From Stackebrandtia nassauensis DSM 44728 (GTDB lineage: Bacteria; Actinomycetota; Actinomycetes; Mycobacteriales; Micromonosporaceae), in NCBI RefSeq assembly GCF_000024545.1, contig NC_013947.1, positions 1,860,001 to 1,924,000 on the forward strand: a stretch of 64,000 nucleotides of DNA, given 5' to 3'. The position numbers were made by a program, and so were the translations under genes. This document shows positions 1 through 64,000 of the stretch, piece by piece (position 1 is the first letter of the stretch; each line of letters opens with the position of its first letter). The notes below the pieces were generated by a model. The model was not told the origin of the DNA. It worked only from the letters and a program-made list of their open reading frames with translations, and made no database searches.

Positions 1-269
1 GCTGGCACACATTCGACAGCACGCGGGCATGCCCGGCATCGCGACGCGCATGGCGTCGCGGCAGGTCAGGGCACGCACTCGGGTGGTCACAACACGCAGG
101 CTATCCAGCCCGGCGGACCGGTCGCAACCGATTGTGAACAAGGTCGCCAAGCCCCGGGGCCACCAACCTCCTCCCCACTTTTGACCGTAGACGGGGAGCG
201 CTGAAGGCGGGCTTAACCTGGCTGAGGCCACGCTGAGCACGACTTAGCAGCCGAGATAGGGTTCGCTGC
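1..269. other. Left-edge intergenic stretch and M16 promoter
   Basis: No gene can be supported here. A TAGGGT -10 element at 257-262 ends 7 nt before the GTG at 270, which suggests a leaderless transcript for the peptidase operon. No convincing -35 was found. A short open frame on the minus strand near the left edge could be the start of a gene leaving the window, but it has no ribosome site and cannot be judged. Confidence 0.4.
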
Positions 270-1586
270 GTGACTTCTCCCCAGCAGGTGGACATTCGCG
301 CCGCCGCGTTTCCCGTCGAACAGTATCGGCTGTCCAACGGACTGAGGGTGGTACTCAGCCCGGACCGGGGGGTCCCGGTGGTGGCCGTCGCCGTGGTCTA
401 CGACATCGGCATCAGACTGGAACCGCAGGGCCGCACCGGCTTCGCGCACCTCTTCGAGCACCTGATGTTCCAGGGCTCGGCGAACGTGGCGAAGATGGAG
501 CACATGAGCTACGTGCAGGGCTCCGGCGGCACCCTCAACGGCTCCACCCACCTGGACTACACCGACTACTACGAGATGCTTCCCTCCAACGCCCTGGAAC
601 GGGCGCTGTTCCTGGAGGCCGACCGGATGCGCGGCCCGGCCATCACCGAGGAGAACCTCGCCAACCAGGTCGACGTGGTCAAGGAGGAGATCCGGGTCAA
701 CGTCCTCAACCGCCCCTACGGCGGTTTCCCGTGGCTGAAGCTGCCGCCGGTGATGTTCGATACCTTCCCCAACGCCCACGACGGCTACGGGTCGTTCGCC
801 GATCTGGAGGCCGCGACCGTCGCCGACGCGCAGTCGTTCTTCGACACCTATTACACCGCGGGCAACGCCGTGCTGACCGTCGCCGGTGACTTCGACGTCG
901 CCGAGGCCACCGCGATGATCGAGCGGCACTTCGCCGACGTGCCCGGCCGCCCCGCGCCCGCGCACCCCGGGATCGGGGAGCCGGACCTGACGTCCGAGCG
1001 CCGCCACGCCTACACCGACCCGCGGGCCCCGTTGCCCGCGATCGCCGCCGCCTGGCGGGTTCCCGATCCGGTGAAGGACACCAAGGGCTACCTGCCGTAC
1101 GTGGTGCTCGCCGAGCTGTTGACCGACGGCGACGCGTCGCGGTTGGTGGAGCGCATGATCCAGAAGGACCGCACTGCCACGAGCCTGGGCGGGTACGTCG
1201 GGTTCATGGGGGAGCCGTTCGCGGTGCGCGACCCCACGGCGCTGCTGTTCCAGGCGCACCTGCCGCCCGGCGGCGAACCCGAACGGGTTCTGGCTACTGT
1301 GGACGAGGAGTTGCGGCGGCTGGCGTCCGACGGTCTCGCCGAGGGCGAGCTGGAGCGGGTCAAGGCCCGCATCGCCACCCACGTGCTGCGCGAGGACGAC
1401 TCGGTCATGAACCGGGTGCTGCGGCTGGGCACCGCCGCCGCGCTGCACGGCGACGCCGACGTGGCCCGGCAGCTGCCCAGACTGCTCGGTGAGGTCACCG
1501 CCGCCGAGATCACCCAGGCCGCGTCCCTGCTCACGCCGCAGCGTCGCGCCGTCGTCGAAGTCATCGCAGGAGGGGCTCAGCAGTGA
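270..1586 (+). CDS. M16 family zinc metallopeptidase, catalytic subunit
   Basis: 438 residues. The inverted zinc motif HLFEH is at residues 60-64, and VVKEEI at about 137-142 supplies the third zinc ligand 76 residues later, as usual in insulinase/pitrilysin enzymes. It is about half the length of a full M16A enzyme, fitting a two-chain M16B/C type built with the next gene. There is no signal peptide, so it is probably cytoplasmic and degrades peptides. The start is GTG 7 nt after a TAGGGT -10, with no Shine-Dalgarno, consistent with a leaderless mRNA. It overlaps the next M16 gene by 4 nt, so the two are translationally coupled. The substrate is unknown. Confidence 0.93.
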   Translation: MTSPQQVDIRAAAFPVEQYRLSNGLRVVLSPDRGVPVVAVAVVYDIGIRLEPQGRTGFAHLFEHLMFQGSANVAKMEHMSYVQGSGGTLNGSTHLDYTDYYEMLPSNALERALFLEADRMRGPAITEENLANQVDVVKEEIRVNVLNRPYGGFPWLKLPPVMFDTFPNAHDGYGSFADLEAATVADAQSFFDTYYTAGNAVLTVAGDFDVAEATAMIERHFADVPGRPAPAHPGIGEPDLTSERRHAYTDPRAPLPAIAAAWRVPDPVKDTKGYLPYVVLAELLTDGDASRLVERMIQKDRTATSLGGYVGFMGEPFAVRDPTALLFQAHLPPGGEPERVLATVDEELRRLASDGLAEGELERVKARIATHVLREDDSVMNRVLRLGTAAALHGDADVARQLPRLLGEVTAAEITQAASLLTPQRRAVVEVIAGGAQQ

Positions 1587-2899
1587 CCGTCCACACAGTT
1601 CCCGATCTGGCTCCGGCCACCGAATTCACGCTGCCGGACTGTCACGAGCGCGTCCTGGACAACGGCCTGACGATCCTGGCGATCCGCAGGCCCTCGGTGC
1701 CGCTGGTGGAGGTGCGGCTGCGACTGCCGTTCGCCGAGGCCGACGTCGCCGTGTCCTCGGTGATGGCGCAGACCATCATGTCCGGCACCGCCGACAAGTC
1801 CATCGTCGACATCGCCGCCGAGTTGCAGTCGGTGGGCGGCGGGCTGTCGGCCTCGGTCGACCCCGACCGGTTCCTGTTGGCGGGCAACGCTCTCGTCGAC
1901 GGACTGCCCAGGCTGCTGGCCACCATGTCGGAGGTGCTGCACGGCGCCACCTATCCCGAGGACCAGGTCGACGTCGAGCGCGAGCGGTTGGCCGACCACA
2001 TCAACGTGGCCCGGCAGCAGCCCGGCCACCTGGTGCAGGTGGCGCTGCTGAAGCGCATGTACGGCGCGCACCCGTACGCGGTGCAGACCCCCGAGCCCGA
2101 GGACGTCGGCGCGATCACGCCGCAGCAGCTGCTGGACCTGCACGCCGGACGCATCCACCCGGCCGGGGCCACCCTGGTCATCGTCGGTGACCTGCCCGCC
2201 GAACAGGCGCTGGACGCCGGGGCGGCGGCGCTGGCCGACTGGAACGGGCACTCCGAGCCGCGCAGTCTGGAACCGGTGGCGCCGTTGACCGCCGGGCCGG
2301 TCACCTTTGTGGACCGTCCGGATTCGGTGCAGTCCTCGATCCGGGTGGCGCTGACCGCGTTGCCGCGCGTCCACGACGACAACGCCGCCCAGCAGCTGGC
2401 CAACCTGATCTACGGCGGGTACTTCTCGTCGCGGCTGGTGGCCAACGTCCGCGAGAACAAGGGCTACAGCTATTCGCCGCGTTCGGCCGTCGACCACGCG
2501 CTGGCCGGAAGCGCCGTGGTCATCTCCGCCGACGTCGCCACCGAGGTGACGGCCCCGGCGCTGTGGGAGGTCTGGTACGAGCTGGGCCGCATCGCCGCGA
2601 CCCCGCCCACCGAGGACGAACTGGAGCAGGCCCGCCGCTACGCGCTGGGCACGCTGCGGCTGGGCACCGCCACCCAGTCGGGTCTGGCGTCGCTGGCCTC
2701 GTCGTTCGCGGGCTGGGACCTGCGTCCCGACTGGCTGCTGGAGCACGCCAACCGGCTGGCGAGTGTGACCATTGAGGACGTCCAGCGGGTCGCCGCCGAC
2801 ATCTTCGCCCCCGCCAAGGCCGTCACGGTCGTACTCGGCGACGCCGCGCACGTCAAGGCCCCACTGGAGGGACTGACCCACGTGGAGGGCGCCAGATGA
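1583..2899 (+). CDS. M16 family peptidase-like protein, non-catalytic partner
   Basis: 438 residues, the same length as its upstream neighbour. The HxxEH zinc motif is absent: the equivalent region reads RLPFAEADVAVSSVMAQT. The C-terminal domain keeps a Tyr-rich NKGYSYSPRS segment resembling the substrate-gripping R/Y region of M16 proteins. In two-chain M16 peptidases one subunit carries zinc and the other shapes the chamber, and this gene fits the second role. It overlaps the catalytic subunit by 4 nt and the next Nudix gene by 4 nt, so all three form a tight operon. Confidence 0.9.
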   Translation: MTVHTVPDLAPATEFTLPDCHERVLDNGLTILAIRRPSVPLVEVRLRLPFAEADVAVSSVMAQTIMSGTADKSIVDIAAELQSVGGGLSASVDPDRFLLAGNALVDGLPRLLATMSEVLHGATYPEDQVDVERERLADHINVARQQPGHLVQVALLKRMYGAHPYAVQTPEPEDVGAITPQQLLDLHAGRIHPAGATLVIVGDLPAEQALDAGAAALADWNGHSEPRSLEPVAPLTAGPVTFVDRPDSVQSSIRVALTALPRVHDDNAAQQLANLIYGGYFSSRLVANVRENKGYSYSPRSAVDHALAGSAVVISADVATEVTAPALWEVWYELGRIAATPPTEDELEQARRYALGTLRLGTATQSGLASLASSFAGWDLRPDWLLEHANRLASVTIEDVQRVAADIFAPAKAVTVVLGDAAHVKAPLEGLTHVEGAR

Positions 2900-3744
2900 G
2901 ACCGCAGCTGTCGAGGGCGGTGCTTGATCGCGCCGCCCATCGACGCGCGGATCCGGCCTGGCTGGACGAGGCGTGGACGCGCGCCAAGGTACTGGTCGTC
3001 GACCCCGCGAGCGGCAATGTCGCGGTCACCGGCGAACCCCCGGAACTGGTCTACACCGAACCGGACGCGGCACCCGACGGGGACCGGCTGTACCTGGGCG
3101 GCGAGAAGCAGCCCTATTTCGCGGTGGCCGCGCCGGTCGAGGCGGGCATGGGCCTGCGCGAGGCCGGGCCACTGCTGTCCGATTTCGACGTCGGGGTGCT
3201 CACCGAGGCCGTCGCCCTGGTGCGCTGGCACGCCGACCACACCTTCCACGCCGCCACCGGTGAACTCACCGAAGTGGACGAAGGCGGCTGGTCGCGGCGC
3301 GCGGGGGACAAGGTCTCCTGGCCCCGCACCGATCCGGCCGTCATGGTCATCATCACCGACGGCGCCGACCGGGTGCTGCTGGCCAACGGCAAGGGCTGGC
3401 CCGCCGACCGGTTCTCGTGTGTGGCCGGTTTCGTGGAACCCGGCGAATCCGCTGAGGCCGCCTGCCACCGGGAGGTGGCCGAGGAGGTCGGCGTCGACAT
3501 CGACGGCCTGACCTATGTGGCCAGCCAACCGTGGCCCTACCCCCGTTCGCTGATGCTGGCCTTCGAGGCCGTCGCCGACCCGGCCCAGGACATCGTCGTC
3601 GAACCCGCCGAGATCGCCGCGGCCCGCTGGTTCGACCGCGCCGAACTGCGCGCCGCCCTGTCGGGCGAGACCGCACCGTTGCGGGTGCCGCCGTCCATCT
3701 CGATCGCCCGCTTCCTCATGGAACGCTGGCTGACCGAGAGCTGA
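2896..3744 (+). CDS. nudC: NudC-like NAD(H) pyrophosphatase / RNA deNADding Nudix hydrolase lacking zinc-ribbon cysteines
   Basis: 282 residues. A complete Nudix box (G178 to V200, with REVAEEVG) and the NudC-specific SQPWPYP motif (210-216) identify it as the NADH diphosphatase subfamily, which also removes NAD caps from RNA. Family members normally have a four-Cys zinc ribbon just before the WPRTDP segment (142-147). Here that region contains FHAATG (117-122) and RRAGDKV (134-140), with no cysteine, so zinc cannot be bound as usual. Length and the rest of the fold are normal. It starts 4 nt inside the M16 gene. The enzyme is probably active, though loss of zinc may alter dimer stability. 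Confidence 0.9.
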   Translation: MRPQLSRAVLDRAAHRRADPAWLDEAWTRAKVLVVDPASGNVAVTGEPPELVYTEPDAAPDGDRLYLGGEKQPYFAVAAPVEAGMGLREAGPLLSDFDVGVLTEAVALVRWHADHTFHAATGELTEVDEGGWSRRAGDKVSWPRTDPAVMVIITDGADRVLLANGKGWPADRFSCVAGFVEPGESAEAACHREVAEEVGVDIDGLTYVASQPWPYPRSLMLAFEAVADPAQDIVVEPAEIAAARWFDRAELRAALSGETAPLRVPPSISIARFLMERWLTES

Positions 3745-3926
3745 ACCGCGCCCCAACCCCGCCGTTAGAACACACGCACTGTCACCGGTAGTCACCGGTT
3801 TTCGGTGAGCCGTAACCGAAAAGCCGATAATTGTTATCGCACATGCACATGTCTCCGCTGGTAGCCTGGCGACCTCAAGTGCCCCAATATCCCGGCAACC
3901 CCAGATTCCTCAATCCCAGGAGAATT

Positions 3927-4592
3927 GTGTTGTCCCCCAAATCCATGCTGCGTCGCCTTGTTCCGGTGGCGCTCGCCGTCGCGATCATCGGCGCCCCGAG
4001 TGCGGCCCAGGCGACCGAGGTGACGATTGACATCAATCCGGGCAATGTCCCCACCACGGCCGAAGGCCACGGCGACCACAGCTGCGATCAGGTACCCGAC
4101 GACATCGCCGACGACCAGGACGGCTGGGTGTTCGTCCTTCCCTCCGACCACGGCGACAAGGGCAAGTTCGTCTTGGTGACGGCCACCTTCGAGGACACCG
4201 AGGGCGTCGAGCACACCTACAACACCGACGACAACGGTGGCATCGTCGAATCCGGAACCTCCAAGGCGTACATCATCACGCCCGCGGGCTGGACGCTGAC
4301 CGGCGCCACCGCCGAGGTCACCGGTGTCGGCGAAGACGCCAAGTTCAACCTGACCCACACCTGCCCCGGCAAGGGCGGCGAGAACCCCAGCGAGTCACCG
4401 TCCCCCTCGGACAGTGGGTCGGCGACCCCCGGCGACGGCACCTCCAGCCCCGGCGGCGACGACGAACTGCCGGTGACCGGCTCCAGCCTCACCACACCGC
4501 TGATCGCGGGCGTCGTGCTCGCGCTGGCCGGTGTGATCGCGCTGGTGCTGGCGCAGCGGCGCCGGGTCATGGCCATGCGCGACAACAACTAG
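3927..4592 (+). CDS. LPXTG-anchored secreted protein
   Basis: About 221 residues. It has a signal peptide ending near AQA, an extracellular domain with two cysteines that could form a disulphide, a Ser/Pro-rich linker, then LPVTG, a hydrophobic segment and an RRR tail. This is the layout of a sortase substrate fixed to the wall. The domain itself is not recognised. AGGAG at 3918-3922 precedes GTG 3927 and TTG 3930; either could start it. GTG is chosen, and the mature protein is unaffected. An open frame extends farther upstream to 3831 but would bury the signal peptide. No sortase gene is in the window. Confidence 0.85.
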   Translation: MLSPKSMLRRLVPVALAVAIIGAPSAAQATEVTIDINPGNVPTTAEGHGDHSCDQVPDDIADDQDGWVFVLPSDHGDKGKFVLVTATFEDTEGVEHTYNTDDNGGIVESGTSKAYIITPAGWTLTGATAEVTGVGEDAKFNLTHTCPGKGGENPSESPSPSDSGSATPGDGTSSPGGDDELPVTGSSLTTPLIAGVVLALAGVIALVLAQRRRVMAMRDNN

Positions 4593-4611
4593 CGACACAC
4601 GCACAAGCACC

Positions 4612-4667
4612 GCCCACATCGGCGAGTCCGCATCCAACGGACGCTCACCCGATGTGGGCGGCTTTTT
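4612..4667 (+). terminator. Rho-independent terminator after the LPXTG gene
   Basis: An 11-bp perfect stem (GCCCACATCGG at 4612-4622, CCGATGTGGGC at 4649-4659) with further internal pairing is followed by a run of five T at 4663-4667. It ends the LPXTG transcript before the ArsR promoter. Confidence 0.85.
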
Positions 4668-4678
4668 CGCGCCCCAGC

Positions 4679-4707
4679 TTGAAAAGAAGTCTTTCGAAAG
4701 ATATGCT
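4679..4707 (+). promoter_or_regulatory. ArsR promoter with embedded palindromic operator
   Basis: The -35 TTGAAA (4679-4684) and -10 TATGCT (4702-4707) are 17 nt apart. A perfect 12-bp palindrome, TCTTTCGAAAGA (4690-4701), lies inside the spacer and abuts the -10, ideal for blocking RNA polymerase. The start codon at 4715 is 7 nt past the -10, so the mRNA is probably leaderless. Autoregulation by the encoded ArsR-type protein is the natural inference. Confidence 0.75.
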
Positions 4708-4714
4708 TCGACAC

Positions 4715-5335
4715 ATGACGGAGGATTCCAGCACCCCATCGGCGGAGCACCCCGAGAACTGGCCGCAGCGCCAGCTCCGGGACGCGACCTCGCTGCGAGC
4801 GCTGGCCCACCCGCTGCGGCTGCGGTTGCTGGAACTGCTGGGAGTGCACGGTCCCGCCACCGCCACCGAACTGGCCGAGCGCGTCGGCCACAGCCCCGCC
4901 AACTGCTCCTGGCACCTGCGGCAGCTGGCGGCGGGCGGATTCATCGAGGAGGCCGAAGGTGGCACCGGACGACAGCGGATCTGGCGCTTCGTGCCCTCGG
5001 GAAGTTCCTACGGCTACAGCGATGACGCCCCCGAGGTCGCCGAGGCCGCCGCCACCGCCAGCGCGATCCAGCTGGAACACGAGGTCGACGAACTGCGCAC
5101 CTGGCGCGCCACCCGCCACACCGACTCCGACCGCTGGCGCGACGTCGCCTTCACCACCCAGTCGATTCTGTGGCTCACCGCCGACGAACTCGAGGAACTC
5201 AGCGAGCAGGTCGCCGAGCTGTACCTGCGGCAGGTGCGGCGCCACTTCGAGCCCGAGACCCGCCCGACAGGCTCCCGTCCGGTCCGTCTTATCGCCTGGG
5301 GCATCCCCGCCAAGAACCTCGAGACCGAGGAATAG
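4715..5335 (+). CDS. ArsR-type winged-helix transcriptional regulator
   Basis: 206 residues from ATG 4715. The N-terminal half (about residues 20-85) is a winged-helix domain with ALAHPLRLRLLELL followed by a helix-turn-helix around TATELAERVGHSPANCSWHLRQL, typical of ArsR/SmtB-like repressors. The C-terminal half is helical and acidic and has no metal-ligand cluster of Cys/His, so the inducer may be an organic compound. Its promoter contains a palindrome likely to be its own operator. The next gene, 19 nt downstream, is an MFS exporter, so the pair is probably a repressor with its efflux pump. An in-frame ATG at 4703 overlaps the -10 and is less likely as the start. Confidence 0.88.
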   Translation: MTEDSSTPSAEHPENWPQRQLRDATSLRALAHPLRLRLLELLGVHGPATATELAERVGHSPANCSWHLRQLAAGGFIEEAEGGTGRQRIWRFVPSGSSYGYSDDAPEVAEAAATASAIQLEHEVDELRTWRATRHTDSDRWRDVAFTTQSILWLTADELEELSEQVAELYLRQVRRHFEPETRPTGSRPVRLIAWGIPAKNLETEE

Positions 5336-5354
5336 CCCACTAAGGACACCCCTC

Positions 5355-6566
5355 ATGCTGACCGTCCTCAAGCGCCCCGACTACCGACTGCTGTTCATCG
5401 GCACCTCCGCCAGCATCATCGGCGACACCCTGCTGTTCCTCACCCTGGGTATCTGGGTCAAGGACCTCACCGGCTCCGACGGCGCCGCCGGGCTGACGAT
5501 GTTCTTCCTGGGCGCTCCGATCCTGCTGGCGCCGTTGGCGGGCATGCTCGTCGACCGGGTGAAGTTCCGGCCGTTCCTGATCTGGGCCAACATCGGCAAC
5601 GCCGTGGTGCTGCTGCCACTGGCCTTCGTGTCCGGCCCCGACACGGTGTGGCTGATCTACCTGGTGGCGGTGCTGCTCGGCCTCGGATCGATCCTCGACT
5701 CGCCCGCCCTCAACGGCCTGCTCAAACTGCTGTTGCCCGAGGACCTGTTCGTGGAGGCCAACGGCGCCACCCAGACCGTCAAACAGGGCCTGCGGCTCGT
5801 CGGCCCGATCGCGGGCGCCGGAATCTACCTGGCGCTGGGCGGATTCGCCGTCGCGCTCATCGACGCGGCCAGCTTCCTGGTCGCGGCGGGCGCCATCGCC
5901 CTGCTCAAGGTGCGACAGTCCACACGCGAACCGCGACGCTCGCACTGGATCACCGAGATGACCGCCGGATTCCGGTTCATCGCCGCCGAGGGCGCGCTGC
6001 GGCGGGCGATCACCGGTCTGTTCATCGCCGCGGCCGGACTGGGCGCCATCGAGGTCATCGGCTTCGCCCTCAACGACAAGGGCCTGGGCATGGAACCCGC
6101 GTTCATCTCGGTCATCGTCACCGTCATGGGCGTCGGCGGCCTGACCGGCGGCGTCTTCGCGGCCCGGTTCGTCAAGAAGGTCGGCGAACTGGCCGCCGAG
6201 GCCGTCGGCCTGTTTGGGCTGGCGGTGACCTTCGCGGTGTGGGCGGTGCCCACCCTGCCGGGCGTGCTGGCCGCCGCGGTGCTGGGCGGCTTGGCGATCC
6301 CGGTGGTGATGGTCGCCGACAACACCCTGATCCAGAAGCGTTCCCCGCACGAGCTGATCGGCAGGGTCTCGGCCGCCTGCGACCTGTGTTACGCGGTGCC
6401 GCAGCTGGCCTCTCTGGCCACCGGCGCGCTATTGGTAACCATAGTGGACTATCGGATCATCCTGGTGGTCATGGCCGTGCTGATGACGATCGCGGGTGCC
6501 TACATGTTCGGCGGCCGCAAGCTCACCAGTCCCGCCGCGCCTAAAGTGACCGTCGCCGAGGCGTGA
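5355..6566 (+). CDS. MFS transporter (drug efflux type)
   Basis: 403 residues with about twelve hydrophobic segments. The N-terminus LKRPDYRLLFIGTSASIIGDTL is typical of macrolide-efflux-like MFS proteins. The ATG has AAGGA at 5342-5346, 8 nt upstream. The frame is open for more than 130 codons upstream, but that part is the other frame of the ArsR gene. It lies 19 nt after the regulator and is presumably co-transcribed and repressed by it. The substrate is unknown. It faces the convergent GAF regulator gene 4 nt away. Confidence 0.9.
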   Translation: MLTVLKRPDYRLLFIGTSASIIGDTLLFLTLGIWVKDLTGSDGAAGLTMFFLGAPILLAPLAGMLVDRVKFRPFLIWANIGNAVVLLPLAFVSGPDTVWLIYLVAVLLGLGSILDSPALNGLLKLLLPEDLFVEANGATQTVKQGLRLVGPIAGAGIYLALGGFAVALIDAASFLVAAGAIALLKVRQSTREPRRSHWITEMTAGFRFIAAEGALRRAITGLFIAAAGLGAIEVIGFALNDKGLGMEPAFISVIVTVMGVGGLTGGVFAARFVKKVGELAAEAVGLFGLAVTFAVWAVPTLPGVLAAAVLGGLAIPVVMVADNTLIQKRSPHELIGRVSAACDLCYAVPQLASLATGALLVTIVDYRIILVVMAVLMTIAGAYMFGGRKLTSPAAPKVTVAEA

Positions 6567-6570
6567 ACCG

Positions 6571-8037
6571 TCAGTCCCCGTCGTCGACGGCCGCCAGCCG
6601 GGCCAGCGCCCAGTGGTGCCGGGCGTCGCTGCGCGGCGTGTGCTCGCACAACGCCTCCAACAGCCCCAGATCCCCGTCACACGGCGGGAACCGGATGACA
6701 CTCCACAACAGATCGACGTCCGGACGTGCCAGCACCGCGCCGCGCAGCGCGGCCAGCTGCTCCTCCCGGGCGGCGCGGATGGCGGGCGCCTCCGAGTACG
6801 GCAACAGCCCGCCCCGGAAGCTCGCCACCGCGGCGCCGACGTCACCGTGCCGCAGCGACCGGTCCACGGTCAGGAAGTCCACGTCCGCGTCGGCGGCCAG
6901 CCGGTACGGCTTGGTGACCAGCACCCGCTGCCCCAGATGCGCGCGCAGCCGGTGGATCTCGGTGCGCACCGTCACCGGGTTCCCGTCGTCGCCGTACAGG
7001 TGGAAGGCCAGCTGTCCCGCCGTCAGTCCGGCCGGGTGCATCGCCAGCACCGTCAGGATCTCGGCGTGCCGACGCGGCAGCGGCAGCACCCGCCCGGCCA
7101 CCTCCACCGTCGGCTGCTCCTCACCCAGCACCCGCAGCCGCAACCGGGGTGAGGCCGCCGTCCGCGTCACCGGACCGTTCTCCAGCCGCAGCAGATAGCC
7201 CTCGTCCAGCGGCTCCACCCACACCCGGCGCCCACCCAGCCGGGACTCGCCGGGATCGACGCGCTCGGGCAGCCCGGTGGCGGTGGCCGCCAGCACCCGG
7301 CCGGTGGCCGTCAACAGCGCCCCGGGACGGTCGCCCAGCCGCGACTGGTGCCGCCGCGCGAACCGGCGGTCCCGCTCGTCGGCCAGTTCGGCCAGCCGGG
7401 ACTCGGCCAGCCGCGCCGCCGCCGACACCAGCGCCACCGTCGCCGGGTGGATCGTGTGCAGCGGCCCCGAGATGTCCACGGCGCCAAGGATCTCGCCGGT
7501 GTCGGGGTCGTGCACCGGAGCCGCCGCGCAGGTCCAGTCGTGATACGTGCTGACCAGGTGCTCGGCCGAGTAGATCTGCACCGGCCGGTCGATGGCCAGC
7601 GTCGTGCCCATGGCGTTGGTGCCGATCGACGCCTCCGCCCACGAGGTGCCCGGGCTCAACCCCACCCGGTCGGCCCGCAACTGCACCGACGCGTGCCCCT
7701 CCCGCCACAGCATCGTCCCGTCCGCGTCGGTGACGATCATGACGTGCATCGCCTCCTCGGCGATGGACAGCAACGTGTGCCGCAGCAGCGGCAGACACGC
7801 CGCCAGCGGATGTTCCCGCCGGTAGTCGACGGCGCCGTCGGCGTACACCACCACCGGCCCGTCGGCGTCCGGATCGACCCGAGCGGTCAGGCTGCGCCGC
7901 CATGAGGCCGTGATCAGGTCCCGGGGCGCGTCACCCGAGACTGTCCCGGCGAGCATGTCGTCGCGCAGCCGCCGCATGCGCCGGGCGTAGGCCACGGGGT
8001 CGGGGACGAGGGTGTGGGCGAGGGGATCTCGGCTCAT
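6571..8037 (-). CDS. GAF-domain transcriptional regulator (AcoR-like sensor, winged-helix output)
   Basis: 488 residues from ATG 8037, with GGGAGG upstream. The N-terminal half carries the AcoR-type sensor signatures ITASWRRS, IGTNAMGT and HDWTCAAAPVHDPDTG. In AcoR these precede a sigma-54 AAA+ domain. Here they are followed instead by an OmpR/SARP-like winged helix (about 350-430) and a helical C-terminus. It is divergently transcribed from the aldehyde dehydrogenase gene, with about 180 nt between the start codons, so it is probably the activator of that pair in response to an alcohol, acetoin or aldehyde-related signal. Confidence 0.88.
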   Translation of the reverse strand: MSRDPLAHTLVPDPVAYARRMRRLRDDMLAGTVSGDAPRDLITASWRRSLTARVDPDADGPVVVYADGAVDYRREHPLAACLPLLRHTLLSIAEEAMHVMIVTDADGTMLWREGHASVQLRADRVGLSPGTSWAEASIGTNAMGTTLAIDRPVQIYSAEHLVSTYHDWTCAAAPVHDPDTGEILGAVDISGPLHTIHPATVALVSAAARLAESRLAELADERDRRFARRHQSRLGDRPGALLTATGRVLAATATGLPERVDPGESRLGGRRVWVEPLDEGYLLRLENGPVTRTAASPRLRLRVLGEEQPTVEVAGRVLPLPRRHAEILTVLAMHPAGLTAGQLAFHLYGDDGNPVTVRTEIHRLRAHLGQRVLVTKPYRLAADADVDFLTVDRSLRHGDVGAAVASFRGGLLPYSEAPAIRAAREEQLAALRGAVLARPDVDLLWSVIRFPPCDGDLGLLEALCEHTPRSDARHHWALARLAAVDDGD

Positions 8038-8218
8038 GGCGGCCTCCCGGTCGGTCCTGGTGCCGACGGCGCACGTCACGGCACCCACGCAGTTTGAGAA
8101 TAGTCCGCTACGCGCGCAACGGTAATCGGAGTCGGACACCCGACGCAACGTCGATGCAACGTTCGTGGTCATACCGTGACGGCCTGAGCAGTCCGTTCCA
8201 TCTCCAGGAGGGTGAGAC

Positions 8219-9742
<1,524 letters not shown>

Positions 9743-9754
9743 CCCGCGACAGGC

Positions 9755-9799
9755 GCGTCGGCGGTGCCCGCTCAACCCACCGGCGGGTGCCGCCGACGC
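9755..9799 (+). other. Long imperfect hairpin between aldehyde dehydrogenase and DUF779
   Basis: Two 17-nt arms (9755-9771 and 9783-9799) pair with only two mismatches around an 11-nt loop. There is no T tract. It ends 12 nt before the AGGAG of the next gene, so it may reduce or stabilise the distal message rather than fully terminate. Confidence 0.55.
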
Positions 9800-9817
9800 T
9801 TATCGACCGGAGGAGCC

Positions 9818-10195
9818 ATGACGCTTCGCCAAGTGGATCTGACCGAGGCGGCGGCGCGGCTGCTGCGCGAACTGACCGTCCGGCATGGACGGTTGATGTT
9901 CCACCAGTCCGGCGGCTGCTGCGACGGCAGCTCGCCGATGTGCTATCCGTTGGGGGAGTTGAACCTCGGCGACGCCGACCACCACCTGGGCGACCTTGAC
10001 GTGCCCGGCCTCGACGAACCGGTGCCGGTGTGGATGACGGTCGCGCAGTACCAGTACTGGAGCCACACCCACCTCACCATCGACGTGGTGCCCGGCCGGG
10101 GCGCCGGTTTCTCGCTCGAAGCCCCCGAGGGGGTGCGGTTCCTCATCCGGTCCCGGCTGCTGACCGAGGACGAACTCGCCCAGCTGCGCGCCTGA
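9818..10195 (+). CDS. DUF779 domain protein
   Basis: 125 residues. The conserved FHQSGGCCDGSSPMCYP segment (about 28-44) has three cysteines and defines DUF779, a family found beside acetaldehyde/alcohol dehydrogenases. The cysteines suggest metal or redox function, but no activity is established. AGGAG at 9811-9815 precedes the ATG at 9818. It is in one operon with the dehydrogenase. Confidence 0.9.
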   Translation: MTLRQVDLTEAAARLLRELTVRHGRLMFHQSGGCCDGSSPMCYPLGELNLGDADHHLGDLDVPGLDEPVPVWMTVAQYQYWSHTHLTIDVVPGRGAGFSLEAPEGVRFLIRSRLLTEDELAQLRA

Positions 10196-10290
10196 CGGTG
10201 TGAGCCGTCCCGCTGCCTCTCGCACCAGCTAGACCCCACGCCGCAACGCTGCTAGGTTGGCGGGCGCTCTCGTGAAAGGGACCGGCAGCC

Positions 10291-11370
10291 GTGGCCAACC
10301 AGATAGAGGAACTCGAGAAGTCCGTCAAGGGCACCTTCGCCGACGGTGACTTCCACTTCGACCACCCCAACAGCGTGCTGCGGATAAACAGCCTGTTCAG
10401 CCGGTGGTCCACCTCGGCCATGGCGCCGCTGGCCCTGGGTCTGCTCGGCCTGATCGCCACCGGCGTCACCGTGTTCGTCGCCTCCAGCACCGTCATGCTG
10501 ACCGCCCTGGGCCTCAGCGTCCTCATGTTCGTCCTTTTCGGACTCACCTTCGCCAATCCCGGTTTCGTCATCGACTTCCGGCAGCGCCAGGTCCGCTACC
10601 GCAAACACCGCATACCCTTCGACCGGATCCGCCGGGAACAGTTCAGCTTCGACCACGGCGACTACGTGCGGCTGTCCTTCCACGGACCCGGCTTCAAGAA
10701 GCACATCGCCGAGTTCAAGACCTCCGAGACCCAGCAGGCGTACTACTTCCAGGAACACCTGCTGCGGCTGTTCGAGTCCCCGGACATGTGGAGCGTGTTC
10801 ACCTACGGCTCGAAACTCACCCCGGTCCAGTGGTGGATCCAGGGCGTCAGCGCCGTCTTCACCGTCGACTGGGGAATGCCGCTGGGCGAACTGGGCGACT
10901 TCAGCGGCCCCTTCAAGAGCCTGGGCCGCACCGGCATCAGCCGGGCCCTGGAACGCGACTGGGGCATCCGCGACCGCGAGGGCATGGTCGCCCAGATCGA
11001 GTCACTGGCCCGCGACGGCCACCGCGAACAGTTCGCCCAAGCGGGGATCCCCGGCAAGTACCTCGCCTGGGACTACGCGCGGGCGCTGTGGATGCAGCGC
11101 ATGGGTTTCATCCTCGGCTGGTTCGACGAGGAGTACTGCTGGGACACGATGCTGCCCCTGGCCCGCGACGTCCAGCGCCACTACAGCGGCTGGGCCGAGA
11201 TGAACCACTGGTACCTGGAGGGCCGACGGCTGTGGTCGGCGGCGGTCTCGGACGGGAAACCCGACCCGGTCCAGGCGCAACGGGAACGCACCGCCGAAAG
11301 ACTAGCGGCAGATCCCAAGTGCCCCTGGAACTTCCTGCCCTGGGATCTGCCCCTTCACCGCGACTGGTGA
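10291..11370 (+). CDS. DUF1266 domain protein with N-terminal membrane segments
   Basis: 359 residues starting at GTG, with AAAGGGA upstream. Two hydrophobic stretches lie at about 45-85, followed by a PH-like region (FRQRQVRYRKHRIPFDRIRREQF). The C-terminal half matches the DUF1266 pattern: LERDWGIRDREGM, GHREQF, AWDYARALWMQRMGFILGW. DUF1266 proteins are of unknown function and often lie in secretion or contractile-system clusters, but nothing of that kind is nearby. It is probably a membrane-tethered cytosolic protein. Confidence 0.75.
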   Translation: MANQIEELEKSVKGTFADGDFHFDHPNSVLRINSLFSRWSTSAMAPLALGLLGLIATGVTVFVASSTVMLTALGLSVLMFVLFGLTFANPGFVIDFRQRQVRYRKHRIPFDRIRREQFSFDHGDYVRLSFHGPGFKKHIAEFKTSETQQAYYFQEHLLRLFESPDMWSVFTYGSKLTPVQWWIQGVSAVFTVDWGMPLGELGDFSGPFKSLGRTGISRALERDWGIRDREGMVAQIESLARDGHREQFAQAGIPGKYLAWDYARALWMQRMGFILGWFDEEYCWDTMLPLARDVQRHYSGWAEMNHWYLEGRRLWSAAVSDGKPDPVQAQRERTAERLAADPKCPWNFLPWDLPLHRDW

Positions 11371-11380
11371 GAATCCGGCA

Positions 11381-11659
11381 CTAAGCGGCCGTGTCGGCCA
11401 CCGCCGCCAGCTTCTCGCGAACCTGGACGATGGTCGGGTTGGTCATCGCCGAACCGTCCGGGAAGGTCACCGTCGGAACCGTCTGGTTGCCGCCGTTGAC
11501 GCTCATCACGTAGTCCGCCGCCTTGGGGTCGTCCTCGATGTCGACGACCTCGTATTCGATGCCCTCCCGGTCCATCTGGCTCTTGAGCCGTCGGCAGTAT
11601 GTGCACCACTGGGTGGAGTACATGGTGACCACGAAGGTCTCCTCTCGAGTCTGGTTCAC
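11381..11659 (-). CDS. Mycoredoxin-like glutaredoxin
   Basis: About 92 residues from GTG 11659. The CTYC active site follows MYSTQW, and the VNGGNQTVPTV and LTNP-like (MTNPT) motifs are those of actinobacterial mycoredoxin-1, which reduces protein-mycothiol mixed disulphides. A longer frame reaches 11746 but adds a non-conserved extension. The exact start is uncertain. It is convergent with the DUF1266 gene and divergent from the antiporter. Confidence 0.87.
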   Translation of the reverse strand: MNQTREETFVVTMYSTQWCTYCRRLKSQMDREGIEYEVVDIEDDPKAADYVMSVNGGNQTVPTVTFPDGSAMTNPTIVQVREKLAAVADTAA

Positions 11660-11745
11660 GATCGGCCCAACATACCCGTAGCCCGCCGCATTCCCGTCTG
11701 TGACGCCGCTTCTACAAACCGCGAACACGCTTGGTCCGAAAACCA

Positions 11746-11751
11746 TAAGCT
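11746..11751 (+). promoter_or_regulatory. -10 element of the CPA2 antiporter gene
   Basis: TAAGCT at 11746-11751 is followed after 6 nt by ATG 11758, with no Shine-Dalgarno, indicating a leaderless transcript. Confidence 0.5.
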
Positions 11752-11757
11752 TTGCCC

Positions 11758-12966
11758 ATGGCGGGGGCCGTTGCGGACGAGACGTGGCTGGGCGCGGTAC
11801 TGGTGTTCGCCGCTGCGGTGATCGCGCCGCTCATCAGCGACAGGTTCAAGGACCGGTTCCCGATCCCGCTGCCGGTCATCGAGATGCTGTTCGGCATCAT
11901 GCTGGGCCCGGCCGTGCTGAACCTGGTCATGGACAAGGGCATCGCGCAGGACCTGTCCGAACTGGGCCTGGCGATGCTGTTCTTCCTGGCCGGGTACGAG
12001 ATCGAGTTCGCCGCGATCCAGGGCCGCCCGCTGCGGCTGGCGAGCCTGGGCTGGTTGATGTCGATCGGGCTGGGCGTCGGCGCGGCCTGGGCGGTCTCGC
12101 TGAACTTCTGGGTGGCGCTGCTGATCGGGGTGGCGGTGTCGACCACGGCGCTGGGCACCATCCTGCCGATGGTGCGCGACGCCGGGATGCTGGAGCGGCC
12201 GGTCGGCAAGTACCTGATGGCGGTCGGCGCGATCGGCGAGTTCGCCCCGATCGTGGCGATCGCGGTGCTGTACGGCGGCGGCAACCACGAGACCAACCCG
12301 GCGCTGCTGCTGGTGGGGCTGGTGGCGGTGGGGGTGGCGTTGCTGATGATGCGGCCCCGCTCGGGACGGGTGTCGCGACTGCTGTCGCACACTCTGGGCA
12401 CCAGCGTCCAGTTCGCGATGCGGCTGTCGATGCTGGCGATCGTGTCGATGGTGTGGATCGCCGCCGAGATCGGCGTCGACATCGTCCTGGGCGCCTTCAC
12501 CGCCGGTCTGGTCATCCGTTGGGTCATCTCCAGCATCAGCGACCAAGAGGCCGAAGTCGTCGCCTCCAAACTGGACGCGATCGGCTTCGGCATGCTGGTG
12601 CCGATCTTCTTCGTCATGACCGGCGTCCGCTTCGACGTGGTGGCGCTGTTCGGCAGCGTCACCGCGATGCTGCTGATCCCGGTGTTCCTGCTGCTGTTCC
12701 TGCTGTCGCGTGGTGTCGTCACCTGGGTGACGCACCGCAGGGTGGTGCCGCAGCGCCGCGAACGGGCCGGGCTGTCGCTGTTCGCCGCCACCCAGCTGCC
12801 GCTGGTCATCGTGGTCGCCGACATCGGCAAGGACTCGGGCGTCATCACCGACAGCATCGCCGCCGCCCTCCAGGGAGCGGCACTGCTGTCGGTGATGTTG
12901 TTCCCGCTGATCGCGCTGTGGCGCGGCAAACGCGACGCGCCGGACAAGAACCTGGCAGCCGTGTGA
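11758..12966 (+). CDS. CPA2-family cation/proton antiporter (Kef/NapA-like)
   Basis: 402 residues with about twelve membrane segments and no regulatory RCK/TrkA-N domain. LISDRFKDRFPIPLPVIEMLFGIMLGP and IVLGAFTAGLVIR are typical of Na+/H+ or K+/H+ antiporters of this family. In the central ion-binding region it has AIGEFAPIVAI where Kef proteins have QDI, so the acidic residue is Glu. ATG 11758 is preferred over TTG 11752 because it sits 6 nt after a TAAGCT -10. It is predicted to exchange a monovalent cation for protons. Confidence 0.88.
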   Translation: MAGAVADETWLGAVLVFAAAVIAPLISDRFKDRFPIPLPVIEMLFGIMLGPAVLNLVMDKGIAQDLSELGLAMLFFLAGYEIEFAAIQGRPLRLASLGWLMSIGLGVGAAWAVSLNFWVALLIGVAVSTTALGTILPMVRDAGMLERPVGKYLMAVGAIGEFAPIVAIAVLYGGGNHETNPALLLVGLVAVGVALLMMRPRSGRVSRLLSHTLGTSVQFAMRLSMLAIVSMVWIAAEIGVDIVLGAFTAGLVIRWVISSISDQEAEVVASKLDAIGFGMLVPIFFVMTGVRFDVVALFGSVTAMLLIPVFLLLFLLSRGVVTWVTHRRVVPQRRERAGLSLFAATQLPLVIVVADIGKDSGVITDSIAAALQGAALLSVMLFPLIALWRGKRDAPDKNLAAV

Positions 12967-12973
12967 CGGCCCC

Positions 12974-13798
12974 TCAGACACCGATCCGTTTCTCGATGTC
13001 CAGCCAGGCTTGGTACTGCTCGGCCGTCTTGTTCCACAGCAGCCGCACGTTGTCGGGACCCAGATCGTCGACGCTTATGGCCAGCCCTTTCAACGCCTCG
13101 GTGAAGTCCGCCAGGTCCTCCAGCACCCGTCGCGTCTTCCCGGCCGGGCCGGTGTCGGTCAGGACCCGGCTGCGCAACGCCAGCTCGTGTCCGTCGCGGT
13201 GATGCTGGGCCACCAGCACCTTGTGCATGACGGGCGTCGAATGACGGGCGTTCTCGGCGAACTCGGACAGCTCACGCGGCACGGTCCGGAAGTCCCACGA
13301 ACTCACCGAGCCCCCGGCATGGTGACGGGCGCGCCAGACGCCGTCGCTCAGCCGCTCCAGCCGATAGTCGAGTGTGCCCTGCCGATGCGTACCCTCGGTC
13401 AACGGCAACGGTTCCAGGAACGAGTCCCCGATACCGACATCGGCCAGCCAGCGTTTCCCGTCCACGTGGACCAAAAGCGCGATGTGGTTGCCCCAGACGT
13501 CCTCGCCGCGCTTTTCCCGCTGCACTCCCGACTCGACGATGTCCACGTCGAAACCCACCCCGCGCAGCAGCAGGGCCAGGGTGCCGTTCATCTGGAAACA
13601 GGTGCCGCCACGGCGCCGGATCCCGAACTTGTCCACAAGGAACTCTGAGTCCAGTGGTGTGTCGCGTCCCAGTTGCAGGTCGAAGTTCTCGTAGGGGACG
13701 TGGGTTCGCCAGGCGCGGTAGAGACCGCGCAGGGTCTTCAGGTCGGCGCGAGTCGGGAACGGCTGCTCCAGCCGGTCCAGGATGGGTGTGATGTTCAT
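12974..13798 (-). CDS. nat: Arylamine N-acetyltransferase
   Basis: 274 residues. The NAT catalytic triad is visible as C67 (RRGGTCFQMN), H105 (GNHIALLV) and D120 (ADVGIGD). It transfers acetyl or another acyl group from CoA to arylamines, hydrazines or aminobenzoates, or acts in secondary metabolism. GGAGG lies upstream of ATG 13798. It is divergent from a TetR regulator and the short region between them contains two palindromes, so it is likely repressed by that protein. Confidence 0.94.
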   Translation of the reverse strand: MNITPILDRLEQPFPTRADLKTLRGLYRAWRTHVPYENFDLQLGRDTPLDSEFLVDKFGIRRRGGTCFQMNGTLALLLRGVGFDVDIVESGVQREKRGEDVWGNHIALLVHVDGKRWLADVGIGDSFLEPLPLTEGTHRQGTLDYRLERLSDGVWRARHHAGGSVSSWDFRTVPRELSEFAENARHSTPVMHKVLVAQHHRDGHELALRSRVLTDTGPAGKTRRVLEDLADFTEALKGLAISVDDLGPDNVRLLWNKTAEQYQAWLDIEKRIGV

Positions 13799-13812
13799 GT
13801 CGCCTCCAAAAG

Positions 13813-13829
13813 CGGAAGAAGTTCTTCCG
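13813..13829. promoter_or_regulatory. Perfect 8+1+8 palindrome, likely TetR operator at the nat promoter
   Basis: CGGAAGAA and TTCTTCCG flank a single G. A minus-strand -10 (TACTAT, 13838 to 13833) would place the nat transcription start inside this palindrome, so a bound regulator would block nat. Confidence 0.65.
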
Positions 13830-13851
13830 TTAATAGTAGCGAAGCGGACGG

Positions 13852-13870
13852 TATGATTCCACATATGTGG
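13852..13870 (+). promoter_or_regulatory. TetR gene -10 and second palindrome
   Basis: TATGAT (13852-13857) is a good -10 for the TetR gene. A perfect 12-bp palindrome, CCACATATGTGG (13859-13870), lies over the expected start of transcription. Its sequence differs from the palindrome at 13813, so it may bind a different protein or be a weaker site. Confidence 0.5.
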
Positions 13871-13893
13871 TGGCGACGACAGGACGGTGACCG

Positions 13894-14478
13894 ATGACAG
13901 GCCGGGGACCAGGCAAAACCCTCCGCGTTGACGCGCAACGCAACCACGAGCAGATCATGGCCACCGCCCTGCGGCTCCTGCCCGAACACGGCCCCGACAT
14001 GCCCATGGAAGAGCTGGCCCGCGCCGCCGAGGTGGGCGTCGGAACCCTCTACCGGCGTTTCGGCGGCCGGGAACAGCTGATCGAGGCATGCGCGGCCGCC
14101 GCCTTCACGTCCGTGACGACCCACGCCCAACGCGCCGAAGCCGAAACCGACGGCTGGTCGGCGCTGTCGACCTTCATCCTCGACGCCGCCCCCGACCTGA
14201 TGGTGGTCGGCTGTCTGTCCACCTGGTACCCCGACAGCTGGCGCAAGGTCAAGGCATCCCAGGCCGAACAACACCGCCGCTCCGAGATCATGGCCGTCCT
14301 GGACCGACTCGTGCGCCAGGCCCAGGAACAGGGTCGGATGCGCGACGACGTCGACGTCGACGACGTGGCGATGATGCTGGCACTGGTGCTGCGCCCGATC
14401 CCGGGCCGAACGGACACACTGGACGCGACCCGCCGCTATGTCAGTCTGATGCTGGACGGGCTGCGAACCCGACCATGA
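13894..14478 (+). CDS. TetR-family transcriptional regulator
   Basis: 194 residues. The N-terminal HTH (about 18-60) reads MEELARAAEVGVGTLYRRFGGREQLIEA, and the C-terminal domain is the variable ligand-binding helical bundle seen in Streptomyces-type repressors (WSALSTFILDAAPDL). It is divergent from nat with palindromes between, so local control of nat and itself is inferred. The ligand is unknown. Confidence 0.9.
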   Translation: MTGRGPGKTLRVDAQRNHEQIMATALRLLPEHGPDMPMEELARAAEVGVGTLYRRFGGREQLIEACAAAAFTSVTTHAQRAEAETDGWSALSTFILDAAPDLMVVGCLSTWYPDSWRKVKASQAEQHRRSEIMAVLDRLVRQAQEQGRMRDDVDVDDVAMMLALVLRPIPGRTDTLDATRRYVSLMLDGLRTRP

Positions 14479-14481
14479 GAA

Positions 14482-14521
14482 GGCCGGACCCCCGTGGATG
14501 ATCCTCCACAGGGGCCCGGCC
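14482..14521. terminator. Bidirectional terminator between tetR and the NPP1-encoding frame
   Basis: An imperfect stem of about 17 bp (14482-14498 with 14505-14521: GGCCGG, CCCC, GTGGA and their complements) lies between the two convergent stop codons. There is no long T tract on either strand. Confidence 0.7.
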
Positions 14522-14531
14522 GCTCGATGTC

Positions 14532-15335
14532 CTACGCGCGCGGGTCGAAGTCGATCCCGTCAGGCTTGGCCTTGTCGAGGTTGTCCTCGAAAGCACCGTC
14601 CTTGATGGCCAGACTCGCGGAACCGAAGTCGGCGTTCACCAGCGTGTCGCGGATACCGGACGGGAAGTTGTCCCAGCCGACCAGATCCGGGTACTGCCAG
14701 GCGCCGTAGTGGTTCTCGGGAGCCTCGTCGTCACCGCCCAGCCGGAAGCAGTGGGTGCTGCCGCCGTCCTTGTGGTAGACGACCTTGGGATGCGTTCCCT
14801 CCCAGGCGACCTTGTCGCTCGGGTCAGTGGTGTAGTCGCCGTGCTGCGACGTCGACACGTACTGGGCCTGGTCGTCCTTGACCCACACGACGATGTGTTC
14901 GAGGTCGTGCCGGTGCCCGAACGCGTCCGCGCCCGGAACCACCTGGTCCTTCTCGAAGTACAGGTCGTACAGGTAGGCGCACCAACCGCTGTCGTCGCAC
15001 TTGGAGCGCGAGTACGCGTTGGTGTTGTCCAGATCGGACTGATCGCGGCAGTTGCCGTTGAGGTCACCGGAGTTGTTGAGCCCCGGGTTCAGTGTCCCGT
15101 CCGGCCCGATCGCCGGGGTCGAGTAGCAGCCGTCCTTGTCGTAGTCGAGCGCCGGTTGCCACTTGGCGTCGGCCTCGGGAGCGGACGCCGGTAGCGCCGC
15201 TGGCGGATCGGCGAACGCGGGAGTCGTCGGCAGTATCACCGCCACGAGCACCGCGAGCGCGCCGAGGGTCAACGCCCACAGGCGAATCCGCCGCTTCTTT
15301 CGGGGGTCGATGGATTTTGAGTGCACTGTGTACAT
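14532..15335 (-). CDS. NPP1-like (necrosis-inducing, NLP) secreted protein, probable independent product
   Basis: 267 residues from the internal ATG 15335, preceded by GAAAGG. A KKRR stretch, a hydrophobic segment (about 18-37) and TPAFA form a signal peptide. The domain carries the NLP signature with GHRHDLE at 140-146 (usual GHRHDWE; Trp replaced by Leu) and paired cysteines, including C70, C96, C113 and C119. NLPs bind plant sphingolipids and lyse membranes in plant pathogens; actinobacterial homologues are of unknown role. A dyad lies just upstream, supporting its own promoter. Confidence 0.75.
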   Translation of the reverse strand: MYTVHSKSIDPRKKRRIRLWALTLGALAVLVAVILPTTPAFADPPAALPASAPEADAKWQPALDYDKDGCYSTPAIGPDGTLNPGLNNSGDLNGNCRDQSDLDNTNAYSRSKCDDSGWCAYLYDLYFEKDQVVPGADAFGHRHDLEHIVVWVKDDQAQYVSTSQHGDYTTDPSDKVAWEGTHPKVVYHKDGGSTHCFRLGGDDEAPENHYGAWQYPDLVGWDNFPSGIRDTLVNADFGSASLAIKDGAFEDNLDKAKPDGIDFDPRA

Positions 15336-16604
15336 TGGGGTGCCGGACCTTTCGTACTTACAGGCTTGTAAGTGTTCAGTATGGCCCGGCTCACTCGTCC
15401 TGGCAACCCCGTCTGACCGGCGCGACGGTATCCACCGCGCCATCGCCCCGGCCCCGGCGACGCTCAATCCCGCCATGACCAGGATCGCCGGACCCAGACT
15501 CGCCGCCGCGGTGACGCCGCCGATCACCGCCGGCCCCATCGCGAAACCCAGGTCGACGCACAACCGCCAGCCACCCAGGAACTCCGCCCGCCCGATCGCC
15601 GGAGCCGCGTCCGCGCCCAGCGTCATGACGATGCCGCTGCCGACCCCGTTGCCGATCCCCAGCAGGATCGACGCGGCCAGCAGCGTCGCGAACCCCGAGG
15701 TGAACGGCATCCACGCCAGCGCCACGGCCATGATCCCCAGGCACGGCAGCGCGATCGCCCGGCGCCCGAACCGGTCCATGATTGACCCCGCCGGGTAGAA
15801 CAGCAGCATCTCCACGGCACCGGCGATGCCGAAGATCAGGCTGGTCGTGGTCGCGTCGAGCTCGATATGGGCGCCCCACAACGGAATCACGACGTTGTTG
15901 GCGGCCCGCACCGCGCCCAGGATCATGACGGCCACCCCCAGCGTCCGAAACACCGGCAGGTGCTCCCGCAGCGTCCGCGACGAACCCGAGGGCGCGACCG
16001 GCTCATCCGCCGGTTCGGCGGGCTGCGGGTCCCTCACGCACGCCACCGCGACGGCGGCGCCCACGGCCGCGACGACGTACACCCCGTAAGCCCCGTCGGT
16101 GTCCCACACCTGCATCGCGGCGGCCCCGATGAACGGCCCCAGGAACCGCCCCACCCGCTGCACACCGCCCAAGACGGACATGGCCCGGCCCCGCAACCGC
16201 AGCGGCACCACCTCGGTCAGGTACGAGTGCCGCGCCAGCATCCACACCGAGTTGCACATACCCACCACGGCGATGGCCACCGCTAGCACCGCCACCGACG
16301 GCGCCACCACACACCCCACCAGCGCGACCCCCACCAACACCGTCGCCCACAGCATCGCCCGCCGGTCCCCGACACGAGCGGCGAAGGCACCCGCGGGAAC
16401 ATCCCCGATCAACATCCCGACACCGCTCAACGCCCCGATGAACGCCGCCACCCCGGTCGAGGCCCCCAACTCCAACGCCGACAACACCACCACCGGCGCG
16501 ATCGCCCCTTGCCCGACGCTGTAGATCGCGGCGGGCAGATAAACCGTCGGCACGACCGCACGCAAACTGGTCACCGTGGCGGGGGACTGCTCCATACCCC
16601 CCAT
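14532..16604 (-). CDS. Continuous frame: MFS transporter followed in frame by an NPP1-like protein
   Basis: 690 codons without a stop. Residues 1 to about 390 form a 12-segment MFS transporter (efflux-type, with MSVLGGVQRVGRFLGPFIG). After a hydrophilic stretch the frame passes a Met and a complete signal peptide and continues as an NPP1/NLP domain with GHRHDLE. A transporter with an extra exported toxin-like domain is unusual. Either the transporter has lost its stop codon and the second domain is a separate gene starting at 15335, or it is a true fusion. The first ATG (16604) has no ribosome site and abuts a 20-bp palindrome; an in-frame ATG at 16595 follows a G run. Confidence is high for the domains and low for a single polypeptide. 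Confidence 0.6.
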   Translation of the reverse strand: MGGMEQSPATVTSLRAVVPTVYLPAAIYSVGQGAIAPVVVLSALELGASTGVAAFIGALSGVGMLIGDVPAGAFAARVGDRRAMLWATVLVGVALVGCVVAPSVAVLAVAIAVVGMCNSVWMLARHSYLTEVVPLRLRGRAMSVLGGVQRVGRFLGPFIGAAAMQVWDTDGAYGVYVVAAVGAAVAVACVRDPQPAEPADEPVAPSGSSRTLREHLPVFRTLGVAVMILGAVRAANNVVIPLWGAHIELDATTTSLIFGIAGAVEMLLFYPAGSIMDRFGRRAIALPCLGIMAVALAWMPFTSGFATLLAASILLGIGNGVGSGIVMTLGADAAPAIGRAEFLGGWRLCVDLGFAMGPAVIGGVTAAASLGPAILVMAGLSVAGAGAMARWIPSRRSDGVARTSEPGHTEHLQACKYERSGTPMYTVHSKSIDPRKKRRIRLWALTLGALAVLVAVILPTTPAFADPPAALPASAPEADAKWQPALDYDKDGCYSTPAIGPDGTLNPGLNNSGDLNGNCRDQSDLDNTNAYSRSKCDDSGWCAYLYDLYFEKDQVVPGADAFGHRHDLEHIVVWVKDDQAQYVSTSQHGDYTTDPSDKVAWEGTHPKVVYHKDGGSTHCFRLGGDDEAPENHYGAWQYPDLVGWDNFPSGIRDTLVNADFGSASLAIKDGAFEDNLDKAKPDGIDFDPRA
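15356..15373. promoter_or_regulatory. Dyad upstream of the NPP1 start
   Basis: ACTTACA (15356-15362) and TGTAAGT (15367-15373) are perfect 7-bp arms around GGCT, 21 nt upstream of ATG 15335 and inside the end of the MFS frame. It looks like an operator for separate control of the NPP1 gene. Confidence 0.55.
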
Positions 16605-16606
16605 TA

Positions 16607-16626
16607 AACAGTACGCACGTACTGTT
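16607..16626. promoter_or_regulatory. 20-bp palindrome at the MFS start
   Basis: AACAGTACG (16607-16615) and CGTACTGTT (16618-16626) are perfect 9-bp arms around CA. It abuts the ATG at 16604, and TACTGT on the minus strand could be the -10. The ACAGTACG-type sequence is typical of TetR-family operators, but no regulator gene is adjacent. Confidence 0.65.
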
Positions 16627-16658
16627 AACCCCTCGGCCCATTCGGGTCACGAAGAAGA

Positions 16659-16688
16659 GCCCTGGCCGAAGCGAACTTCAGCCAGGGC
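16659..16688 (-). terminator. Terminator of the first V8-like protease gene
   Basis: GCCCTGGC (16659-16666) pairs perfectly with GCCAGGGC (16681-16688). On the minus strand it is followed by a pyrimidine-rich stretch (CTCTTCTTC). Confidence 0.6.
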
Positions 16689-16711
16689 CGGAATCCAGGT
16701 GAAACAGTGGC

Positions 16712-17677
16712 TCAGCTGCCCTGCGCGGTGTTGTACACGTTCTGGGCATCGGTTCCAAAGAATGGACCGAACATGGTGTTGGGCAGGAAGGTGTAGCCGA
16801 AGCTGTTGACCGAGCCCTGTAGGCCGGTGCCGTTGGCTTCGGAGAAGTTGAAGAACCACGGGCCGCCGCTGGAGCCGCCGGTCATGTTGCAGCGCATGCT
16901 GTGGTCGTTGCTGAGCAGGAAGTCGCGACCGGTCTTGGCGCTGCAGTAGATGAGCTTCTCGCCGTTGTAGGGGGAGGCGGCGGGGAAGCCGAAGGAGTAC
17001 ATGTTCTGGTTGTAGGCCCCGTTGAACTTGAGGCCCTGGCCGCCGACGACGTCGGTGAGGGACTGGGAGTTGAGCGGGTTGACCACGGCCGCGCCGACGT
17101 CGTAGTTGATGTCCTCGCTGGCTTGCCACTGTGGGGTCGTGAGGGTCTTCTTGGCCGTCCAGGTGCCGTAGGGGCGCTGGCCGTCGTGGTAGTTGGGTAC
17201 GAAGACCCAGTTGGTGTGCCAGCTGCCCTGGTACTTGACGCAGTGACCAGCCGTGATCACTGTGGACTTGTTGGTGCTGGTGACCGCGTTGCCCGAGCAG
17301 GAGGCGTTGCGGCCGTCGAAGGTGAAGAAGACCCGGCCGGAGGTGGTGACGACCTTGCCGCCGCCGGTCCACTGTGCGCCGAGCTGGGGGAAGGCCATGG
17401 TCTCGGCGCCTGAGGGTTCGACGACCTTGGTCTTGCCGGTGGGCACGTCGGAGAGTTCGCCGACGTCGGACTTGTCGAGCTTGATGAGGTCGAGGGCCTC
17501 GGCGGCGCGCATGCGTTCGGGCGTCCAGTACTTGGTGACCTTGGACTGCTCGGCCTTGGAGTCGGCGGCGGCGTGGGCTACGGCGCCTTGGGTGGGTTCG
17601 GCCTGGGCGGCGGCCGGGACGGTGAGGGCGACCGCCACGGCGGCGGCGGTCAACAGGGCGATTCGGACACTTCTCAT
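16712..17677 (-). CDS. Secreted V8/trypsin-like serine protease, paralogue 1
   Basis: 321 residues. It has a signal peptide (1 to about 26) and a pro-region, then the catalytic triad H145 (ITAGHC), D193 (NYDVGAA) and S270 (GGSSGGPW). Two cysteine pairs (near H145 and before the Ser) would form disulphides. This is the glutamyl-endopeptidase (V8-like, S1B) type. GAGGAG lies upstream of ATG 17677. A close paralogue lies at 19083-20015 in the same direction, with an oppositely oriented methyltransferase gene between them. Confidence 0.92.
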   Translation of the reverse strand: MRSVRIALLTAAAVAVALTVPAAAQAEPTQGAVAHAAADSKAEQSKVTKYWTPERMRAAEALDLIKLDKSDVGELSDVPTGKTKVVEPSGAETMAFPQLGAQWTGGGKVVTTSGRVFFTFDGRNASCSGNAVTSTNKSTVITAGHCVKYQGSWHTNWVFVPNYHDGQRPYGTWTAKKTLTTPQWQASEDINYDVGAAVVNPLNSQSLTDVVGGQGLKFNGAYNQNMYSFGFPAASPYNGEKLIYCSAKTGRDFLLSNDHSMRCNMTGGSSGGPWFFNFSEANGTGLQGSVNSFGYTFLPNTMFGPFFGTDAQNVYNTAQGS

Positions 17678-17702
17678 CTGAATGGGGCTCCTCGGAATCC
17701 TG

Positions 17703-17724
17703 GCGGTGACGACGATGTCACCGC
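17703..17724. promoter_or_regulatory. Hairpin or operator in the protease leader
   Basis: GCGGTGAC and GTCACCGC are perfect 8-bp arms around GACGAT, 25 nt upstream of the protease ATG. It could be an operator or an RNA hairpin near the ribosome site. Confidence 0.5.
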
Positions 17725-17847
17725 ATCGAGAGGTTCAGATATGACTATGGTTCATGTTATTGGCATTCGCCGTCCCCCGCTAGACCCAAAGTGTCGTAGA
17801 GCTGACAGATTCAATCCCTATGGGACGGTAATGCGAAGGCCGTCGTT

Positions 17848-17853
17848 TACACT
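17848..17853 (+). promoter_or_regulatory. -10 element of the uORF/methyltransferase transcript
   Basis: TACACT at 17848-17853 is followed after 6 nt by ATG 17860, the start of a 7-codon ORF, implying a leaderless mRNA. Confidence 0.5.
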
Positions 17854-17859
17854 CGCGGG

Positions 17860-17883
17860 ATGTCGGAAGCGGCCGTTGCCTGA
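17860..17883 (+). CDS. Seven-codon upstream ORF coupled to the methyltransferase
   Basis: ATG 17860 opens the frame MSEAAVA followed by TGA at 17881-17883. That TGA overlaps the methyltransferase ATG (TGATG). The methyltransferase has no clear Shine-Dalgarno at normal spacing, so ribosomes finishing this leaderless mini-ORF may restart on it. The peptide itself is probably not functional. Confidence 0.45.
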   Translation: MSEAAVA

Positions 17884-19019
17884 TGGAAGCGCGTGAGGAA
17901 GCCCCGGACGTTCGGGTCTGGTGGGACGAGGGGCTGGTGGAGCGGTCGGCCCGGTGGCGGTCCGCCCGTGGCGCGCCGCCGCCCGGCAAGATCGTGGTCG
18001 CGGACTCATCCGTGCCCGTCGCCGTCGCCGTGCGCAACGCCTCCCAGGGCGTGGCCATGTTGTGGCACGGGCCGTTCGTCGAGGCCCGGCGGCTGCTGTC
18101 GCGGATGCGCAAACGCTGGGACCGCAAACCCGTGACGTCCAGCGGTGACGTCGCGATGGACTTCTACCGGCACCGGCAGGCCCGCAAGAACCGGGCCCGG
18201 GTGCTGGGCATGGTGCTGGTTGAACTGGACGCCGACCGGCTGGCCGAGCTAGGTGCCGACGACGGGCTCGCGGCGGCGATCCGGGACGCCTACGGCGATC
18301 TGGACGAGCCGGTCGTCGTGTCGGTGCGGGATCTGCTGGGCGTGCTGAGCGCGTACCAGTGGCAGCGTGAGGGCGTGTGGGTGGAGGCGCTGGGGGAGCG
18401 GATCCACCCCCGCTACGGGGTGTTCTCGCCGACCCGCGACGAGTACGTGGACCTGGTGGCCGCCGCGCCGCTGCCCGAGGGCGCGACGGTCTTCGACATC
18501 GGCACCGGCACCGGGGTGCTGGCCGCGCTGCTGGCCAAACGCGGCGCCCGCGTGGTGGCCACCGACATCGCGCCGCGGGCGGTGGAATGCGCCGCCGACA
18601 ACATGACCCGGCTCGGCCTCGACGACCGGGTGGAGGTGGTCGAAGCCGACCTGTTCCCGCCCGGCCGCGCCGACGTGGTGCTGTGCAACCCGCCGTGGCT
18701 GCCGGGAACCCCGAACTCGACCCTGGACGCGGCCGTGTTCGACCATGGTGGACGGATGCTGTCCGGTTTCCTGGACGGGGTCGCGGCCCATCTGAACCCC
18801 GGCGGCGAGGCCTGGCTGGTGATCTCCGACCTCGCCGAGCGGCTGTACATCCGCGAACCCGGTGAACTGGAGCGGATGGTCGACGCCGCCGGACTGCGGG
18901 TGCTCGACCGCACCCACGTCCCGCCCCGGCACCCGGCATCCCGCGACGCCACCGACCCGCTCGCCGACGCCCGGGGCGCCGAACGGGTGTGGCTGTGGCG
19001 CCTGGCCGCGGGCGACTGA
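17883..19019 (+). CDS. SAM-dependent methyltransferase (HemK/PrmC/RsmC-like)
   Basis: 378 residues. The Rossmann SAM site is VFDIGTGTGVLAALLAKRG (about 201-219), and the catalytic NPPWLP motif (about 266-271) is that of N6-adenine or protein-glutamine N5 methyltransferases. An N-terminal domain of about 180 residues precedes it and differs from PrmC. The target could be rRNA, a protein or a small molecule. The start overlaps the stop of a 7-codon uORF. It lies between, and opposite to, the two V8-like protease genes. Confidence 0.85.
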   Translation: MEAREEAPDVRVWWDEGLVERSARWRSARGAPPPGKIVVADSSVPVAVAVRNASQGVAMLWHGPFVEARRLLSRMRKRWDRKPVTSSGDVAMDFYRHRQARKNRARVLGMVLVELDADRLAELGADDGLAAAIRDAYGDLDEPVVVSVRDLLGVLSAYQWQREGVWVEALGERIHPRYGVFSPTRDEYVDLVAAAPLPEGATVFDIGTGTGVLAALLAKRGARVVATDIAPRAVECAADNMTRLGLDDRVEVVEADLFPPGRADVVLCNPPWLPGTPNSTLDAAVFDHGGRMLSGFLDGVAAHLNPGGEAWLVISDLAERLYIREPGELERMVDAAGLRVLDRTHVPPRHPASRDATDPLADARGAERVWLWRLAAGD

Positions 19020-19032
19020 CACGCGACGAGAT

Positions 19033-19067
19033 CCGGCCCCGCCCGACACGAGGTCGGACGGGGCCGG
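19033..19067. terminator. Bidirectional terminator between methyltransferase and protease 2
   Basis: A long stem pairs CCGGCCCCG and CCGAC with GTCGG and CGGGGCCGG around ACGAG, between two convergent stop codons. Confidence 0.75.
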
Positions 19068-19082
19068 AAACGGTTGTGCTGA

Positions 19083-20015
19083 CTAAGCAGCGGCTGCCTT
19101 GTCGTACAGCGCTTTGGCGTCGTCGCCGAAGTACGGTCCGAACATGACATTCGGCAGGAACTTGTAGCCGAAGCTGTTCACCGAGGACTGCAGACCGGTG
19201 CCGGTCGCCTCGTCGAACTCACGGAACCACGGTCCACCACTGGAACCGCCGGTCATGTCGCACGGCAGGCTGTGGTCCTGCGTCAGCAGCACGTCCTTAC
19301 TGGACGTTCCACCGCAGTAGATGAACTTCTCGCCGTCGTAGGGGTCGGCGGCGGGGAAGCCGAAGGCGTACATCTTCTGGTTGTACTCACCGTTGAAGGC
19401 GACACCCTGGCCGCCGACGGTGTCGGTGAGCGACTTGCCGCCCTGCGGCTCGACGACGGCGGCGCCGACGTCGTAGTTCATGTCCTCATCGGCTTCCCAC
19501 TGTGGAGTGGTCAGCGTCTTGGACGCGGGCCACTCGCCAAAGGGGGCCTGGCCGTCGTGGTAACCGGGCACGAAGACCCAGTCGGTGTGCCAGGCGCCCT
19601 GGTACTTCACGCAGTGGCCCGCCGTGAGGACGGTGTTGCCGTTGTCGCTGGTGACCGCGTTGCCGGAGCAGGACGCGTCCTTGCCGTCGAACTTGAAGAA
19701 CACCCGGCCCGCCGTGTTGACGACGTCGCCGCCGCCGGTCCACGGGTCGCCGGTCGAGTCGGCCAGCGTCGGGTCGATCTCCACTTCCGCACCGGCTTTG
19801 ACGTCGTCGGTGAGGGTGCCGGGGTCGAGGTTGATGTCGAGCGACACGGCGTTCTCCATGCGGCTCGACGTCCAGTAGTCGGTGACACCGTCGCTTGTGG
19901 TGTCGTTGACGGCGGCGCCGTCGCCCGTGGCGGGGTCGGCCACGGCGGTCGCCGGACCGACGATGGCCACGGCCGCGCCGATGAGCGACAGCGCTGCTAT
20001 GCGGGCTGCTCTCAT
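19083..20015 (-). CDS. Secreted V8/trypsin-like serine protease, paralogue 2
   Basis: 310 residues from ATG 20015, with GAAAGG upstream. It has a signal peptide (ending near AVA) and a pro-region, and the triad is in LTAGHC, NYDVGAA and GGSSGGPW, all shared with paralogue 1. Long stretches such as WVFVPGYHDGQ and KTLTTPQW are nearly identical, so the two genes are a recent or conserved duplication. The pro-regions differ strongly, suggesting separate activation or targets. Confidence 0.92.
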   Translation of the reverse strand: MRAARIAALSLIGAAVAIVGPATAVADPATGDGAAVNDTTSDGVTDYWTSSRMENAVSLDINLDPGTLTDDVKAGAEVEIDPTLADSTGDPWTGGGDVVNTAGRVFFKFDGKDASCSGNAVTSDNGNTVLTAGHCVKYQGAWHTDWVFVPGYHDGQAPFGEWPASKTLTTPQWEADEDMNYDVGAAVVEPQGGKSLTDTVGGQGVAFNGEYNQKMYAFGFPAADPYDGEKFIYCGGTSSKDVLLTQDHSLPCDMTGGSSGGPWFREFDEATGTGLQSSVNSFGYKFLPNVMFGPYFGDDAKALYDKAAAA

Positions 20016-20218
20016 AGGGGAACCTTTCTGAGAGGGGCACATGTCCTTGTGGGCGCATGTGTGTCTATGTATCGATGGGGAGTCTATAAGTGAATGACGG
20101 GTATGCGCTACCCCTGAGTAGCTTCGGGATTCCGTCGAGGATGGACGGCTGAGCCGGTGCGGGTATCGTGCTGTTGCGCGGCCGAGGCCGACCGCGCGAC
20201 CCGGAGCAGGAGAAACAC
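20016..20218. other. Divergent intergenic region, protease 2 / HTH gene
   Basis: About 200 nt, more AT-rich than its surroundings near 20060-20100, where promoters for the minus-strand protease are expected. CAGGAG before GTG 20219 serves the HTH gene. No clear terminator, RNA or palindrome was identified. Confidence 0.3.
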
Positions 20219-20755
20219 GTGAGCGACAACGCCGAACTCGTCGAGCGCAACCGACGGCAGCAGACTGAGCTGTACGGGCAACCGCTCGGCGACCTGCTGG
20301 GCGGGATCGCCCGGCAGCTGGGGCTCAACCAGGCCCGGCTGGCCGGGGTGCTCGGGCTGTCGGCGCCGATGCTGTCGCAGCTGATGAGCGGCCAGCGCGC
20401 CAAGATCGGCAACCCCGAAGCGGCCCAGCGGTTGCAGGCGCTGATCGACCTGTCGGGGGAGGTCGCCGCCGCCCGGCTGAGCCCCGACCAGGTCCCGGCC
20501 CGGCTGGCCGAGATCGGAGCCCAGGCCGGAGCCCTGTCGACCACGGGCAACACCGGGATGCGCCCCAACGCGGCCACCGCCGCGCGCACCGTCCAGAACC
20601 TGCTGCGCGCCATCGCCGGCGCCCAGGAGGTGCTGTCGGCGGCGGCGACCCTGGAACGCGAGCACCCGGAGCTGGCGGAGTTCCTGCGCGTGTACGGCGC
20701 CGGACGCACCGCCGACGCGGTCGCGCACTACGCGGCGCGCGAGCACCTGCTCTGA
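20219..20755 (+). CDS. XRE-like helix-turn-helix DNA-binding protein
   Basis: 178 residues from GTG 20219 with CAGGAG upstream. An HTH occupies about 28-70 (LGLNQARLAGVLGLSAPMLSQ), and the rest is helical with an Ala-rich stretch. It precedes the Ser/Thr kinase by 23 nt in the same direction and is probably co-transcribed. Homologues next to kinases suggest a regulatory pair, possibly with the HTH protein as a substrate, which is inference only. Confidence 0.8.
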   Translation: MSDNAELVERNRRQQTELYGQPLGDLLGGIARQLGLNQARLAGVLGLSAPMLSQLMSGQRAKIGNPEAAQRLQALIDLSGEVAAARLSPDQVPARLAEIGAQAGALSTTGNTGMRPNAATAARTVQNLLRAIAGAQEVLSAAATLEREHPELAEFLRVYGAGRTADAVAHYAAREHLL

Positions 20756-20778
20756 ACCGTCGGGCAGGATGTCCCGGT

Positions 20779-22029
20779 ATGGAGATCTTCGCCGGGAGGT
20801 ACCACCTCGTCGATCCCATCGCCGACGGCGGCATGGGGTCGGTGTGGCGTGCCTGGGACGCCAAACGGGGCGGTTACGTCGCGGCGAAGCTGTTGCGTCC
20901 CTCCGACGCGGCGTCGCTGCTGCGGTTCGTGCGCGAGCAGGCGCTGCGGGTCAGCCACCCCAACGTGGTGGCGCCGCACGGCTGGGCCGCCGAGGACGAG
21001 CTGGTGCTGCTGACGATGGACCTGGTGGGCGGCGGCAGCGCGCACCAGCTGATCGGGGACTACGGGGCGATCCCGGTGCCGTACGCGGCGGTGCTGGTCG
21101 ATCAGCTGTGGAGCGCGCTGACCGAGGTGCACGCGCACGGCATCGTGCACCGCGACGTGAAGCCGGCGAACCTGTTGCTGGAGGTGACCGGACGGGCGGC
21201 GCCGGTACTGCGGCTGGCGGACTTCGGGATCGCGGCGGTGACGGGACAGCCCCGGCTCACCGAGGCTAGCGTGATAGTTGGCACTCCAGGATATCTCGCC
21301 CCCGAGGCATTGCTGGACACCCAACCCCATCCCACCCACGACGTCTACGCCACCGGAGTGGTCGCCTGGCGCCTGCTGACCGGCCTGACCCCGCCCCCCG
21401 AGGGCCCCGCCGTCGACCCGCAACACCCGCCAACCAACGTCCCCGCCCCGGTGTGGCGAGCGGTCGCGACCTTCACCGAACCCGATCCGCAACAGCGTCC
21501 GTCCAGTGCCGCCGACGCCTGGCGGGCCTGGCGCGAGGCGTTGTCCGCAGCGGCCGTCCCGGCGGTCGACGCGAACCGGCCCGACGCTGTCGAGGTGTTC
21601 GACCAGCTCGGCCCGTTGCCCGACGGCTTCGCCCCCAGCGGCCCCGTCCGGCTCGCGCCCGCTCCGCCGCTGTCCCCGGCTTTCGGTGGGGCTCAAGCTG
21701 GAGCTGGAGAAGCTGAGGGCGTGCCGCCGAGCTCCGGAGCTGGGGCTGGGGCACAGCCGTCGCCGGGCTCTGGAGCTGGGGCAGAGGGCGCCCCGCCTGG
21801 CTCTGGAGCTGGAGCCGTGTCGTCTGCCTCCGGCCAAGGCCAAGCCGCGACGGGGCGCCCGACGCAGGCCGTGCGGCCGAGCTCCGGAGCTGGAGCCGGG
21901 CCGCAGCTGCCGCCCACCAAGTCGATGCGCGCCAGCGGGGGGCGCCGTGTGGTACTGGGCATCGCGCTGGGGTTGGCCGCGTTGGGGGCCGTCATCCTCG
22001 CCGTCTCGCTGGTGCTGTTGCTCGCATAG
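20779..22029 (+). CDS. Membrane Ser/Thr protein kinase (Hanks type, active site intact)
   Basis: 416 residues. Kinase motifs are complete: glycine loop DGGMGSVW (17-24), K37 in AAKLL, HRD at 124-126 with VKPAN, DFG at 148-150 and GTPGYLAPE. A linker of about 110 residues has [SG]SGAGA repeats, and a single hydrophobic segment lies at the very C-terminus (about 395-416), leaving essentially no extracellular domain. It is therefore a kinase tethered at its tail. It probably signals together with the HTH protein encoded upstream. Confidence 0.92.
   Translation: MEIFAGRYHLVDPIADGGMGSVWRAWDAKRGGYVAAKLLRPSDAASLLRFVREQALRVSHPNVVAPHGWAAEDELVLLTMDLVGGGSAHQLIGDYGAIPVPYAAVLVDQLWSALTEVHAHGIVHRDVKPANLLLEVTGRAAPVLRLADFGIAAVTGQPRLTEASVIVGTPGYLAPEALLDTQPHPTHDVYATGVVAWRLLTGLTPPPEGPAVDPQHPPTNVPAPVWRAVATFTEPDPQQRPSSAADAWRAWREALSAAAVPAVDANRPDAVEVFDQLGPLPDGFAPSGPVRLAPAPPLSPAFGGAQAGAGEAEGVPPSSGAGAGAQPSPGSGAGAEGAPPGSGAGAVSSASGQGQAATGRPTQAVRPSSGAGAGPQLPPTKSMRASGGRRVVLGIALGLAALGAVILAVSLVLLLA
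21690..21905. repeat. GAGCTCCGGAGCTGG-type imperfect repeats coding for SGAGA units
   Basis: Four or more related units, each containing GCTC(C/T)GGAGCTGG, lie around 21729, 21770, 21802 and 21884 inside the kinase linker, and a further (A)GCTGGAGCTGG run lies near 21697. They encode GAGA-rich low-complexity protein. Such repeats can expand or contract. Confidence 0.6.
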
Positions 22030-22034
22030 CGAAC

Positions 22035-22063
22035 GGCCGGGCATCCACGATGGATGCCCGGCC
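22035..22063. terminator. Bidirectional terminator between kinase and VWA gene
   Basis: A perfect 13-bp stem (GGCCGGGCATCCA at 22035-22047 and its complement at 22051-22063) around CGA lies between convergent stop codons. Confidence 0.85.
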
Positions 22064-22077
22064 TTAAGGGGAGAGAA

Positions 22078-23958
22078 TCAAGCTGTTGGCCTGCGGCGCA
22101 CCATCATCCAGGCCGTGCCGCCACCGCCGAGGACGAGCACCGCTCCCACGCCGATGCCGATCCACAGCAGCGTCGTGGAGCCCCCGGTCAGGGTCTTGTC
22201 CTTGCCGCCCTCGCTGGACAGTTGTTTGACCTCCAGCTGTTCGGCCGGGGTGCCCAGGTCGGCGGGGTCGTCGTACTTAGGCTCACCGCCGGTCTTGCCC
22301 TTGACGTCCACCTTGAGGGTGATCGGCAGTTCGAAGTACGGGTCCTCCACATCGGCCTGCATCCGCACCGAGATGTAGTAGTAGCCCGAGATCGACGTGT
22401 TGGACACTTCGATGTTGTCCGAGTTGCGGTTGCGGTAGCGCACCGGAGCCGTGGAACCATCCACTGTGTCAGGGTCGCCGGTGTAGTACGACATGTCCTG
22501 GTTGGCCGTCTGGGTGGCCTCCTCGCGCACCGGGTTGACGATCGTGGTGCTCACCGGGGTGCCGGTGCCCAGTCGCTTGTCGTTCTCCGCGTTGAGTTTC
22601 GGCAGGTCGATCTGGTAGGCGACCTGCTGTCCCCAGTCGACCGGCACCCGGTAGAAGACCTCCTCGCCGGGACGCAGCACGTCGGAGTACACACCGGACT
22701 CGGTGACCGGGGCGTCGCTCATGCCTCCGGCGCCGGTGATCTTGGTCGGCTTGCCGTCCACGTCCGGCTTCACGCCGGTCTCCGACTCCTCGGTGTAGGC
22801 CTCGGGCAGCTTGCCGGTGGCCTTGGCGGCGGGTTCCTGCACGTAGACCAGCTCCAGCGGCGCCTCGCCGGTGCGGTCGGTGGAGCCGTTGTTGTTGACC
22901 TCCACGACGTAGTCACCGGTCGCCCCGCACTGGCCCTTGTCGGCCTCGGGGTCGAAGGCCAGCACCGGCGTCGCGGTGGCGATGGCGCTGCCGCCGCCGT
23001 CGGGCTTGCTGTACCCGGAGTCGGACTCGCACAGCGAGCCGTCCTTGGTGGACACCTTGACGTACACGTCGTTCTTGGCATCGGTCTCCAGTGGAGTGCT
23101 CCACGGGATGGTGGCCGCGACGTACGCGTTGGACCCCTTTTCGAGCGTGAACGAGTAGTACTTGCTGGGTTCCTCGCCCTTGGCGTTGGGGCCCAACGAG
23201 TCCAGGTACTGGCCCGGCTTCAGCGACGGCGGGTTGAGCCCGTCGTCGGAGCCGTCGATCTGGGTGCCGGTGGTCTGGTATGGACGCAGCGCGCTCTCGC
23301 TGGCGCGCTTGAGGCGGCTGGCCAGCGCCGGTCCGTCCTGGGCGTCGTAGTAGGAGCCCTTGCCGGCCTTGGCGATCTCGGTCAGCTGTTTGCGGGTGGC
23401 GTCGTCGACCTGGAAGCCGATGACGTGGACCCGCAGGTCGACTCCCTGGGAGGCGATCTTCTCGGCGACCTTGACCGGGTCGCCGCCGCAGGTCTCCTCG
23501 CCGTCGGAGACCAGCAGGATCGTCTTGGGGCCCTTGGCTTCGGTGAAGTCGCCCGCGGCCTTTTCCAGCGAGTAGGCGATCGGGGTGTCGCCCTCGGGTT
23601 TGAGCTCGGTGGCCGCGGTGGTGATCGCGTCGGCGTCGATCTTGTCGATCGGCACCAGTTCCTTGCTGGCCTTGCAGCCGGAGCCGGTGGACGCCGGCCC
23701 ATAGGCGCGCAGTCCCACCTTGGCGTGGCCGGGCATGGCCTCGGCGACGTCGATGACGGCGTCGCGGGCGGTCTCCATCTTGGTGTTCCCGGCGCCGTCG
23801 GATTCCTCCATGGAACCCGAGGCGTCCAGCGCCATGAGCAGCTCGCCGTCGTTGTCGGCCGCCGACGCCGGGGCGGCGGTGCCGACGACGGCGAAACCGC
23901 CGAGGATGACCGTCGTGGCCGCGAGCCTCAGGACGCGGCGGGTGTTGGGGGATCCCAC
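22078..23958 (-). CDS. Secreted, membrane-anchored von Willebrand factor A protein
   Basis: 626 residues from GTG 23958 with AAGGAG 6 nt upstream. A signal peptide ends near ASA. The VWA domain follows immediately, with the MIDAS DASGS motif and VSDGEE, so it binds a divalent cation. The remainder is a long extracellular region. A hydrophobic segment and RRR tail close the protein without an LPXTG motif. It probably acts as a surface adhesion or assembly protein. Its promoter region contains clustered GTTTGC sites. Confidence 0.88.
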   Translation of the reverse strand: MGSPNTRRVLRLAATTVILGGFAVVGTAAPASAADNDGELLMALDASGSMEESDGAGNTKMETARDAVIDVAEAMPGHAKVGLRAYGPASTGSGCKASKELVPIDKIDADAITTAATELKPEGDTPIAYSLEKAAGDFTEAKGPKTILLVSDGEETCGGDPVKVAEKIASQGVDLRVHVIGFQVDDATRKQLTEIAKAGKGSYYDAQDGPALASRLKRASESALRPYQTTGTQIDGSDDGLNPPSLKPGQYLDSLGPNAKGEEPSKYYSFTLEKGSNAYVAATIPWSTPLETDAKNDVYVKVSTKDGSLCESDSGYSKPDGGGSAIATATPVLAFDPEADKGQCGATGDYVVEVNNNGSTDRTGEAPLELVYVQEPAAKATGKLPEAYTEESETGVKPDVDGKPTKITGAGGMSDAPVTESGVYSDVLRPGEEVFYRVPVDWGQQVAYQIDLPKLNAENDKRLGTGTPVSTTIVNPVREEATQTANQDMSYYTGDPDTVDGSTAPVRYRNRNSDNIEVSNTSISGYYYISVRMQADVEDPYFELPITLKVDVKGKTGGEPKYDDPADLGTPAEQLEVKQLSSEGGKDKTLTGGSTTLLWIGIGVGAVLVLGGGGTAWMMVRRRPTA

Positions 23959-23980
23959 TTCGTGCTCCTTCGATCGGGAT

Positions 23981-24018
23981 GTTTGCTTCTGCGACCAAAC
24001 TAGTTTGCGATTGCAAAC
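23981..24018. promoter_or_regulatory. Cluster of GTTTGC/GCAAAC half-sites upstream of the VWA gene
   Basis: GTTTGC occurs at 23981-23986 and 24003-24008 and GCAAAC at 24013-24018. CAAACTAGTTTG (23996-24007) is a perfect 12-bp palindrome, and GTTTGC-GATT-GCAAAC (24003-24018) a perfect 6+4+6 dyad. They overlap one another and lie just before the VWA gene, so they probably form an operator array. Confidence 0.6.
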
Positions 24019-24299
24019 ATTTGCTACCGATTTCGTGCCAGGGTGACGGCAGGACGCTACGCGAACAGTGGACCGGAAACTACCCAAAGTGACCGATGTT
24101 TCAGCGGCAATTCGGCCCTGGCCGTGACGGTTTGAGGCAGAGTACTGCTTGTAAGTGCGCGGGAATCGCGCTTCCCGCGCGCCCGTGCGCGACTAACCGT
24201 GGGGTATCCGACACAGACCTTCTTTTCCGCCTGAGCCCTCGTTAACCTCACCGGCATCGCGCGCATCCGTAGCGCACCGCCGATGTTCGGAGGCTTGAC
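24019..24299. other. Divergent intergenic region upstream of ppdK, with GC hairpin
   Basis: No gene was found. A perfect 9-bp stem (GCGCGGGAA at 24157-24165, TTCCCGCGC at 24172-24180) around TCGCGC could be an RNA hairpin in a long ppdK leader or a terminator of a short transcript. GGAGG at 24289-24293 serves the TTG at 24300. Confidence 0.5.
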
Positions 24300-26945
<2,646 letters not shown>

Positions 26946-26960
26946 TAAACCGCTGTTGAC

Positions 26961-27058
26961 CTCACCGTCGTTTTCCGGTAGTGATGAGGAAACCCGTTTC
27001 ACGGTGAGTGGCGCGGGCTTACGGTGATCGTCCCCTGTCGCCGCGCGCGGCAGGGGAC
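26961..27058 (+). terminator. Two hairpins downstream of ppdK
   Basis: CTCACCGT (26961-26968) pairs with ACGGTGAG (27001-27008), with TTTCC/GGAAA pairing inside. A second stem pairs GTCCCCTG (27030-27037) with CAGGGGAC (27051-27058). Neither has a T tract. They probably end the ppdK message before the VOC gene. Confidence 0.5.
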
Positions 27059-27084
27059 AACGCCCCCGACGTGAGGAGTCGCTC

Positions 27085-27603
27085 ATGGCCAGTCGCTGGA
27101 ATTCGACCGTGATCGACGCACGCGATCCGAAGAGACTGGCGCGCTGGTGGGCCGAAGTCCTCGACTACCGGGTGGTCTTCGAGACCACCGACATGACCTT
27201 CATCGCCGACCACACCTACCCCAAACTCATCGTCACCGACACCACCCGGGCCTTCGAGACCCCACCGGTCGGGCCGGGCCTGCTGTTCATCTCGGTCGGC
27301 GCCGAGAAACACGCCAAGAACCGGGTGCACCTGGACATCAACCCCGAAGACCAGGACGCCGAGGTGGAGCGCCTGGTCGACATGGGTGCCCGGCACGTGG
27401 ACGTCGGCCACGGCGACCGGCACTGGGTGGTGCTGGCCGACCCCGAGGGCAACGAGTTCTGCGTCATGAAACCGATCGAGGTCCCCGGGGACTTAACGCA
27501 AGCGGCCTCACATGTTGTCGACGGTCGTGGTCACCACGAACGGCTTGCCCTTGGGTTCGTAGGCGCCGCCGTACTCGAAGGTCTCCTTCTTCAGGTTCAG
27601 TGA
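27085..27603 (+). CDS. VOC (glyoxalase/bleomycin-resistance-like) family protein
   Basis: 172 codons, with GAGGAG upstream of the ATG. The recognisable single VOC module covers about 1-133 (STVIDARDPKRLARWWAEVL to VLADPEGNEFCVM), the usual length for the family. The last 36 residues have no counterpart, are encoded antisense to the neighbouring gene and look like read-through after loss of the original stop. VOC proteins bind metal or small ligands. The role is unknown. Confidence 0.8.
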   Translation: MASRWNSTVIDARDPKRLARWWAEVLDYRVVFETTDMTFIADHTYPKLIVTDTTRAFETPPVGPGLLFISVGAEKHAKNRVHLDINPEDQDAEVERLVDMGARHVDVGHGDRHWVVLADPEGNEFCVMKPIEVPGDLTQAASHVVDGRGHHERLALGFVGAAVLEGLLLQVQ

Positions 27604-29511
27604 CGAACCGTCGGCCATCCTGGCCTCGCCGTAGCGGAACGTGTGCAGCGCGCCGCCGCCGAAGTCGGTGATCGACACCGTGCGCGCCCGGGTCCCGGTG
27701 CCGTCGTCGGGGTCCAGGTCGGCGTTGTCGATCGCGCAGATCGGGTCGGTCAACCGCTTGTCGCGCAAGGTCATCGCCACCGAGGCTCCGGCCTTGGACG
27801 GTTTCAGCCAGCTCACCGAACGGTCGGTGCGGGAGGTGGCCAGCACCTGTTGGCCGTCCGAGGTGGGACTCAGGCAGGTCGCGGCGCCGTCGAGGGCCAG
27901 CGTGCCGGTCTGCTCCGGAGCGCCGGGACCGCCCTTGAACGTCGTCACCGTTCCCTTGCCGCCACCGGCGTACACGATGCCGTTCAGGTTCGTGATCGAC
28001 AGCGGCGACTCCTTCAGCTTCGTCACCGCCGACACCTTCGGCGCGAAAGCCGTTTCCTTGTCGAAGGACGGCGGCCACTGTTCCGGTTTCTGTCCCGGCG
28101 ACGCGTAGGTCTTGGGATCGTCCTTGAAATAGGCCTTGTGGAAACCCGACAGCAGCGGCTTCAGGTCGATCCACTCCAGCCGCTTCTCCGCCGAGGCCGC
28201 CACCACCGCGAAACCGGCCTTGGCGACCTTGGCGCCGAACGGCTCCCGCCCCGCCTCGGTGGAAAGGTCGGCGTTGATGCGTTCGACGTTCTCGCCGTCG
28301 AAGTCGGTTTTCACCGTGATCCCGGTCGGCGCCTTGGCGTCCTTCAGTTCCACGAAACCCAGCAGCTTCGAGAACCCGAAGTGGCCGGGATTGGGCAGAC
28401 CCGGGTACGTGGCGGGCCAACTGGAACCGTAGGTCCCGGGCCGGTCGGCCAGCGCGATCACGGCCACCCGGCCGCGCACCTTCGCGGTGTCCCACACCGT
28501 GACCAGCGCGAACTCGTTGCCGGGCGTGACCGCCACCGAGGTCGGCGTCTGGCCGTCGGGCAGTGCCAGGCAGGTGCCCTTCTGGGCGCCGGAGATGCCG
28601 CTGGTGGCGATGACACCCGAGGAGAACGCCAGCACCGAGTGGGCGGCGTAACCGGCGCCGTGCGAGCGGTCGGCCGCCACCAGACGTCCCGGACCGTCCT
28701 TGCCCGCGCACTTCGACAGCGACTTGCCCGAAAGATCCGGATCCTCCGACTCGGCGGTGAACCGGCCACCGGCGCGGGGCGTGAACCCCAGCGTCGAGTC
28801 GGTGGTCTCCATCGTCGTGACGTGGTCGACGCTGGCCTTGGACTCGTCGGGCACATAACCCAACTGGCCCTGCACGTTGCGCGGATTCTCCGCCGACGAT
28901 CCACTGCCGTGCTGATACGGCCGCTTGATATCGCTGCCGGGGATCCGCAACGTGTCGGTCTTGGGCTGCTTGGCCTCCGGCACATCCGAGGCGCCTTCGC
29001 CGGTGGGTCCGTACCGCCAGTCGATCCAGTCCTCGGTGCCGACCGCCTTGGCCAGCCGCGCGTACTGCTCCTTGTCCACCTCCCCGGAGTCGGACAGGAG
29101 CTTGTCGGCGGGCTTGTCGTCGTCGCCGACACCGGGCACCAGCCCGCCACCGGCCATGACCACGATGACCGCGATCAACCCGACCACGACCGCGCCGCCG
29201 AAACCGTAGATGGTCATGCGGACGCCGCGCCCGTGCGTGTCGGGCGCCGCGGGGACGGTCTTGGGTTGCGGCGGAGTCGCCACCGGCAACCGGTCGCTCA
29301 ACCGCGGGTCGACACCCGGCTGCGGTTCGTCCGGAGCCCCCGCCTGCGACGGAACCGTCGGGGTCGGGGTGTCGGAGTCGGGGTGTACACCGGAGGCAGC
29401 GGCACGAAGCTCAGCCTCGGTGGCTTTGGGAGGGGTGGTGGGCTCGTCATACCCCGCCAGTGGTGGCCACTGCGGCGGAGACTCACGTTGCTCGGGCATC
29501 GGGTCCGGCAT
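27508..29511 (-). CDS. Single-pass membrane protein with large extracytoplasmic domain, function unknown
   Basis: 667 residues. A Pro/Thr-rich cytoplasmic head (1 to about 95), one membrane segment (about 100-122) and a large outer domain with recurring beta-like units (SVAVTPGNEFALVTVWD, ATCLSPTSDGQQVLATS) that resemble beta-propeller blades. The family is not recognised. A TAGGCT -10 (29525 to 29520) lies 8 nt before the ATG, so it is probably leaderless. It is divergent from dnaG and overlaps the VOC gene by 96 nt tail to tail. Confidence 0.8.
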   Translation of the reverse strand: MPDPMPEQRESPPQWPPLAGYDEPTTPPKATEAELRAAASGVHPDSDTPTPTVPSQAGAPDEPQPGVDPRLSDRLPVATPPQPKTVPAAPDTHGRGVRMTIYGFGGAVVVGLIAVIVVMAGGGLVPGVGDDDKPADKLLSDSGEVDKEQYARLAKAVGTEDWIDWRYGPTGEGASDVPEAKQPKTDTLRIPGSDIKRPYQHGSGSSAENPRNVQGQLGYVPDESKASVDHVTTMETTDSTLGFTPRAGGRFTAESEDPDLSGKSLSKCAGKDGPGRLVAADRSHGAGYAAHSVLAFSSGVIATSGISGAQKGTCLALPDGQTPTSVAVTPGNEFALVTVWDTAKVRGRVAVIALADRPGTYGSSWPATYPGLPNPGHFGFSKLLGFVELKDAKAPTGITVKTDFDGENVERINADLSTEAGREPFGAKVAKAGFAVVAASAEKRLEWIDLKPLLSGFHKAYFKDDPKTYASPGQKPEQWPPSFDKETAFAPKVSAVTKLKESPLSITNLNGIVYAGGGKGTVTTFKGGPGAPEQTGTLALDGAATCLSPTSDGQQVLATSRTDRSVSWLKPSKAGASVAMTLRDKRLTDPICAIDNADLDPDDGTGTRARTVSITDFGGGALHTFRYGEARMADGSSLNLKKETFEYGGAYEPKGKPFVVTTTVDNM

Positions 29512-29519
29512 GGTTCGGC

Positions 29520-29525
29520 AGCCTA
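29520..29525 (-). promoter_or_regulatory. -10 element of the membrane-protein gene
   Basis: On the minus strand, TAGGCT is followed after 8 nt by the ATG at 29511. No Shine-Dalgarno is present. Confidence 0.45.
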
Positions 29526-29656
29526 TCGGATCAGTGTGAGTCTATGTCACGGGTGATTTGACCGGCACGGGCACGCCTCGTGATAACGCGCCGGACGCGC
29601 GGGGAGCGGGCGTGCGCGACGAGGGATGATGGTGAAACCGAACATGGAGGTAACAG

Positions 29657-31507
29657 GTGGCCGGACGGATACGTGGCGAGGATGTCGCACTGGTGCGCGA
29701 ACGCACCGACATCGCCGAGGTGATCGGCGAACACGTCACGCTCAAACCGGCCGGGGGCGGCAACCTCAAGGGGCTGTGCCCGTTCCACGACGAACGCACC
29801 CCCAGCTTCAACGTCACCCCGTCCAAGGGTTTCTTCCACTGCTTCGGCTGCGGCGCCGGCGGCGACGCCATCAGCTTCCTCACCGAACTCGAACACCTCA
29901 GCTTCGCCGAGGCCGTCGAACGGCTCGCCTCCAAAGCCGGGGTGACCCTGCACTACGAGGACACCGACGGCCGCTCCTCGTCCCGCTCGCAACAGCCGGG
30001 CCGCAAACAGCGACTCCTGGCCGCCCACACCGAGGCCGCGAAGTTCTACAGTGAACAGCTCGCCTCGCCCGAGGCCCGCATCGCCCGCGACTTCCTGTCC
30101 GAACGCGGCTTCGACCGCGACGCCGCCGAAAGCTTCGGCTGCGGCTTCGCGCCACCCGGCTGGGACGCGCTCACCAAACACCTGCGCGGCCGCGGCTTCA
30201 CCCCCGACGAACTCACCGAGGGCGGGCTGGCCAAACCGGCACGCTCCGGCTCCCTCATCGACCGGTTCCGGGGACGACTGGTGTGGCCGATCCACGACCT
30301 GACCGGCGGCATCATCGGCTTCGGCGCCCGCCGACTGTCCGAAGACGACAACGGCCCGAAATACCTCAACACCCCCGAGACGCCGCTGTACAAGAAATCG
30401 CAGGTCCTGTACGGCATCGACGCCGCCAAACGCGAGATCGCCAAACGGCGCCAGGTCGTGGTCGTGGAGGGCTACACCGACGTCATGGCCTGCCACCTCG
30501 CCGGAGTGCCCACCGCCGTGGCCACCTGCGGCACCGCCTTCGGCAGCGACCACATCAACGTGCTGCGGCGCCTGCTGATGGACTCCGACGAGTTCAAGGG
30601 CGAGGTCATCTTCACCTTCGACGGCGACGAGGCCGGACAGAAGGCCGCGCTGAAGGCCTTCGGCGACGAACAGCGCTTCGTCGCCCAGACCTACATCGCG
30701 GTGTCCCCCGGCGGCATGGACCCGTGCGAACTGCGCATGGCACAGGGCGACGAGGCGGTTCGTGAGCTCGTCGCCGGACGCGAACACCTCGTCGACTTCG
30801 CCATCGCCACCACCCTGGCCTCCTACGACCTCGACAGCGTCGAGGGCCGGGTGGCCGCGCTGCGCGCCACCGCGCCACTGGTGGCCCGCATCAAGGACAA
30901 GTCCCTGCACCCCGGGTACACGCAGCGGCTGGCCGGACGACTCGGCGAGGACGTCGACCTGGTGCGCCGCTGGGTGCACGCCGCCCGCAGCAAACAGGCC
31001 CCGCCGCAGGCGGGACCGGCCCGCCGCAAGGTCACCGGCCCCCGGCTGCTGTCCGAACGCGACGTGCTGAAACTGGCCGTCCAGCACCCCGAGATGGCCG
31101 GACCGTACTTCGACGAGGTCGACGAGACCTACTTCTCCGACCCGATGCACGTCGTGGTGCGCCGCGCCATCGCCAACGCCGGGGGCGCGGCAGCCGCCGC
31201 GTCCGGCCCCAACTGGGGTATGGCGATCTCCGACGCCTGCGGCGACCTGGCCGCCGCCGCCCTGGTCGCCGAACTGGCGGTCGAACCGCTGCGCATCGAC
31301 GGCGAACCCGACACCCGCTACGTCGCCACCGCGCTGGCCGGGGTGCAGTGGCCGGTCGTGGAGGAACAGGTCGCCGAACTCAAGTCCAAGTTGCAGCGCA
31401 TGAACCCCGAGACCGACTCCGAGGGCTACATGAAACTGTTCGGCGAGCTGATGGCGCTGGAACAGCGGCTGCGCGGACTCAAGGAACGCGCCGCCGGAGC
31501 CCTGTGA
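29657..31507 (+). CDS. dnaG: DNA primase
   Basis: 616 residues. A CHC2 zinc finger (C41, H44, C62, C65) lies at the N-terminus. The catalytic TOPRIM core has VVVEGYTDVMA and FDGDEAGQKA, and the C-terminal region binds the DnaB helicase. It makes RNA primers for replication. The start is GTG with GGAGG upstream. Confidence 0.97.
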   Translation: MAGRIRGEDVALVRERTDIAEVIGEHVTLKPAGGGNLKGLCPFHDERTPSFNVTPSKGFFHCFGCGAGGDAISFLTELEHLSFAEAVERLASKAGVTLHYEDTDGRSSSRSQQPGRKQRLLAAHTEAAKFYSEQLASPEARIARDFLSERGFDRDAAESFGCGFAPPGWDALTKHLRGRGFTPDELTEGGLAKPARSGSLIDRFRGRLVWPIHDLTGGIIGFGARRLSEDDNGPKYLNTPETPLYKKSQVLYGIDAAKREIAKRRQVVVVEGYTDVMACHLAGVPTAVATCGTAFGSDHINVLRRLLMDSDEFKGEVIFTFDGDEAGQKAALKAFGDEQRFVAQTYIAVSPGGMDPCELRMAQGDEAVRELVAGREHLVDFAIATTLASYDLDSVEGRVAALRATAPLVARIKDKSLHPGYTQRLAGRLGEDVDLVRRWVHAARSKQAPPQAGPARRKVTGPRLLSERDVLKLAVQHPEMAGPYFDEVDETYFSDPMHVVVRRAIANAGGAAAAASGPNWGMAISDACGDLAAAALVAELAVEPLRIDGEPDTRYVATALAGVQWPVVEEQVAELKSKLQRMNPETDSEGYMKLFGELMALEQRLRGLKERAAGAL

Positions 31508-31546
31508 GCAGACACATATCGCCTTGCGAATGTCTCACCCGGGCAT

Positions 31547-31552
31547 TAGCGT
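31547..31552 (+). promoter_or_regulatory. -10 element of the ABC exporter operon
   Basis: TAGCGT is followed after 6 nt by GTG 31559, with no Shine-Dalgarno, so the operon message is probably leaderless. Confidence 0.5.
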
Positions 31553-31558
31553 GCGCGT

Positions 31559-32497
31559 GTGTCCACCGCTCCGCACATCTCCGCGCACAAACTCGTGAAA
31601 CGCTACGGCGACTCCAACGCCGTGGACGGCATCGACCTGTCCGTCGCGCCCGGCGAGGCCTTCGGCTTCCTGGGCCCCAACGGCGCCGGGAAGTCCACCA
31701 CGATGCGCATGATCGGCTGCGTCTCCCGTCCCACCGGCGGGCAGCTGTCGGTACTGGGCATGGACACCGCCACCCAGGGCCCCGCGATCCGGGCCCGGCT
31801 GGGCGTCGTCCCGCAAGAGGACACACTGGACACCGAGATCACGTTGTTCGACAACCTGGTGATCTACGCCCGCTACTTCGGCATCAAGTACAAGGTCGCC
31901 AAACAGCGCGCCACCGAACTGCTGGAGTTCGTGCGGCTGGCCGACCGCGCCAAGATGAAGGTCGAGGAACTGTCCGGCGGCATGAAACGCCGCCTCACCA
32001 TCGCCCGCGCCCTGGTCAACGAACCCGACATCATCATGCTGGACGAGCCGACCACCGGCCTGGACCCGCAGGCCCGGCACCTGGTGTGGGAGCGGCTGTT
32101 CCGGCTCAAGCAGCGCGGCATCACCATCATCCTGACCACGCACTACATGGACGAGGCCGAGCAGCTGTGCGACCGGCTGGTCATCATGGACGGCGGCCGG
32201 ATCGCCGCCCAGGGCTCGCCCCGCGAACTCATCGACACCCACGTCACCCGTGAGGTCGTCGAACTGCGCTTCGAGGGCCAGCACACCGACGAGCTGTCCG
32301 ACCTGGCCGACAAACTCGACGGCATCGACGCGCAGGTGGAGGCGCTGCCCGACCGGATCCTGCTGTACGCCGCCGACGGCGACGCCGCCGTGGCCGAGGT
32401 CCACGGCCGCGCCATCCAACCGTCCAGTGTACTGGCCCGCCGGGCCACCCTCGAAGACGTCTTCCTGCGCCTGACCGGCCGCAGCCTGGTCGAGTAG
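31559..32497 (+). CDS. ABC transporter ATPase (ABC-2/NodI-like exporter)
   Basis: 312 residues. Walker A is GPNGAGKST, the signature LSGGM and Walker B IIMLDEP with downstream TTHYMDEAEQL. It energises the two ABC-2 permeases encoded directly downstream (8 and 9 nt gaps). The substrate may be a lipid, glycan or drug. It follows dnaG by about 50 nt but has its own TAGCGT -10. Confidence 0.93.
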   Translation: MSTAPHISAHKLVKRYGDSNAVDGIDLSVAPGEAFGFLGPNGAGKSTTMRMIGCVSRPTGGQLSVLGMDTATQGPAIRARLGVVPQEDTLDTEITLFDNLVIYARYFGIKYKVAKQRATELLEFVRLADRAKMKVEELSGGMKRRLTIARALVNEPDIIMLDEPTTGLDPQARHLVWERLFRLKQRGITIILTTHYMDEAEQLCDRLVIMDGGRIAAQGSPRELIDTHVTREVVELRFEGQHTDELSDLADKLDGIDAQVEALPDRILLYAADGDAAVAEVHGRAIQPSSVLARRATLEDVFLRLTGRSLVE

Positions 32498-32505
32498 GGG
32501 GACAC

Positions 32506-33267
32506 ATGATCGGAACGCTGCACGCCCTCGAGTACTGGTGGATGAACTACCGCCGGGTCTGGTACGGCTCGGTGTTCTCCAGCTTCGTCATGCCGGTGCT
32601 GTTCCTGGTGAGCATCGGCTACGGCGTCGGCTCCTATGTGGGCTCCACCGAGTCGTTGGGCGGCGTCGACTACGCCGCCTTCGTCGCGCCCGGCCTGCTG
32701 GCCTCCACCGCGCTGCAGATGGTCGGCGGCGAGATGACCTGGCCGGTGTTCGCCGCGCTGCGCTGGGGCCAGCAGTACAAGGCCATGCAGACCTCGCCGC
32801 TGACGCCGCGCCAGATCCTGTCCGGGCACCTGCTGTACGGGCTGATCCGGGTCGCCGTCACCGCGATCGTGTTCGCCGTCGTCATGGCGGCCTTCGGCAT
32901 CTTCTCGGCCACCGCGCCGCTGTCGGTCGTGGCCACCATCGGCGTCGGCTACGCCTTCATCGGCTGGGTCTACGCCTTCTCCGTGTCGGTCAAGAGCGAG
33001 ACGACGCTGTCCATCATCCACCGGTTCGGGATCGTGCCGGTCAGCCTGTTCTCCGGGGTGTTCTTCCCGCTGTCACAGCTGCCGGCCTACCTGCAACCCC
33101 TCGCCTGGATCTCTCCACTGTGGCACGGCGCCGAGCTGTCCCGGTGGGCGGTCTCGGGCACGCCCACCCCGTGGCCCTGGTACCTGCACATCGCCTACCT
33201 GCTCGTTTTGGGCACGGTCGGCTGGTGGCTGGCCGGAGCCCAGCTGCGACGCCGCATGACGTCCTAG
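32506..33267 (+). CDS. ABC-2 type permease, subunit 1 (NodJ-like)
   Basis: 253 residues with about six membrane segments and a VSIKSETT-like inner loop (SVSVKSETTLSII). GGGGGA precedes the ATG. It pairs with the next permease to form the channel of the exporter. Confidence 0.9.
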   Translation: MIGTLHALEYWWMNYRRVWYGSVFSSFVMPVLFLVSIGYGVGSYVGSTESLGGVDYAAFVAPGLLASTALQMVGGEMTWPVFAALRWGQQYKAMQTSPLTPRQILSGHLLYGLIRVAVTAIVFAVVMAAFGIFSATAPLSVVATIGVGYAFIGWVYAFSVSVKSETTLSIIHRFGIVPVSLFSGVFFPLSQLPAYLQPLAWISPLWHGAELSRWAVSGTPTPWPWYLHIAYLLVLGTVGWWLAGAQLRRRMTS

Positions 33268-33276
33268 GAGCCTGAC

Positions 33277-34074
33277 ATGACTGTTCTCGCCGTCCAGCTG
33301 TTCCGGGTGCGGCTCGGCCGTTCCGGCGCCATGGTGGAGCGCAACTACACCGCGCACCGCCGCGCCTGGCTGCTCATCATCTCCGGCGTCTTCGAGCCGC
33401 TGTTCTACCTGTTCGGCCTCGGCATCGGCGTCGGTGCCCTGATCGGGACGATCCCGCTGCCCGACGGCCGCGAGATCGACTACGCCACCTTCGTGGCCCC
33501 GGCGATGCTGGCCAACGCCGCCATGATGGCCGCCATCGCCGAGACCACCTTCAACGTGTTCGGGAAACTGAAGTGGGCCAAGCTGTACGACGGCATCCTG
33601 GCCACCCCGATGCGCCCCATGGAGATCATGATGGGCGAGACCATGTGGGCCCTGATCCGCGGCGCCATCTACGTCATCGCGTTCATCGCCGTCATGGCCG
33701 CCATGGGCATGATCGCCTCGGCCTGGGCCATCCTGGCACTGCCCGCCGCCATCCTCATCGGACTGTCGTTCGTGGGCATCGGCCTCACCCTGTCGACGGT
33801 CTTCAAGAGCTGGACCGACTTCGACTGGCTGATCTCGATCATCTTCGTGATGTTCCTGTTCTCGGGCACCTTCACCCCGGTCGAGACCTACCCGGAGGCG
33901 CTGCGCTGGCTGGTGTACCTGTCGCCGCTGTACCACGGCATCGAACTCGTCCGCGGTCTCACGCTCGGCCTGCCGGAGTGGGGCCTGCTCGGCCACGCCG
34001 CCTTCCTGGCCGCCGTCGGCGGGGTCGGCATCGCCGTGGCCGCGCGCCGGATGGGCAGACTGCTGTACAAATAG
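33277..34074 (+). CDS. ABC-2 type permease, subunit 2
   Basis: 265 residues with about six membrane segments, homologous in layout to the previous gene (both contain a YATFVAP/YAAFVAP segment). AGGAG lies upstream of the ATG. The two permeases and one ATPase make a complete heterodimeric exporter. Confidence 0.9.
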   Translation: MTVLAVQLFRVRLGRSGAMVERNYTAHRRAWLLIISGVFEPLFYLFGLGIGVGALIGTIPLPDGREIDYATFVAPAMLANAAMMAAIAETTFNVFGKLKWAKLYDGILATPMRPMEIMMGETMWALIRGAIYVIAFIAVMAAMGMIASAWAILALPAAILIGLSFVGIGLTLSTVFKSWTDFDWLISIIFVMFLFSGTFTPVETYPEALRWLVYLSPLYHGIELVRGLTLGLPEWGLLGHAAFLAAVGGVGIAVAARRMGRLLYK

Positions 34075-34092
34075 CCCCGGTACCGTGAGGCC

Positions 34093-34971
34093 ATGCGCAG
34101 TCTGAGGGTGTTCGCGGCCGTCGGGGCCGTTCTGGTGACGGTTCTGGCCACGCCACAACCCGCGTCCGCCGCCGCCGACGGACCGCGGGTGCTGGTGTTC
34201 ACGAAGGTCTCCGACCCGAAACAGGCCCACCGCTCCACCCCCGAGGCGGTCAACCTGCTGGAGATGAACGGCCGCCGCTACGGCTACAACGTCGACGCCA
34301 GCGCCGACGCCGCCAAGTTCTCGGCGAAGTCGCTGGCGGACTACGACGTGGTCATGTTCCTCAACACCTACGGCGACGTCCTCGACGACGGCCAGCAGAA
34401 GGCCTTCCAGACCTGGATGAGCGACGGCGGCGGCTTCGTCGGCGTCCACGGCGCCGCCCGCACCGAACCCGACTGGGACTACTACCACGACCTGGTGGGC
34501 GCCTACGAATCCGAGGGCGAGGGCGGCCCGCTGGCCGAACACGACGTCACGGTCGACACCGAACTGCCCGCCGCCGAACACGCCCCGGCCGAGATGGACG
34601 ACCACAATGACCAGTGGTACCAGTTCGACCGCGATCCCGGGAAGCTCAAGAAGATGGGGATCGTCGCCAACGCCCCGGTCGTGGGCGACGACCTGTCCCC
34701 GGTGACCTGGGCGCGCCCCTTCGAGGGCGGCCGGACCTGGTACACGTCGCTGGGCCACTCCGCCAAGGCATACGAGGACGGCAACTTCACCAAACTGCTG
34801 CGCAGCGGCATCTGGTGGACCGCGGGGGAGAAGAACGCACCCCTGGTGTCCGCCACCGACGCCGCCCCACCGTGGCAGTACGGGCTGTCGTTCCTGGCCT
34901 GGATCGCCGCGGTGGCGATCGGCGGCGGCGTCGCGGTCGTCAAACTCAACCGCCGCGAAGCCCTGCCCTAG
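34093..34971 (+). CDS. Exported ThuA-like domain protein, membrane-anchored
   Basis: 292 residues. A signal peptide (1 to about 26) is followed by a ThuA (class-I glutamine-amidotransferase-like) fold: RVLVFTKVSDPKQAHRST, LADYDVVMFLNTYGDVL and GGGFVGVHGAA. A C-terminal hydrophobic segment (about 265-283) anchors it. Members of this family act on sugar-related compounds, and being outside the cell is a notable variation. A TACCGT -10 (34081-34086) lies 6 nt before the ATG. Its stop shares CTAG with the next gene. Confidence 0.85.
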   Translation: MRSLRVFAAVGAVLVTVLATPQPASAAADGPRVLVFTKVSDPKQAHRSTPEAVNLLEMNGRRYGYNVDASADAAKFSAKSLADYDVVMFLNTYGDVLDDGQQKAFQTWMSDGGGFVGVHGAARTEPDWDYYHDLVGAYESEGEGGPLAEHDVTVDTELPAAEHAPAEMDDHNDQWYQFDRDPGKLKKMGIVANAPVVGDDLSPVTWARPFEGGRTWYTSLGHSAKAYEDGNFTKLLRSGIWWTAGEKNAPLVSATDAAPPWQYGLSFLAWIAAVAIGGGVAVVKLNRREALP

Positions 34972-35303
34972 GGCTCGCGGGGCTCGTTGCCGCCGACGTT
35001 GTCGCGCGCCGGGGTACTGACACCGACGGTCTCCCAGTAGCGGGGCTTGATGTCGTCCCCGACGGCGAACTCGTCCCGCTCACCGAAGAACCGCTCACCC
35101 AGACTCGTGGCCATCAACCGGTCCTTGCAGGCCCCGGCGGCCTGACCGGCCTGGTCCTGCAGCATCCCGGTCACGTTGCGAACCGTCGGATTGTCACGCA
35201 CCCGCCGCGCCATCGCCGCGATCTGCTCGTACCGTTCACGTCCGGCACGCGCCCCCAACACATACCCAACGGCCACACCGGCGACGAAAACCCACTTGCG
35301 CAT
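34968..35303 (-). CDS. Small YtxH-like membrane protein
   Basis: 111 residues from ATG 35303, with GGGAGG upstream. A short N-terminal hydrophobic segment (WVFVAGVAVGYVLGARAG) is followed by a helical, charged tail, a pattern common in actinobacteria. Function unknown. The stop codon overlaps that of the ThuA-like gene by 4 nt (CTAG). Confidence 0.82.
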   Translation of the reverse strand: MRKWVFVAGVAVGYVLGARAGRERYEQIAAMARRVRDNPTVRNVTGMLQDQAGQAAGACKDRLMATSLGERFFGERDEFAVGDDIKPRYWETVGVSTPARDNVGGNEPREP

Positions 35304-35399
35304 CTGCTGCCTCCCGTCTCGTCTTCTCGTCCTCTGCGGGCCCATTGTGCCTGCTTTGAACCCCTGGTGCTCGTGAAGTCGGTAAGCCGACAAACCCGG

Positions 35400-35430
35400 T
35401 TGCCGAGGGGCCCAAACCCTGCTGTACTCT
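35400..35430 (+). promoter_or_regulatory. tRNA-Asn promoter
   Basis: TTGCCG (35400-35405) and TACTCT (35425-35430), 19 nt apart, precede the tRNA by 26 nt. Confidence 0.5.
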
Positions 35431-35456
35431 GTTGCAGGTTCGCCACGGCGGCCCAA

Positions 35457-35529
35457 TCCCCGATAGCTCAATTGGCAGAGCAGCCGGCTGTTAACCGGCA
35501 GGTTATTGGTTCGAGTCCAATTCGGGGAG
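35457..35529 (+). tRNA. tRNA-Asn (GTT)
   Basis: A complete cloverleaf: the acceptor TCCCCGA pairs with TCGGGGA, the anticodon stem GCCGG/CCGGC encloses loop CTGTTAA with anticodon GTT at 35490-35492, and the T arm is ATTGG-TTCGAGT-CCAAT. The discriminator is G at 35529. CCA is not encoded. Confidence 0.97.
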
Positions 35530-35539
35530 CTTTTCTTTT

Positions 35540-35575
35540 GTAGCCCAGCCTATGAGCTGGGCTACGTCTTTTCTT
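35540..35575 (+). terminator. tRNA-Asn terminator
   Basis: A perfect 10-bp stem (GTAGCCCAGC at 35540-35549, GCTGGGCTAC at 35556-35565) is followed by GTCTTTTCTT. Confidence 0.9.
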
Positions 35576-35617
35576 ACCCCTCGTCTCACCTCGGGAAACC
35601 CAAGCCAGGGTGTACCC

Positions 35618-36433
35618 ATGGGCGTAATTCCGAACGATTCCACGACATCCGACGCGCGACTGGCCGTGGCCGCCGCGAGCGCCGGAGCCGAGGTGGTGCG
35701 CGCCCGATACGGCTCGCGGCTGGCCCGGTTCGACAAGGGAGCCGGGGACTTCGCGACCGACGCGGACCTCGCCGCCGAGCGGGCCATCCTGGCGGTGCTG
35801 CGGGCACAGCGGCCCGACGACGCCGTGACGGCCGAGGAGAGCGGGCACAGCGGCGCGACGGGCGCGTCACGCCGCTGGCTGGTCGATCCGTTGTGCGGCA
35901 CCCTGAACTACGCCGTGGGCACCATGCTGGTCGCGGTGAACGTCGCGCTGTCGTCCGGCGGCGAGACGACCGCCGCCGCGTCGGCCGACCCGTTCTCCGG
36001 CGAGGTGTTCTTCACCGACGGCGAAACCGCGTACGTCCGAAGTGGCGGCACCGACGTCGTGCTGGCGCCGTCGCCGGACTCCCGGCTGGTGGACGTCAAC
36101 CTGGACCCGCCGTTTCCCAACGCGCCCGGCTTCACGGCCACCGGCCTGCTCGCCGACCCCGGATTCGCGGCCCGGTTTAGGCCCCGGGTGGTGTCCACGA
36201 CGTTGGCGGTGGCCTGGGTCGCCGCCGGTCGCCGCGCCGCCTACGTCACCGACGGCCACCTGGACGGCAGCGTGCACTTCGCCGCCGGGATCGCCCTGTG
36301 CCGGGCCGCCGGTTGCGTCGTGACCGGACTGCGCGGCCAGCCGCTCCACACCGGCGTGGGCGGCCTCGTCGCCGCCGCCGACGCCGAAACGCACGCCGCG
36401 TTGCTGGAACTCATCCGCGACCGCGTCGGTTAG
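35618..36433 (+). CDS. Inositol monophosphatase-family protein with altered metal site
   Basis: 271 residues from ATG 35618, with AGGGTG upstream. The IMPase fold is recognisable (AEES at 72-75 and DPLCGTLNYAV at 90-100). The usual DPxDGT is DPLCGT: the second metal-binding Asp is C93. The C-terminal WDxAAG motif is VHFAAG, losing another Asp. The catalytic metals may not bind normally, so it may have changed activity or be regulatory. The same substitution is present in some other actinobacterial members as far as known. Conserved Asp90 and Glu73/74 remain. Confidence 0.82.
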   Translation: MGVIPNDSTTSDARLAVAAASAGAEVVRARYGSRLARFDKGAGDFATDADLAAERAILAVLRAQRPDDAVTAEESGHSGATGASRRWLVDPLCGTLNYAVGTMLVAVNVALSSGGETTAAASADPFSGEVFFTDGETAYVRSGGTDVVLAPSPDSRLVDVNLDPPFPNAPGFTATGLLADPGFAARFRPRVVSTTLAVAWVAAGRRAAYVTDGHLDGSVHFAAGIALCRAAGCVVTGLRGQPLHTGVGGLVAAADAETHAALLELIRDRVG

Positions 36434-36495
36434 ACCACGGTGTCGGCAACGCCATATTGGGTTGTCGATTCCGGAAAAACCGAGATCATTGGCCC

Positions 36496-37020
36496 ATGAC
36501 TGTCATCCGCCCCCTCACCATGGACGACGCGCCCGCACTGGCCAAGCTCGTCGCCGGCAACCGCGACTTCCTGTCCCCGTGGGAACCGCTCCGCGACGAA
36601 TCGTTCTTCACCCTGGACGGTCAGCGCGCCGCCGTCAAGGAGTCGCTGGCGCACCGGGACCAGGGGACGGTCATGCCGCACGTCATCGTCGACGACGACG
36701 GCCAGACCGTGGGACGCATCGGTCTGCACGGCATCGTCGCGGCGCCCTCGTTCCTGTCCTGTTCGGTGGGGTACTGGGTCGCCTCCGAGTACAACGGCCG
36801 CGGCCACGCCACCGCGGCGCTGCGTCAGGTGCTGCGGGTCGCGTTCACCGGACTGGGGCTGCACCGGGTCCAGGCCGAAACCCTTGTCCACAACGAGAAG
36901 TCGCAGCGCGTCCTGGAGAACGCCGGGTTCCTCCGCTACGGCGTGGCGCCGCGGTACCTCAGGATCGCCGGGACCTGGCAGGACTGCGTCATGTTCCAGA
37001 TCCTCAACGACAGGGTCTAG
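36496..37020 (+). CDS. GNAT acetyltransferase (RimJ/RimL-like)
   Basis: 174 residues. The acetyl-CoA loop is YNGRGHATAAL, and LGLHRVQAETLVHNEKSQRVLENAGF is the usual C-terminal signature of ribosomal-protein N-acetyltransferases of the RimJ group. The target may be a protein N-terminus or a small amine. The ORF is open upstream to 36298, in a frame antisense to nothing conserved. ATG 36496 is the first credible start. It shares CTAG at its stop with the pseudokinase gene. Confidence 0.88.
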   Translation: MTVIRPLTMDDAPALAKLVAGNRDFLSPWEPLRDESFFTLDGQRAAVKESLAHRDQGTVMPHVIVDDDGQTVGRIGLHGIVAAPSFLSCSVGYWVASEYNGRGHATAALRQVLRVAFTGLGLHRVQAETLVHNEKSQRVLENAGFLRYGVAPRYLRIAGTWQDCVMFQILNDRV

Positions 37021-38771
37021 GGCTTCGTGGCGGGTTCCTCGTCCCCGCCGTCGTCACATCCTTCGGCGTTGTCGGCCAGCTTCAGTTCTATGTCGACCGT
37101 GGTGCCCTTGACGACCGAGGTCCCGGCGTCGGGACTCTGGTCGAAGATCGGGCACTCGAAGTCGCCCTCGCCGGACTTGATGACGTTGTACTGCAGATCG
37201 GCGTCCTTGAGTTCGCTGATCGCGGCGGCCTTGTCATCGCCGACGACATTGGGGACCTTGACCTTCTGCGGCGGGTCGGGGGAGTCGTCGGAGGAACTGG
37301 ACTTGGTCGGGCTGGGGGACGAGGGCTTGTCCGACGAGGACGAGCTGGTGCCGGTGAAGTCGTCGGAGGTGGGGTCGTCGCTCTTGCCCCGGTCGTGGTC
37401 CTCCTTGGACTCCGACGGCGACAGCGTCGTCGACTCCGTCGAGTCGTCCGTGCCGGGATCGTAGTCGTCGGCCGCCGAGGTGGCCGCGCTCTGCGGCAGC
37501 AGCGTCGTGACGGTGAGCGCGGTCGCGGCGACCACGGCCAGCGCCACCACCGCGAGCAGCACCAGCCGTTTGCGGCGCGGCTTGGCCTTGCGCGCGTGGG
37601 AATGCGACGGGACGGCGGACTCGCGCACCCGGGGCTTGGGATCGCGCAGCCGCGGATCCTCGTCGGGGTCGAGCAGCTCGGGTTCGGGATCGATCGGCCG
37701 CGGCTTGGGATCGCGCCACTCCATCGTGACGGTCACCGGCGGCGGCCCCGGTTCCGGTTCGACGTCCCACGGCCGCAGGCCCTCGGCGGCGACCAGCGGC
37801 TCGGGCTCCGGATCGGGCTCGACCACCGGCTCCGGCACGGCGGCGACCAGCGGCTCCGGATCGGGTTCGGGCGGCGGCTCGACGGCGCTGGCCAGCGCCG
37901 TCCGCTTGGGCAGCTTCGCGGTGGCGGCCAACGGTTCGGGCTTCGGCTCCGGTTCGACCACCGGTTCCGGCGCGGCGGCCTCGGACTCGGTCTCGGGCTC
38001 CGAGCGGGCCAACAGCGCGTCCAGCACGTCGCTGGTGTGCAGGATCTGTTCGCACTCGGTCGCCAGGATCGCGGCCGAACCGAACCGGTGCGCGGGGGTG
38101 GGCGACAGCGCCCGTCCGATGAACGCGGCGATCGCGGGGGCGGTGTCGTCGGGCAGCGTCGCGTCCGAGGTGGGCGGTCCGCCGGTGACGCACTCGTAGG
38201 CGATGGCGCCCAGGCTGTACACGTCGGCCGGTATCCCGGCGGACTCACCCCGGCGCTGTTCGGGCGCCGCGTACGGGTGGGTGGGCGCCGTGGGCAGATA
38301 GGCGAAGTCGGTGATGGTGACCGAGCCGTCGGGGGTGACGATCAGGTTGGTGGGCTTGAGGTTGAGGTGTCGGGCACCGGCCTCGTGGGCCTCGTTGAGC
38401 ACCCAGGCCGCGGTGGCGACCAGCGACAGCGTGCCCTCGGTGCCGAGGGAACGCTCGTTCAGGATGCGGCTCAACGGTATGCCGTCGACACGTTCGGCGA
38501 TCTGACACTCGAGGATCTGCTCGTCGTCAAAGTGCTCAACGCAGTCAAATACGTCGATAACACCGGGAACCTGGAGAGTGGTCACCTCCAGGGTGGACTG
38601 CCGAAACCGGGCACGGTTGGATTCCTCGGCGGACAGCGCGATGCCGAGAACCTTGATCCGAACCGGACGGTCGAGCACGGTGTCGTGTCCGGTCCAGACA
38701 CTTCCACCGGTACTGGTGCCGATCAGATCCTCAAGGGTGTAGCGATCTCCCAGACTGAGGCCGGGGTACAT
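37017..38771 (-). CDS. Membrane Ser/Thr pseudokinase with one PASTA domain
   Basis: 584 residues. The kinase-like domain (about 5-260) keeps K40 (RIK) and DFA (155-157), but the HRD motif is HLNLKPTN, so the catalytic Asp is N137; the glycine loop is GTSTGGSVW. A long Pro/Glu-rich linker (EPEP repeats), a basic stretch, one membrane segment (about 405-427), a Ser/Asp-rich stalk and a single PASTA domain (KVPNVVGDDKAAAISEL to IELKLA) follow. PASTA domains sense muropeptides or lipid II. It is probably a signalling scaffold without phosphotransfer, such as MviN/FhaA-type regulators of wall synthesis. Confidence 0.9.
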   Translation of the reverse strand: MYPGLSLGDRYTLEDLIGTSTGGSVWTGHDTVLDRPVRIKVLGIALSAEESNRARFRQSTLEVTTLQVPGVIDVFDCVEHFDDEQILECQIAERVDGIPLSRILNERSLGTEGTLSLVATAAWVLNEAHEAGARHLNLKPTNLIVTPDGSVTITDFAYLPTAPTHPYAAPEQRRGESAGIPADVYSLGAIAYECVTGGPPTSDATLPDDTAPAIAAFIGRALSPTPAHRFGSAAILATECEQILHTSDVLDALLARSEPETESEAAAPEPVVEPEPKPEPLAATAKLPKRTALASAVEPPPEPDPEPLVAAVPEPVVEPDPEPEPLVAAEGLRPWDVEPEPGPPPVTVTMEWRDPKPRPIDPEPELLDPDEDPRLRDPKPRVRESAVPSHSHARKAKPRRKRLVLLAVVALAVVAATALTVTTLLPQSAATSAADDYDPGTDDSTESTTLSPSESKEDHDRGKSDDPTSDDFTGTSSSSSDKPSSPSPTKSSSSDDSPDPPQKVKVPNVVGDDKAAAISELKDADLQYNVIKSGEGDFECPIFDQSPDAGTSVVKGTTVDIELKLADNAEGCDDGGDEEPATKP

Positions 38772-38859
38772 GTAGTCCTACTTCCGGGGGGCGAAGCGAG
38801 GGGGCTCACAGCAGTCTGCCGTATGCGCGGGAAAAACTCCAATCCCCCTGCGTGACAAT

Positions 38860-38888
38860 GCCGCCCCGATGCCCGGCATCGGGGCGGC
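38860..38888 (-). terminator. Terminator of the membrane-protein gene at 38896
   Basis: A perfect 14-bp stem (GCCGCCCCGATGCC at 38860-38873 with its complement at 38875-38888). It lies just 3' of the minus-strand stop codon. Confidence 0.75.
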
Positions 38889-38895
38889 CGCCCGA

Positions 38896-39555
38896 CTACA
38901 CCCGGGCCCTCTCACTCCGCAGCACAGCCACGGTCAACGCCACCAGCCATACCCAGGAAGCGGTGCGCGCCAAGGGATTGGCCAACTCCACCAGCGGAAC
39001 CGCCAGTCCGGACCCGGCCGTGACGACCCCCAACCACCGCACGGTGAGCGACAACCGGGACCAGCACGCGAAGGTCAGCAACCCGGCATAGGCGCCCAGC
39101 ACCGCCAGGTGCACATGACCGCCCATCAGGTAGTTCCACTCTCGAAACGCCAGCAGCGTCTCGGGAGCGGCGGTGTCCACGGTGGCGTTGGCGACGATGC
39201 TCAACGCGGGTGACACGGCCAGGCTCACCGCCGAGACCACCCCGACGACGGCGGTCGGCCACCGCAAAGCGTCCGGAGTGGATCGCAACCGGGGGGACGC
39301 GGCGAACCGCAGCGCCACGACGGCCAGCGCGGCGGCCGACAGCAACCGGATCGCGGCCCGCAGGTACACCGACACCCCCTGATTGGCCTGGTAGAACTCG
39401 ACGACCTCGGCGGCACTGGACCCGGGCCGCGGAATCTGGCCGACCATCGTGGTGGCGTCGAACACGAAACTGACGGCGAACAACAACGGGAACGCGAACC
39501 CGGCCAACAGCCAGAGACGCCGGGGCGGGGTGGTGACGGGCGACTGTACGGACAT
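38896..39555 (-). CDS. Multi-pass membrane protein, function unknown
   Basis: 219 residues with about six hydrophobic segments (LWLLAGFAFPLLFAVSFVFD, then others to the C-terminus) and no recognised catalytic motif. AGGA lies 7 nt upstream of ATG 39555. It resembles actinobacterial DUF4386-like proteins in layout, but the family cannot be confirmed. Confidence 0.75.
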   Translation of the reverse strand: MSVQSPVTTPPRRLWLLAGFAFPLLFAVSFVFDATTMVGQIPRPGSSAAEVVEFYQANQGVSVYLRAAIRLLSAAALAVVALRFAASPRLRSTPDALRWPTAVVGVVSAVSLAVSPALSIVANATVDTAAPETLLAFREWNYLMGGHVHLAVLGAYAGLLTFACWSRLSLTVRWLGVVTAGSGLAVPLVELANPLARTASWVWLVALTVAVLRSERARV

Positions 39556-39689
39556 GTGAATCCTGATCCTTACGGGGAGGTGACCGGCATCGACACCGAT
39601 CGTCTGGATTCATGCTGCTGGCCGCACGCGAATTCGTCGTCGGACCAGAAGCGGCACCCCGCGTACTCCCGATGAGGTACCACGTTCGG

Positions 39690-39719
39690 TTGCCTCACCT
39701 GTCTTTCGTCGGTTAGGGT
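39690..39719 (+). promoter_or_regulatory. Promoter of the acidic hypothetical gene
   Basis: TTGCCT (39690-39695) and TAGGGT (39714-39719) are 18 nt apart, and the ATG at 39726 comes 6 nt later, so the transcript is probably leaderless. Confidence 0.6.
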
Positions 39720-39725
39720 CGCCCA

Positions 39726-40469
39726 ATGCCGAACCTTCCGTCGAACGACGAACTCGACGCCCTCGTCGAAGAGCTGTTCTCCACCCTCGGAAACGAGCGC
39801 ACCGGAGACGATTTCCACTTCGACCCGGAAAGCCTCTCCGAGTCCACCCGCTTCTACTACGTGGACTTCCTCAAGTGGCTGGGCATCGACGACAGCGTCC
39901 TGGAAGCCGAGCGGATCTGCATCCACGCCGGACGCGAACAGCCCGCCAACCTGGACCGCCGCCGCATCAACGAGAGCGGCGTCGACGGCTACTCCCTCTT
40001 CATCGACAACAGCCTCTACCGCAGCCTGGACGCCGTCTACGCGGCCCTGGCCCACCAGTTCACCCATCTGCGCCTCATCATCGACGAGGACCAGACCCTC
40101 GCCGAGGCCCAGAAATGCCGCCCGATCGAACTGGACACCAAGGGCAAAAAAGACGACGACGATGACGATGATGACGACGACGAGAAGGACACCAAGCCCG
40201 CGGTGAACGCCGACCTCGAGATCCGCACCGAGGTCGCCTCCTTCGTCCTGGGCTTCGGCAAACTCGTCCTCAACGGCGCCGCCGAATGGGACGAACTGGA
40301 CATCGACGACGACGAGGGTTTCGAGGACATCACCACCCTGCCGCTGTCGTCACTGGCCTACCTCTACAAGAAGGTCGCCAACCACGCCGACGTCGGCACC
40401 AAGGCGATGGAAGCCGGCCTCACCGACGAGGCCAAGGAAGCCCTCGGCAAGGTCAAGTCGAAGAAGTGA
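39726..40469 (+). CDS. Acidic hypothetical protein with HQFTH motif and poly-Asp run
   Basis: 247 residues, unusually rich in Asp and Glu. ALAHQFTHLRL (about 110-120) resembles a zinc-peptidase HExxH helix with the catalytic Glu replaced by Gln, so proteolysis is unlikely. Ten or more consecutive Asp residues follow a KGKK segment at about 142-152. There is no signal peptide. It may be a relative of SprT/ImmA-like metal-binding folds, which is speculation. It is leaderless, with its own promoter and terminator. Confidence 0.7.
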   Translation: MPNLPSNDELDALVEELFSTLGNERTGDDFHFDPESLSESTRFYYVDFLKWLGIDDSVLEAERICIHAGREQPANLDRRRINESGVDGYSLFIDNSLYRSLDAVYAALAHQFTHLRLIIDEDQTLAEAQKCRPIELDTKGKKDDDDDDDDDDEKDTKPAVNADLEIRTEVASFVLGFGKLVLNGAAEWDELDIDDDEGFEDITTLPLSSLAYLYKKVANHADVGTKAMEAGLTDEAKEALGKVKSKK

Positions 40470-40474
40470 CCTCA

Positions 40475-40500
40475 CACCGGACGCCGCGTGGCGTCCGGTG
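40475..40500. terminator. Bidirectional terminator
   Basis: A perfect 11-bp stem (CACCGGACGCC and GGCGTCCGGTG) around GCGT lies between two convergent stop codons. Confidence 0.85.
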
Positions 40501-40502
40501 AC

Positions 40503-41330
40503 TCAGTCACCGTTCGCGGGCACCGTCGCGAGGGTCATCAGGTGTGGGGTCGCGCCCAGCAGGCTCGGCTCGGATTCCAGGCGGCGCAGGCCGTCGAGGA
40601 TGGCCTGGCGGTTGGTCGGGTCGTCCAGGTCCGGGCCGATGTCGTTGATCAGCCACACCGGTCCCTCGATGAAGGACTGGCGAATGTGGAGCAGGCCCGC
40701 GTCGGTGGCCTCGGCGTGGATCTCCTCGGGACGGTGCATGAAGGCCGTGGTGAACACGCCCCGGTCCCACTCCTCGAGTTTTCCGGTGGTCAGTAGTTTC
40801 TCGTACATGGGGCCGTACCAGTCGCGGTTGGTGAGGCCGTGGTTTCGGGTCGTGTCCAGCCAGCCCGAGAACCGGCTGATGGTGGCGGCCGCGATCAGGC
40901 CGCCGGGTTTGGTGACCCGGCGGGCTTCGCGTAGGACGGCGACGCGTTCGGCGCGGTCGAGCAGGTGGTACAGCGGGCCCAGCAGCAGGGTGGCGTCGGT
41001 CGAGCCGTCGGTGGCGGTGAGTTCGCGGGCGTCGCCCAGGGCGGCCGTCACGCCGTCGAGGGTGGAGGCGATCTCCACATGGGAGGGAACCGGGTCGATC
41101 AGGTGGACCCGGTGGCCGTCGGTGGCGAGCCATTCGGCGTGGATTCCCTGGCCGCCACCGACATCGAGGATGTGGGAGGGGGCGGGGGGCAGGGCTCGGC
41201 GAAGGATGTCCTGGGTGCGCCAGTACTCCAGCTGTCCCGGTGCCGAATTCCGCAGCCTGGTGGCCTCGCCGCCACGTTCGTAGTACGCCAGTACTTCCGG
41301 AGCCAGTGTCGATTCGTCCATGGCTGTCAT
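40503..41330 (-). CDS. SAM-dependent methyltransferase (class I)
   Basis: 275 residues. ILDVGGGQGIHAEWLA is the SAM-binding motif I, followed by HLIDPVPSHV and LLGPLYHLLDRAERVAVLREARRVTKPGG, a UbiE/Methyltransf_11-like pattern. The substrate is unknown. The ATG at 41330 or 41321 could be the start; neither has a strong ribosome site. Confidence 0.85.
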   Translation of the reverse strand: MTAMDESTLAPEVLAYYERGGEATRLRNSAPGQLEYWRTQDILRRALPPAPSHILDVGGGQGIHAEWLATDGHRVHLIDPVPSHVEIASTLDGVTAALGDARELTATDGSTDATLLLGPLYHLLDRAERVAVLREARRVTKPGGLIAAATISRFSGWLDTTRNHGLTNRDWYGPMYEKLLTTGKLEEWDRGVFTTAFMHRPEEIHAEATDAGLLHIRQSFIEGPVWLINDIGPDLDDPTNRQAILDGLRRLESEPSLLGATPHLMTLATVPANGD

Positions 41331-41380
41331 GATGAAGCGGCCGTGCGATCACGGTCAAAGAGTTTTGGGGCCCCGGCGGA

Positions 41381-41794
41381 TCAGTTACAGGGGACGGTCA
41401 GCATTTCGGGGGCGGCGCTGGCCAGCAGTTTTCCGCGTTCGTCGCTGGTGACCACGGGCCAGCCGCGCAGTTCGGTCAGCGAGGCGACCAGGCCCAGAGC
41501 GGTGTCGCCGCAACAGGTTTCGGTGTGACGGCCCAAAAGGGAGGTGGGGACGTCGGCGTAGCGGGCGGGCATCCAGGGGCCGCGGGGGAGGTAGAGCTTG
41601 GTGAGGCGGTCGCGTTGGGGGGCGTGTTCCTGGCCGGCCCAGGCTTCGTCCAGGACCGGGAGCGGCACCAAGAGGGTCAGGCCGAGCCTGCGTGCGGTCT
41701 CCTCGATGGAGCCGGCGAAGTCGGTGGCCTGTGCGACTTCTATGAGCCCGGGGAGATCGACGATCCAGCCACTGACTTCGACAGTCGTGGTCAC
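41381..41794 (-). CDS. PIN-domain-like protein (candidate toxin)
   Basis: 137 residues from GTG 41794, overlapping the upstream gene by 4 nt. PIN-type acidic residues appear as Asp in GWIVDLPGL, Asp-Glu in PVLDEAW, Asp in CGDTALGLVASL and Asp in WPVVTSDERG near the end. PIN proteins are Mg-dependent RNases. With the small upstream protein it forms a VapBC-like pair. The family match is by motif layout only. Confidence 0.7.
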   Translation of the reverse strand: MTTTVEVSGWIVDLPGLIEVAQATDFAGSIEETARRLGLTLLVPLPVLDEAWAGQEHAPQRDRLTKLYLPRGPWMPARYADVPTSLLGRHTETCCGDTALGLVASLTELRGWPVVTSDERGKLLASAAPEMLTVPCN

Positions 41795-42207
41795 CGCTCC
41801 GGCAGGGGATAGAAGACCAGGGCCTGTTCGTCGGCGCGGACCATGGCGTCGGCCTGGTCGAGGAGCTGTTGTTCCGTCAGGATGTCCAGCTTGCGCAGTT
41901 CGATCGCGTAGTCTTCGGCCATCGGAAGCCGTCCGGTGGTGCGCCAGCGGTGGTGCAGGCGTTCGGCACGCTGCCAGTGCTCGAGGTCCTCCGGGTCCGG
42001 GTGCGCCGCGCAGATCGCGTTGGCGCGCGCCTCTATCTCCGCCAGCAGTGGACGGAAGGCGGAGTCCGGGTCGGGCGGCGTGATGTCGGCGACCTGTTCG
42101 TCGCCGCGCACCAGGCGGACCACGCTGCCCGCGGCGGCACGGCCGACCGCCTCGGCGACCGCGTGTGGGTCGTCGGCAGGCAGGGTATAAGCGTGCGATG
42201 CGGCCAT
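41791..42207 (-). CDS. Antitoxin-like protein upstream of the PIN-domain gene
   Basis: 138 residues from ATG 42207. The N-terminal 45 residues (HAVAEAVGRAAAGSVVRLVRGDEQVADITPP) resemble a Phd/YefM antitoxin domain, and the C-terminal part is an acidic helical tail that could cover the toxin. Its TAGGCT -10 (42220 to 42215) is 7 nt upstream. It overlaps the PIN gene by 4 nt. Confidence 0.65.
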   Translation of the reverse strand: MAASHAYTLPADDPHAVAEAVGRAAAGSVVRLVRGDEQVADITPPDPDSAFRPLLAEIEARANAICAAHPDPEDLEHWQRAERLHHRWRTTGRLPMAEDYAIELRKLDILTEQQLLDQADAMVRADEQALVFYPLPER

Positions 42208-42344
42208 GGCGCAAAGCCTACGCGGTCGCGGCTTCTTTGGCCAGTGCAGGAAAGCGGCCATAACCAAGGTAACGATGCGTAGATGATTCGGTTACGGCCC
42301 AAGGTGCGGCGGAACCGAAAGTGGACCCCATACGATGAATAACC
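42208..42344. promoter_or_regulatory. Divergent promoters of the antitoxin and DUF389 genes
   Basis: On the minus strand TAGGCT (42220 to 42215) lies 7 nt before the antitoxin ATG; on the plus strand TACGAT (42331-42336) lies 8 nt before GTG 42345. Both transcripts would be leaderless. No other element was found. Confidence 0.5.
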
Positions 42345-43283
42345 GTGCAGCATTTGCGGATCATCAGTCCTGTCGACCGTACCGACGCGGTATGCGAGGC
42401 GCTAAGCGGCCACTGTGGGGTCACCAACCTGGTCGTCTTCCCCAATTCGGCCAGGAAACCCGCCGGTGACCTGGTGCAGTGCGACGTCGCGCGCGAGTCG
42501 GTCAACGAGGTGCTCGACGAGCTGGACGCGCTCGGTATCGACGACGACGGCTCCATCGCCATGGAGCGGGTGGACCTGTCGATCTCGCTGGCCGCCGACA
42601 ACGCCAAGGACGCGGCTCCCGGTGACGGTGAGGACGCGGTGGTGTGGGACGAGCTGGCGCAGAAGGTCGACGAGTCCAGCCGCCTGACCTGGTCCTTTGT
42701 GGCGTTCCTGGCGATCGCGACCCAGATCGCGGCCATCGGTGTGCTGTTGGACTCACCGATCATGATCGTGGGCGCGATGGTGTTGGGGCCGGAGTTCGGG
42801 CCGGTGGCCGCGATCGGCTTCGGGATGCTGCGCCGCGAGTGGTGGCGCATCGGGGTGTCGGTGCGCACGCTGGTGTTCGGGTTCGCCGCCGCCATCGCCG
42901 TGACCTGGCTGTGCGCCTTCGTCTCGGTGCACCTGGGCTGGATCGAGCCCGTCATGCTGGACACGGGCAGCGAGACCAAGTTCATCGTGAAGCCCGACAA
43001 GTGGTCGTTCATCGTGGCGGTGCTGGCCGGGATCGCCGGGGTGCTGTCGCTGACCTCCGACAAGTCCTCGGCGCTGGTGGGCGTGTTCATCTCGGTCACG
43101 ACGGTGCCCGCCGCCGGTTACATAGCCGTGGCGATCGCGCTGGCGCACTGGGCCGAGGTGACGCCCTCGATCATCCAGCTGGGCCTCAACCTGGGCGGCA
43201 TGATCGTGTCGGGCCTGGCGACCCTGATCGTGCTGCGGCTGCTGTGGGGCCGGGCCGGACTGCGGGAACGCATCGGTACCTAG
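42345..43283 (+). CDS. DUF389 family membrane protein
   Basis: 312 residues. A cytoplasmic N-terminal domain with a regulator-like beta-alpha pattern (about 1-85) is followed by about six membrane segments containing the typical SPIMIVGAMVLGPEFGPVAAIG motif. Function unknown, possibly transport or stress-linked. Start is a leaderless GTG. Its stop shares CTAG with the RidA gene. Confidence 0.87.
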   Translation: MQHLRIISPVDRTDAVCEALSGHCGVTNLVVFPNSARKPAGDLVQCDVARESVNEVLDELDALGIDDDGSIAMERVDLSISLAADNAKDAAPGDGEDAVVWDELAQKVDESSRLTWSFVAFLAIATQIAAIGVLLDSPIMIVGAMVLGPEFGPVAAIGFGMLRREWWRIGVSVRTLVFGFAAAIAVTWLCAFVSVHLGWIEPVMLDTGSETKFIVKPDKWSFIVAVLAGIAGVLSLTSDKSSALVGVFISVTTVPAAGYIAVAIALAHWAEVTPSIIQLGLNLGGMIVSGLATLIVLRLLWGRAGLRERIGT

Positions 43284-43681
43284 ACCACGGCCTGGGCGTC
43301 GATCTCGACGAGCATCTCCTCGCGGGGCAGGCCGGTGAACACGGTGGTGCGGCACGGCAGCACCCCGTCGGTGACGTGCTCGGCGAGGAACTCGCCGTAG
43401 GCCTCGTTCATGGCCGCGAAGTCCTCGCGTTTGGTCAGGTACACCCGCAGCATGATGACGTCGTCGAAACTGGCACCCGAGGCGGTCACGATGGCGGCAA
43501 CGTTGCGCAGCGTCCGGGTGGTCTGCGCCTTGACGTCGCCGGGGTACAGGTACTCGCCGCTGGCGGGGTCGACCGGGCCCTGGCCGGAGACCTGCAGTAT
43601 GGGTCCTTTGCGGACCCCCTGTGAGAAGGTGTGCGCGGGAGCGGGGGCGGCATCGGTCGTCACGGCGGTCTTGTTCGACAT
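43280..43681 (-). CDS. RidA family protein (enamine/imine deaminase-like)
   Basis: 133 residues. It carries the YjgF/RidA pattern: GPILQVSGQGPVDPASGEY, ASFDDVIMLRVYLT and C-terminal LPREEMLVEIDAQAV. The usual Arg before TTV is present (CRTTV). RidA proteins hydrolyse reactive enamines made by PLP enzymes, and the divergent neighbour is such an enzyme. Confidence 0.9.
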   Translation of the reverse strand: MSNKTAVTTDAAPAPAHTFSQGVRKGPILQVSGQGPVDPASGEYLYPGDVKAQTTRTLRNVAAIVTASGASFDDVIMLRVYLTKREDFAAMNEAYGEFLAEHVTDGVLPCRTTVFTGLPREEMLVEIDAQAVV

Positions 43682-43720
43682 ACCGGTAACATACCTGGCT
43701 ATTAACCTGAGGAGTCGTCG

Positions 43721-44920
43721 ATGCTCGACCTGGAATCCCTGTACACCGAACGGCTCGACTGGCGGTTCAAGGCCGTGCCCGCGGCGGCGGAGGGCCTGCG
43801 GCTGCGTGACTGGCTGAGCCACCGCCCGCACGTCAGCAAGCTCGAGACTCCATTGATGACACTGGACGCGGACGCCGTGGCGCACAACATCTCCGCCATG
43901 GCGCACTGGTGCGACGCCAACCGGCTGGCGCACGCGCCGCACGGCAAGACCACCATGGCCCCGGCGCTGTGGGACCAGCAGTTGCGGGCCGGAGCCTGGG
44001 CGATCACACTGGCCAACGTGCCGCAGCTGCGGGTGGCGCGCGCCTTCGGGGTCCCGCGCGTCATCGTGGCCAACGAACTGGTGTCGCGCGGTTCGCTGCA
44101 GTGGCTGGCGGCCTGGGCCGCCGAGGGCGCGACGATCCTGTGCTTCGTCGACTCGGTGGCGGCGGTGTCCCTCATGGACGATGCGTTGCGGCACGGCGAC
44201 GACAGCCTCGACGTGGTCGTCGAACTGGGTGGCTACGGCGGCCGGGCCGGGGCGCGCGACTTCGATTCGGCCCGCAAGGTCGCCGCCGCGGTGCGCTCGG
44301 CCCGGCGGCTGCGGCTGGCCGGAGTGGGCGGTTACGAGGGCGCCATCGCGCACACCGACTCCACCACGGACCTACAGCGGGTCGACGAGTTCCTGCGGGG
44401 GCTGCGGGATCTGCACGAGAGCCTGCGCTACGAGACCGACGAGCCGGTGGTGACCGTCGGCGGCAGCCAGTACTACGACCAGATCGCCGAGCACCTGAGC
44501 GACCTGTCGAGCGCCCGGGTGGTGCTGCGGGCGGGGTCCTATGTCACCCATGACGACGGCCTGTACTCGCGACTGGTGCCCGCCGCCCGGGGCCGCTCCG
44601 GTCCGGCGCTGCGCGCCGCGTTGCGCGCCTATGTCACCGTCCTGTCCAAACCGGAGCAGTCGTTGGCCATTCTGGACGCGGGCCGCCGCGACCTGTCCTT
44701 CGACGCCGGTTGGCCGGTGCCGTTGGGCATGCCCGGGGCCAAGGTCACCGAACTCAACGACCAGCACGGGTATCTGCGCGGTGATCTGTCCGGAGTGGAG
44801 GTCGGCGACATCCTGCGGCTGGGCATCTCGCACCCGTGCACCAGTTTCGACAAGTGGAATCTGATCCCGGTCCTGGACGCCGAGGGCTTCGTCGTGGACG
44901 CGGTCCGCACCTTCTTCTAG
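43721..44920 (+). CDS. PLP-dependent D-threonine aldolase / D-serine dehydratase-like protein
   Basis: 399 residues. It has an alanine-racemase-type barrel with the PLP lysine K76 in HAPHGKTTMAP, and a C-terminal domain with SHPCTSFDKW, whose His and Cys would bind a metal as in D-serine dehydratase. It probably cleaves or dehydrates a D-hydroxyamino acid. GAGGAG lies upstream. It diverges from the RidA gene with only 39 nt between the starts. Confidence 0.85.
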   Translation: MLDLESLYTERLDWRFKAVPAAAEGLRLRDWLSHRPHVSKLETPLMTLDADAVAHNISAMAHWCDANRLAHAPHGKTTMAPALWDQQLRAGAWAITLANVPQLRVARAFGVPRVIVANELVSRGSLQWLAAWAAEGATILCFVDSVAAVSLMDDALRHGDDSLDVVVELGGYGGRAGARDFDSARKVAAAVRSARRLRLAGVGGYEGAIAHTDSTTDLQRVDEFLRGLRDLHESLRYETDEPVVTVGGSQYYDQIAEHLSDLSSARVVLRAGSYVTHDDGLYSRLVPAARGRSGPALRAALRAYVTVLSKPEQSLAILDAGRRDLSFDAGWPVPLGMPGAKVTELNDQHGYLRGDLSGVEVGDILRLGISHPCTSFDKWNLIPVLDAEGFVVDAVRTFF

Positions 44921-44923
44921 AGT

Positions 44924-44937
44924 TAGACGATTGTCTA
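44924..44937. promoter_or_regulatory. Dyad upstream of the small membrane gene
   Basis: TAGAC-GATT-GTCTA, 5-bp perfect arms, with a TAGTAT-like -10 (44947-44952) following. It may be an operator. Confidence 0.45.
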
Positions 44938-44977
44938 TATTCCCAGGTAGTATGGGACAACCGTGGAGGTGTTCCAT

Positions 44978-45205
44978 ATGAGCTCCGAATGGATCTGGGG
45001 AATCTGGTTGTTGATCGCGGCGCTGTCGTTCGGCGGGCTGGAAGCCTGGGCGATCCTCAGTAAGAACCGCGAACCTAAGACCCTCACCGAGGTGCTGCGC
45101 CGCTGGCTGGGCGTCGAACCCAAGCGCTGGTGGCGGGGAATCGCCTCGGCCGGGCTGCTGGCCGGGGTGTCCTGGGTGGTTTTGCACCTGCTTTTCGGGT
45201 TCTGA
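44978..45205 (+). CDS. Small two-segment membrane protein
   Basis: 75 residues from ATG 44978, with GGAGG upstream. Two hydrophobic segments (about 5-25 and 50-73) flank a basic loop. No family recognised. Confidence 0.7.
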   Translation: MSSEWIWGIWLLIAALSFGGLEAWAILSKNREPKTLTEVLRRWLGVEPKRWWRGIASAGLLAGVSWVVLHLLFGF

Positions 45206-45326
45206 CCACTTCGGTCGTCACTCGATTGGGGAGTAAACCCCACCGGTATTGCCGTGTTTGCCCCACTGCTCCGAGATCGTCTGCCGCCCAATAATTGCGG
45301 CGTCTCAACGATCTTTCGGAGGAACC

Positions 45327-46616
45327 ATGAATCCATCCAGGTCAAAACTCTCCCGCCGTACCGTGCTGGGTGGCGCCGTGATCGGCGGTGCCGGGGCGGT
45401 GCTGGCGACCTCCGCCTTCGCCTCGGCCGATCCGGCCGTCGGCAATGGAGTCCAGGACGACATCGACGACGTCACCGCCGAACTCGAGTCCGGTCTGATC
45501 GCGCTGCGCCGCGACCTGCACGCCCACGCTGAACCCTCGGGGGAGGAGCGTCGCACCGCCGCCACGGTCGCGAAGCGGCTGCGTGCCGCCGGACTCACCG
45601 TCAAGACCGGCATCGGCGGCTTCGGCGTCGTCGGTGTCCTGAAGGGTGCCAAACCCGGTCGCACCGTGGCCTACCGCGCCGACATGGACGCGGTCTCGCC
45701 CGAGGATCAGGTCGGTGGTGGCACCAAGGTGGAGCACCTGTGCGGGCACGACATCCACACCACCGTGGGCGTCGGGGTCGCCGAAGTGCTGGCGCGGCTG
45801 CGGAAGCGGCTGCACGGCACCGTCGTGTTCGTGTTCCAGCCCGCCGAGGAGTCGCTGGCCGGTGCCAGGGCGATGCTCGACGACGGGGTGCTCAAGAAGT
45901 ACCGTCCCAAGGAGATCCACGCGCTGCACTGTGGACCGATGTGGGCGGGGCAGTTCGGGGTGCTGCCGGGTACCGGCATGGCCGGTCAGGACCGGCCCAG
46001 GATCACACTGACCGGTCCGGACGCGGCGGCCCAGGCGGAACGTCTCGTCGGTGACCTGATGGGACTGTCCACGGTGGGTTTCCCGGAGAACCCCGCCGAT
46101 CTGGAGCAGCTCGTCGAGGACATGCTCACCCCCGACGGTCCGTTGGAGCGGTTCGTCACGCTGTTCGCCCGGGCCTCCGAACCCGACGCCGACGGCAAAG
46201 TCACGGTCCAGGCCGGTTACCGCGCCTGGCCGGACGGCCGCAACCCCGAGATCCGCGAGCGGGTCGCCCAGATCGCCGCGTCCTACGACGGCGCCGAGGT
46301 GTCGTATCCGGAGCCGACCTACCCGGCGATGATCGTGCCGGAGAAGGACGGCCACGCGGTCAAGCGGCACCTGCGGCGGGTGTTCGGCGACGACGCGGTG
46401 CTGCGCGTCTACGCGCCGGTGCCGTTCAGCGGCGAGGACTTCGCGTACTTCCTCAACGAGATTCCGGGCACCTACAGCTACCTCGGCGTCGGGAAACCGG
46501 ACGCCGGGATCGAAACCTCCTACCCGCATTTCGGCAGCTTCGACCCGGACGAGAAGGCCATCGCGGTGGGCGTGCGCGGTATGGCGGGCTGGTTGGCAAA
46601 GCGTTGCCGGGACTGA
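45327..46616 (+). CDS. Tat-exported M20 amidohydrolase/peptidase
   Basis: 429 residues from ATG 45327, with GGAGG 5-6 nt upstream. A twin-arginine signal (SRRTVLGGAV) precedes the enzyme. The metal-ligand set of the M20D (hippurate/N-acyl-amino-acid hydrolase) group is visible: HLCGHDIHT, QPAEES, ALHCGP and FSGEDFAYF. It would release an acyl group from N-acyl amino acids outside the membrane. It lies just before the demethylation operon, from which a promoter separates it. Confidence 0.9.
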   Translation: MNPSRSKLSRRTVLGGAVIGGAGAVLATSAFASADPAVGNGVQDDIDDVTAELESGLIALRRDLHAHAEPSGEERRTAATVAKRLRAAGLTVKTGIGGFGVVGVLKGAKPGRTVAYRADMDAVSPEDQVGGGTKVEHLCGHDIHTTVGVGVAEVLARLRKRLHGTVVFVFQPAEESLAGARAMLDDGVLKKYRPKEIHALHCGPMWAGQFGVLPGTGMAGQDRPRITLTGPDAAAQAERLVGDLMGLSTVGFPENPADLEQLVEDMLTPDGPLERFVTLFARASEPDADGKVTVQAGYRAWPDGRNPEIRERVAQIAASYDGAEVSYPEPTYPAMIVPEKDGHAVKRHLRRVFGDDAVLRVYAPVPFSGEDFAYFLNEIPGTYSYLGVGKPDAGIETSYPHFGSFDPDEKAIAVGVRGMAGWLAKRCRD

Positions 46617-46659
46617 CAAGCCGGCCGTAAATCCGCCGAAACTTTTCTGGGTATTCCTC

Positions 46660-46688
46660 TTGACGCGTGATCGTGTCGTAGCCACACT
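46660..46688 (+). promoter_or_regulatory. Likely promoter of the demethylation operon
   Basis: TTGACG (46660-46665) is 17 nt from CACACT (46683-46688), close to a TAnnnT -10. Transcription would start near 46695. Confidence 0.5.
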
Positions 46689-46700
46689 TGAGTTGCGCAG

Positions 46701-46714
46701 GGAACAACAGTTCC
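46701..46714. promoter_or_regulatory. IclR-type dyad in the operon leader
   Basis: GGAAC-AACA-GTTCC has perfect 5-bp arms. GTTGCG (46692-46697) and CGCAAC (46721-46726) form a second pair around it. IclR-family operators have similar layouts, and an IclR gene closes the operon. Confidence 0.55.
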
Positions 46715-46752
46715 TTAATACGCAACACATCTGAAGCACCGCCATCACGTCG

Positions 46753-46774
46753 GGCCCCCTCGCCGGAGGGGGCC
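46753..46774 (+). promoter_or_regulatory. GC hairpin just upstream of the ribosome site
   Basis: A perfect 9-bp stem (GGCCCCCTC and GAGGGGGCC) around GCCG ends 3-4 nt before GGAGG at 46778-46782. It could limit translation or act as a transcript attenuator. It matches no riboswitch class recognised here. Confidence 0.6.
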
Positions 46775-46788
46775 ACAGGAGGCGTCTC

Positions 46789-48000
46789 ATGTCCCAGACA
46801 ATGAATCCCGCGGCAGCCCTCACGTCCAGCGCGGCTGTCCTCAATCCCGAGATCATGCTGTACACGCGACTGCGCAAGTCGCCCTACTTCTGGAAATCCC
46901 GCGAACACGGCGTGGCTATGTACAGTGTGTACAACCACACCTATCATCCCCGGCACTACGGTGACCCGGTCGGCGAGTACTGGTCGCTGCTCAACGGCGT
47001 CACCATCTGGGACGTCGGCGTCGAACGCCAGGTGGAGATCTCCGGCCCGGACGCCTTCGCGTTCACCAACATGCTGGTGCCGCGCGATCTGTCCAAATGC
47101 AAGGTCGGGCAGTGCAAGTACGTCTTCATCACCGCTCCCGACGGCGGCATCATCAACGACCCGGTGCTGCTTCGCCTTGAGGAGAACCGGTTCTGGCTGT
47201 CGCTGGCCGACAGCGACGTCGAACTGTGGGCACTGGGCCTTGCCCACGCGGGCGGCTGGAACGTCGAGATCAAGGAGATCGACGTGGCCCCGATCCAGAT
47301 CCAGGGCCCGAAGTCGCGCGAGCTCATGATCGACCTGTTTGGTAAATCCATTCTGGACCTGCCGTACTACTATCTCAACCACTACACCTTGAACGGCATG
47401 GAGGTCGTCGTCAGCCGTACCGGCTACACGGCCGAGATCGGCTACGAGATCTACCTGTACAACGCCGACCACGACGCCGGGAAACTGTGGGACACGGTGT
47501 GGCAGGCCGGGGAACCGCACGGACTGCGCCCGGTCGGGCCCTGCCACATCCGGCGCATCGAGGCCGGGATGCTGGCCTACGGCTGCGACATCACCCGCGA
47601 CACCAATCCCATGGAGGTCGGCTACGACTACAAGTGGATGGTCGACGTGGACCAGGAGTCCGACTTCATCGGCAAGGCCGCGCTCAAACGCATCCGCGAC
47701 GAGGGCATCAGCCGGATCATGTGCGGCGTCGAGATCGACGGCGACCCGTTGGGCAGCTACAACGACGGCTCCATGATCGACAGGTTCGCCGTGTACTCCG
47801 GCGACGGCGGCAAGGTCGGTGAGGTCACCAGCGCCTGCTACTCGCCGCGCCTGGAACGCAATATCGGCCTGGCCATGCTCGACATCGGACACAGCGAACT
47901 GGGAACCAAGGTCGGCATCGTGACGCCCGGCGGTCCGCGCGGCGGCGTCGTGGTCCCCAAGCCGTTCATCGACCCGCGCAAGGAAACCCCGAAGGGGTGA
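46789..48000 (+). CDS. DmdA/GcvT-like THF-dependent methyltransferase (demethylase)
   Basis: 403 residues. It belongs to the GcvT fold, with segments close to DMSP demethylase DmdA (VYNHTYHP, IWDVGVERQVEISGPDA and MLVPRDLSKCKVGQCKY) but without proof of that substrate. In this family the methyl of a sulfonium or quaternary amine passes to tetrahydrofolate. GGAGG is 6 nt upstream of the ATG. It opens an operon of folate C1 enzymes. Confidence 0.82.
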   Translation: MSQTMNPAAALTSSAAVLNPEIMLYTRLRKSPYFWKSREHGVAMYSVYNHTYHPRHYGDPVGEYWSLLNGVTIWDVGVERQVEISGPDAFAFTNMLVPRDLSKCKVGQCKYVFITAPDGGIINDPVLLRLEENRFWLSLADSDVELWALGLAHAGGWNVEIKEIDVAPIQIQGPKSRELMIDLFGKSILDLPYYYLNHYTLNGMEVVVSRTGYTAEIGYEIYLYNADHDAGKLWDTVWQAGEPHGLRPVGPCHIRRIEAGMLAYGCDITRDTNPMEVGYDYKWMVDVDQESDFIGKAALKRIRDEGISRIMCGVEIDGDPLGSYNDGSMIDRFAVYSGDGGKVGEVTSACYSPRLERNIGLAMLDIGHSELGTKVGIVTPGGPRGGVVVPKPFIDPRKETPKG

Positions 48001-48030
48001 GGCGGGCGAGGAAGCGACGGGAGACCAGTC

Positions 48031-48900
48031 ATGAGCATGAGCGCGGCTCTGTCCCGCGTCCGCATGAGACGGACGGCCAGCCGGCTGCTGGCTGAACCCC
48101 GCTTCGAGGTGCTGCCGCTGGAGAGGGTGGACCGGGAGGTGGCCGCGCTGCCGCGCGGCACCACGGTCACCATCACCGCCTCCCCCTCCCGCGGCACCAT
48201 GGCCACCGTCGAGACCGCCGAGCGGTTCGCCGCCCTGGGTCTGCGGCCGGTGCCGCACCTGTCGGCGCGCGGCATGCGCGACGACGCCGAACTCGTGGAA
48301 GTGGTGCAGCGCCTGGACCACGCGGGCATCCGGGACGCCTTCGTGGTCGGGGGCGACGCCTCGTCGGCCTCGGCGGTGTTCCCCGACGGCCTGGCGCTGC
48401 TTCAGGCCATGGACGACATCGGCCACCGGCTCCACGACATCGGCATCCCGGCCTATCCCGAAGGCCATCCGTCCATAGACGACGACACCCTGTGGGCAGC
48501 GCTGGCGGCCAAACGCCGCTACGCCACCTACGCGGTGACGCAGCTGTGCTTCGACGCCGAGGCCATCTGCCGCTTCACCGTCCAGGCGCGACAACGCGGC
48601 TTCGACCTACCGATCCTGGCCGGGATCCCCGGAGCCGTCGACACCGCGAAACTGCTGCGGGTCGGGCTGCGCATCGGCATCGGCGACTCGCTGCGGTTCG
48701 TGCGCGGCAACCGGAGTGTGCTGCGCAAACTGCTGCGTCCCGGTGGTTACCGTCCCGACGGGCTGGTCCGGAAGCTGGACGGCCGCGTCCGCGACGGCCG
48801 CTGCGAACTGGCCGGGGCGCACATCTACACGTTCAACGACGTCGCCGCGACGGCGCGTTGGCTCAAGGGGAGGACAGCCGTATATGACCATGCCCAGTGA
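48031..48900 (+). CDS. MetF-like methylenetetrahydrofolate reductase, divergent
   Basis: 289 residues. The barrel shape and the segments VTITASPSRGTMATVETAERFAAL and DHAGIRDAFVVGGDA align with the VTYGAGGS and AGIRNILALRGD regions of MetF, but key positions differ. E28 of the FEVLP segment may correspond to the catalytic Glu of VSFEFFPP. It would reoxidise 5-methyl-THF to 5,10-methylene-THF. It overlaps the next gene by 17 nt. Confidence 0.78.
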   Translation: MSMSAALSRVRMRRTASRLLAEPRFEVLPLERVDREVAALPRGTTVTITASPSRGTMATVETAERFAALGLRPVPHLSARGMRDDAELVEVVQRLDHAGIRDAFVVGGDASSASAVFPDGLALLQAMDDIGHRLHDIGIPAYPEGHPSIDDDTLWAALAAKRRYATYAVTQLCFDAEAICRFTVQARQRGFDLPILAGIPGAVDTAKLLRVGLRIGIGDSLRFVRGNRSVLRKLLRPGGYRPDGLVRKLDGRVRDGRCELAGAHIYTFNDVAATARWLKGRTAVYDHAQ

Positions 48901-50581
48901 CCTCGACATATCCCGCGAGACCGTGACCCTGCCGCTGTCGGACATCGCCGAGCGCTGCGGGATCCCGGCGTCGTTGACCGAACCCTACGGCCGCTTCGCC
49001 GCCAAGGTCTCGCTGGACGCCGTGGCGGCGCTGTCGCAGCGGCCGCGCGGCAAGTACGTGGTGGTCACCGCGATCACGCCCACCCCGCTGGGGGAGGGCA
49101 AGACCACCGTGACCGTCGGGCTGGGCCAGGGACTCAACCACATCGGCAAACGGGCGGCCATCGCGATCCGGCAGCCGTCCATGGGCCCGACCTTCGGCAT
49201 CAAGGGCGGCGCGGCCGGTGGCGGCTACGCCCAGGTGGTGCCGATGGAGACCATCAACCTGCACCTGACCGGCGACATGCACGCCGTCACCGCCGCCCAC
49301 AACCTGCTGGCGGCCATGATCGACAACCACCTCCACAAGGGAAACAGTCTGGGCATCGACCCGCACTCGGTGACCTGGCGGCGGGTGCTGGACGTCAACG
49401 ACCGTGACCTGCGCGACATCGTCACCGGACTGGGGAGCCGCGCCGACGGCACCCCGCGCCAGACCGGTTTCGACATCACCGCCGCCAGCGAGGTCATGGC
49501 GATCCTGGCACTGTCCACTTCGCTGGCCGACCTGCGAAACCGCCTGGGGCGCATCGTCATCGGCTTCACCGCCGACGGCGCCGCCGTCACCGCCGAGGAC
49601 CTCAAAGCGGCCGGGGCGATGTGCGTGATCCTGCGCGACGCCCTCAACCCCAACCTGATGCAGACCGTCGAGGGCACCCCCGCGTTCGTGCACTGCGGAC
49701 CGTTCGGGAACATCGCGCACGGCAACTCGTCCATCGTGGCGGACCTGATCGGACTGCGCAGCGCCGACTACCTCGTCACCGAGGCCGGTTTCGGCGCCGA
49801 CATGGGTGCCGAACGCTTCTTCAACATCAAGTGCCGCGCATCGGGTCTCACCCCGGACGCGGCGGTCCTGGTGGCGACAGTCCGGGGACTCAAAGCCCAC
49901 AGTGGCCGGTACCGGATCGTCGCCGGACGGCCGCTGCCGCCCGAACTGCTGGCCGAGAACCCCGGCGACGTCGAGGCCGGTGCCGACAACCTGCGCCGCC
50001 AGATCGCCAACGTCCGCCGCCACGGCGTGTCCCCGGTGGTGGCCGTCAACGCCTTCGACACCGACCACGACAGCGAACACCGCGTCATCGCCGACATCGC
50101 CGCCGCCGAGGGCGCGCACGTCGCCATCAGCAGCCACTTCACCCGGGGCGGCAAGGGCGCCGCCGAACTGGCCGAGGCGGTGGTCGCCGCCTGCGACGAA
50201 CCCGGCCGGTTCACGCCGCTGTACCCCGACGAGGCCTCGCTGACCGACAAGGTCGAGACCGTGGCGCGCGAGATCTACGGCGCCGACGGCGTCGACTTCG
50301 CGCCCGCCGCCGCCAAACGCCTGGCCGCCTACGAATCCGGCGGCTACGGACGGCTGCCGGTGTGCATCGCCAAGACGCACCTGTCGCTGTCGCACGACCC
50401 GGCGCTCAAGGGCGCGCCGACCGGCTGGCGGCTGCCGGTGCGGGAGGCGCGGCTGTCGGCGGGCGCGGGCTTCGTGTACCTGGTGTGCGGCGACATGCGC
50501 ACCATGCCGGGCCTGTCCTCGGCCCCGGCCGCCGAACGCATAGACATCGACGAACAAGGACGGGTGGTGGGCTTGTCATGA
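48884..50581 (+). CDS. fhs: Formate-tetrahydrofolate ligase
   Basis: 565 residues, normal length. The ATP loop is TPTPLGEGKTTVTVGL, and the family signatures IAIRQPSMGPTFGIKGGAAGGGYAQV and VEGTPAFVHCGPFGNIAHGNSS are complete. It interconverts formate, ATP and THF with 10-formyl-THF. In an oxidising pathway it can run backwards, freeing formate and making ATP. The ATG lies inside the end of the MetF-like gene; GGGGAGG is about 10 nt upstream. Confidence 0.95.
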   Translation: MTMPSDLDISRETVTLPLSDIAERCGIPASLTEPYGRFAAKVSLDAVAALSQRPRGKYVVVTAITPTPLGEGKTTVTVGLGQGLNHIGKRAAIAIRQPSMGPTFGIKGGAAGGGYAQVVPMETINLHLTGDMHAVTAAHNLLAAMIDNHLHKGNSLGIDPHSVTWRRVLDVNDRDLRDIVTGLGSRADGTPRQTGFDITAASEVMAILALSTSLADLRNRLGRIVIGFTADGAAVTAEDLKAAGAMCVILRDALNPNLMQTVEGTPAFVHCGPFGNIAHGNSSIVADLIGLRSADYLVTEAGFGADMGAERFFNIKCRASGLTPDAAVLVATVRGLKAHSGRYRIVAGRPLPPELLAENPGDVEAGADNLRRQIANVRRHGVSPVVAVNAFDTDHDSEHRVIADIAAAEGAHVAISSHFTRGGKGAAELAEAVVAACDEPGRFTPLYPDEASLTDKVETVAREIYGADGVDFAPAAAKRLAAYESGGYGRLPVCIAKTHLSLSHDPALKGAPTGWRLPVREARLSAGAGFVYLVCGDMRTMPGLSSAPAAERIDIDEQGRVVGLS

Positions 50582-51864
50582 CCATGGAAATGGCCGACCT
50601 GTTCTCGCGCAGGCAGGGCGACCGGAGCGAGACCGTCGCCAGGATGGGGCGGCTGCTGGCCGCGCTGGGCCAACCGCAGTCGCACTTCGCGGCCATCCAC
50701 GTCACCGGCACCAACGGCAAGACCACCACGGCCCGCATGATCGAGGCGCTGCTGCGCGAACACGGTGTCCACACCGGAGCGTTCATCTCGCCGCACCTGC
50801 AGGACGTGCGGGAGCGGGTCCTCGTCGACGGCGAACCGATCACCGAGGACGACCTGTACGAGTGGCTGTCCCATGTCGACATCAACGGTGCCGCCGTGGC
50901 CGGGCCGGGCGGTCACACGCCGTCCTTCTTCGAGACCATGACGGCACTGGCGTTCAGCCACTTCGCCCGCGAGAAGGTCGACGTCGCGGTCGTGGAGGCC
51001 GGACGGGGTGGACTGCGCGACGCCACCAACGTCCTGCACGCGCCGGTGGCGGTGCTGGGCCCGGTCGCGCTCGACCACCCCGACCTGGGCAGCACCACCG
51101 CCGAGATCGCCGCCGACAAGGCCGACATCATCGCGCCCGAAGGCACCGTCGTCATCGGACCGCAGGAGGACCAGGCCGCCGCGGCGATCGCGGCCGCCGC
51201 CCACAACCGCCGCGCCCGGTCGCTGCGGCACGGCGTCGACCTGGAGGTCCGCGACTGGCAGCCCACCACCACCGGACAGTGGTTTCGGGCCGTGCTGCCC
51301 GGCGGCGTGACCATCCCCGTCGACCTGCCGCTGGTGGGCCGCCACCACGCCGACAACGCGCTGCTGGCGCTGGCCGCCGTGCAGGCCTGGCGGGGCGAAG
51401 TGGACGACGAGGCCGCCTGGCGCTGCCTGTCGAAGTTCACCGCGCCGGGGCGGTGCGAGATCGTGCGCCGTCGCGGCAAGGCCGCGGTGTGGCTGGACGG
51501 CGCCCACAATCCCGCCGCCGCCAGCGCGCTGGCCACGGCGCTGGCCGAGATCCCCGGCACCGCCCGGGTGATCCTGGTCGCCGGGATCGCCGCCGACAAG
51601 GACACCGACGGCGTGCTGGCGGCGCTGGCACCGGTGACCCACCGCGCCGTGCTGGCCCCGGTGCCCAACGCCCGGGGCGGCGACCCGCAGCGGCACCGCC
51701 ACACCCTTGCCGCCCATGGCATCCGTCCGTACCTGGCCGCCAATGCCGACGAGGCGCTCGACATGGCCGACCAACTGGCCCGGCAGCGGGACGTCGTCCT
51801 GGTGACCGGATCTCTGTACACAGTAGGCGCTGTGAGGGACCGTCTCGGTCTCGTCGCGCAGTGA
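50578..51864 (+). CDS. folC: FolC-like folylpolyglutamate/dihydrofolate synthase
   Basis: 428 residues from ATG 50578, overlapping the fhs stop by 4 nt. The ATP loop is HVTGTNGKTTTARMIEALL, followed by FISPHLQDVRERV and the VVEAGRGGLRDATN segment (a Gly-Leu variant of the usual GLGGRLDATN). The C-terminal ligase domain has WLDGAHNPAA. It adds glutamates to folate, keeping cofactor in the cell for the pathway. It may be a second, pathway-dedicated copy. Confidence 0.9.
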   Translation: MTMEMADLFSRRQGDRSETVARMGRLLAALGQPQSHFAAIHVTGTNGKTTTARMIEALLREHGVHTGAFISPHLQDVRERVLVDGEPITEDDLYEWLSHVDINGAAVAGPGGHTPSFFETMTALAFSHFAREKVDVAVVEAGRGGLRDATNVLHAPVAVLGPVALDHPDLGSTTAEIAADKADIIAPEGTVVIGPQEDQAAAAIAAAAHNRRARSLRHGVDLEVRDWQPTTTGQWFRAVLPGGVTIPVDLPLVGRHHADNALLALAAVQAWRGEVDDEAAWRCLSKFTAPGRCEIVRRRGKAAVWLDGAHNPAAASALATALAEIPGTARVILVAGIAADKDTDGVLAALAPVTHRAVLAPVPNARGGDPQRHRHTLAAHGIRPYLAANADEALDMADQLARQRDVVLVTGSLYTVGAVRDRLGLVAQ

Positions 51865-51889
51865 TCGACCCGAAAGAGGAGGAGAGCCA

Positions 51890-54406
51890 ATGAGCACCGT
51901 CCCCGCGCAGGCCGACGTCGTCGTCATCGGAGCCGGGATCGTGGGTAACTCCCTGATCCATCACCTGGCCGAGCAGGGCGTGCGCGACATCGTCCAGATC
52001 GACAAGGGACCGCTGCCCGATCCGGGCGGCTCCACCGGGCACGCGTCCAACTTCATCTTCCCCGTCGATCACTCCAAGGAGATCACCGCGCTGACGCTGG
52101 ACTCCATGCGGCAGTACGAGAAGTTCGGCACCCTCACCACCTGCGGCGGCATCGAGATCGCCCGCAACGACGACCGGGTCGCCGAGTTGCACCGCCGGAT
52201 GTCCTCGGCCAAGGCCTGGGGCATCGAGTCCGAACTCATCTCGGCCGACCGGGTCGGTGAACTGGTCCCGTTCATCAACACCAAACTCGTCAAACTCGGC
52301 TTCCACACCCCCTCGGTGGCCGTCGTCGATCCACTGCGGACCGGAGCCCTGATGCGCGAGAACGCGCAGCGGCTCGGTGCGCTGACGATCTGCGCCAACA
52401 CCGAGGTCGTCGGCCTCGACACCACCGGCGGCCGGATCACCGGCGTGCGCACCTCGCACGGCGACATCGCCTGCGGCACCGTCGTCATCGCCTGCGGCGT
52501 GTGGAGCCCCAGGATCGCCGCGATGGCCGGGGCCCGGATCCCGCTGACCCCGGCGGTGCACCAGATGATCGACGTCGGCCCGATCCCGGTGCTGGCCGAG
52601 ACCCGCACCGAGATCGCCTTCCCGATCGTGCGGGACATGGACCCGCTGATGTACGAGCGGCAGAGCGGCGCCGACCTGGAGGTCGGTTCCTACGCGCACC
52701 GCGCGATCCTGCACGACCCCGACGACATACCGTCCATTGAGGCGTCCGCGTTGTCACCGACCCAGCTGCCGTTCACCGCCGAGGACTTCGATCCCCAGAT
52801 GGAGGACGCGCTGGACCTGTTCGGCGAGGTGCTCGACGCCGAGGGCGCCGGAATCCGGCACGCCATCAACGGTCTGCTGTCGCTGACCCCCGACGGGCAG
52901 CCGCTGCTGGGCGAGACCCCCGAGGTCAAGGGACTGTGGTCGGCCGCGGCGGTGTGGATCAAGGAGGGACCCGGCGTCGGACGGATGCTGGCCCAGTGGA
53001 TGACCGGCGGTCACACCGAGATCGACCTGCACGGCGCCGACATCTCCCGGTTCTACCCGCATCAGCGCACTAAGCATCACGTCAACGCCCGCACCACCGA
53101 GGGCTTCAACAAGACCTACGGCATCGTCCACCCCCGGGAACAGTGGACCTCCAACCGGCCGCAACGCCGATCCCCGTTCTACGAAAGGGAAGTGGCGCTG
53201 GGCGCCGAGTTCTTCGAGGTCGGCGGCTGGGAACGTCCGCAGTGGTACGAGTCCAACCTGTCGCTGGTCGCCGAGTACGCCGACCGGATCCCGGCCCGCC
53301 CCGACGAATGGGACGCCCGCTGGTGGTCGCCGATCATCAACGCCGAACACCTGGCGATGCGGGAACGGGTCGCCATGATCGACCTGTCGGCCTTCGCGCA
53401 CTTCGACGTCACCGGTTCCGGTGCGGTGGAATACATCCAGCGCATGACGGTGGCGCAGATGGACCGTCCGGTGGGGAGGATCATGTACACCCCGGTGCTG
53501 AACCCGGCCGGGGGCTTCCGCAGCGACCTGACCGTGGTACGGCTGGGCGACAACCACTACCGGGTCATCGCCGGTGGCGCCGACGGCGCCCGCGACCTGA
53601 AGTGGTTCACCGACAACCTGCCGTCCGACGGCTCGGTGTCGCTGGCCGACCTGTCCTCGGCGACCGGCACCGTCGGGGTCTGGGGGCCCCGGGCCCGCGA
53701 CCTGCTGTCCAGCATCAGCGACGACGACCTGTCCGACGCGGGCTTCGGTTTCGGCACCGCCCGGCACATCACGATCGACGGCGTCCCCGTCCTGGCGATG
53801 CGCATCTCCTATGTGGGCGAACTCGGCTGGGAACTGCACGCCCCCTTCGAACAGGGCGCCCGGCTGTGGGACGCCATCGCCGCCGCCGGTGAACCCTTCG
53901 GCTGCGTACCGGCGGGCATCGGCGTCTACGGCACCACCGGACGACTCGAGAAGGGCTACCGGCTGTTCGGGGCCGAACTCGACGGCGAGTACGACCCGGT
54001 CGAGGCCGGGCTGGCGCTGCCGAAGGTCAAGGCCGCCGAGTTCATCGGCAAGGACGCCTACCTGCGGGCCCGCCAGGGCGAACCGGTCGCCAAACTGTGC
54101 ACCCTCACCGTCGACGACCACCACGACCCGCGCGGCACGTTGCGCTACCCACAGGGGACCGAGCCGATCCTCACCCCCGAGGGCAAACGCCTCGTCGACG
54201 CCAAAGGCCGCAGCTCCTATGTGACCAGTGCCGGTTCGGGGCCGTCCCTGGGCCGCTACCTGCTGATGGCGTACCTGCCGCTCGAACACGCCGTCGAGGG
54301 CACCGCGCTGGCCGTCGAGTACATGGGCAACACCTACCCGGTGACGGTGGCGCGAGTGGGCCGCAAGCCGCTGTTCGACCCCGAGGACGAGCGAATGAAG
54401 GCATGA
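51890..54406 (+). CDS. FAD-dependent dimethylglycine/sarcosine dehydrogenase-like enzyme fused to GcvT
   Basis: 838 residues. The FAD-binding VVVIGAGIVGNSL is at about 10-22. The segment GGSTGHASNF places H51 where covalent flavin-linking histidine sits in dimethylglycine oxidase. The amine-oxidase domain covers about 1-400, then a linker and the GcvT-like THF domains (about 420-838). It demethylates a tertiary or secondary N-methyl amine, passing formaldehyde to THF as 5,10-methylene-THF. ETF genes follow directly, so it is a dehydrogenase and not an oxidase. Substrate specificity is not provable from sequence. Confidence 0.9.
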   Translation: MSTVPAQADVVVIGAGIVGNSLIHHLAEQGVRDIVQIDKGPLPDPGGSTGHASNFIFPVDHSKEITALTLDSMRQYEKFGTLTTCGGIEIARNDDRVAELHRRMSSAKAWGIESELISADRVGELVPFINTKLVKLGFHTPSVAVVDPLRTGALMRENAQRLGALTICANTEVVGLDTTGGRITGVRTSHGDIACGTVVIACGVWSPRIAAMAGARIPLTPAVHQMIDVGPIPVLAETRTEIAFPIVRDMDPLMYERQSGADLEVGSYAHRAILHDPDDIPSIEASALSPTQLPFTAEDFDPQMEDALDLFGEVLDAEGAGIRHAINGLLSLTPDGQPLLGETPEVKGLWSAAAVWIKEGPGVGRMLAQWMTGGHTEIDLHGADISRFYPHQRTKHHVNARTTEGFNKTYGIVHPREQWTSNRPQRRSPFYEREVALGAEFFEVGGWERPQWYESNLSLVAEYADRIPARPDEWDARWWSPIINAEHLAMRERVAMIDLSAFAHFDVTGSGAVEYIQRMTVAQMDRPVGRIMYTPVLNPAGGFRSDLTVVRLGDNHYRVIAGGADGARDLKWFTDNLPSDGSVSLADLSSATGTVGVWGPRARDLLSSISDDDLSDAGFGFGTARHITIDGVPVLAMRISYVGELGWELHAPFEQGARLWDAIAAAGEPFGCVPAGIGVYGTTGRLEKGYRLFGAELDGEYDPVEAGLALPKVKAAEFIGKDAYLRARQGEPVAKLCTLTVDDHHDPRGTLRYPQGTEPILTPEGKRLVDAKGRSSYVTSAGSGPSLGRYLLMAYLPLEHAVEGTALAVEYMGNTYPVTVARVGRKPLFDPEDERMKA

Positions 54407-55182
54407 CGATGGACATACTGGTTTGCGTCAAACGGGTGCCCGGCACCGGATCCAGCGTGCCCATCACCGACGATGGCCTGTCCGTCGACACCCGGCACCT
54501 GGGGTTCACCATCGGCCCGCACGAGGAGTGCGCCGTCGAGGAGGCGATCCGGCTGACCGACACCCACGGCGGCGAGGTGACGGTGCTGACGGCCGGACCC
54601 GCCGAGGCCGCCGAACAGCTGCGCTACGCGCTGGCCATGGGCGCCCACCACGGCGTCCTGGCCGACACCGGCACCACCGACCTCGACCCGCAGGCCACCG
54701 CGACCGTCCTGGCCACCGCCTTGACCCAACTGCGCGCCGACGGCCGCGACTTCGACCTGATCCTGTTCGGCAACGAATCCGCCGACGCCGGGAACTACCA
54801 GGTCGGCATCCGGGTCGCCTGCGAACTGGGACTGTCCATAGTCGGCGGTATCAAGGGCATCGACGTCGACACCGACGCTCGCCGGGTGCGGCTGCGCCGC
54901 GACACACCCGAGGGAATAGAGGTGTACGAGGCGGCGCTGCCGACCGCCGTCGCCGTCAAGGAGGGCCTGAACCTGCCGCGCTACCCCAGCGTGCGCGGCC
55001 GGATCCGGTCCCGCAAGGCCCAGCTGCGGCCGGTCGAGGTGACCCCGCTGCCCGGCGGCCTGCGCAAACTCCGGCTGCGCCCGGCACCCGACAAGGGCGA
55101 GGCGACGGTGGTGCTGGGGCACGGCCCCGACGCCGCCATCGCGGTCGCCGACCTCTTCGACGAACTGGGGGTCACGCCATGA
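54403..55182 (+). CDS. etfB: Electron transfer flavoprotein beta subunit
   Basis: 259 residues from ATG 54403 (GAAGG upstream), overlapping the preceding stop by 4 nt. ILVCVKRVPGTG and FGNESADAGNYQVGIRVA are ETF-beta signatures, with the AMP/FAD-contact region conserved. It accepts electrons from the upstream dehydrogenase. Confidence 0.94.
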   Translation: MTMDILVCVKRVPGTGSSVPITDDGLSVDTRHLGFTIGPHEECAVEEAIRLTDTHGGEVTVLTAGPAEAAEQLRYALAMGAHHGVLADTGTTDLDPQATATVLATALTQLRADGRDFDLILFGNESADAGNYQVGIRVACELGLSIVGGIKGIDVDTDARRVRLRRDTPEGIEVYEAALPTAVAVKEGLNLPRYPSVRGRIRSRKAQLRPVEVTPLPGGLRKLRLRPAPDKGEATVVLGHGPDAAIAVADLFDELGVTP

Positions 55183-56126
55183 TCCTCACGTTCGTGGAAC
55201 ACGACGGCCGCCGACCCACAGCCGCCAGCCTCACCGCGCTCACCGTCGCGCGCGGCCTCGGCGAACCCGCGGCGGTCTGCTTCACCGACCCGGCCGACGC
55301 GGCACCGCTGCTGGCCGAACTGGCCGCCTACGGCGCCGCGACGGTCCACCTCGTCGACGGCGCGGGGGAGTACTCCCCGGAACGCTGGGGTGCGGCGCTG
55401 TCACAGCTGATCGGCGACGTCCGTCCCGGCGTGGTGGTCGCGCCCGCCAGCGACCGCGGCAACGAGGTCGCGGCCCAGGCCGCCGCCCGGGCCCGGCTCC
55501 CGCTGGCCACCGGCTGCGTCGAGGTCGCCGCCGACGGCACCGTCACCCGGGTACGCGGCGGCGGCATCCTGCTGGAGGACGCCGCCGTGGACGCCGGAAC
55601 CCGGATGGTCACCGTCCTGCCCACCGCCGCCGAAGCCCACCAGGCCCCGCGCCCGGGCGAAGCCGTACCGCACACCTTCGTCCCCGACCTGGACGGCATC
55701 GCCGCCACCCGGCTCGTCGACCGGGCCCCGCGCGGCGCGGGCGTCGCCCTGGCCACCGCGCCGGTGGTCGTGTCGGGCGGGCGCGGTGTCGGCAGCGCCG
55801 AGGGCTTCGCCCCGCTCGAGGAACTGGCCGCCCTCATCGGCGGCGCGGTCGGCTGCTCCCGGGTGGCCACCAACAACGGCTGGCGCCCGCACTCCGACCA
55901 GGTCGGCCAGACCGGCACCAAGGTCAACCCGCGCCTGTACATCGCCTGCGGCATCTCCGGCGCCACCCAGCACTGGGTGGGCTGCATGGACTCCAAGGCG
56001 ATCCTGGCCATCAACACCGACCCCGACGCGCCCATGGTCACCCGCGCCTCCTACGCGGTGATCGGCGACGTCCACGAAGTACTCGACGCCGTCATCCAGG
56101 AGGTCCGCCGCCGGAAAGCACAGTGA
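55179..56126 (+). CDS. etfA: Electron transfer flavoprotein alpha subunit
   Basis: 315 residues. It starts within the etfB stop (ATGA overlap). The FAD-binding C-terminal domain has VVVSGGRGVGS, GQTGTKVNPRLYIACGISGATQHWVG and AINTDPDAP. With EtfB it hands electrons to the quinone pool through ETF-quinone oxidoreductase, which is not in this window. Confidence 0.94.
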   Translation: MILTFVEHDGRRPTAASLTALTVARGLGEPAAVCFTDPADAAPLLAELAAYGAATVHLVDGAGEYSPERWGAALSQLIGDVRPGVVVAPASDRGNEVAAQAAARARLPLATGCVEVAADGTVTRVRGGGILLEDAAVDAGTRMVTVLPTAAEAHQAPRPGEAVPHTFVPDLDGIAATRLVDRAPRGAGVALATAPVVVSGGRGVGSAEGFAPLEELAALIGGAVGCSRVATNNGWRPHSDQVGQTGTKVNPRLYIACGISGATQHWVGCMDSKAILAINTDPDAPMVTRASYAVIGDVHEVLDAVIQEVRRRKAQ

Positions 56127-56129
56127 ACG

Positions 56130-56158
56130 TTCGGGATCCTTTACATGGCCGGTAGACT
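56130..56158 (+). promoter_or_regulatory. Promoter of the iclR gene
   Basis: TTCGGG (56130-56135) and TAGACT (56153-56158) are 17 nt apart, and GTG 56167 follows after 8 nt, suggesting a leaderless mRNA separate from the operon message. Confidence 0.5.
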
Positions 56159-56166
56159 CAGAAGGC

Positions 56167-56967
56167 GTGGTCTCCGACGGCAATACCAGCGACCCCAATC
56201 ACGTCCAGTCAGTGACGAGGGCGGTATCCATTCTGGAGTTTCTCGCGTCCAACGAATGGTCCGGTGTCACCGAGGTGGGGACCGAACTCGGCGTCCACAA
56301 GTCCACCGCCTCCCGGCTGCTCAACACCCTGGAAAGCCGCGGCCTGGTCGAACAGCACGTCGAAAGCGGCAAGTACCGGCTCGGCCTGGGCCTGGTCCAC
56401 CTCGCCAACTCCGTCAGCCACGGTCCCGACATCACCCGGCAGGCGGCGGTCGGCTGCCAATGGCTGGCCCGCCGCACCGAGGAGACCGTCACCCTGGCGA
56501 TCCTCGAGGGCGACGAGGCGGTCACCATCGACCAGATCCTGTCCACCTCCACCGTCGCCAGCCGCAGCTGGCTGGGCCGCCGCACCCCACTGCACTGCAC
56601 CGCCCCGGGCAAGGTCTTCCTGGCCAACGCCAGCCAACCCTGGCGTGACCGCATCCTGCCGGGCCCCCACGAGCGCTACACCGACGCCACCATCGTCGAC
56701 CCGGCCGAACTGCGCGCCGAACTGGAACGCGTCCGCGCCGAGGGCTACGCCACCACCAACGAGGAGTTCGAGGAAGGCCTGTCCGCCGCCGCCGCTCCCG
56801 TCTGCGCGGCCGACGGCGAGGTCGTCGCGGCCATCGGCATCTCCGGCCCCTCCTACCGCCTCGACGCCGCCGGTCTACGCGAACTGGCCCCGATCGTCCG
56901 CGAAGCCGGGGAACGCGCGTCCATCGGCCGCGGTTACACCCAGCGTGACGACGGCACCGAGACATGA
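56167..56967 (+). CDS. IclR-family transcriptional regulator
   Basis: 266 residues. The winged HTH (about 12-75: VQSVTRAVSILEFLASNEWSGVTEVGTELGVHKSTASRLL) and the C-terminal ligand domain (LHCTAPGKVFLA, AAAAPVCAADGEVVAAIGISGP) are typical. It lies 40 nt after etfA and probably controls the demethylation operon, whose leader has a GGAAC-N4-GTTCC dyad. Confidence 0.92.
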   Translation: MVSDGNTSDPNHVQSVTRAVSILEFLASNEWSGVTEVGTELGVHKSTASRLLNTLESRGLVEQHVESGKYRLGLGLVHLANSVSHGPDITRQAAVGCQWLARRTEETVTLAILEGDEAVTIDQILSTSTVASRSWLGRRTPLHCTAPGKVFLANASQPWRDRILPGPHERYTDATIVDPAELRAELERVRAEGYATTNEEFEEGLSAAAAPVCAADGEVVAAIGISGPSYRLDAAGLRELAPIVREAGERASIGRGYTQRDDGTET

Positions 56968-56970
56968 TGG

Positions 56971-56989
56971 CGCGGGTCACTGTCCCGCG
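56971..56989 (+). terminator. Hairpin after iclR
   Basis: CGCGGG and CCCGCG, 6-bp perfect arms around TCACTGT, lie 4 nt after the iclR stop codon. No T tract. Confidence 0.5.
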
Positions 56990-57051
56990 TTGCCGTTGCC
57001 GAAGATCGGTACTCTTGGATCATTAACGAAAACCACAAGGAGGTTGCAGTC

Positions 57052-57849
57052 GTGAGAAGCAGCAACGGCGCTCTCAACAGATGGATCGAATCCGGGGCTG
57101 GCCGGGAGGAGATGGCGCCTGAGTACGGTCACTACGGCCAGCAGGTCACGCCCCCGCAGGTAAGGCCCATGACGCTGGACGACGTTGTCGTCCGCACCGT
57201 TGGGTTGCTGCTGCTGACGGGCATCACCGGGACGATCACGTGGATGCTCATCGGTGTGAATCCGGGCGCGGCCTATGTCCTGATGACGGTCGGACTGCTC
57301 GTGTCCCTGGGCGCGATGCTGGCGACAATGTTCGGCGGCTACCGCCTGTTCGCGAACCCGTGGGTACCGAGCATCTACGCCGGTGGCGTGGGCTTCGCAC
57401 TGGGCGGCGTCAGCGCGGCCATGGAGGCCAGTTATCCGGGCATCGTCGTTCAGGCGGTGGCGGCGACCTTCGGCGTCTTCTTCGGTATGGCACTGCTGTT
57501 CAAGGCCAAGGTCGTACGCAACAGCCCCAAGTTCACCAAGTTCATCATCGGCGCCGGTTTCGGCATCGCCGCGATCATCCTGGTGAACCTGCTGCTGAGC
57601 GTTTTCGGCGTCGACTCCGGGCTGTTCTACAACGGCACCGGTGAGGTCTCCTGGTTGCAGTGGGCCGTGGCCATCGTGTTCGTGGTGTGGGGTGCGCTGT
57701 CGTTCATCCTGGACTTCGACATGGTCGAGCAGGGTGTGCGTTACGGCGCTCCCAAGAAGATGGCCTGGATGGCCGCTTTCGGCATGGTCGCCGGTCTGGT
57801 CTTCCTCTACCTGAGCATCCTGCGCCTGCTGAGCTACCTGCGTCAGTAG
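57052..57849 (+). CDS. Bax1-I/YccA-like membrane protein
   Basis: 265 residues with seven hydrophobic segments after a 40-residue cytoplasmic head. The conserved membrane region and the final Asp-containing segment (FILDFDMVE) are those of Bax-inhibitor-1/YccA proteins, some of which are pH-gated calcium leaks. GGAGG lies upstream of GTG 57052. Confidence 0.9.
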   Translation: MRSSNGALNRWIESGAGREEMAPEYGHYGQQVTPPQVRPMTLDDVVVRTVGLLLLTGITGTITWMLIGVNPGAAYVLMTVGLLVSLGAMLATMFGGYRLFANPWVPSIYAGGVGFALGGVSAAMEASYPGIVVQAVAATFGVFFGMALLFKAKVVRNSPKFTKFIIGAGFGIAAIILVNLLLSVFGVDSGLFYNGTGEVSWLQWAVAIVFVVWGALSFILDFDMVEQGVRYGAPKKMAWMAAFGMVAGLVFLYLSILRLLSYLRQ

Positions 57850-57852
57850 CGC

Positions 57853-58176
57853 ATGACCGATCGCGAATCTCTCGGGCGGGAGATCCAGCGCGTCGCCTCC
57901 GGGGTGGCGTACTGGTCTCCCGCCCGCTGGCGTTCACCCGCGCCCGGTGGTGGGGACCGGGTCGGGGCCATGACCGCGTTGATCCAGACGCTCGCCGACG
58001 TCACCGCCGTCGCCGAGGACCGTCCACCTCGGCCGGTGCCCCGGCTGCCCCACGACACCGCGCTGCCCGACCAGCTCAAGGTCGTCGCCGCCGACCTGGT
58101 GGCCGTCGATCCCGGTCCCGAGGCCGTTTCCCAAGTCGAGGCCGCTTTGGCGCGGGCGCGGTCCGTCCTCTTCTGA
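57853..58176 (+). CDS. Small hypothetical protein
   Basis: 107 residues, soluble and Pro/Ala-rich, starting 3 nt after the Bax1-I-like gene's stop, so co-translated with it. No family recognised. Confidence 0.65.
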   Translation: MTDRESLGREIQRVASGVAYWSPARWRSPAPGGGDRVGAMTALIQTLADVTAVAEDRPPRPVPRLPHDTALPDQLKVVAADLVAVDPGPEAVSQVEAALARARSVLF

Positions 58177-58221
58177 CTCTGTTGCCGTTCGTTGACCTTC
58201 CGGGATTGTCAAGACTTGATC

Positions 58222-58246
58222 TTTATGTGTAAGGTCCGCACATAAA
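58222..58246. promoter_or_regulatory. Dyad upstream of the ABC importer operon
   Basis: TTTATGTG (58222-58229) and CACATAAA (58239-58246) are perfect 8-bp arms 9 nt apart, 27 nt before the ATG. It is likely an operator for a sugar-responsive repressor that is not encoded nearby. Confidence 0.6.
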
Positions 58247-58273
58247 CGCCCACCATCCCCTCCGGGAGGACCA

Positions 58274-59641
58274 ATGAGACGTGCACGTGCCCTCCTCGCC
58301 CCCGCGCTGATCGCCGCCCTTCTCGGTGGAATGACAGCCTGCGCCGGTGAAGAGAAGGACCCCGGTGAGATCGACGTATGGATCGGATTCGTCGACCACC
58401 GTCTGGACTGGATGAAGGACCGCGCCAAGGAGTTCGAGGACGAGCACCCCGGATACAAGGTCAACATAACCCCGTACAAGGACTACCCGACGCTGTGGGA
58501 CAAACTGACCGCCGCGGCCGAGCAGGGTGAGCCGCCGACGATCGCGCAGAACTTCGAGGCCGCGACCCAGGAGTCGCGCGACGCCGTGAACAGCGAGGGG
58601 GAGCCGCTGTTCGCCTCGGTGGAGAAGGAGATCGACGGGCGCAAGGAGATCCTCGGTGAGAAGGTGGTGCTCGACGACGTCATCGACGCCACCCGCAACT
58701 ACTACACTTTGGACGGCGAGTTCGCGTCGATGCCGTGGAACACCTCCACCCCGGTGTTCTACTCCAACACCGACATCCTGAAGAAGGCCAAGATCAAGGA
58801 GGCCCCCAAGACCTGGGAGGACCTCCAGGCCGCCTGCGACAAGATCGACAAGATGAAGGACGGCCCCAAGAACTGCATCACCTGGCCCAACCAGGCGTGG
58901 TTCCTGGAGCAGCCGCTGGCCGAGCAGGGCGGGCTGTTGGTCAACAAGGACAACGGCCGTTCCGGCCGGGCCACCAAGATCGACCTGACCAGTGACAAGT
59001 TCCTGGCCTGGGCGAAGGTGTGGGCCGACATGTCGAAGAAGAAGCAGTACTCGTACTCCGGCAAGCAGGAGGACTGGATCACCCCGACCAAGAACTTCAC
59101 CGGTCAGGAGGTCGCGTTCATGATGACCTCCTCGGCGGAGGCCTCGGTGGTCGCCAAGCAGGCCAAGGAATCCGACTTCGGCTTCGAGGTCACCAAGATG
59201 CCGCTGAAGAAGGGAGCCCCTTACTCGGGCAACTTCATCGGCGGCGCGACACTGTGGATGACCGCGGGCCTGGAGAAGAAGACCTCCGACGGCGCGCTGG
59301 CCTTCATGCAGTACATCAACAACCCCGAGAACGCCGCCGACTGGCACAAGATCACCGGCTACGTCCCCGTGACCAAGAGCGCCGAGGAACTCCTGGAGAA
59401 GGAGAAGTGGTTCGACGACAACCCGCACCACAAGGTCGCCATCGAGCAGCTGGCCGCCACCGACGGCTCCCCGGCCGCCACCGGACCGATCGTCGGCAAC
59501 TTCGTGGCCATCCGCAAGGAGATGCAACAGGCCATGGAGGACATCATGAACAACGGTGATGATCCGGCCGAACGGTTCAAGGAAGCCGAGAAGGCCTGCC
59601 AGAAGCTCCTGGACGACTACAACGAGCTCAGCGCGGGCTGA
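58274..59641 (+). CDS. ABC transporter substrate-binding lipoprotein (UgpB-like)
   Basis: 455 residues. A lipoprotein signal ends in GMTAC, then a binding domain with family signatures such as FYSNTDILKKA, GGATLWM and TGPIVGNFVAIRKEM, a pattern found in the UgpB group (glycerol-3-phosphate, glycerophosphocholine or sugar). GGGAGG precedes the ATG. It is followed by two permease genes. Confidence 0.9.
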   Translation: MRRARALLAPALIAALLGGMTACAGEEKDPGEIDVWIGFVDHRLDWMKDRAKEFEDEHPGYKVNITPYKDYPTLWDKLTAAAEQGEPPTIAQNFEAATQESRDAVNSEGEPLFASVEKEIDGRKEILGEKVVLDDVIDATRNYYTLDGEFASMPWNTSTPVFYSNTDILKKAKIKEAPKTWEDLQAACDKIDKMKDGPKNCITWPNQAWFLEQPLAEQGGLLVNKDNGRSGRATKIDLTSDKFLAWAKVWADMSKKKQYSYSGKQEDWITPTKNFTGQEVAFMMTSSAEASVVAKQAKESDFGFEVTKMPLKKGAPYSGNFIGGATLWMTAGLEKKTSDGALAFMQYINNPENAADWHKITGYVPVTKSAEELLEKEKWFDDNPHHKVAIEQLAATDGSPAATGPIVGNFVAIRKEMQQAMEDIMNNGDDPAERFKEAEKACQKLLDDYNELSAG

Positions 59642-59679
59642 CGGCTCGCACCGGAGTTCCACCATCGTTAAGGAGAAGC

Positions 59680-61062
59680 GTGGCGCTGTATCCCCTGATG
59701 TGGCCGCTGTTCGCGGTCACAACGCTGGCCGGTGCGCTCGTGGGCATGGCGGCCTGGCGGGCCGCCGGTCTGCGCGGGCGCACCGGGGCGTTGATCGTCG
59801 CCCCCGCCGGAGCGCTGGGCCCGCTGTTGACGATGGTGCCGTTGCAGTCGTGCACCTTCGAACCCGGACGCACCACGATGGACTTCGCGGTCGGCACCCT
59901 GGCCTTCGCCGGTGGTGCCGCCGTGACCATCGCCCTGGTGACCTGGGTGGGGCGGGCGCTCAGCCAGCCCGGCGGACTGTCCAACCTCGATGGTGGGGAG
60001 GAGGCCGGGGCGTGGCGCGGCAGACCGATCATCCCGTGGGTGCTGTTGTTGCCCAGCCTGGTGATCCTGGCGATCTTCCTGTACTGGCCGCTGCTGGAGA
60101 CCTTCCGGCTGTCCACACTGCTCACCAAGCGCGGCGCCAGGCGCGAGGTCTTCAAATGCGTCGACAACTACACGGCGCTGCTGGGTCCCAGCCTGGAATG
60201 GTGGCTGGTGGTTCCGGTCGCCGCCCTGGTGGTCGTGTCCATCGCCTGGTTCACGGCGGCGCGGCTCGACCCGCAGGGCGTCGGTGACGCGACGGCGCGA
60301 CTGCGGCGGCTGCGCGGCTGGCTGCTGGGCATCTCGGTCGTGGCCGCCGGTGCCGCCGTCTTCGGACCGCAGTACCGGATGGTCTACGTGACCACGATGA
60401 TCCTCGCGGGCGGCACCGTCATCGTCGGACTGCTGGTGGGCCTTGGCATCGCGCTGCTGGTCTCGCAGCCCATCAAGGGCCGCGGCGTCTACCGGACGCT
60501 GCTGATCTGGCCGTTCGCGATCAGCCCGCCCATCGCGGGCATCCTGTTCTTCGTCATGTTCGACCCCTCCACCGGCATCATCGGCTACCTCTACGAGCTG
60601 CTGACGCCGTGGCAGATGCAGAACTTCGCCGAGGACGCCACCATGGCCCGGATCGTCATCATCGTGACCAGCGTCTGGAAGACCCTGGGCTTCACGATCC
60701 TGTTCTACATCGCCGGGCTTCAGAACGTCTCGACGTCCATGCTGGAGGCCGCCAAACTGGACGGCGCCAACGCCTGGCAACGGTTGCGGCACTTCATCAT
60801 CCCCAGCCTCACCCCGATCACGTTCTTCCTGATCGTGACCAACGTGACCTACGCGTTCTTCCAGATCTTCGGAACCATCGACAACATGACCCGGGGCGGG
60901 CCCTCGGGTGCCACCCGCGACGCCCTCACCGACGTGATCCGCCAGGCCGAGGGCAACATCGGCGCCGGGGCCGCCGGTTCGCTGGTGCTGTTCGCGATGG
61001 TGCTGGCCGTGACCGCCTGGCAGTTCCGGGTCACCGGACGACGTGTCCACTACGGAGCCTGA
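59680..61062 (+). CDS. ABC sugar-type permease (UgpA-like) with long N-terminal part
   Basis: 460 residues, against about 300 usual. About 110 residues with three hydrophobic segments precede the first typical permease segment, and about 90 more follow it before the core. The core has the EAA loop EAAKLDGANAWQRLRHFIIPSL that contacts the ATPase. GTG 59680 with AAGGAG upstream. Confidence 0.88.
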   Translation: MALYPLMWPLFAVTTLAGALVGMAAWRAAGLRGRTGALIVAPAGALGPLLTMVPLQSCTFEPGRTTMDFAVGTLAFAGGAAVTIALVTWVGRALSQPGGLSNLDGGEEAGAWRGRPIIPWVLLLPSLVILAIFLYWPLLETFRLSTLLTKRGARREVFKCVDNYTALLGPSLEWWLVVPVAALVVVSIAWFTAARLDPQGVGDATARLRRLRGWLLGISVVAAGAAVFGPQYRMVYVTTMILAGGTVIVGLLVGLGIALLVSQPIKGRGVYRTLLIWPFAISPPIAGILFFVMFDPSTGIIGYLYELLTPWQMQNFAEDATMARIVIIVTSVWKTLGFTILFYIAGLQNVSTSMLEAAKLDGANAWQRLRHFIIPSLTPITFFLIVTNVTYAFFQIFGTIDNMTRGGPSGATRDALTDVIRQAEGNIGAGAAGSLVLFAMVLAVTAWQFRVTGRRVHYGA

Positions 61063-61071
61063 GGACTGACG

Positions 61072-61938
61072 ATGGCACTGACCCCGACAATCGCCGACAG
61101 CCCCGAGACCGAACCGCGTCCGGTCCGCCGACGGCGCGGCACCGTCCGGCTGCACGTGGCACTGATCGTCATCTGCTTCGTGCTGTGCGCCCCGGTGGTG
61201 TACGCGCTGCTGATCGCCACCCAGAACAACTCCGAGATGGCCAACGTGCAGCTGTGGCCCGGATCGTCGCTGGCCGACAACTTCGATGTGGTGTGGAACA
61301 AGCGAAACCTGGGCACCTTCATGCTCAACTCGGTGCTCATGGCCGTCATCATCTCGGGGGGCAAGGCCGTCACGGGTCTGCTCGCCGGTCTGGCCTTCGT
61401 GTACTTCCGGTTCCCGGGCCGGTGGCTGGTGTTCTTCGGCGTCCTGGTCACGTTGATGATGCCCACCGAGATCTCGATCCTGGCGCTGTTCGGCATCGTC
61501 GACGACCTGGGCATGTCGGGCAACCTGTCCGGTCTGACGATCCCGTTCCTGGCCTCGGCCACCGCCGCCTTCCTGTTCCGGCAGCATTTCGCCAACCTGC
61601 CGGCGAACCTGTCGGAGGCGGCGCAACTGGACGGCGCCAACCCGATGCAGTTCCTGTTCAAGGTGCTGATCCCGGTGTCGTGGAACGTGATCGGCGCGCT
61701 GACCGTCATCGAGTTCCTGTACGGCTGGAACATGTACCTGTGGCCACTGTTGACGGTCAACGACGAGTCGGACTGGGTGGTGCAGCAGGGGCTGGCCTCG
61801 TTGCAGCAGGCCGGTGAGGGCCTGGCCTACGGCCCGCTCATGATGGGCGCGCTGATCGCCTCGATACCACCGATCCTGGTGTTCCTGGCGTTGCAGCGGC
61901 CGTTCATGAAGGGCTTCGCCATGTCCCGGGACAAATAG
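61072..61938 (+). CDS. ABC sugar-type permease (UgpE-like)
   Basis: 288 residues with six membrane segments; the EAA loop is EAAQLDGANPMQFLFKVLIPV. GAGGA lies upstream. It pairs with the previous permease. No ATPase gene follows, so a shared ATPase (MsiK or UgpC type) elsewhere is probably used. Confidence 0.92.
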   Translation: MALTPTIADSPETEPRPVRRRRGTVRLHVALIVICFVLCAPVVYALLIATQNNSEMANVQLWPGSSLADNFDVVWNKRNLGTFMLNSVLMAVIISGGKAVTGLLAGLAFVYFRFPGRWLVFFGVLVTLMMPTEISILALFGIVDDLGMSGNLSGLTIPFLASATAAFLFRQHFANLPANLSEAAQLDGANPMQFLFKVLIPVSWNVIGALTVIEFLYGWNMYLWPLLTVNDESDWVVQQGLASLQQAGEGLAYGPLMMGALIASIPPILVFLALQRPFMKGFAMSRDK

Positions 61939-62046
61939 CCCGAAGCGGGCACCCTCACGGCACCCAGGGTTACAGCCGGTCCACAACGCCCCATAACCGG
62001 ACCACACGCACCGTCCTGACATGGGGATATACCCGGTACTCGCGCG

Positions 62047-62075
62047 TTGACGTGCACTTATATCCGCTATAGATT
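62047..62075 (+). promoter_or_regulatory. Promoter of the M74-like hydrolase gene
   Basis: TTGACG (62047-62052) and TAGATT (62070-62075) are 17 nt apart, giving a start of transcription near 62082. This is one of the best promoters in the window. Confidence 0.65.
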
Positions 62076-62113
62076 GACGCGCGTGATGCCCCCCACCCCG
62101 TGAGGACGCCCCG

Positions 62114-63085
62114 ATGAAACGTCGCCACCTGATCGGTTCGCTGCTGGCGGTCGCCGTGGCCGCCGCGTTGACGTGGACGCTGGTCCCCGGTTCCGCCTCC
62201 GCGTACCCCAACGCCGCGTTCCACATGCAGAACCTCGGCAACCGGGGCGCCGACACCCTGTCGGTCCAGCACCTGCTCGCCCAGGCCGGACACCAGGTCG
62301 AGGCCACCGGCGCCTTCGACGCGGCCACCGAATCGGCCGTCAAGAAGTTCCAGGAGTCCAAGGGCCTGGACGCCGACGGCATCGTCGGCCCCAAGACCTG
62401 GGAGGCATTGGCGCCCAACCTGGAGACCGGCGCCAGTGGCGAGGCCGTCAAGGCGCTTCAGGTGCAGCTCAACGCCAAACAGCGACTGTCCCTTGAGGTC
62501 AACGGGACCTTCGACGACGCGCTCGCCGGTGAGGTGAGGAAGTTCCAGGAGCACGCCAAGATCTCCGCCACCGGCGCGGTCAACGTCGAGACCTGGCGCA
62601 ACCTGGTGTGGCACTTCGACTATCCCGACTTCGAGGCCGGGACCCTGTGCGACCAGGACCCGGACGGCAACGGCAAGGCCGACTGGGGCACCGCCTCGGC
62701 CGTCGGACAGCTGGAGGCGGGCGCCAAGACCTTCGCCGAATCCGGCAACGGCCCGCTTCCAGTGGGCGACATCGGTTTCGAGCACGGCGGTGACATCCCC
62801 GGACACGGCAGCCACGAGGTCGGCCTCGACGTCGACGTGTGGCCGATCCGCGGCGACTCCAAGCAGTGCGAGGCCGACCGCATCACCTGGGAGTCGGCCG
62901 AATACGACCGCGACGCCACCCGGCAGCTGGTCAAGGACATCCGCGCCGCCGCCTCCGGACACGTCGTCTTCATCCTCTTCAATGACCCGAAGCTGATCGC
63001 CGAGGGTCTGACCAGCGAATACGCCAACCACGACAACCACCTCCACATCCGCTACTGCGAGGTCGGCGGCGGCTACGCCTGCTGA
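62114..63085 (+). CDS. Secreted peptidoglycan-binding, M74 (MepA-like) murein endopeptidase
   Basis: 323 residues. A signal peptide (1-30) is followed by two PG_binding_1 modules (about 44-95 and 101-150) and a catalytic domain with GHGSHEVGLDVDVW (His and Asp ligands) and HDNHLHIRYC (His ligand), the LAS-type zinc pattern of penicillin-insensitive endopeptidases. It would cut peptide cross-bridges in peptidoglycan. Confidence 0.9.
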   Translation: MKRRHLIGSLLAVAVAAALTWTLVPGSASAYPNAAFHMQNLGNRGADTLSVQHLLAQAGHQVEATGAFDAATESAVKKFQESKGLDADGIVGPKTWEALAPNLETGASGEAVKALQVQLNAKQRLSLEVNGTFDDALAGEVRKFQEHAKISATGAVNVETWRNLVWHFDYPDFEAGTLCDQDPDGNGKADWGTASAVGQLEAGAKTFAESGNGPLPVGDIGFEHGGDIPGHGSHEVGLDVDVWPIRGDSKQCEADRITWESAEYDRDATRQLVKDIRAAASGHVVFILFNDPKLIAEGLTSEYANHDNHLHIRYCEVGGGYAC

Positions 63086-63118
63086 GACGTACCACTCGAT
63101 CCCCAAAGGAGTAAACAC

Positions 63119-64000
63119 ATGAGACGATCACTGATCGCCGTGGCGGGCGTGGTGGCTCTCGCCGCGTCCCTGACCGGAGCCTGGGCCTTCGCCTCGGGCA
63201 CCGACGACGGCGGCGGCAAGGCCGAAGGACCCACCGCCGACCAGCTGCGCGAGGCCGTCAACGGCTGCGACACCCAGCTGTCCAACGGTGAGTACGCCGA
63301 GGACGCCGACGGTTCCGGCAGCATCCCGGTGTGCAAGTCCGCCGGTGGCGCCGTCCACTGGAAGAGCGACTTCGACATCGACTGCGACGGCCAGCGCACC
63401 GACGAGTGCAACGAGAACACCGACCCGTCCTGGCAGAACGAGACCGCGTTCCCGCAGTCGGACGGTCAGCCGCTGAACTCGGCGACCCTGCCGCACATCG
63501 TCGTCCCGCTGCCCAGCGACAAGTGGGACTACAAGGGCGAGGGCATCGAGGGCGGCACCGTCGCCGCCGTCACCTACGAGGACAAGGTCGTCTACGCCGT
63601 CGTCGGCGACCTGGGACCCAAGCCGATCATCGGTGAGGGCTCCTACGCCCTGGCCGAGGCACTGGGCATCGACCCCGACCCGGCCACCGGCGGCGTCAGC
63701 GGCAAGGTCGTCGACTTCATCCTGTTCCCCGGCGTCAAGGCCACTCCGATCGAAGACCCGGCACAATCGGAGAGCCTCGGCAGCGAAGCGGCCAACAAAC
63801 TCGTCGGCGGCTGCGCCGGTTACGGATTCAAGGCCTACCCGGATCTGGCCACCGGCTCCAAGGGCTCCGAAGTTCGCGCGGCCCAGTGCCTGCTGGCCGA
63901 CGCCGGTTTCCCCACCGGTGACAAGCCCTCGGGCAGCTTCGACGACAAGACCGTCACGGCCACCAAGGAGTTCCAGACCAAGGTCGGTCTGGAGGCCAGC
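63119..64000 (+). CDS. Secreted GH75 chitosanase with peptidoglycan-binding-like tail (partial)
   Basis: 294 codons to the window edge, still open. It has a signal peptide, then the glycoside hydrolase 75 pattern WKSDFDIDCDGQRTDECN, WQNETAFPQSDGQPLN, VVGDLGPKPIIGEGSYALA and GIDPDPATGG. Asp residues in DIDCDG are probable catalytic or structural acids. A PG_binding-like module begins near residue 245. AAAGGAG precedes the ATG. It probably hydrolyses chitosan outside the cell. Confidence 0.88.
   Translation, partial: MRRSLIAVAGVVALAASLTGAWAFASGTDDGGGKAEGPTADQLREAVNGCDTQLSNGEYAEDADGSGSIPVCKSAGGAVHWKSDFDIDCDGQRTDECNENTDPSWQNETAFPQSDGQPLNSATLPHIVVPLPSDKWDYKGEGIEGGTVAAVTYEDKVVYAVVGDLGPKPIIGEGSYALAEALGIDPDPATGGVSGKVVDFILFPGVKATPIEDPAQSESLGSEAANKLVGGCAGYGFKAYPDLATGSKGSEVRAAQCLLADAGFPTGDKPSGSFDDKTVTATKEFQTKVGLEAS

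Follow-up and report, generated by a model that had tools for sequence, protein, structure and literature searches.

A conserved actinobacterial gene cluster built around a DmdA-like protein, with a predicted role in glycine betaine breakdown

The main finding of this study is that eight genes of Stackebrandtia nassauensis DSM 44728 probably form one cluster for the breakdown of glycine betaine, in which a DmdA-like protein would transfer a methyl group directly to THF. Glycine betaine protects against salt and is of major importance as an osmolyte and a nutrient. The genes lie at 46789..56967 of the window—the whole 64,000-nucleotide stretch that was analysed—and the cluster is conserved in many actinobacteria.

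The cluster and the pathway proposed for it

The eight genes are all on the forward strand and tightly spaced (Table 1), with successive gaps of +30, -17, -4, +25, -4, -4 and +40, and are presumably co-transcribed. Gene coordinates bear out the co-directional layout and the gap range of -17 to +40 given in an earlier sequence-only reading, whose family calls also agree with the Pfam and NCBIfam models by which we assigned the proteins: GCV_T+GCV_T_C for the DmdA-like protein, MTHFR for the MetF-like protein, FTHFS for Fhs (837 bits), Mur ligase/FolC for the FolC-like protein, DAO+FAO_M+GCV_T+GCV_T_C for the FAD/GcvT fusion—the domain string of dimethylglycine oxidase/dehydrogenase (DMGO/DMGDH)—ETF for EtfB, ETF+ETF_alpha for EtfA, and IclR for the regulator.

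Table 1. Features of the cluster and its upstream region (positions in the window)
Feature	Position	Strand	Predicted role or basis
Promoter-like site, TTGACG-17 nt-CACACT	46660..46688	+	read from sequence
Tandem palindrome GTTG-N9-CAAC-N-GTTC-N9-CAAC, probable IclR operator	46692..46726	.	0 mismatches to GTTS pattern
DmdA-like/GcvT-fold protein, 403 aa	46789..48000	+	predicted glycine betaine:THF methyltransferase
MetF-like protein, 289 aa	48031..48900	+	predicted methyl-THF to methylene-THF oxidation
Fhs, formate-THF ligase, 565 aa	48884..50581	+	predicted direction: formate + ATP
FolC-like folylpolyglutamate synthase, 428 aa	50578..51864	+	outside conserved core
DMGO/DMGDH-type FAD/GcvT fusion, 838 aa	51890..54406	+	predicted dimethylglycine:ETF oxidoreductase
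EtfB, 259 aa	54403..55182	+	family models
EtfA, 315 aa	55179..56126	+	family models
IclR-family regulator, 266 aa	56167..56967	+	family models

In the proposed pathway, the DmdA-like protein would convert glycine betaine and THF to dimethylglycine and methyl-THF, with neither cobalamin nor O2; the adjoining MetF suggests that its product is methyl-THF and not methylene-THF. The fusion would take dimethylglycine to sarcosine, capturing the one-carbon unit as methylene-THF, with EtfB/EtfA as recipients of the electrons. Methyl-THF would be oxidised to methylene-THF by the MetF-like protein and taken on to formyl-THF by FolD, whose gene lies outside the cluster; Fhs would then yield formate and ATP, so that a DmdA-like enzyme coupled to MetF and Fhs could conserve energy from methyl groups. 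One-carbon oxidation through a reversed Fhs downstream of methyl-THF, as the sequence-only reading had it, fits the comparative evidence. Three demethylations are needed in all: candidates for the first two are in the cluster, and sarcosine oxidase is linked in 21 of 80 relatives. To call the cluster self-contained was nevertheless too strong. FolD, correctly reported as missing from it, has one match elsewhere in the genome, near 5.35 Mb; the sole BCCT match in the genome (best model betaine BCCT, 547 bits, cut-off 650) is unlinked to the cluster; and the genome yielded neither SoxD, for which the same query matches 50 of 396 genomes, nor an ETF-QO domain.

In the absence of substrate, the IclR protein would probably act at the tandem palindrome next to the promoter-like site to keep the cluster repressed. 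The palindrome, which we predict to be the operator, is the only site in the 6.84-Mb genome at one mismatch or fewer, and a similar palindrome lies within -400 to +90 of the DmdA-like gene in 37/80 loci, a count that is partly circular because visual inspection of upstream sequences supplied the very pattern that was then counted. A permissive pattern with three mismatches is not rarer in the window than expected by chance, being equalled in 28 of 100 shuffles; the operator call draws its weight from the genome-wide uniqueness and the conservation of the palindrome. The promoter-like site is not listed by an automatic consensus scan; by eye, several relatives have a comparable TTGACG...CACACT/CAGACT stretch ahead of the operator.

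Identity of the two folate-linked enzymes

The DmdA-like protein is neither DmdA proper nor a housekeeping GcvT. It scores 344.8 bits against a DmdA cut-off of 410 (NCBIfam NF009133), stays below both GcvT cut-offs (178.9 vs 300 and 148.5 vs 235.85 bits), and matches the LigM and DesA models so weakly (51.8 and 72 bits) that a LigM-type O-demethylase was rejected. Its closest characterised relative is DmdA (36% identity), with which it has YNH, ERQVEISG-like stretches and N-D-P residues in common, but the SKQGG motif of DmdA is absent. Placed in trees, as the sequence-only reading had proposed, it separates from the gcvT product of the same genome, on a long branch, so that the GcvT grouping which that reading had named as a refutation is not seen, and in two trees forms a clade of its own apart from the SAR11 and Phaeobacter DmdA; a joint clade with DmdA was rejected (p-AU 0.004, in a 40-row tree with groups named after earlier trees). 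A scan of the eight genes of the cluster and of eight genes flanking it showed no dmdB/C/D partner, and 20 neighbour proteins scanned in relatives include no acyl-CoA ligase or hydratase and one AidB-type acyl-CoA dehydrogenase, whereas dmdB/C/D-type partners are present at Phaeobacter and Marivivens loci. A grouping of the actinobacterial clade with a haloarchaeal/SAR11 clade, recovered in two trees, is a lead: its support falls from 98/87 with 74 rows to 68/0 with 40, the alternative haloarchaeal+SAR11+DmdA clade narrowly escapes rejection (p-AU 0.0502), and in a further tree, made without the SAR11 rows of haloarchaeal-like type, the haloarchaeal rows take no firm position.

The FAD/GcvT fusion is a relative of dimethylglycine oxidase with its catalytic residues kept, in agreement with the DMGO/DMGDH-type second step that had been proposed from its letters and that its domain string and linkage also favour. 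Of the solved proteins, Arthrobacter DMGO matches it best (545 bits), with human DMGDH at 305. In the alignments H51 falls on His91, to which the FAD of human DMGDH is linked, and H224, Y255 and D546 fall on H225, Y259 and D552 of Arthrobacter DMGO; the FAD-His is kept in 67/69, each member of the His/Tyr dyad in 68/69 and the folate-domain Asp in 69/69. EtfBA beside the fusion suggests an ETF-linked dehydrogenase.

Neighbours in relatives and the likely substrate

Gene order, whose conservation the sequence-only reading had set as a test of its proposal, proved to be conserved; the counts, made by tblastn, cover 80 loci kept out of 170 relatives found. The full order DmdA-like–MetF–Fhs–DMGO–EtfB–EtfA recurs in 27/80 actinobacterial loci, so the arrangement is not due to chance, and in 13 of these 27 a same-strand IclR gene comes after EtfA. 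In 64/80 loci MetF is found no more than 500 bp behind the DmdA-like gene; Fhs is present in 57, EtfB in 37 and EtfA in 36. FolC is found in just two of the 80, which rules it out as a core or defining part: the gene is there, as had been noted, but is better seen as an occasional passenger than as part of the pathway. A DMGO homologue occurs in 67/80 loci, a SoxB/A/G set in 21 (the Sox families being confirmed by model on one representative each) and either one in 71. Neither is in reach at the other nine, three of which (L039, L083 and L084) end at contig ends, but at two Arthrobacter loci, both with complete flanking sequence, the rest of the cluster is missing altogether. The DmdA-like protein is missing from the one same-family genome and from all 14 same-order genomes listed; its distribution among close kin of S. 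nassauensis is patchy.

These neighbours point to glycine betaine as the most likely substrate of the first enzyme. Relatives adjoin DMGO, sarcosine oxidase, and choline- and betaine-type BCCT transporters. One stretch of Amycolatopsis palatopharyngis carries BetT, a BCCT protein, two DMGOs, IclR, the DmdA-like protein, MetF and Fhs; BetT matches the choline transporter model at 1022 bits (cut-off 695), and the BCCT protein, truncated where the locus ends, best matches betaine BCCT (434 bits, cut-off 650). Three of four haloarchaeal loci inspected include MetF, together with varying combinations of DMGO homologues, Fhs, FolD, a BCCT gene or threonine ammonia-lyase; neighbours of this kind are missing at the fourth. 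The MetF of Haloarcula hispanica shares 39% identity with that of the window. Across 396 genomes, DMGO (E<=1e-100) was found in 48/52 with the DmdA-like protein and 43/344 without, and DMGO or SoxD in 51 of the 52; the genomes are related, which makes p-values for this association overstatements, and DMGO counts may be low, since scoring was limited to the top two preliminary candidates from each genome. The DmdA-type first step giving methyl-THF that the sequence-only reading proposed fits the comparative evidence, and relatives' neighbours now narrow the substrate, which that reading had left blank. Counting against glycine betaine are the unlinked BCCT gene, the lack of SoxD and ETF-QO matches, the nine loci with neither DMGO nor Sox in reach, the fourth haloarchaeal relative and the patchy distribution near S. 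nassauensis; moreover, Haloquadratum walsbyi, which has DMGO-like genes adjoining BCCT genes, is reported to have grown no better with betaine (PMC3102087).

It is rather unlikely, although it deserves weight, that the first enzyme takes its methyl from some other onium compound—DMSP or another sulfonium, proline betaine, a carnitine-type compound or an unusual N-methyl amino acid—with the DMGO-like fusion stripping further methyls from the product. DmdA is after all the nearest characterised relative, a Loktanella/Phaeobacter group (Roseobacteraceae, 51-53% identical) has enoyl-CoA hydratase and acyl-CoA synthetase as neighbours instead, and a Lichenihabitans relative with 50% identity adjoins MetF, PurU, FolD and amino-acid ABC transporters; from such varied neighbours, members of the wider family probably act on different substrates. 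However, the linkage to DMGO or sarcosine oxidase and the intact DMGO catalytic set argue for glycine betaine, and the missing SKQGG motif speaks against a DMSP-type donor. It is improbable that MetF and Fhs, which are reversible enzymes, work biosynthetically here, supplying methyl groups for methionine with the DmdA-like enzyme as a salvage methyl collector. In Phaeobacter inhibens, methyl groups of DMSP do feed the methionine cycle (PMC11306105). Yet there is no methionine synthase among the eight genes, the fusion is of a methylene-THF-producing type and comes with ETF genes, and relatives' neighbours include Sox and cyclodeaminase-type genes. Moreover, the solved chain nearest to the window's MetF is 7xg9, which we take to be a catabolic SYK-6 enzyme. 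THF-dependent O-demethylation of the LigM/DesA kind is very improbable: LigM-metF-ligH clusters are a known analogue and IclR regulators are frequent controllers of aromatic catabolism, but the LigM/DesA matches are weak and the 20 neighbour proteins scanned hold no aromatic pathway set. Single loci do carry a PaaE-like reductase (the A. palatopharyngis locus, L085) and a Rieske oxygenase (L026), the latter matching GbcA but far below the cut-off.

Wider meaning and comparison with known systems

Glycine betaine breakdown by this cluster, if true, would begin in a new way, with the methyl handed straight to folate. We more tentatively entertain a whole family of cobalamin- and O2-free betaine:THF methyltransferases, sister to DmdA, that would catalyse the opening step of glycine betaine breakdown in actinobacteria, haloarchaea and SAR11, with a copy in a marine T4-like phage; of the viral scans, the second gave no match and the third returned L154 again only. 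On this view a SAR11 protein family that is abundant but uncharacterised would gain a function, and one assay would test a large number of genes, actinobacterial and haloarchaeal, that now carry a glycine cleavage T-type annotation. The uncharacterised SAR11 family resembles the haloarchaeal form of the DmdA-like protein.

Among known systems, DmdA (P. ubique 3tfh, P. inhibens) has in common with the DmdA-like protein the GcvT fold family and redox-neutral methyl transfer to THF, predicted here; its partners are dmdBCD, whereas here they are MetF, Fhs and DMGO. The fusion is similar end to end, with matching catalytic residues, to the Arthrobacter globiformis dimethylglycine oxidase, whose cluster serves dimethylglycine catabolism with THF, as predicted for that of the window; unlike the A. 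globiformis enzyme, the fusion comes with EtfBA, and to our knowledge the A. globiformis cluster has no DmdA-like gene. LigM/DesA-MetF-Fhs O-demethylation clusters likewise pass a methyl to THF and then to MetF and Fhs, although the window protein matches their models poorly. The SAR11 aminomethyltransferases SAR11_1265 and SAR11_1303 are GcvT-like, as is the family described here; one adjoins metF and the other lies near opuA, and a second DMSP demethylation was speculated for SAR11_1265 and a betaine role already postulated for SAR11_1303 (PMC3160333). In S. nassauensis a search for the MTTB family (MtgB) gave no match, and the GbcA model gave two matches far below its cut-off, which no control genome reached either. 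The routes of glycine betaine demethylation named in one report are the GbcAB monooxygenase, homocysteine-dependent Bhmt and cobalamin-dependent MtgBCD (PMC12478193). All three carry out the overall reaction predicted here, betaine to dimethylglycine; the route proposed for the window would use neither the O2 of GbcAB, the homocysteine of Bhmt nor the cobalamin of MtgBCD, and would, if true, be a fourth demethylation route for one of the commonest osmolytes.

Gene order and the putative operator

The cluster led by the DmdA-like gene is real and conserved, and we predict, on sequence grounds, that it is a glycine betaine operon. The positions of its eight genes and the gaps between them are as the sequence-only reading gave them, family scans upheld every family call, and the flanking genes show nothing on either side that would indicate membership. 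The S. nassauensis genome, which includes the window, is a single contig of 6,841,557 bases.

Features of the window, the genome and related loci (L-numbers)
Feature	Position	Content
Tandem palindrome, probable IclR operator	46692-46726	GTTG-N9-CAAC and GTTC-N9-CAAC
FolC gene	50578-51864	
Upstream flank		serine-dehydratase-like, RidA-like and M20 peptidase genes
Downstream flank		BaxI-like gene, ABC transporter genes
CCG frame, S. nassauensis genome	G000:C1:79750-80385	open frame of 750 residues, two CCG matches
Viral contig IMGVR_UViG_3300006315_000185	L154:3149-4024	haloarchaeal/SAR11-type DmdA-like gene, interrupted by contig end
Loktanella and Phaeobacter plasmids	L116:11974-16121; L118:7971-12049; L127:7971-12057	51-53% relative
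Lichenihabitans plasmid	L119:6603-11170	50% relative

An alignment of 15 sequences, including the window's DmdA-like protein, found 170 encoding stretches in the species-genome collection, among them Ca. Stackebrandtia faecavium; the locus counts below refer to the best 80 of these 170, with neighbours counted by tblastn. The proposal that gene order would be conserved in relatives held up: a co-directional MetF-like gene lies at most 500 bp downstream in 64/80 loci, Fhs is present in 57, a DMGO homologue in 67, EtfB in 37 and EtfA in 36, and the complete order DmdA-like–MetF–Fhs–DMGO–EtfB–EtfA occurs in 27, of which 13 have an IclR gene after EtfA. FolC was found at just two loci, one in Ca. 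Stackebrandtia faecavium and the other in a Euzebyaceae MAG, and is perhaps a local means of polyglutamylating THF for the pathway. In a second layout (Saccharopolyspora, Actinopolyspora and others), the DMGO gene directly precedes the DmdA-like gene, with sarcosine oxidase genes nearby. SoxB, SoxA and SoxG occur together at 21 of the 80 loci, and a cyclodeaminase-family protein, which may substitute for the missing cyclohydrolase, at seven; Pfam confirmed SoxA, SoxD, SoxG, an FAD-dependent SoxB-like protein and the cyclodeaminase-family protein in one representative each. DMGO or Sox is found at 71/80 loci, and among the nine others the downstream side breaks off after about 1-2 kb at L039 and L083, and the upstream side after less than 1 kb at L083 and L084. 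At two Arthrobacter loci (L025, L028), no further gene of the cluster lies within 10 kb of the DmdA-like gene, and an MFS-type transporter gene, identified by eye, follows.

The DmdA-like protein is patchily distributed (68/396 genomes of the phylum at E<=1e-50), being absent from the one same-family genome and from all 14 same-order genomes listed in that search. Co-occurrence was assessed in 52 genomes, at 55 places with an identity of 57% or more; lower matches, a 44-52% paralogue group among them, were left out, as were two short extra pieces from genomes that had already contributed. A DMGO (E<=1e-100) occurs in 48/52 genomes with the protein vs 43/344 others, and SoxD in 25/52 vs 25/344, although Fisher values overstate significance because the genomes are kin. 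DMGO lies within 10 kb at 32/55 places, many on short contigs.

The tandem palindrome is the sole such site in the genome at one mismatch or fewer; allowing two gives 13 matches over both strands vs 4 in a reversed control. In relatives, 37/80 loci have like sites (at most two mismatches, centre spacing 1-2; a pattern read by eye from upstream sequences of loci later counted) between -400 and +90 relative to the DmdA-like gene, vs 19 in total in the remaining ~1.6 Mb of these loci. They occur in 11 of the 13 loci with IclR after EtfA vs 26/67 others (p 0.005).

The DmdA-like enzyme and the flavin fusion

The nearest solved relative of the DmdA-like protein is P. ubique DmdA (255 bits). In two trees, 25 actinobacterial sequences form one clade (support 100/100 and 100/99), separate from the GcvT of the S. 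nassauensis genome and from a 15-member clade that includes SAR11 DmdA, Phaeobacter DmdA and a Marivivens protein encoded in a dmd-type operon. An identity as DmdA proper was rejected, since a forced joint clade gives p-AU 0.004 and the protein scores below the DmdA model cut-off. The DmdA stretch RSG(W/Y)SKQGG reads RTGYTAEIG in the window's protein. The GcvT and DMGO reactions do not produce methyl-THF, and the usual presence of MetF beside the DmdA-like gene suggests that methyl-THF needs handling.

The fusion aligns over its full length with Arthrobacter DMGO (545 bits, vs 305 for human DMGDH), to which the second-layout DMGO is closer (885 bits). D546 maps to D552, which we take to be the folate-site aspartate and where chain 3gsi has alanine. 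H51 aligns with His91 of human DMGDH, FAD-linking according to PMC5082570, and H224 and Y255 map to the H225/Y259 dyad of Arthrobacter DMGO, as numbered in a reference title there. H51, H224, Y255 and D546 are kept in 67, 68, 68 and 69 of 69 proteins, respectively. The adjoining EtfBA suggests a dehydrogenase. No ETF-QO domain was found in the S. nassauensis genome; the CCG frame, which we liken to EtfD-like proteins, could be an ETF dehydrogenase.

Glycine betaine as the predicted substrate

Betaine is degraded by stepwise methyl removal via dimethylglycine, then sarcosine. One related locus (L085) combines a BetT-type choline transporter, a BCCT protein that best matches the betaine-type model though below its cut-off, two DMGOs and DmdA-like–MetF–Fhs; weaker BCCT matches (32-33%) occur at L040 and L043. 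Among haloarchaeal relatives (38-41% identity), L117 has MetF, two DMGO homologues and threonine ammonia-lyase, L122 has MetF, FolD, BCCT and threonine ammonia-lyase, and L124 has MetF, Fhs, FolD and FAD oxidoreductases, one of which, when compared, showed 34% identity to the window's fusion; the Haloarcula sp. GH36 locus has none of these neighbours (MetF, DMGO, Fhs, FolD, BCCT, FAD oxidoreductase, threonine ammonia-lyase). PMC3102087 describes four haloarchaea with DMGO adjoining BCCT genes and suggests betaine use, but reports that one of them, H. walsbyi, gained no growth benefit from betaine. The L122 and L124 plasmids pair the DmdA-like gene with FolD and PabB (an aminodeoxychorismate-synthase component), and L124 also has DHPS, as if they carried their own folate supply. 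The S. nassauensis genome has one BCCT, unlinked to the cluster, and neither an MTTB-family protein nor a GbcA match above cut-off was found in it. The first step of this putative glycine betaine operon is predicted to be cobalamin-free, with a DmdA/GcvT-type enzyme.

Wider relatives and known demethylation systems

A viral-contig match led to a large family whose named members among the matches listed (3/120) are Ca. Pelagibacter, and one cluster of which holds 7054 sequences; P0318 (452 aa) shares 52.6% identity with the Haloarcula protein and 37% with that of the window. The viral contig has genes resembling a T4-type sliding clamp and clamp loader by eye, and its DmdA-like gene is a possible phage auxiliary metabolic gene. 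One actinobacterial family (f15; L128-L132, L144-L147) has up to four DmdA-like matches per genome, paralogues of 44-52% identity, some in tandem, adjoining Rieske-like oxygenases (one scanned, its GbcA match far below cut-off) and, by eye, SerA-like and aminotransferase-like genes, with a MetF-like gene at L128. The Loktanella and Phaeobacter plasmids share a constant Lrp–DmdA-like–OsmC–enoyl-CoA hydratase–acyl-CoA synthetase set, probably another demethylating cluster. MetF, PurU, FolD, an FAD oxidoreductase and amino-acid ABC transporters accompany the Lichenihabitans relative, which probably acts on a different N-methyl substrate.

Among the open-access papers listed in literature searches, no title or opening of an abstract reports a DmdA/GcvT-family betaine:THF methyltransferase. 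The accessible part of PMC12478193 gives GbcAB, Bhmt and cobalamin-dependent MtgBCD as betaine demethylation routes, and the words GcvT and DmdA do not occur in it. PMC3160333 postulates a second DMSP demethylation for SAR11_1265, which adjoins metF, and a betaine role for SAR11_1303, so the idea of a betaine role was partly anticipated.
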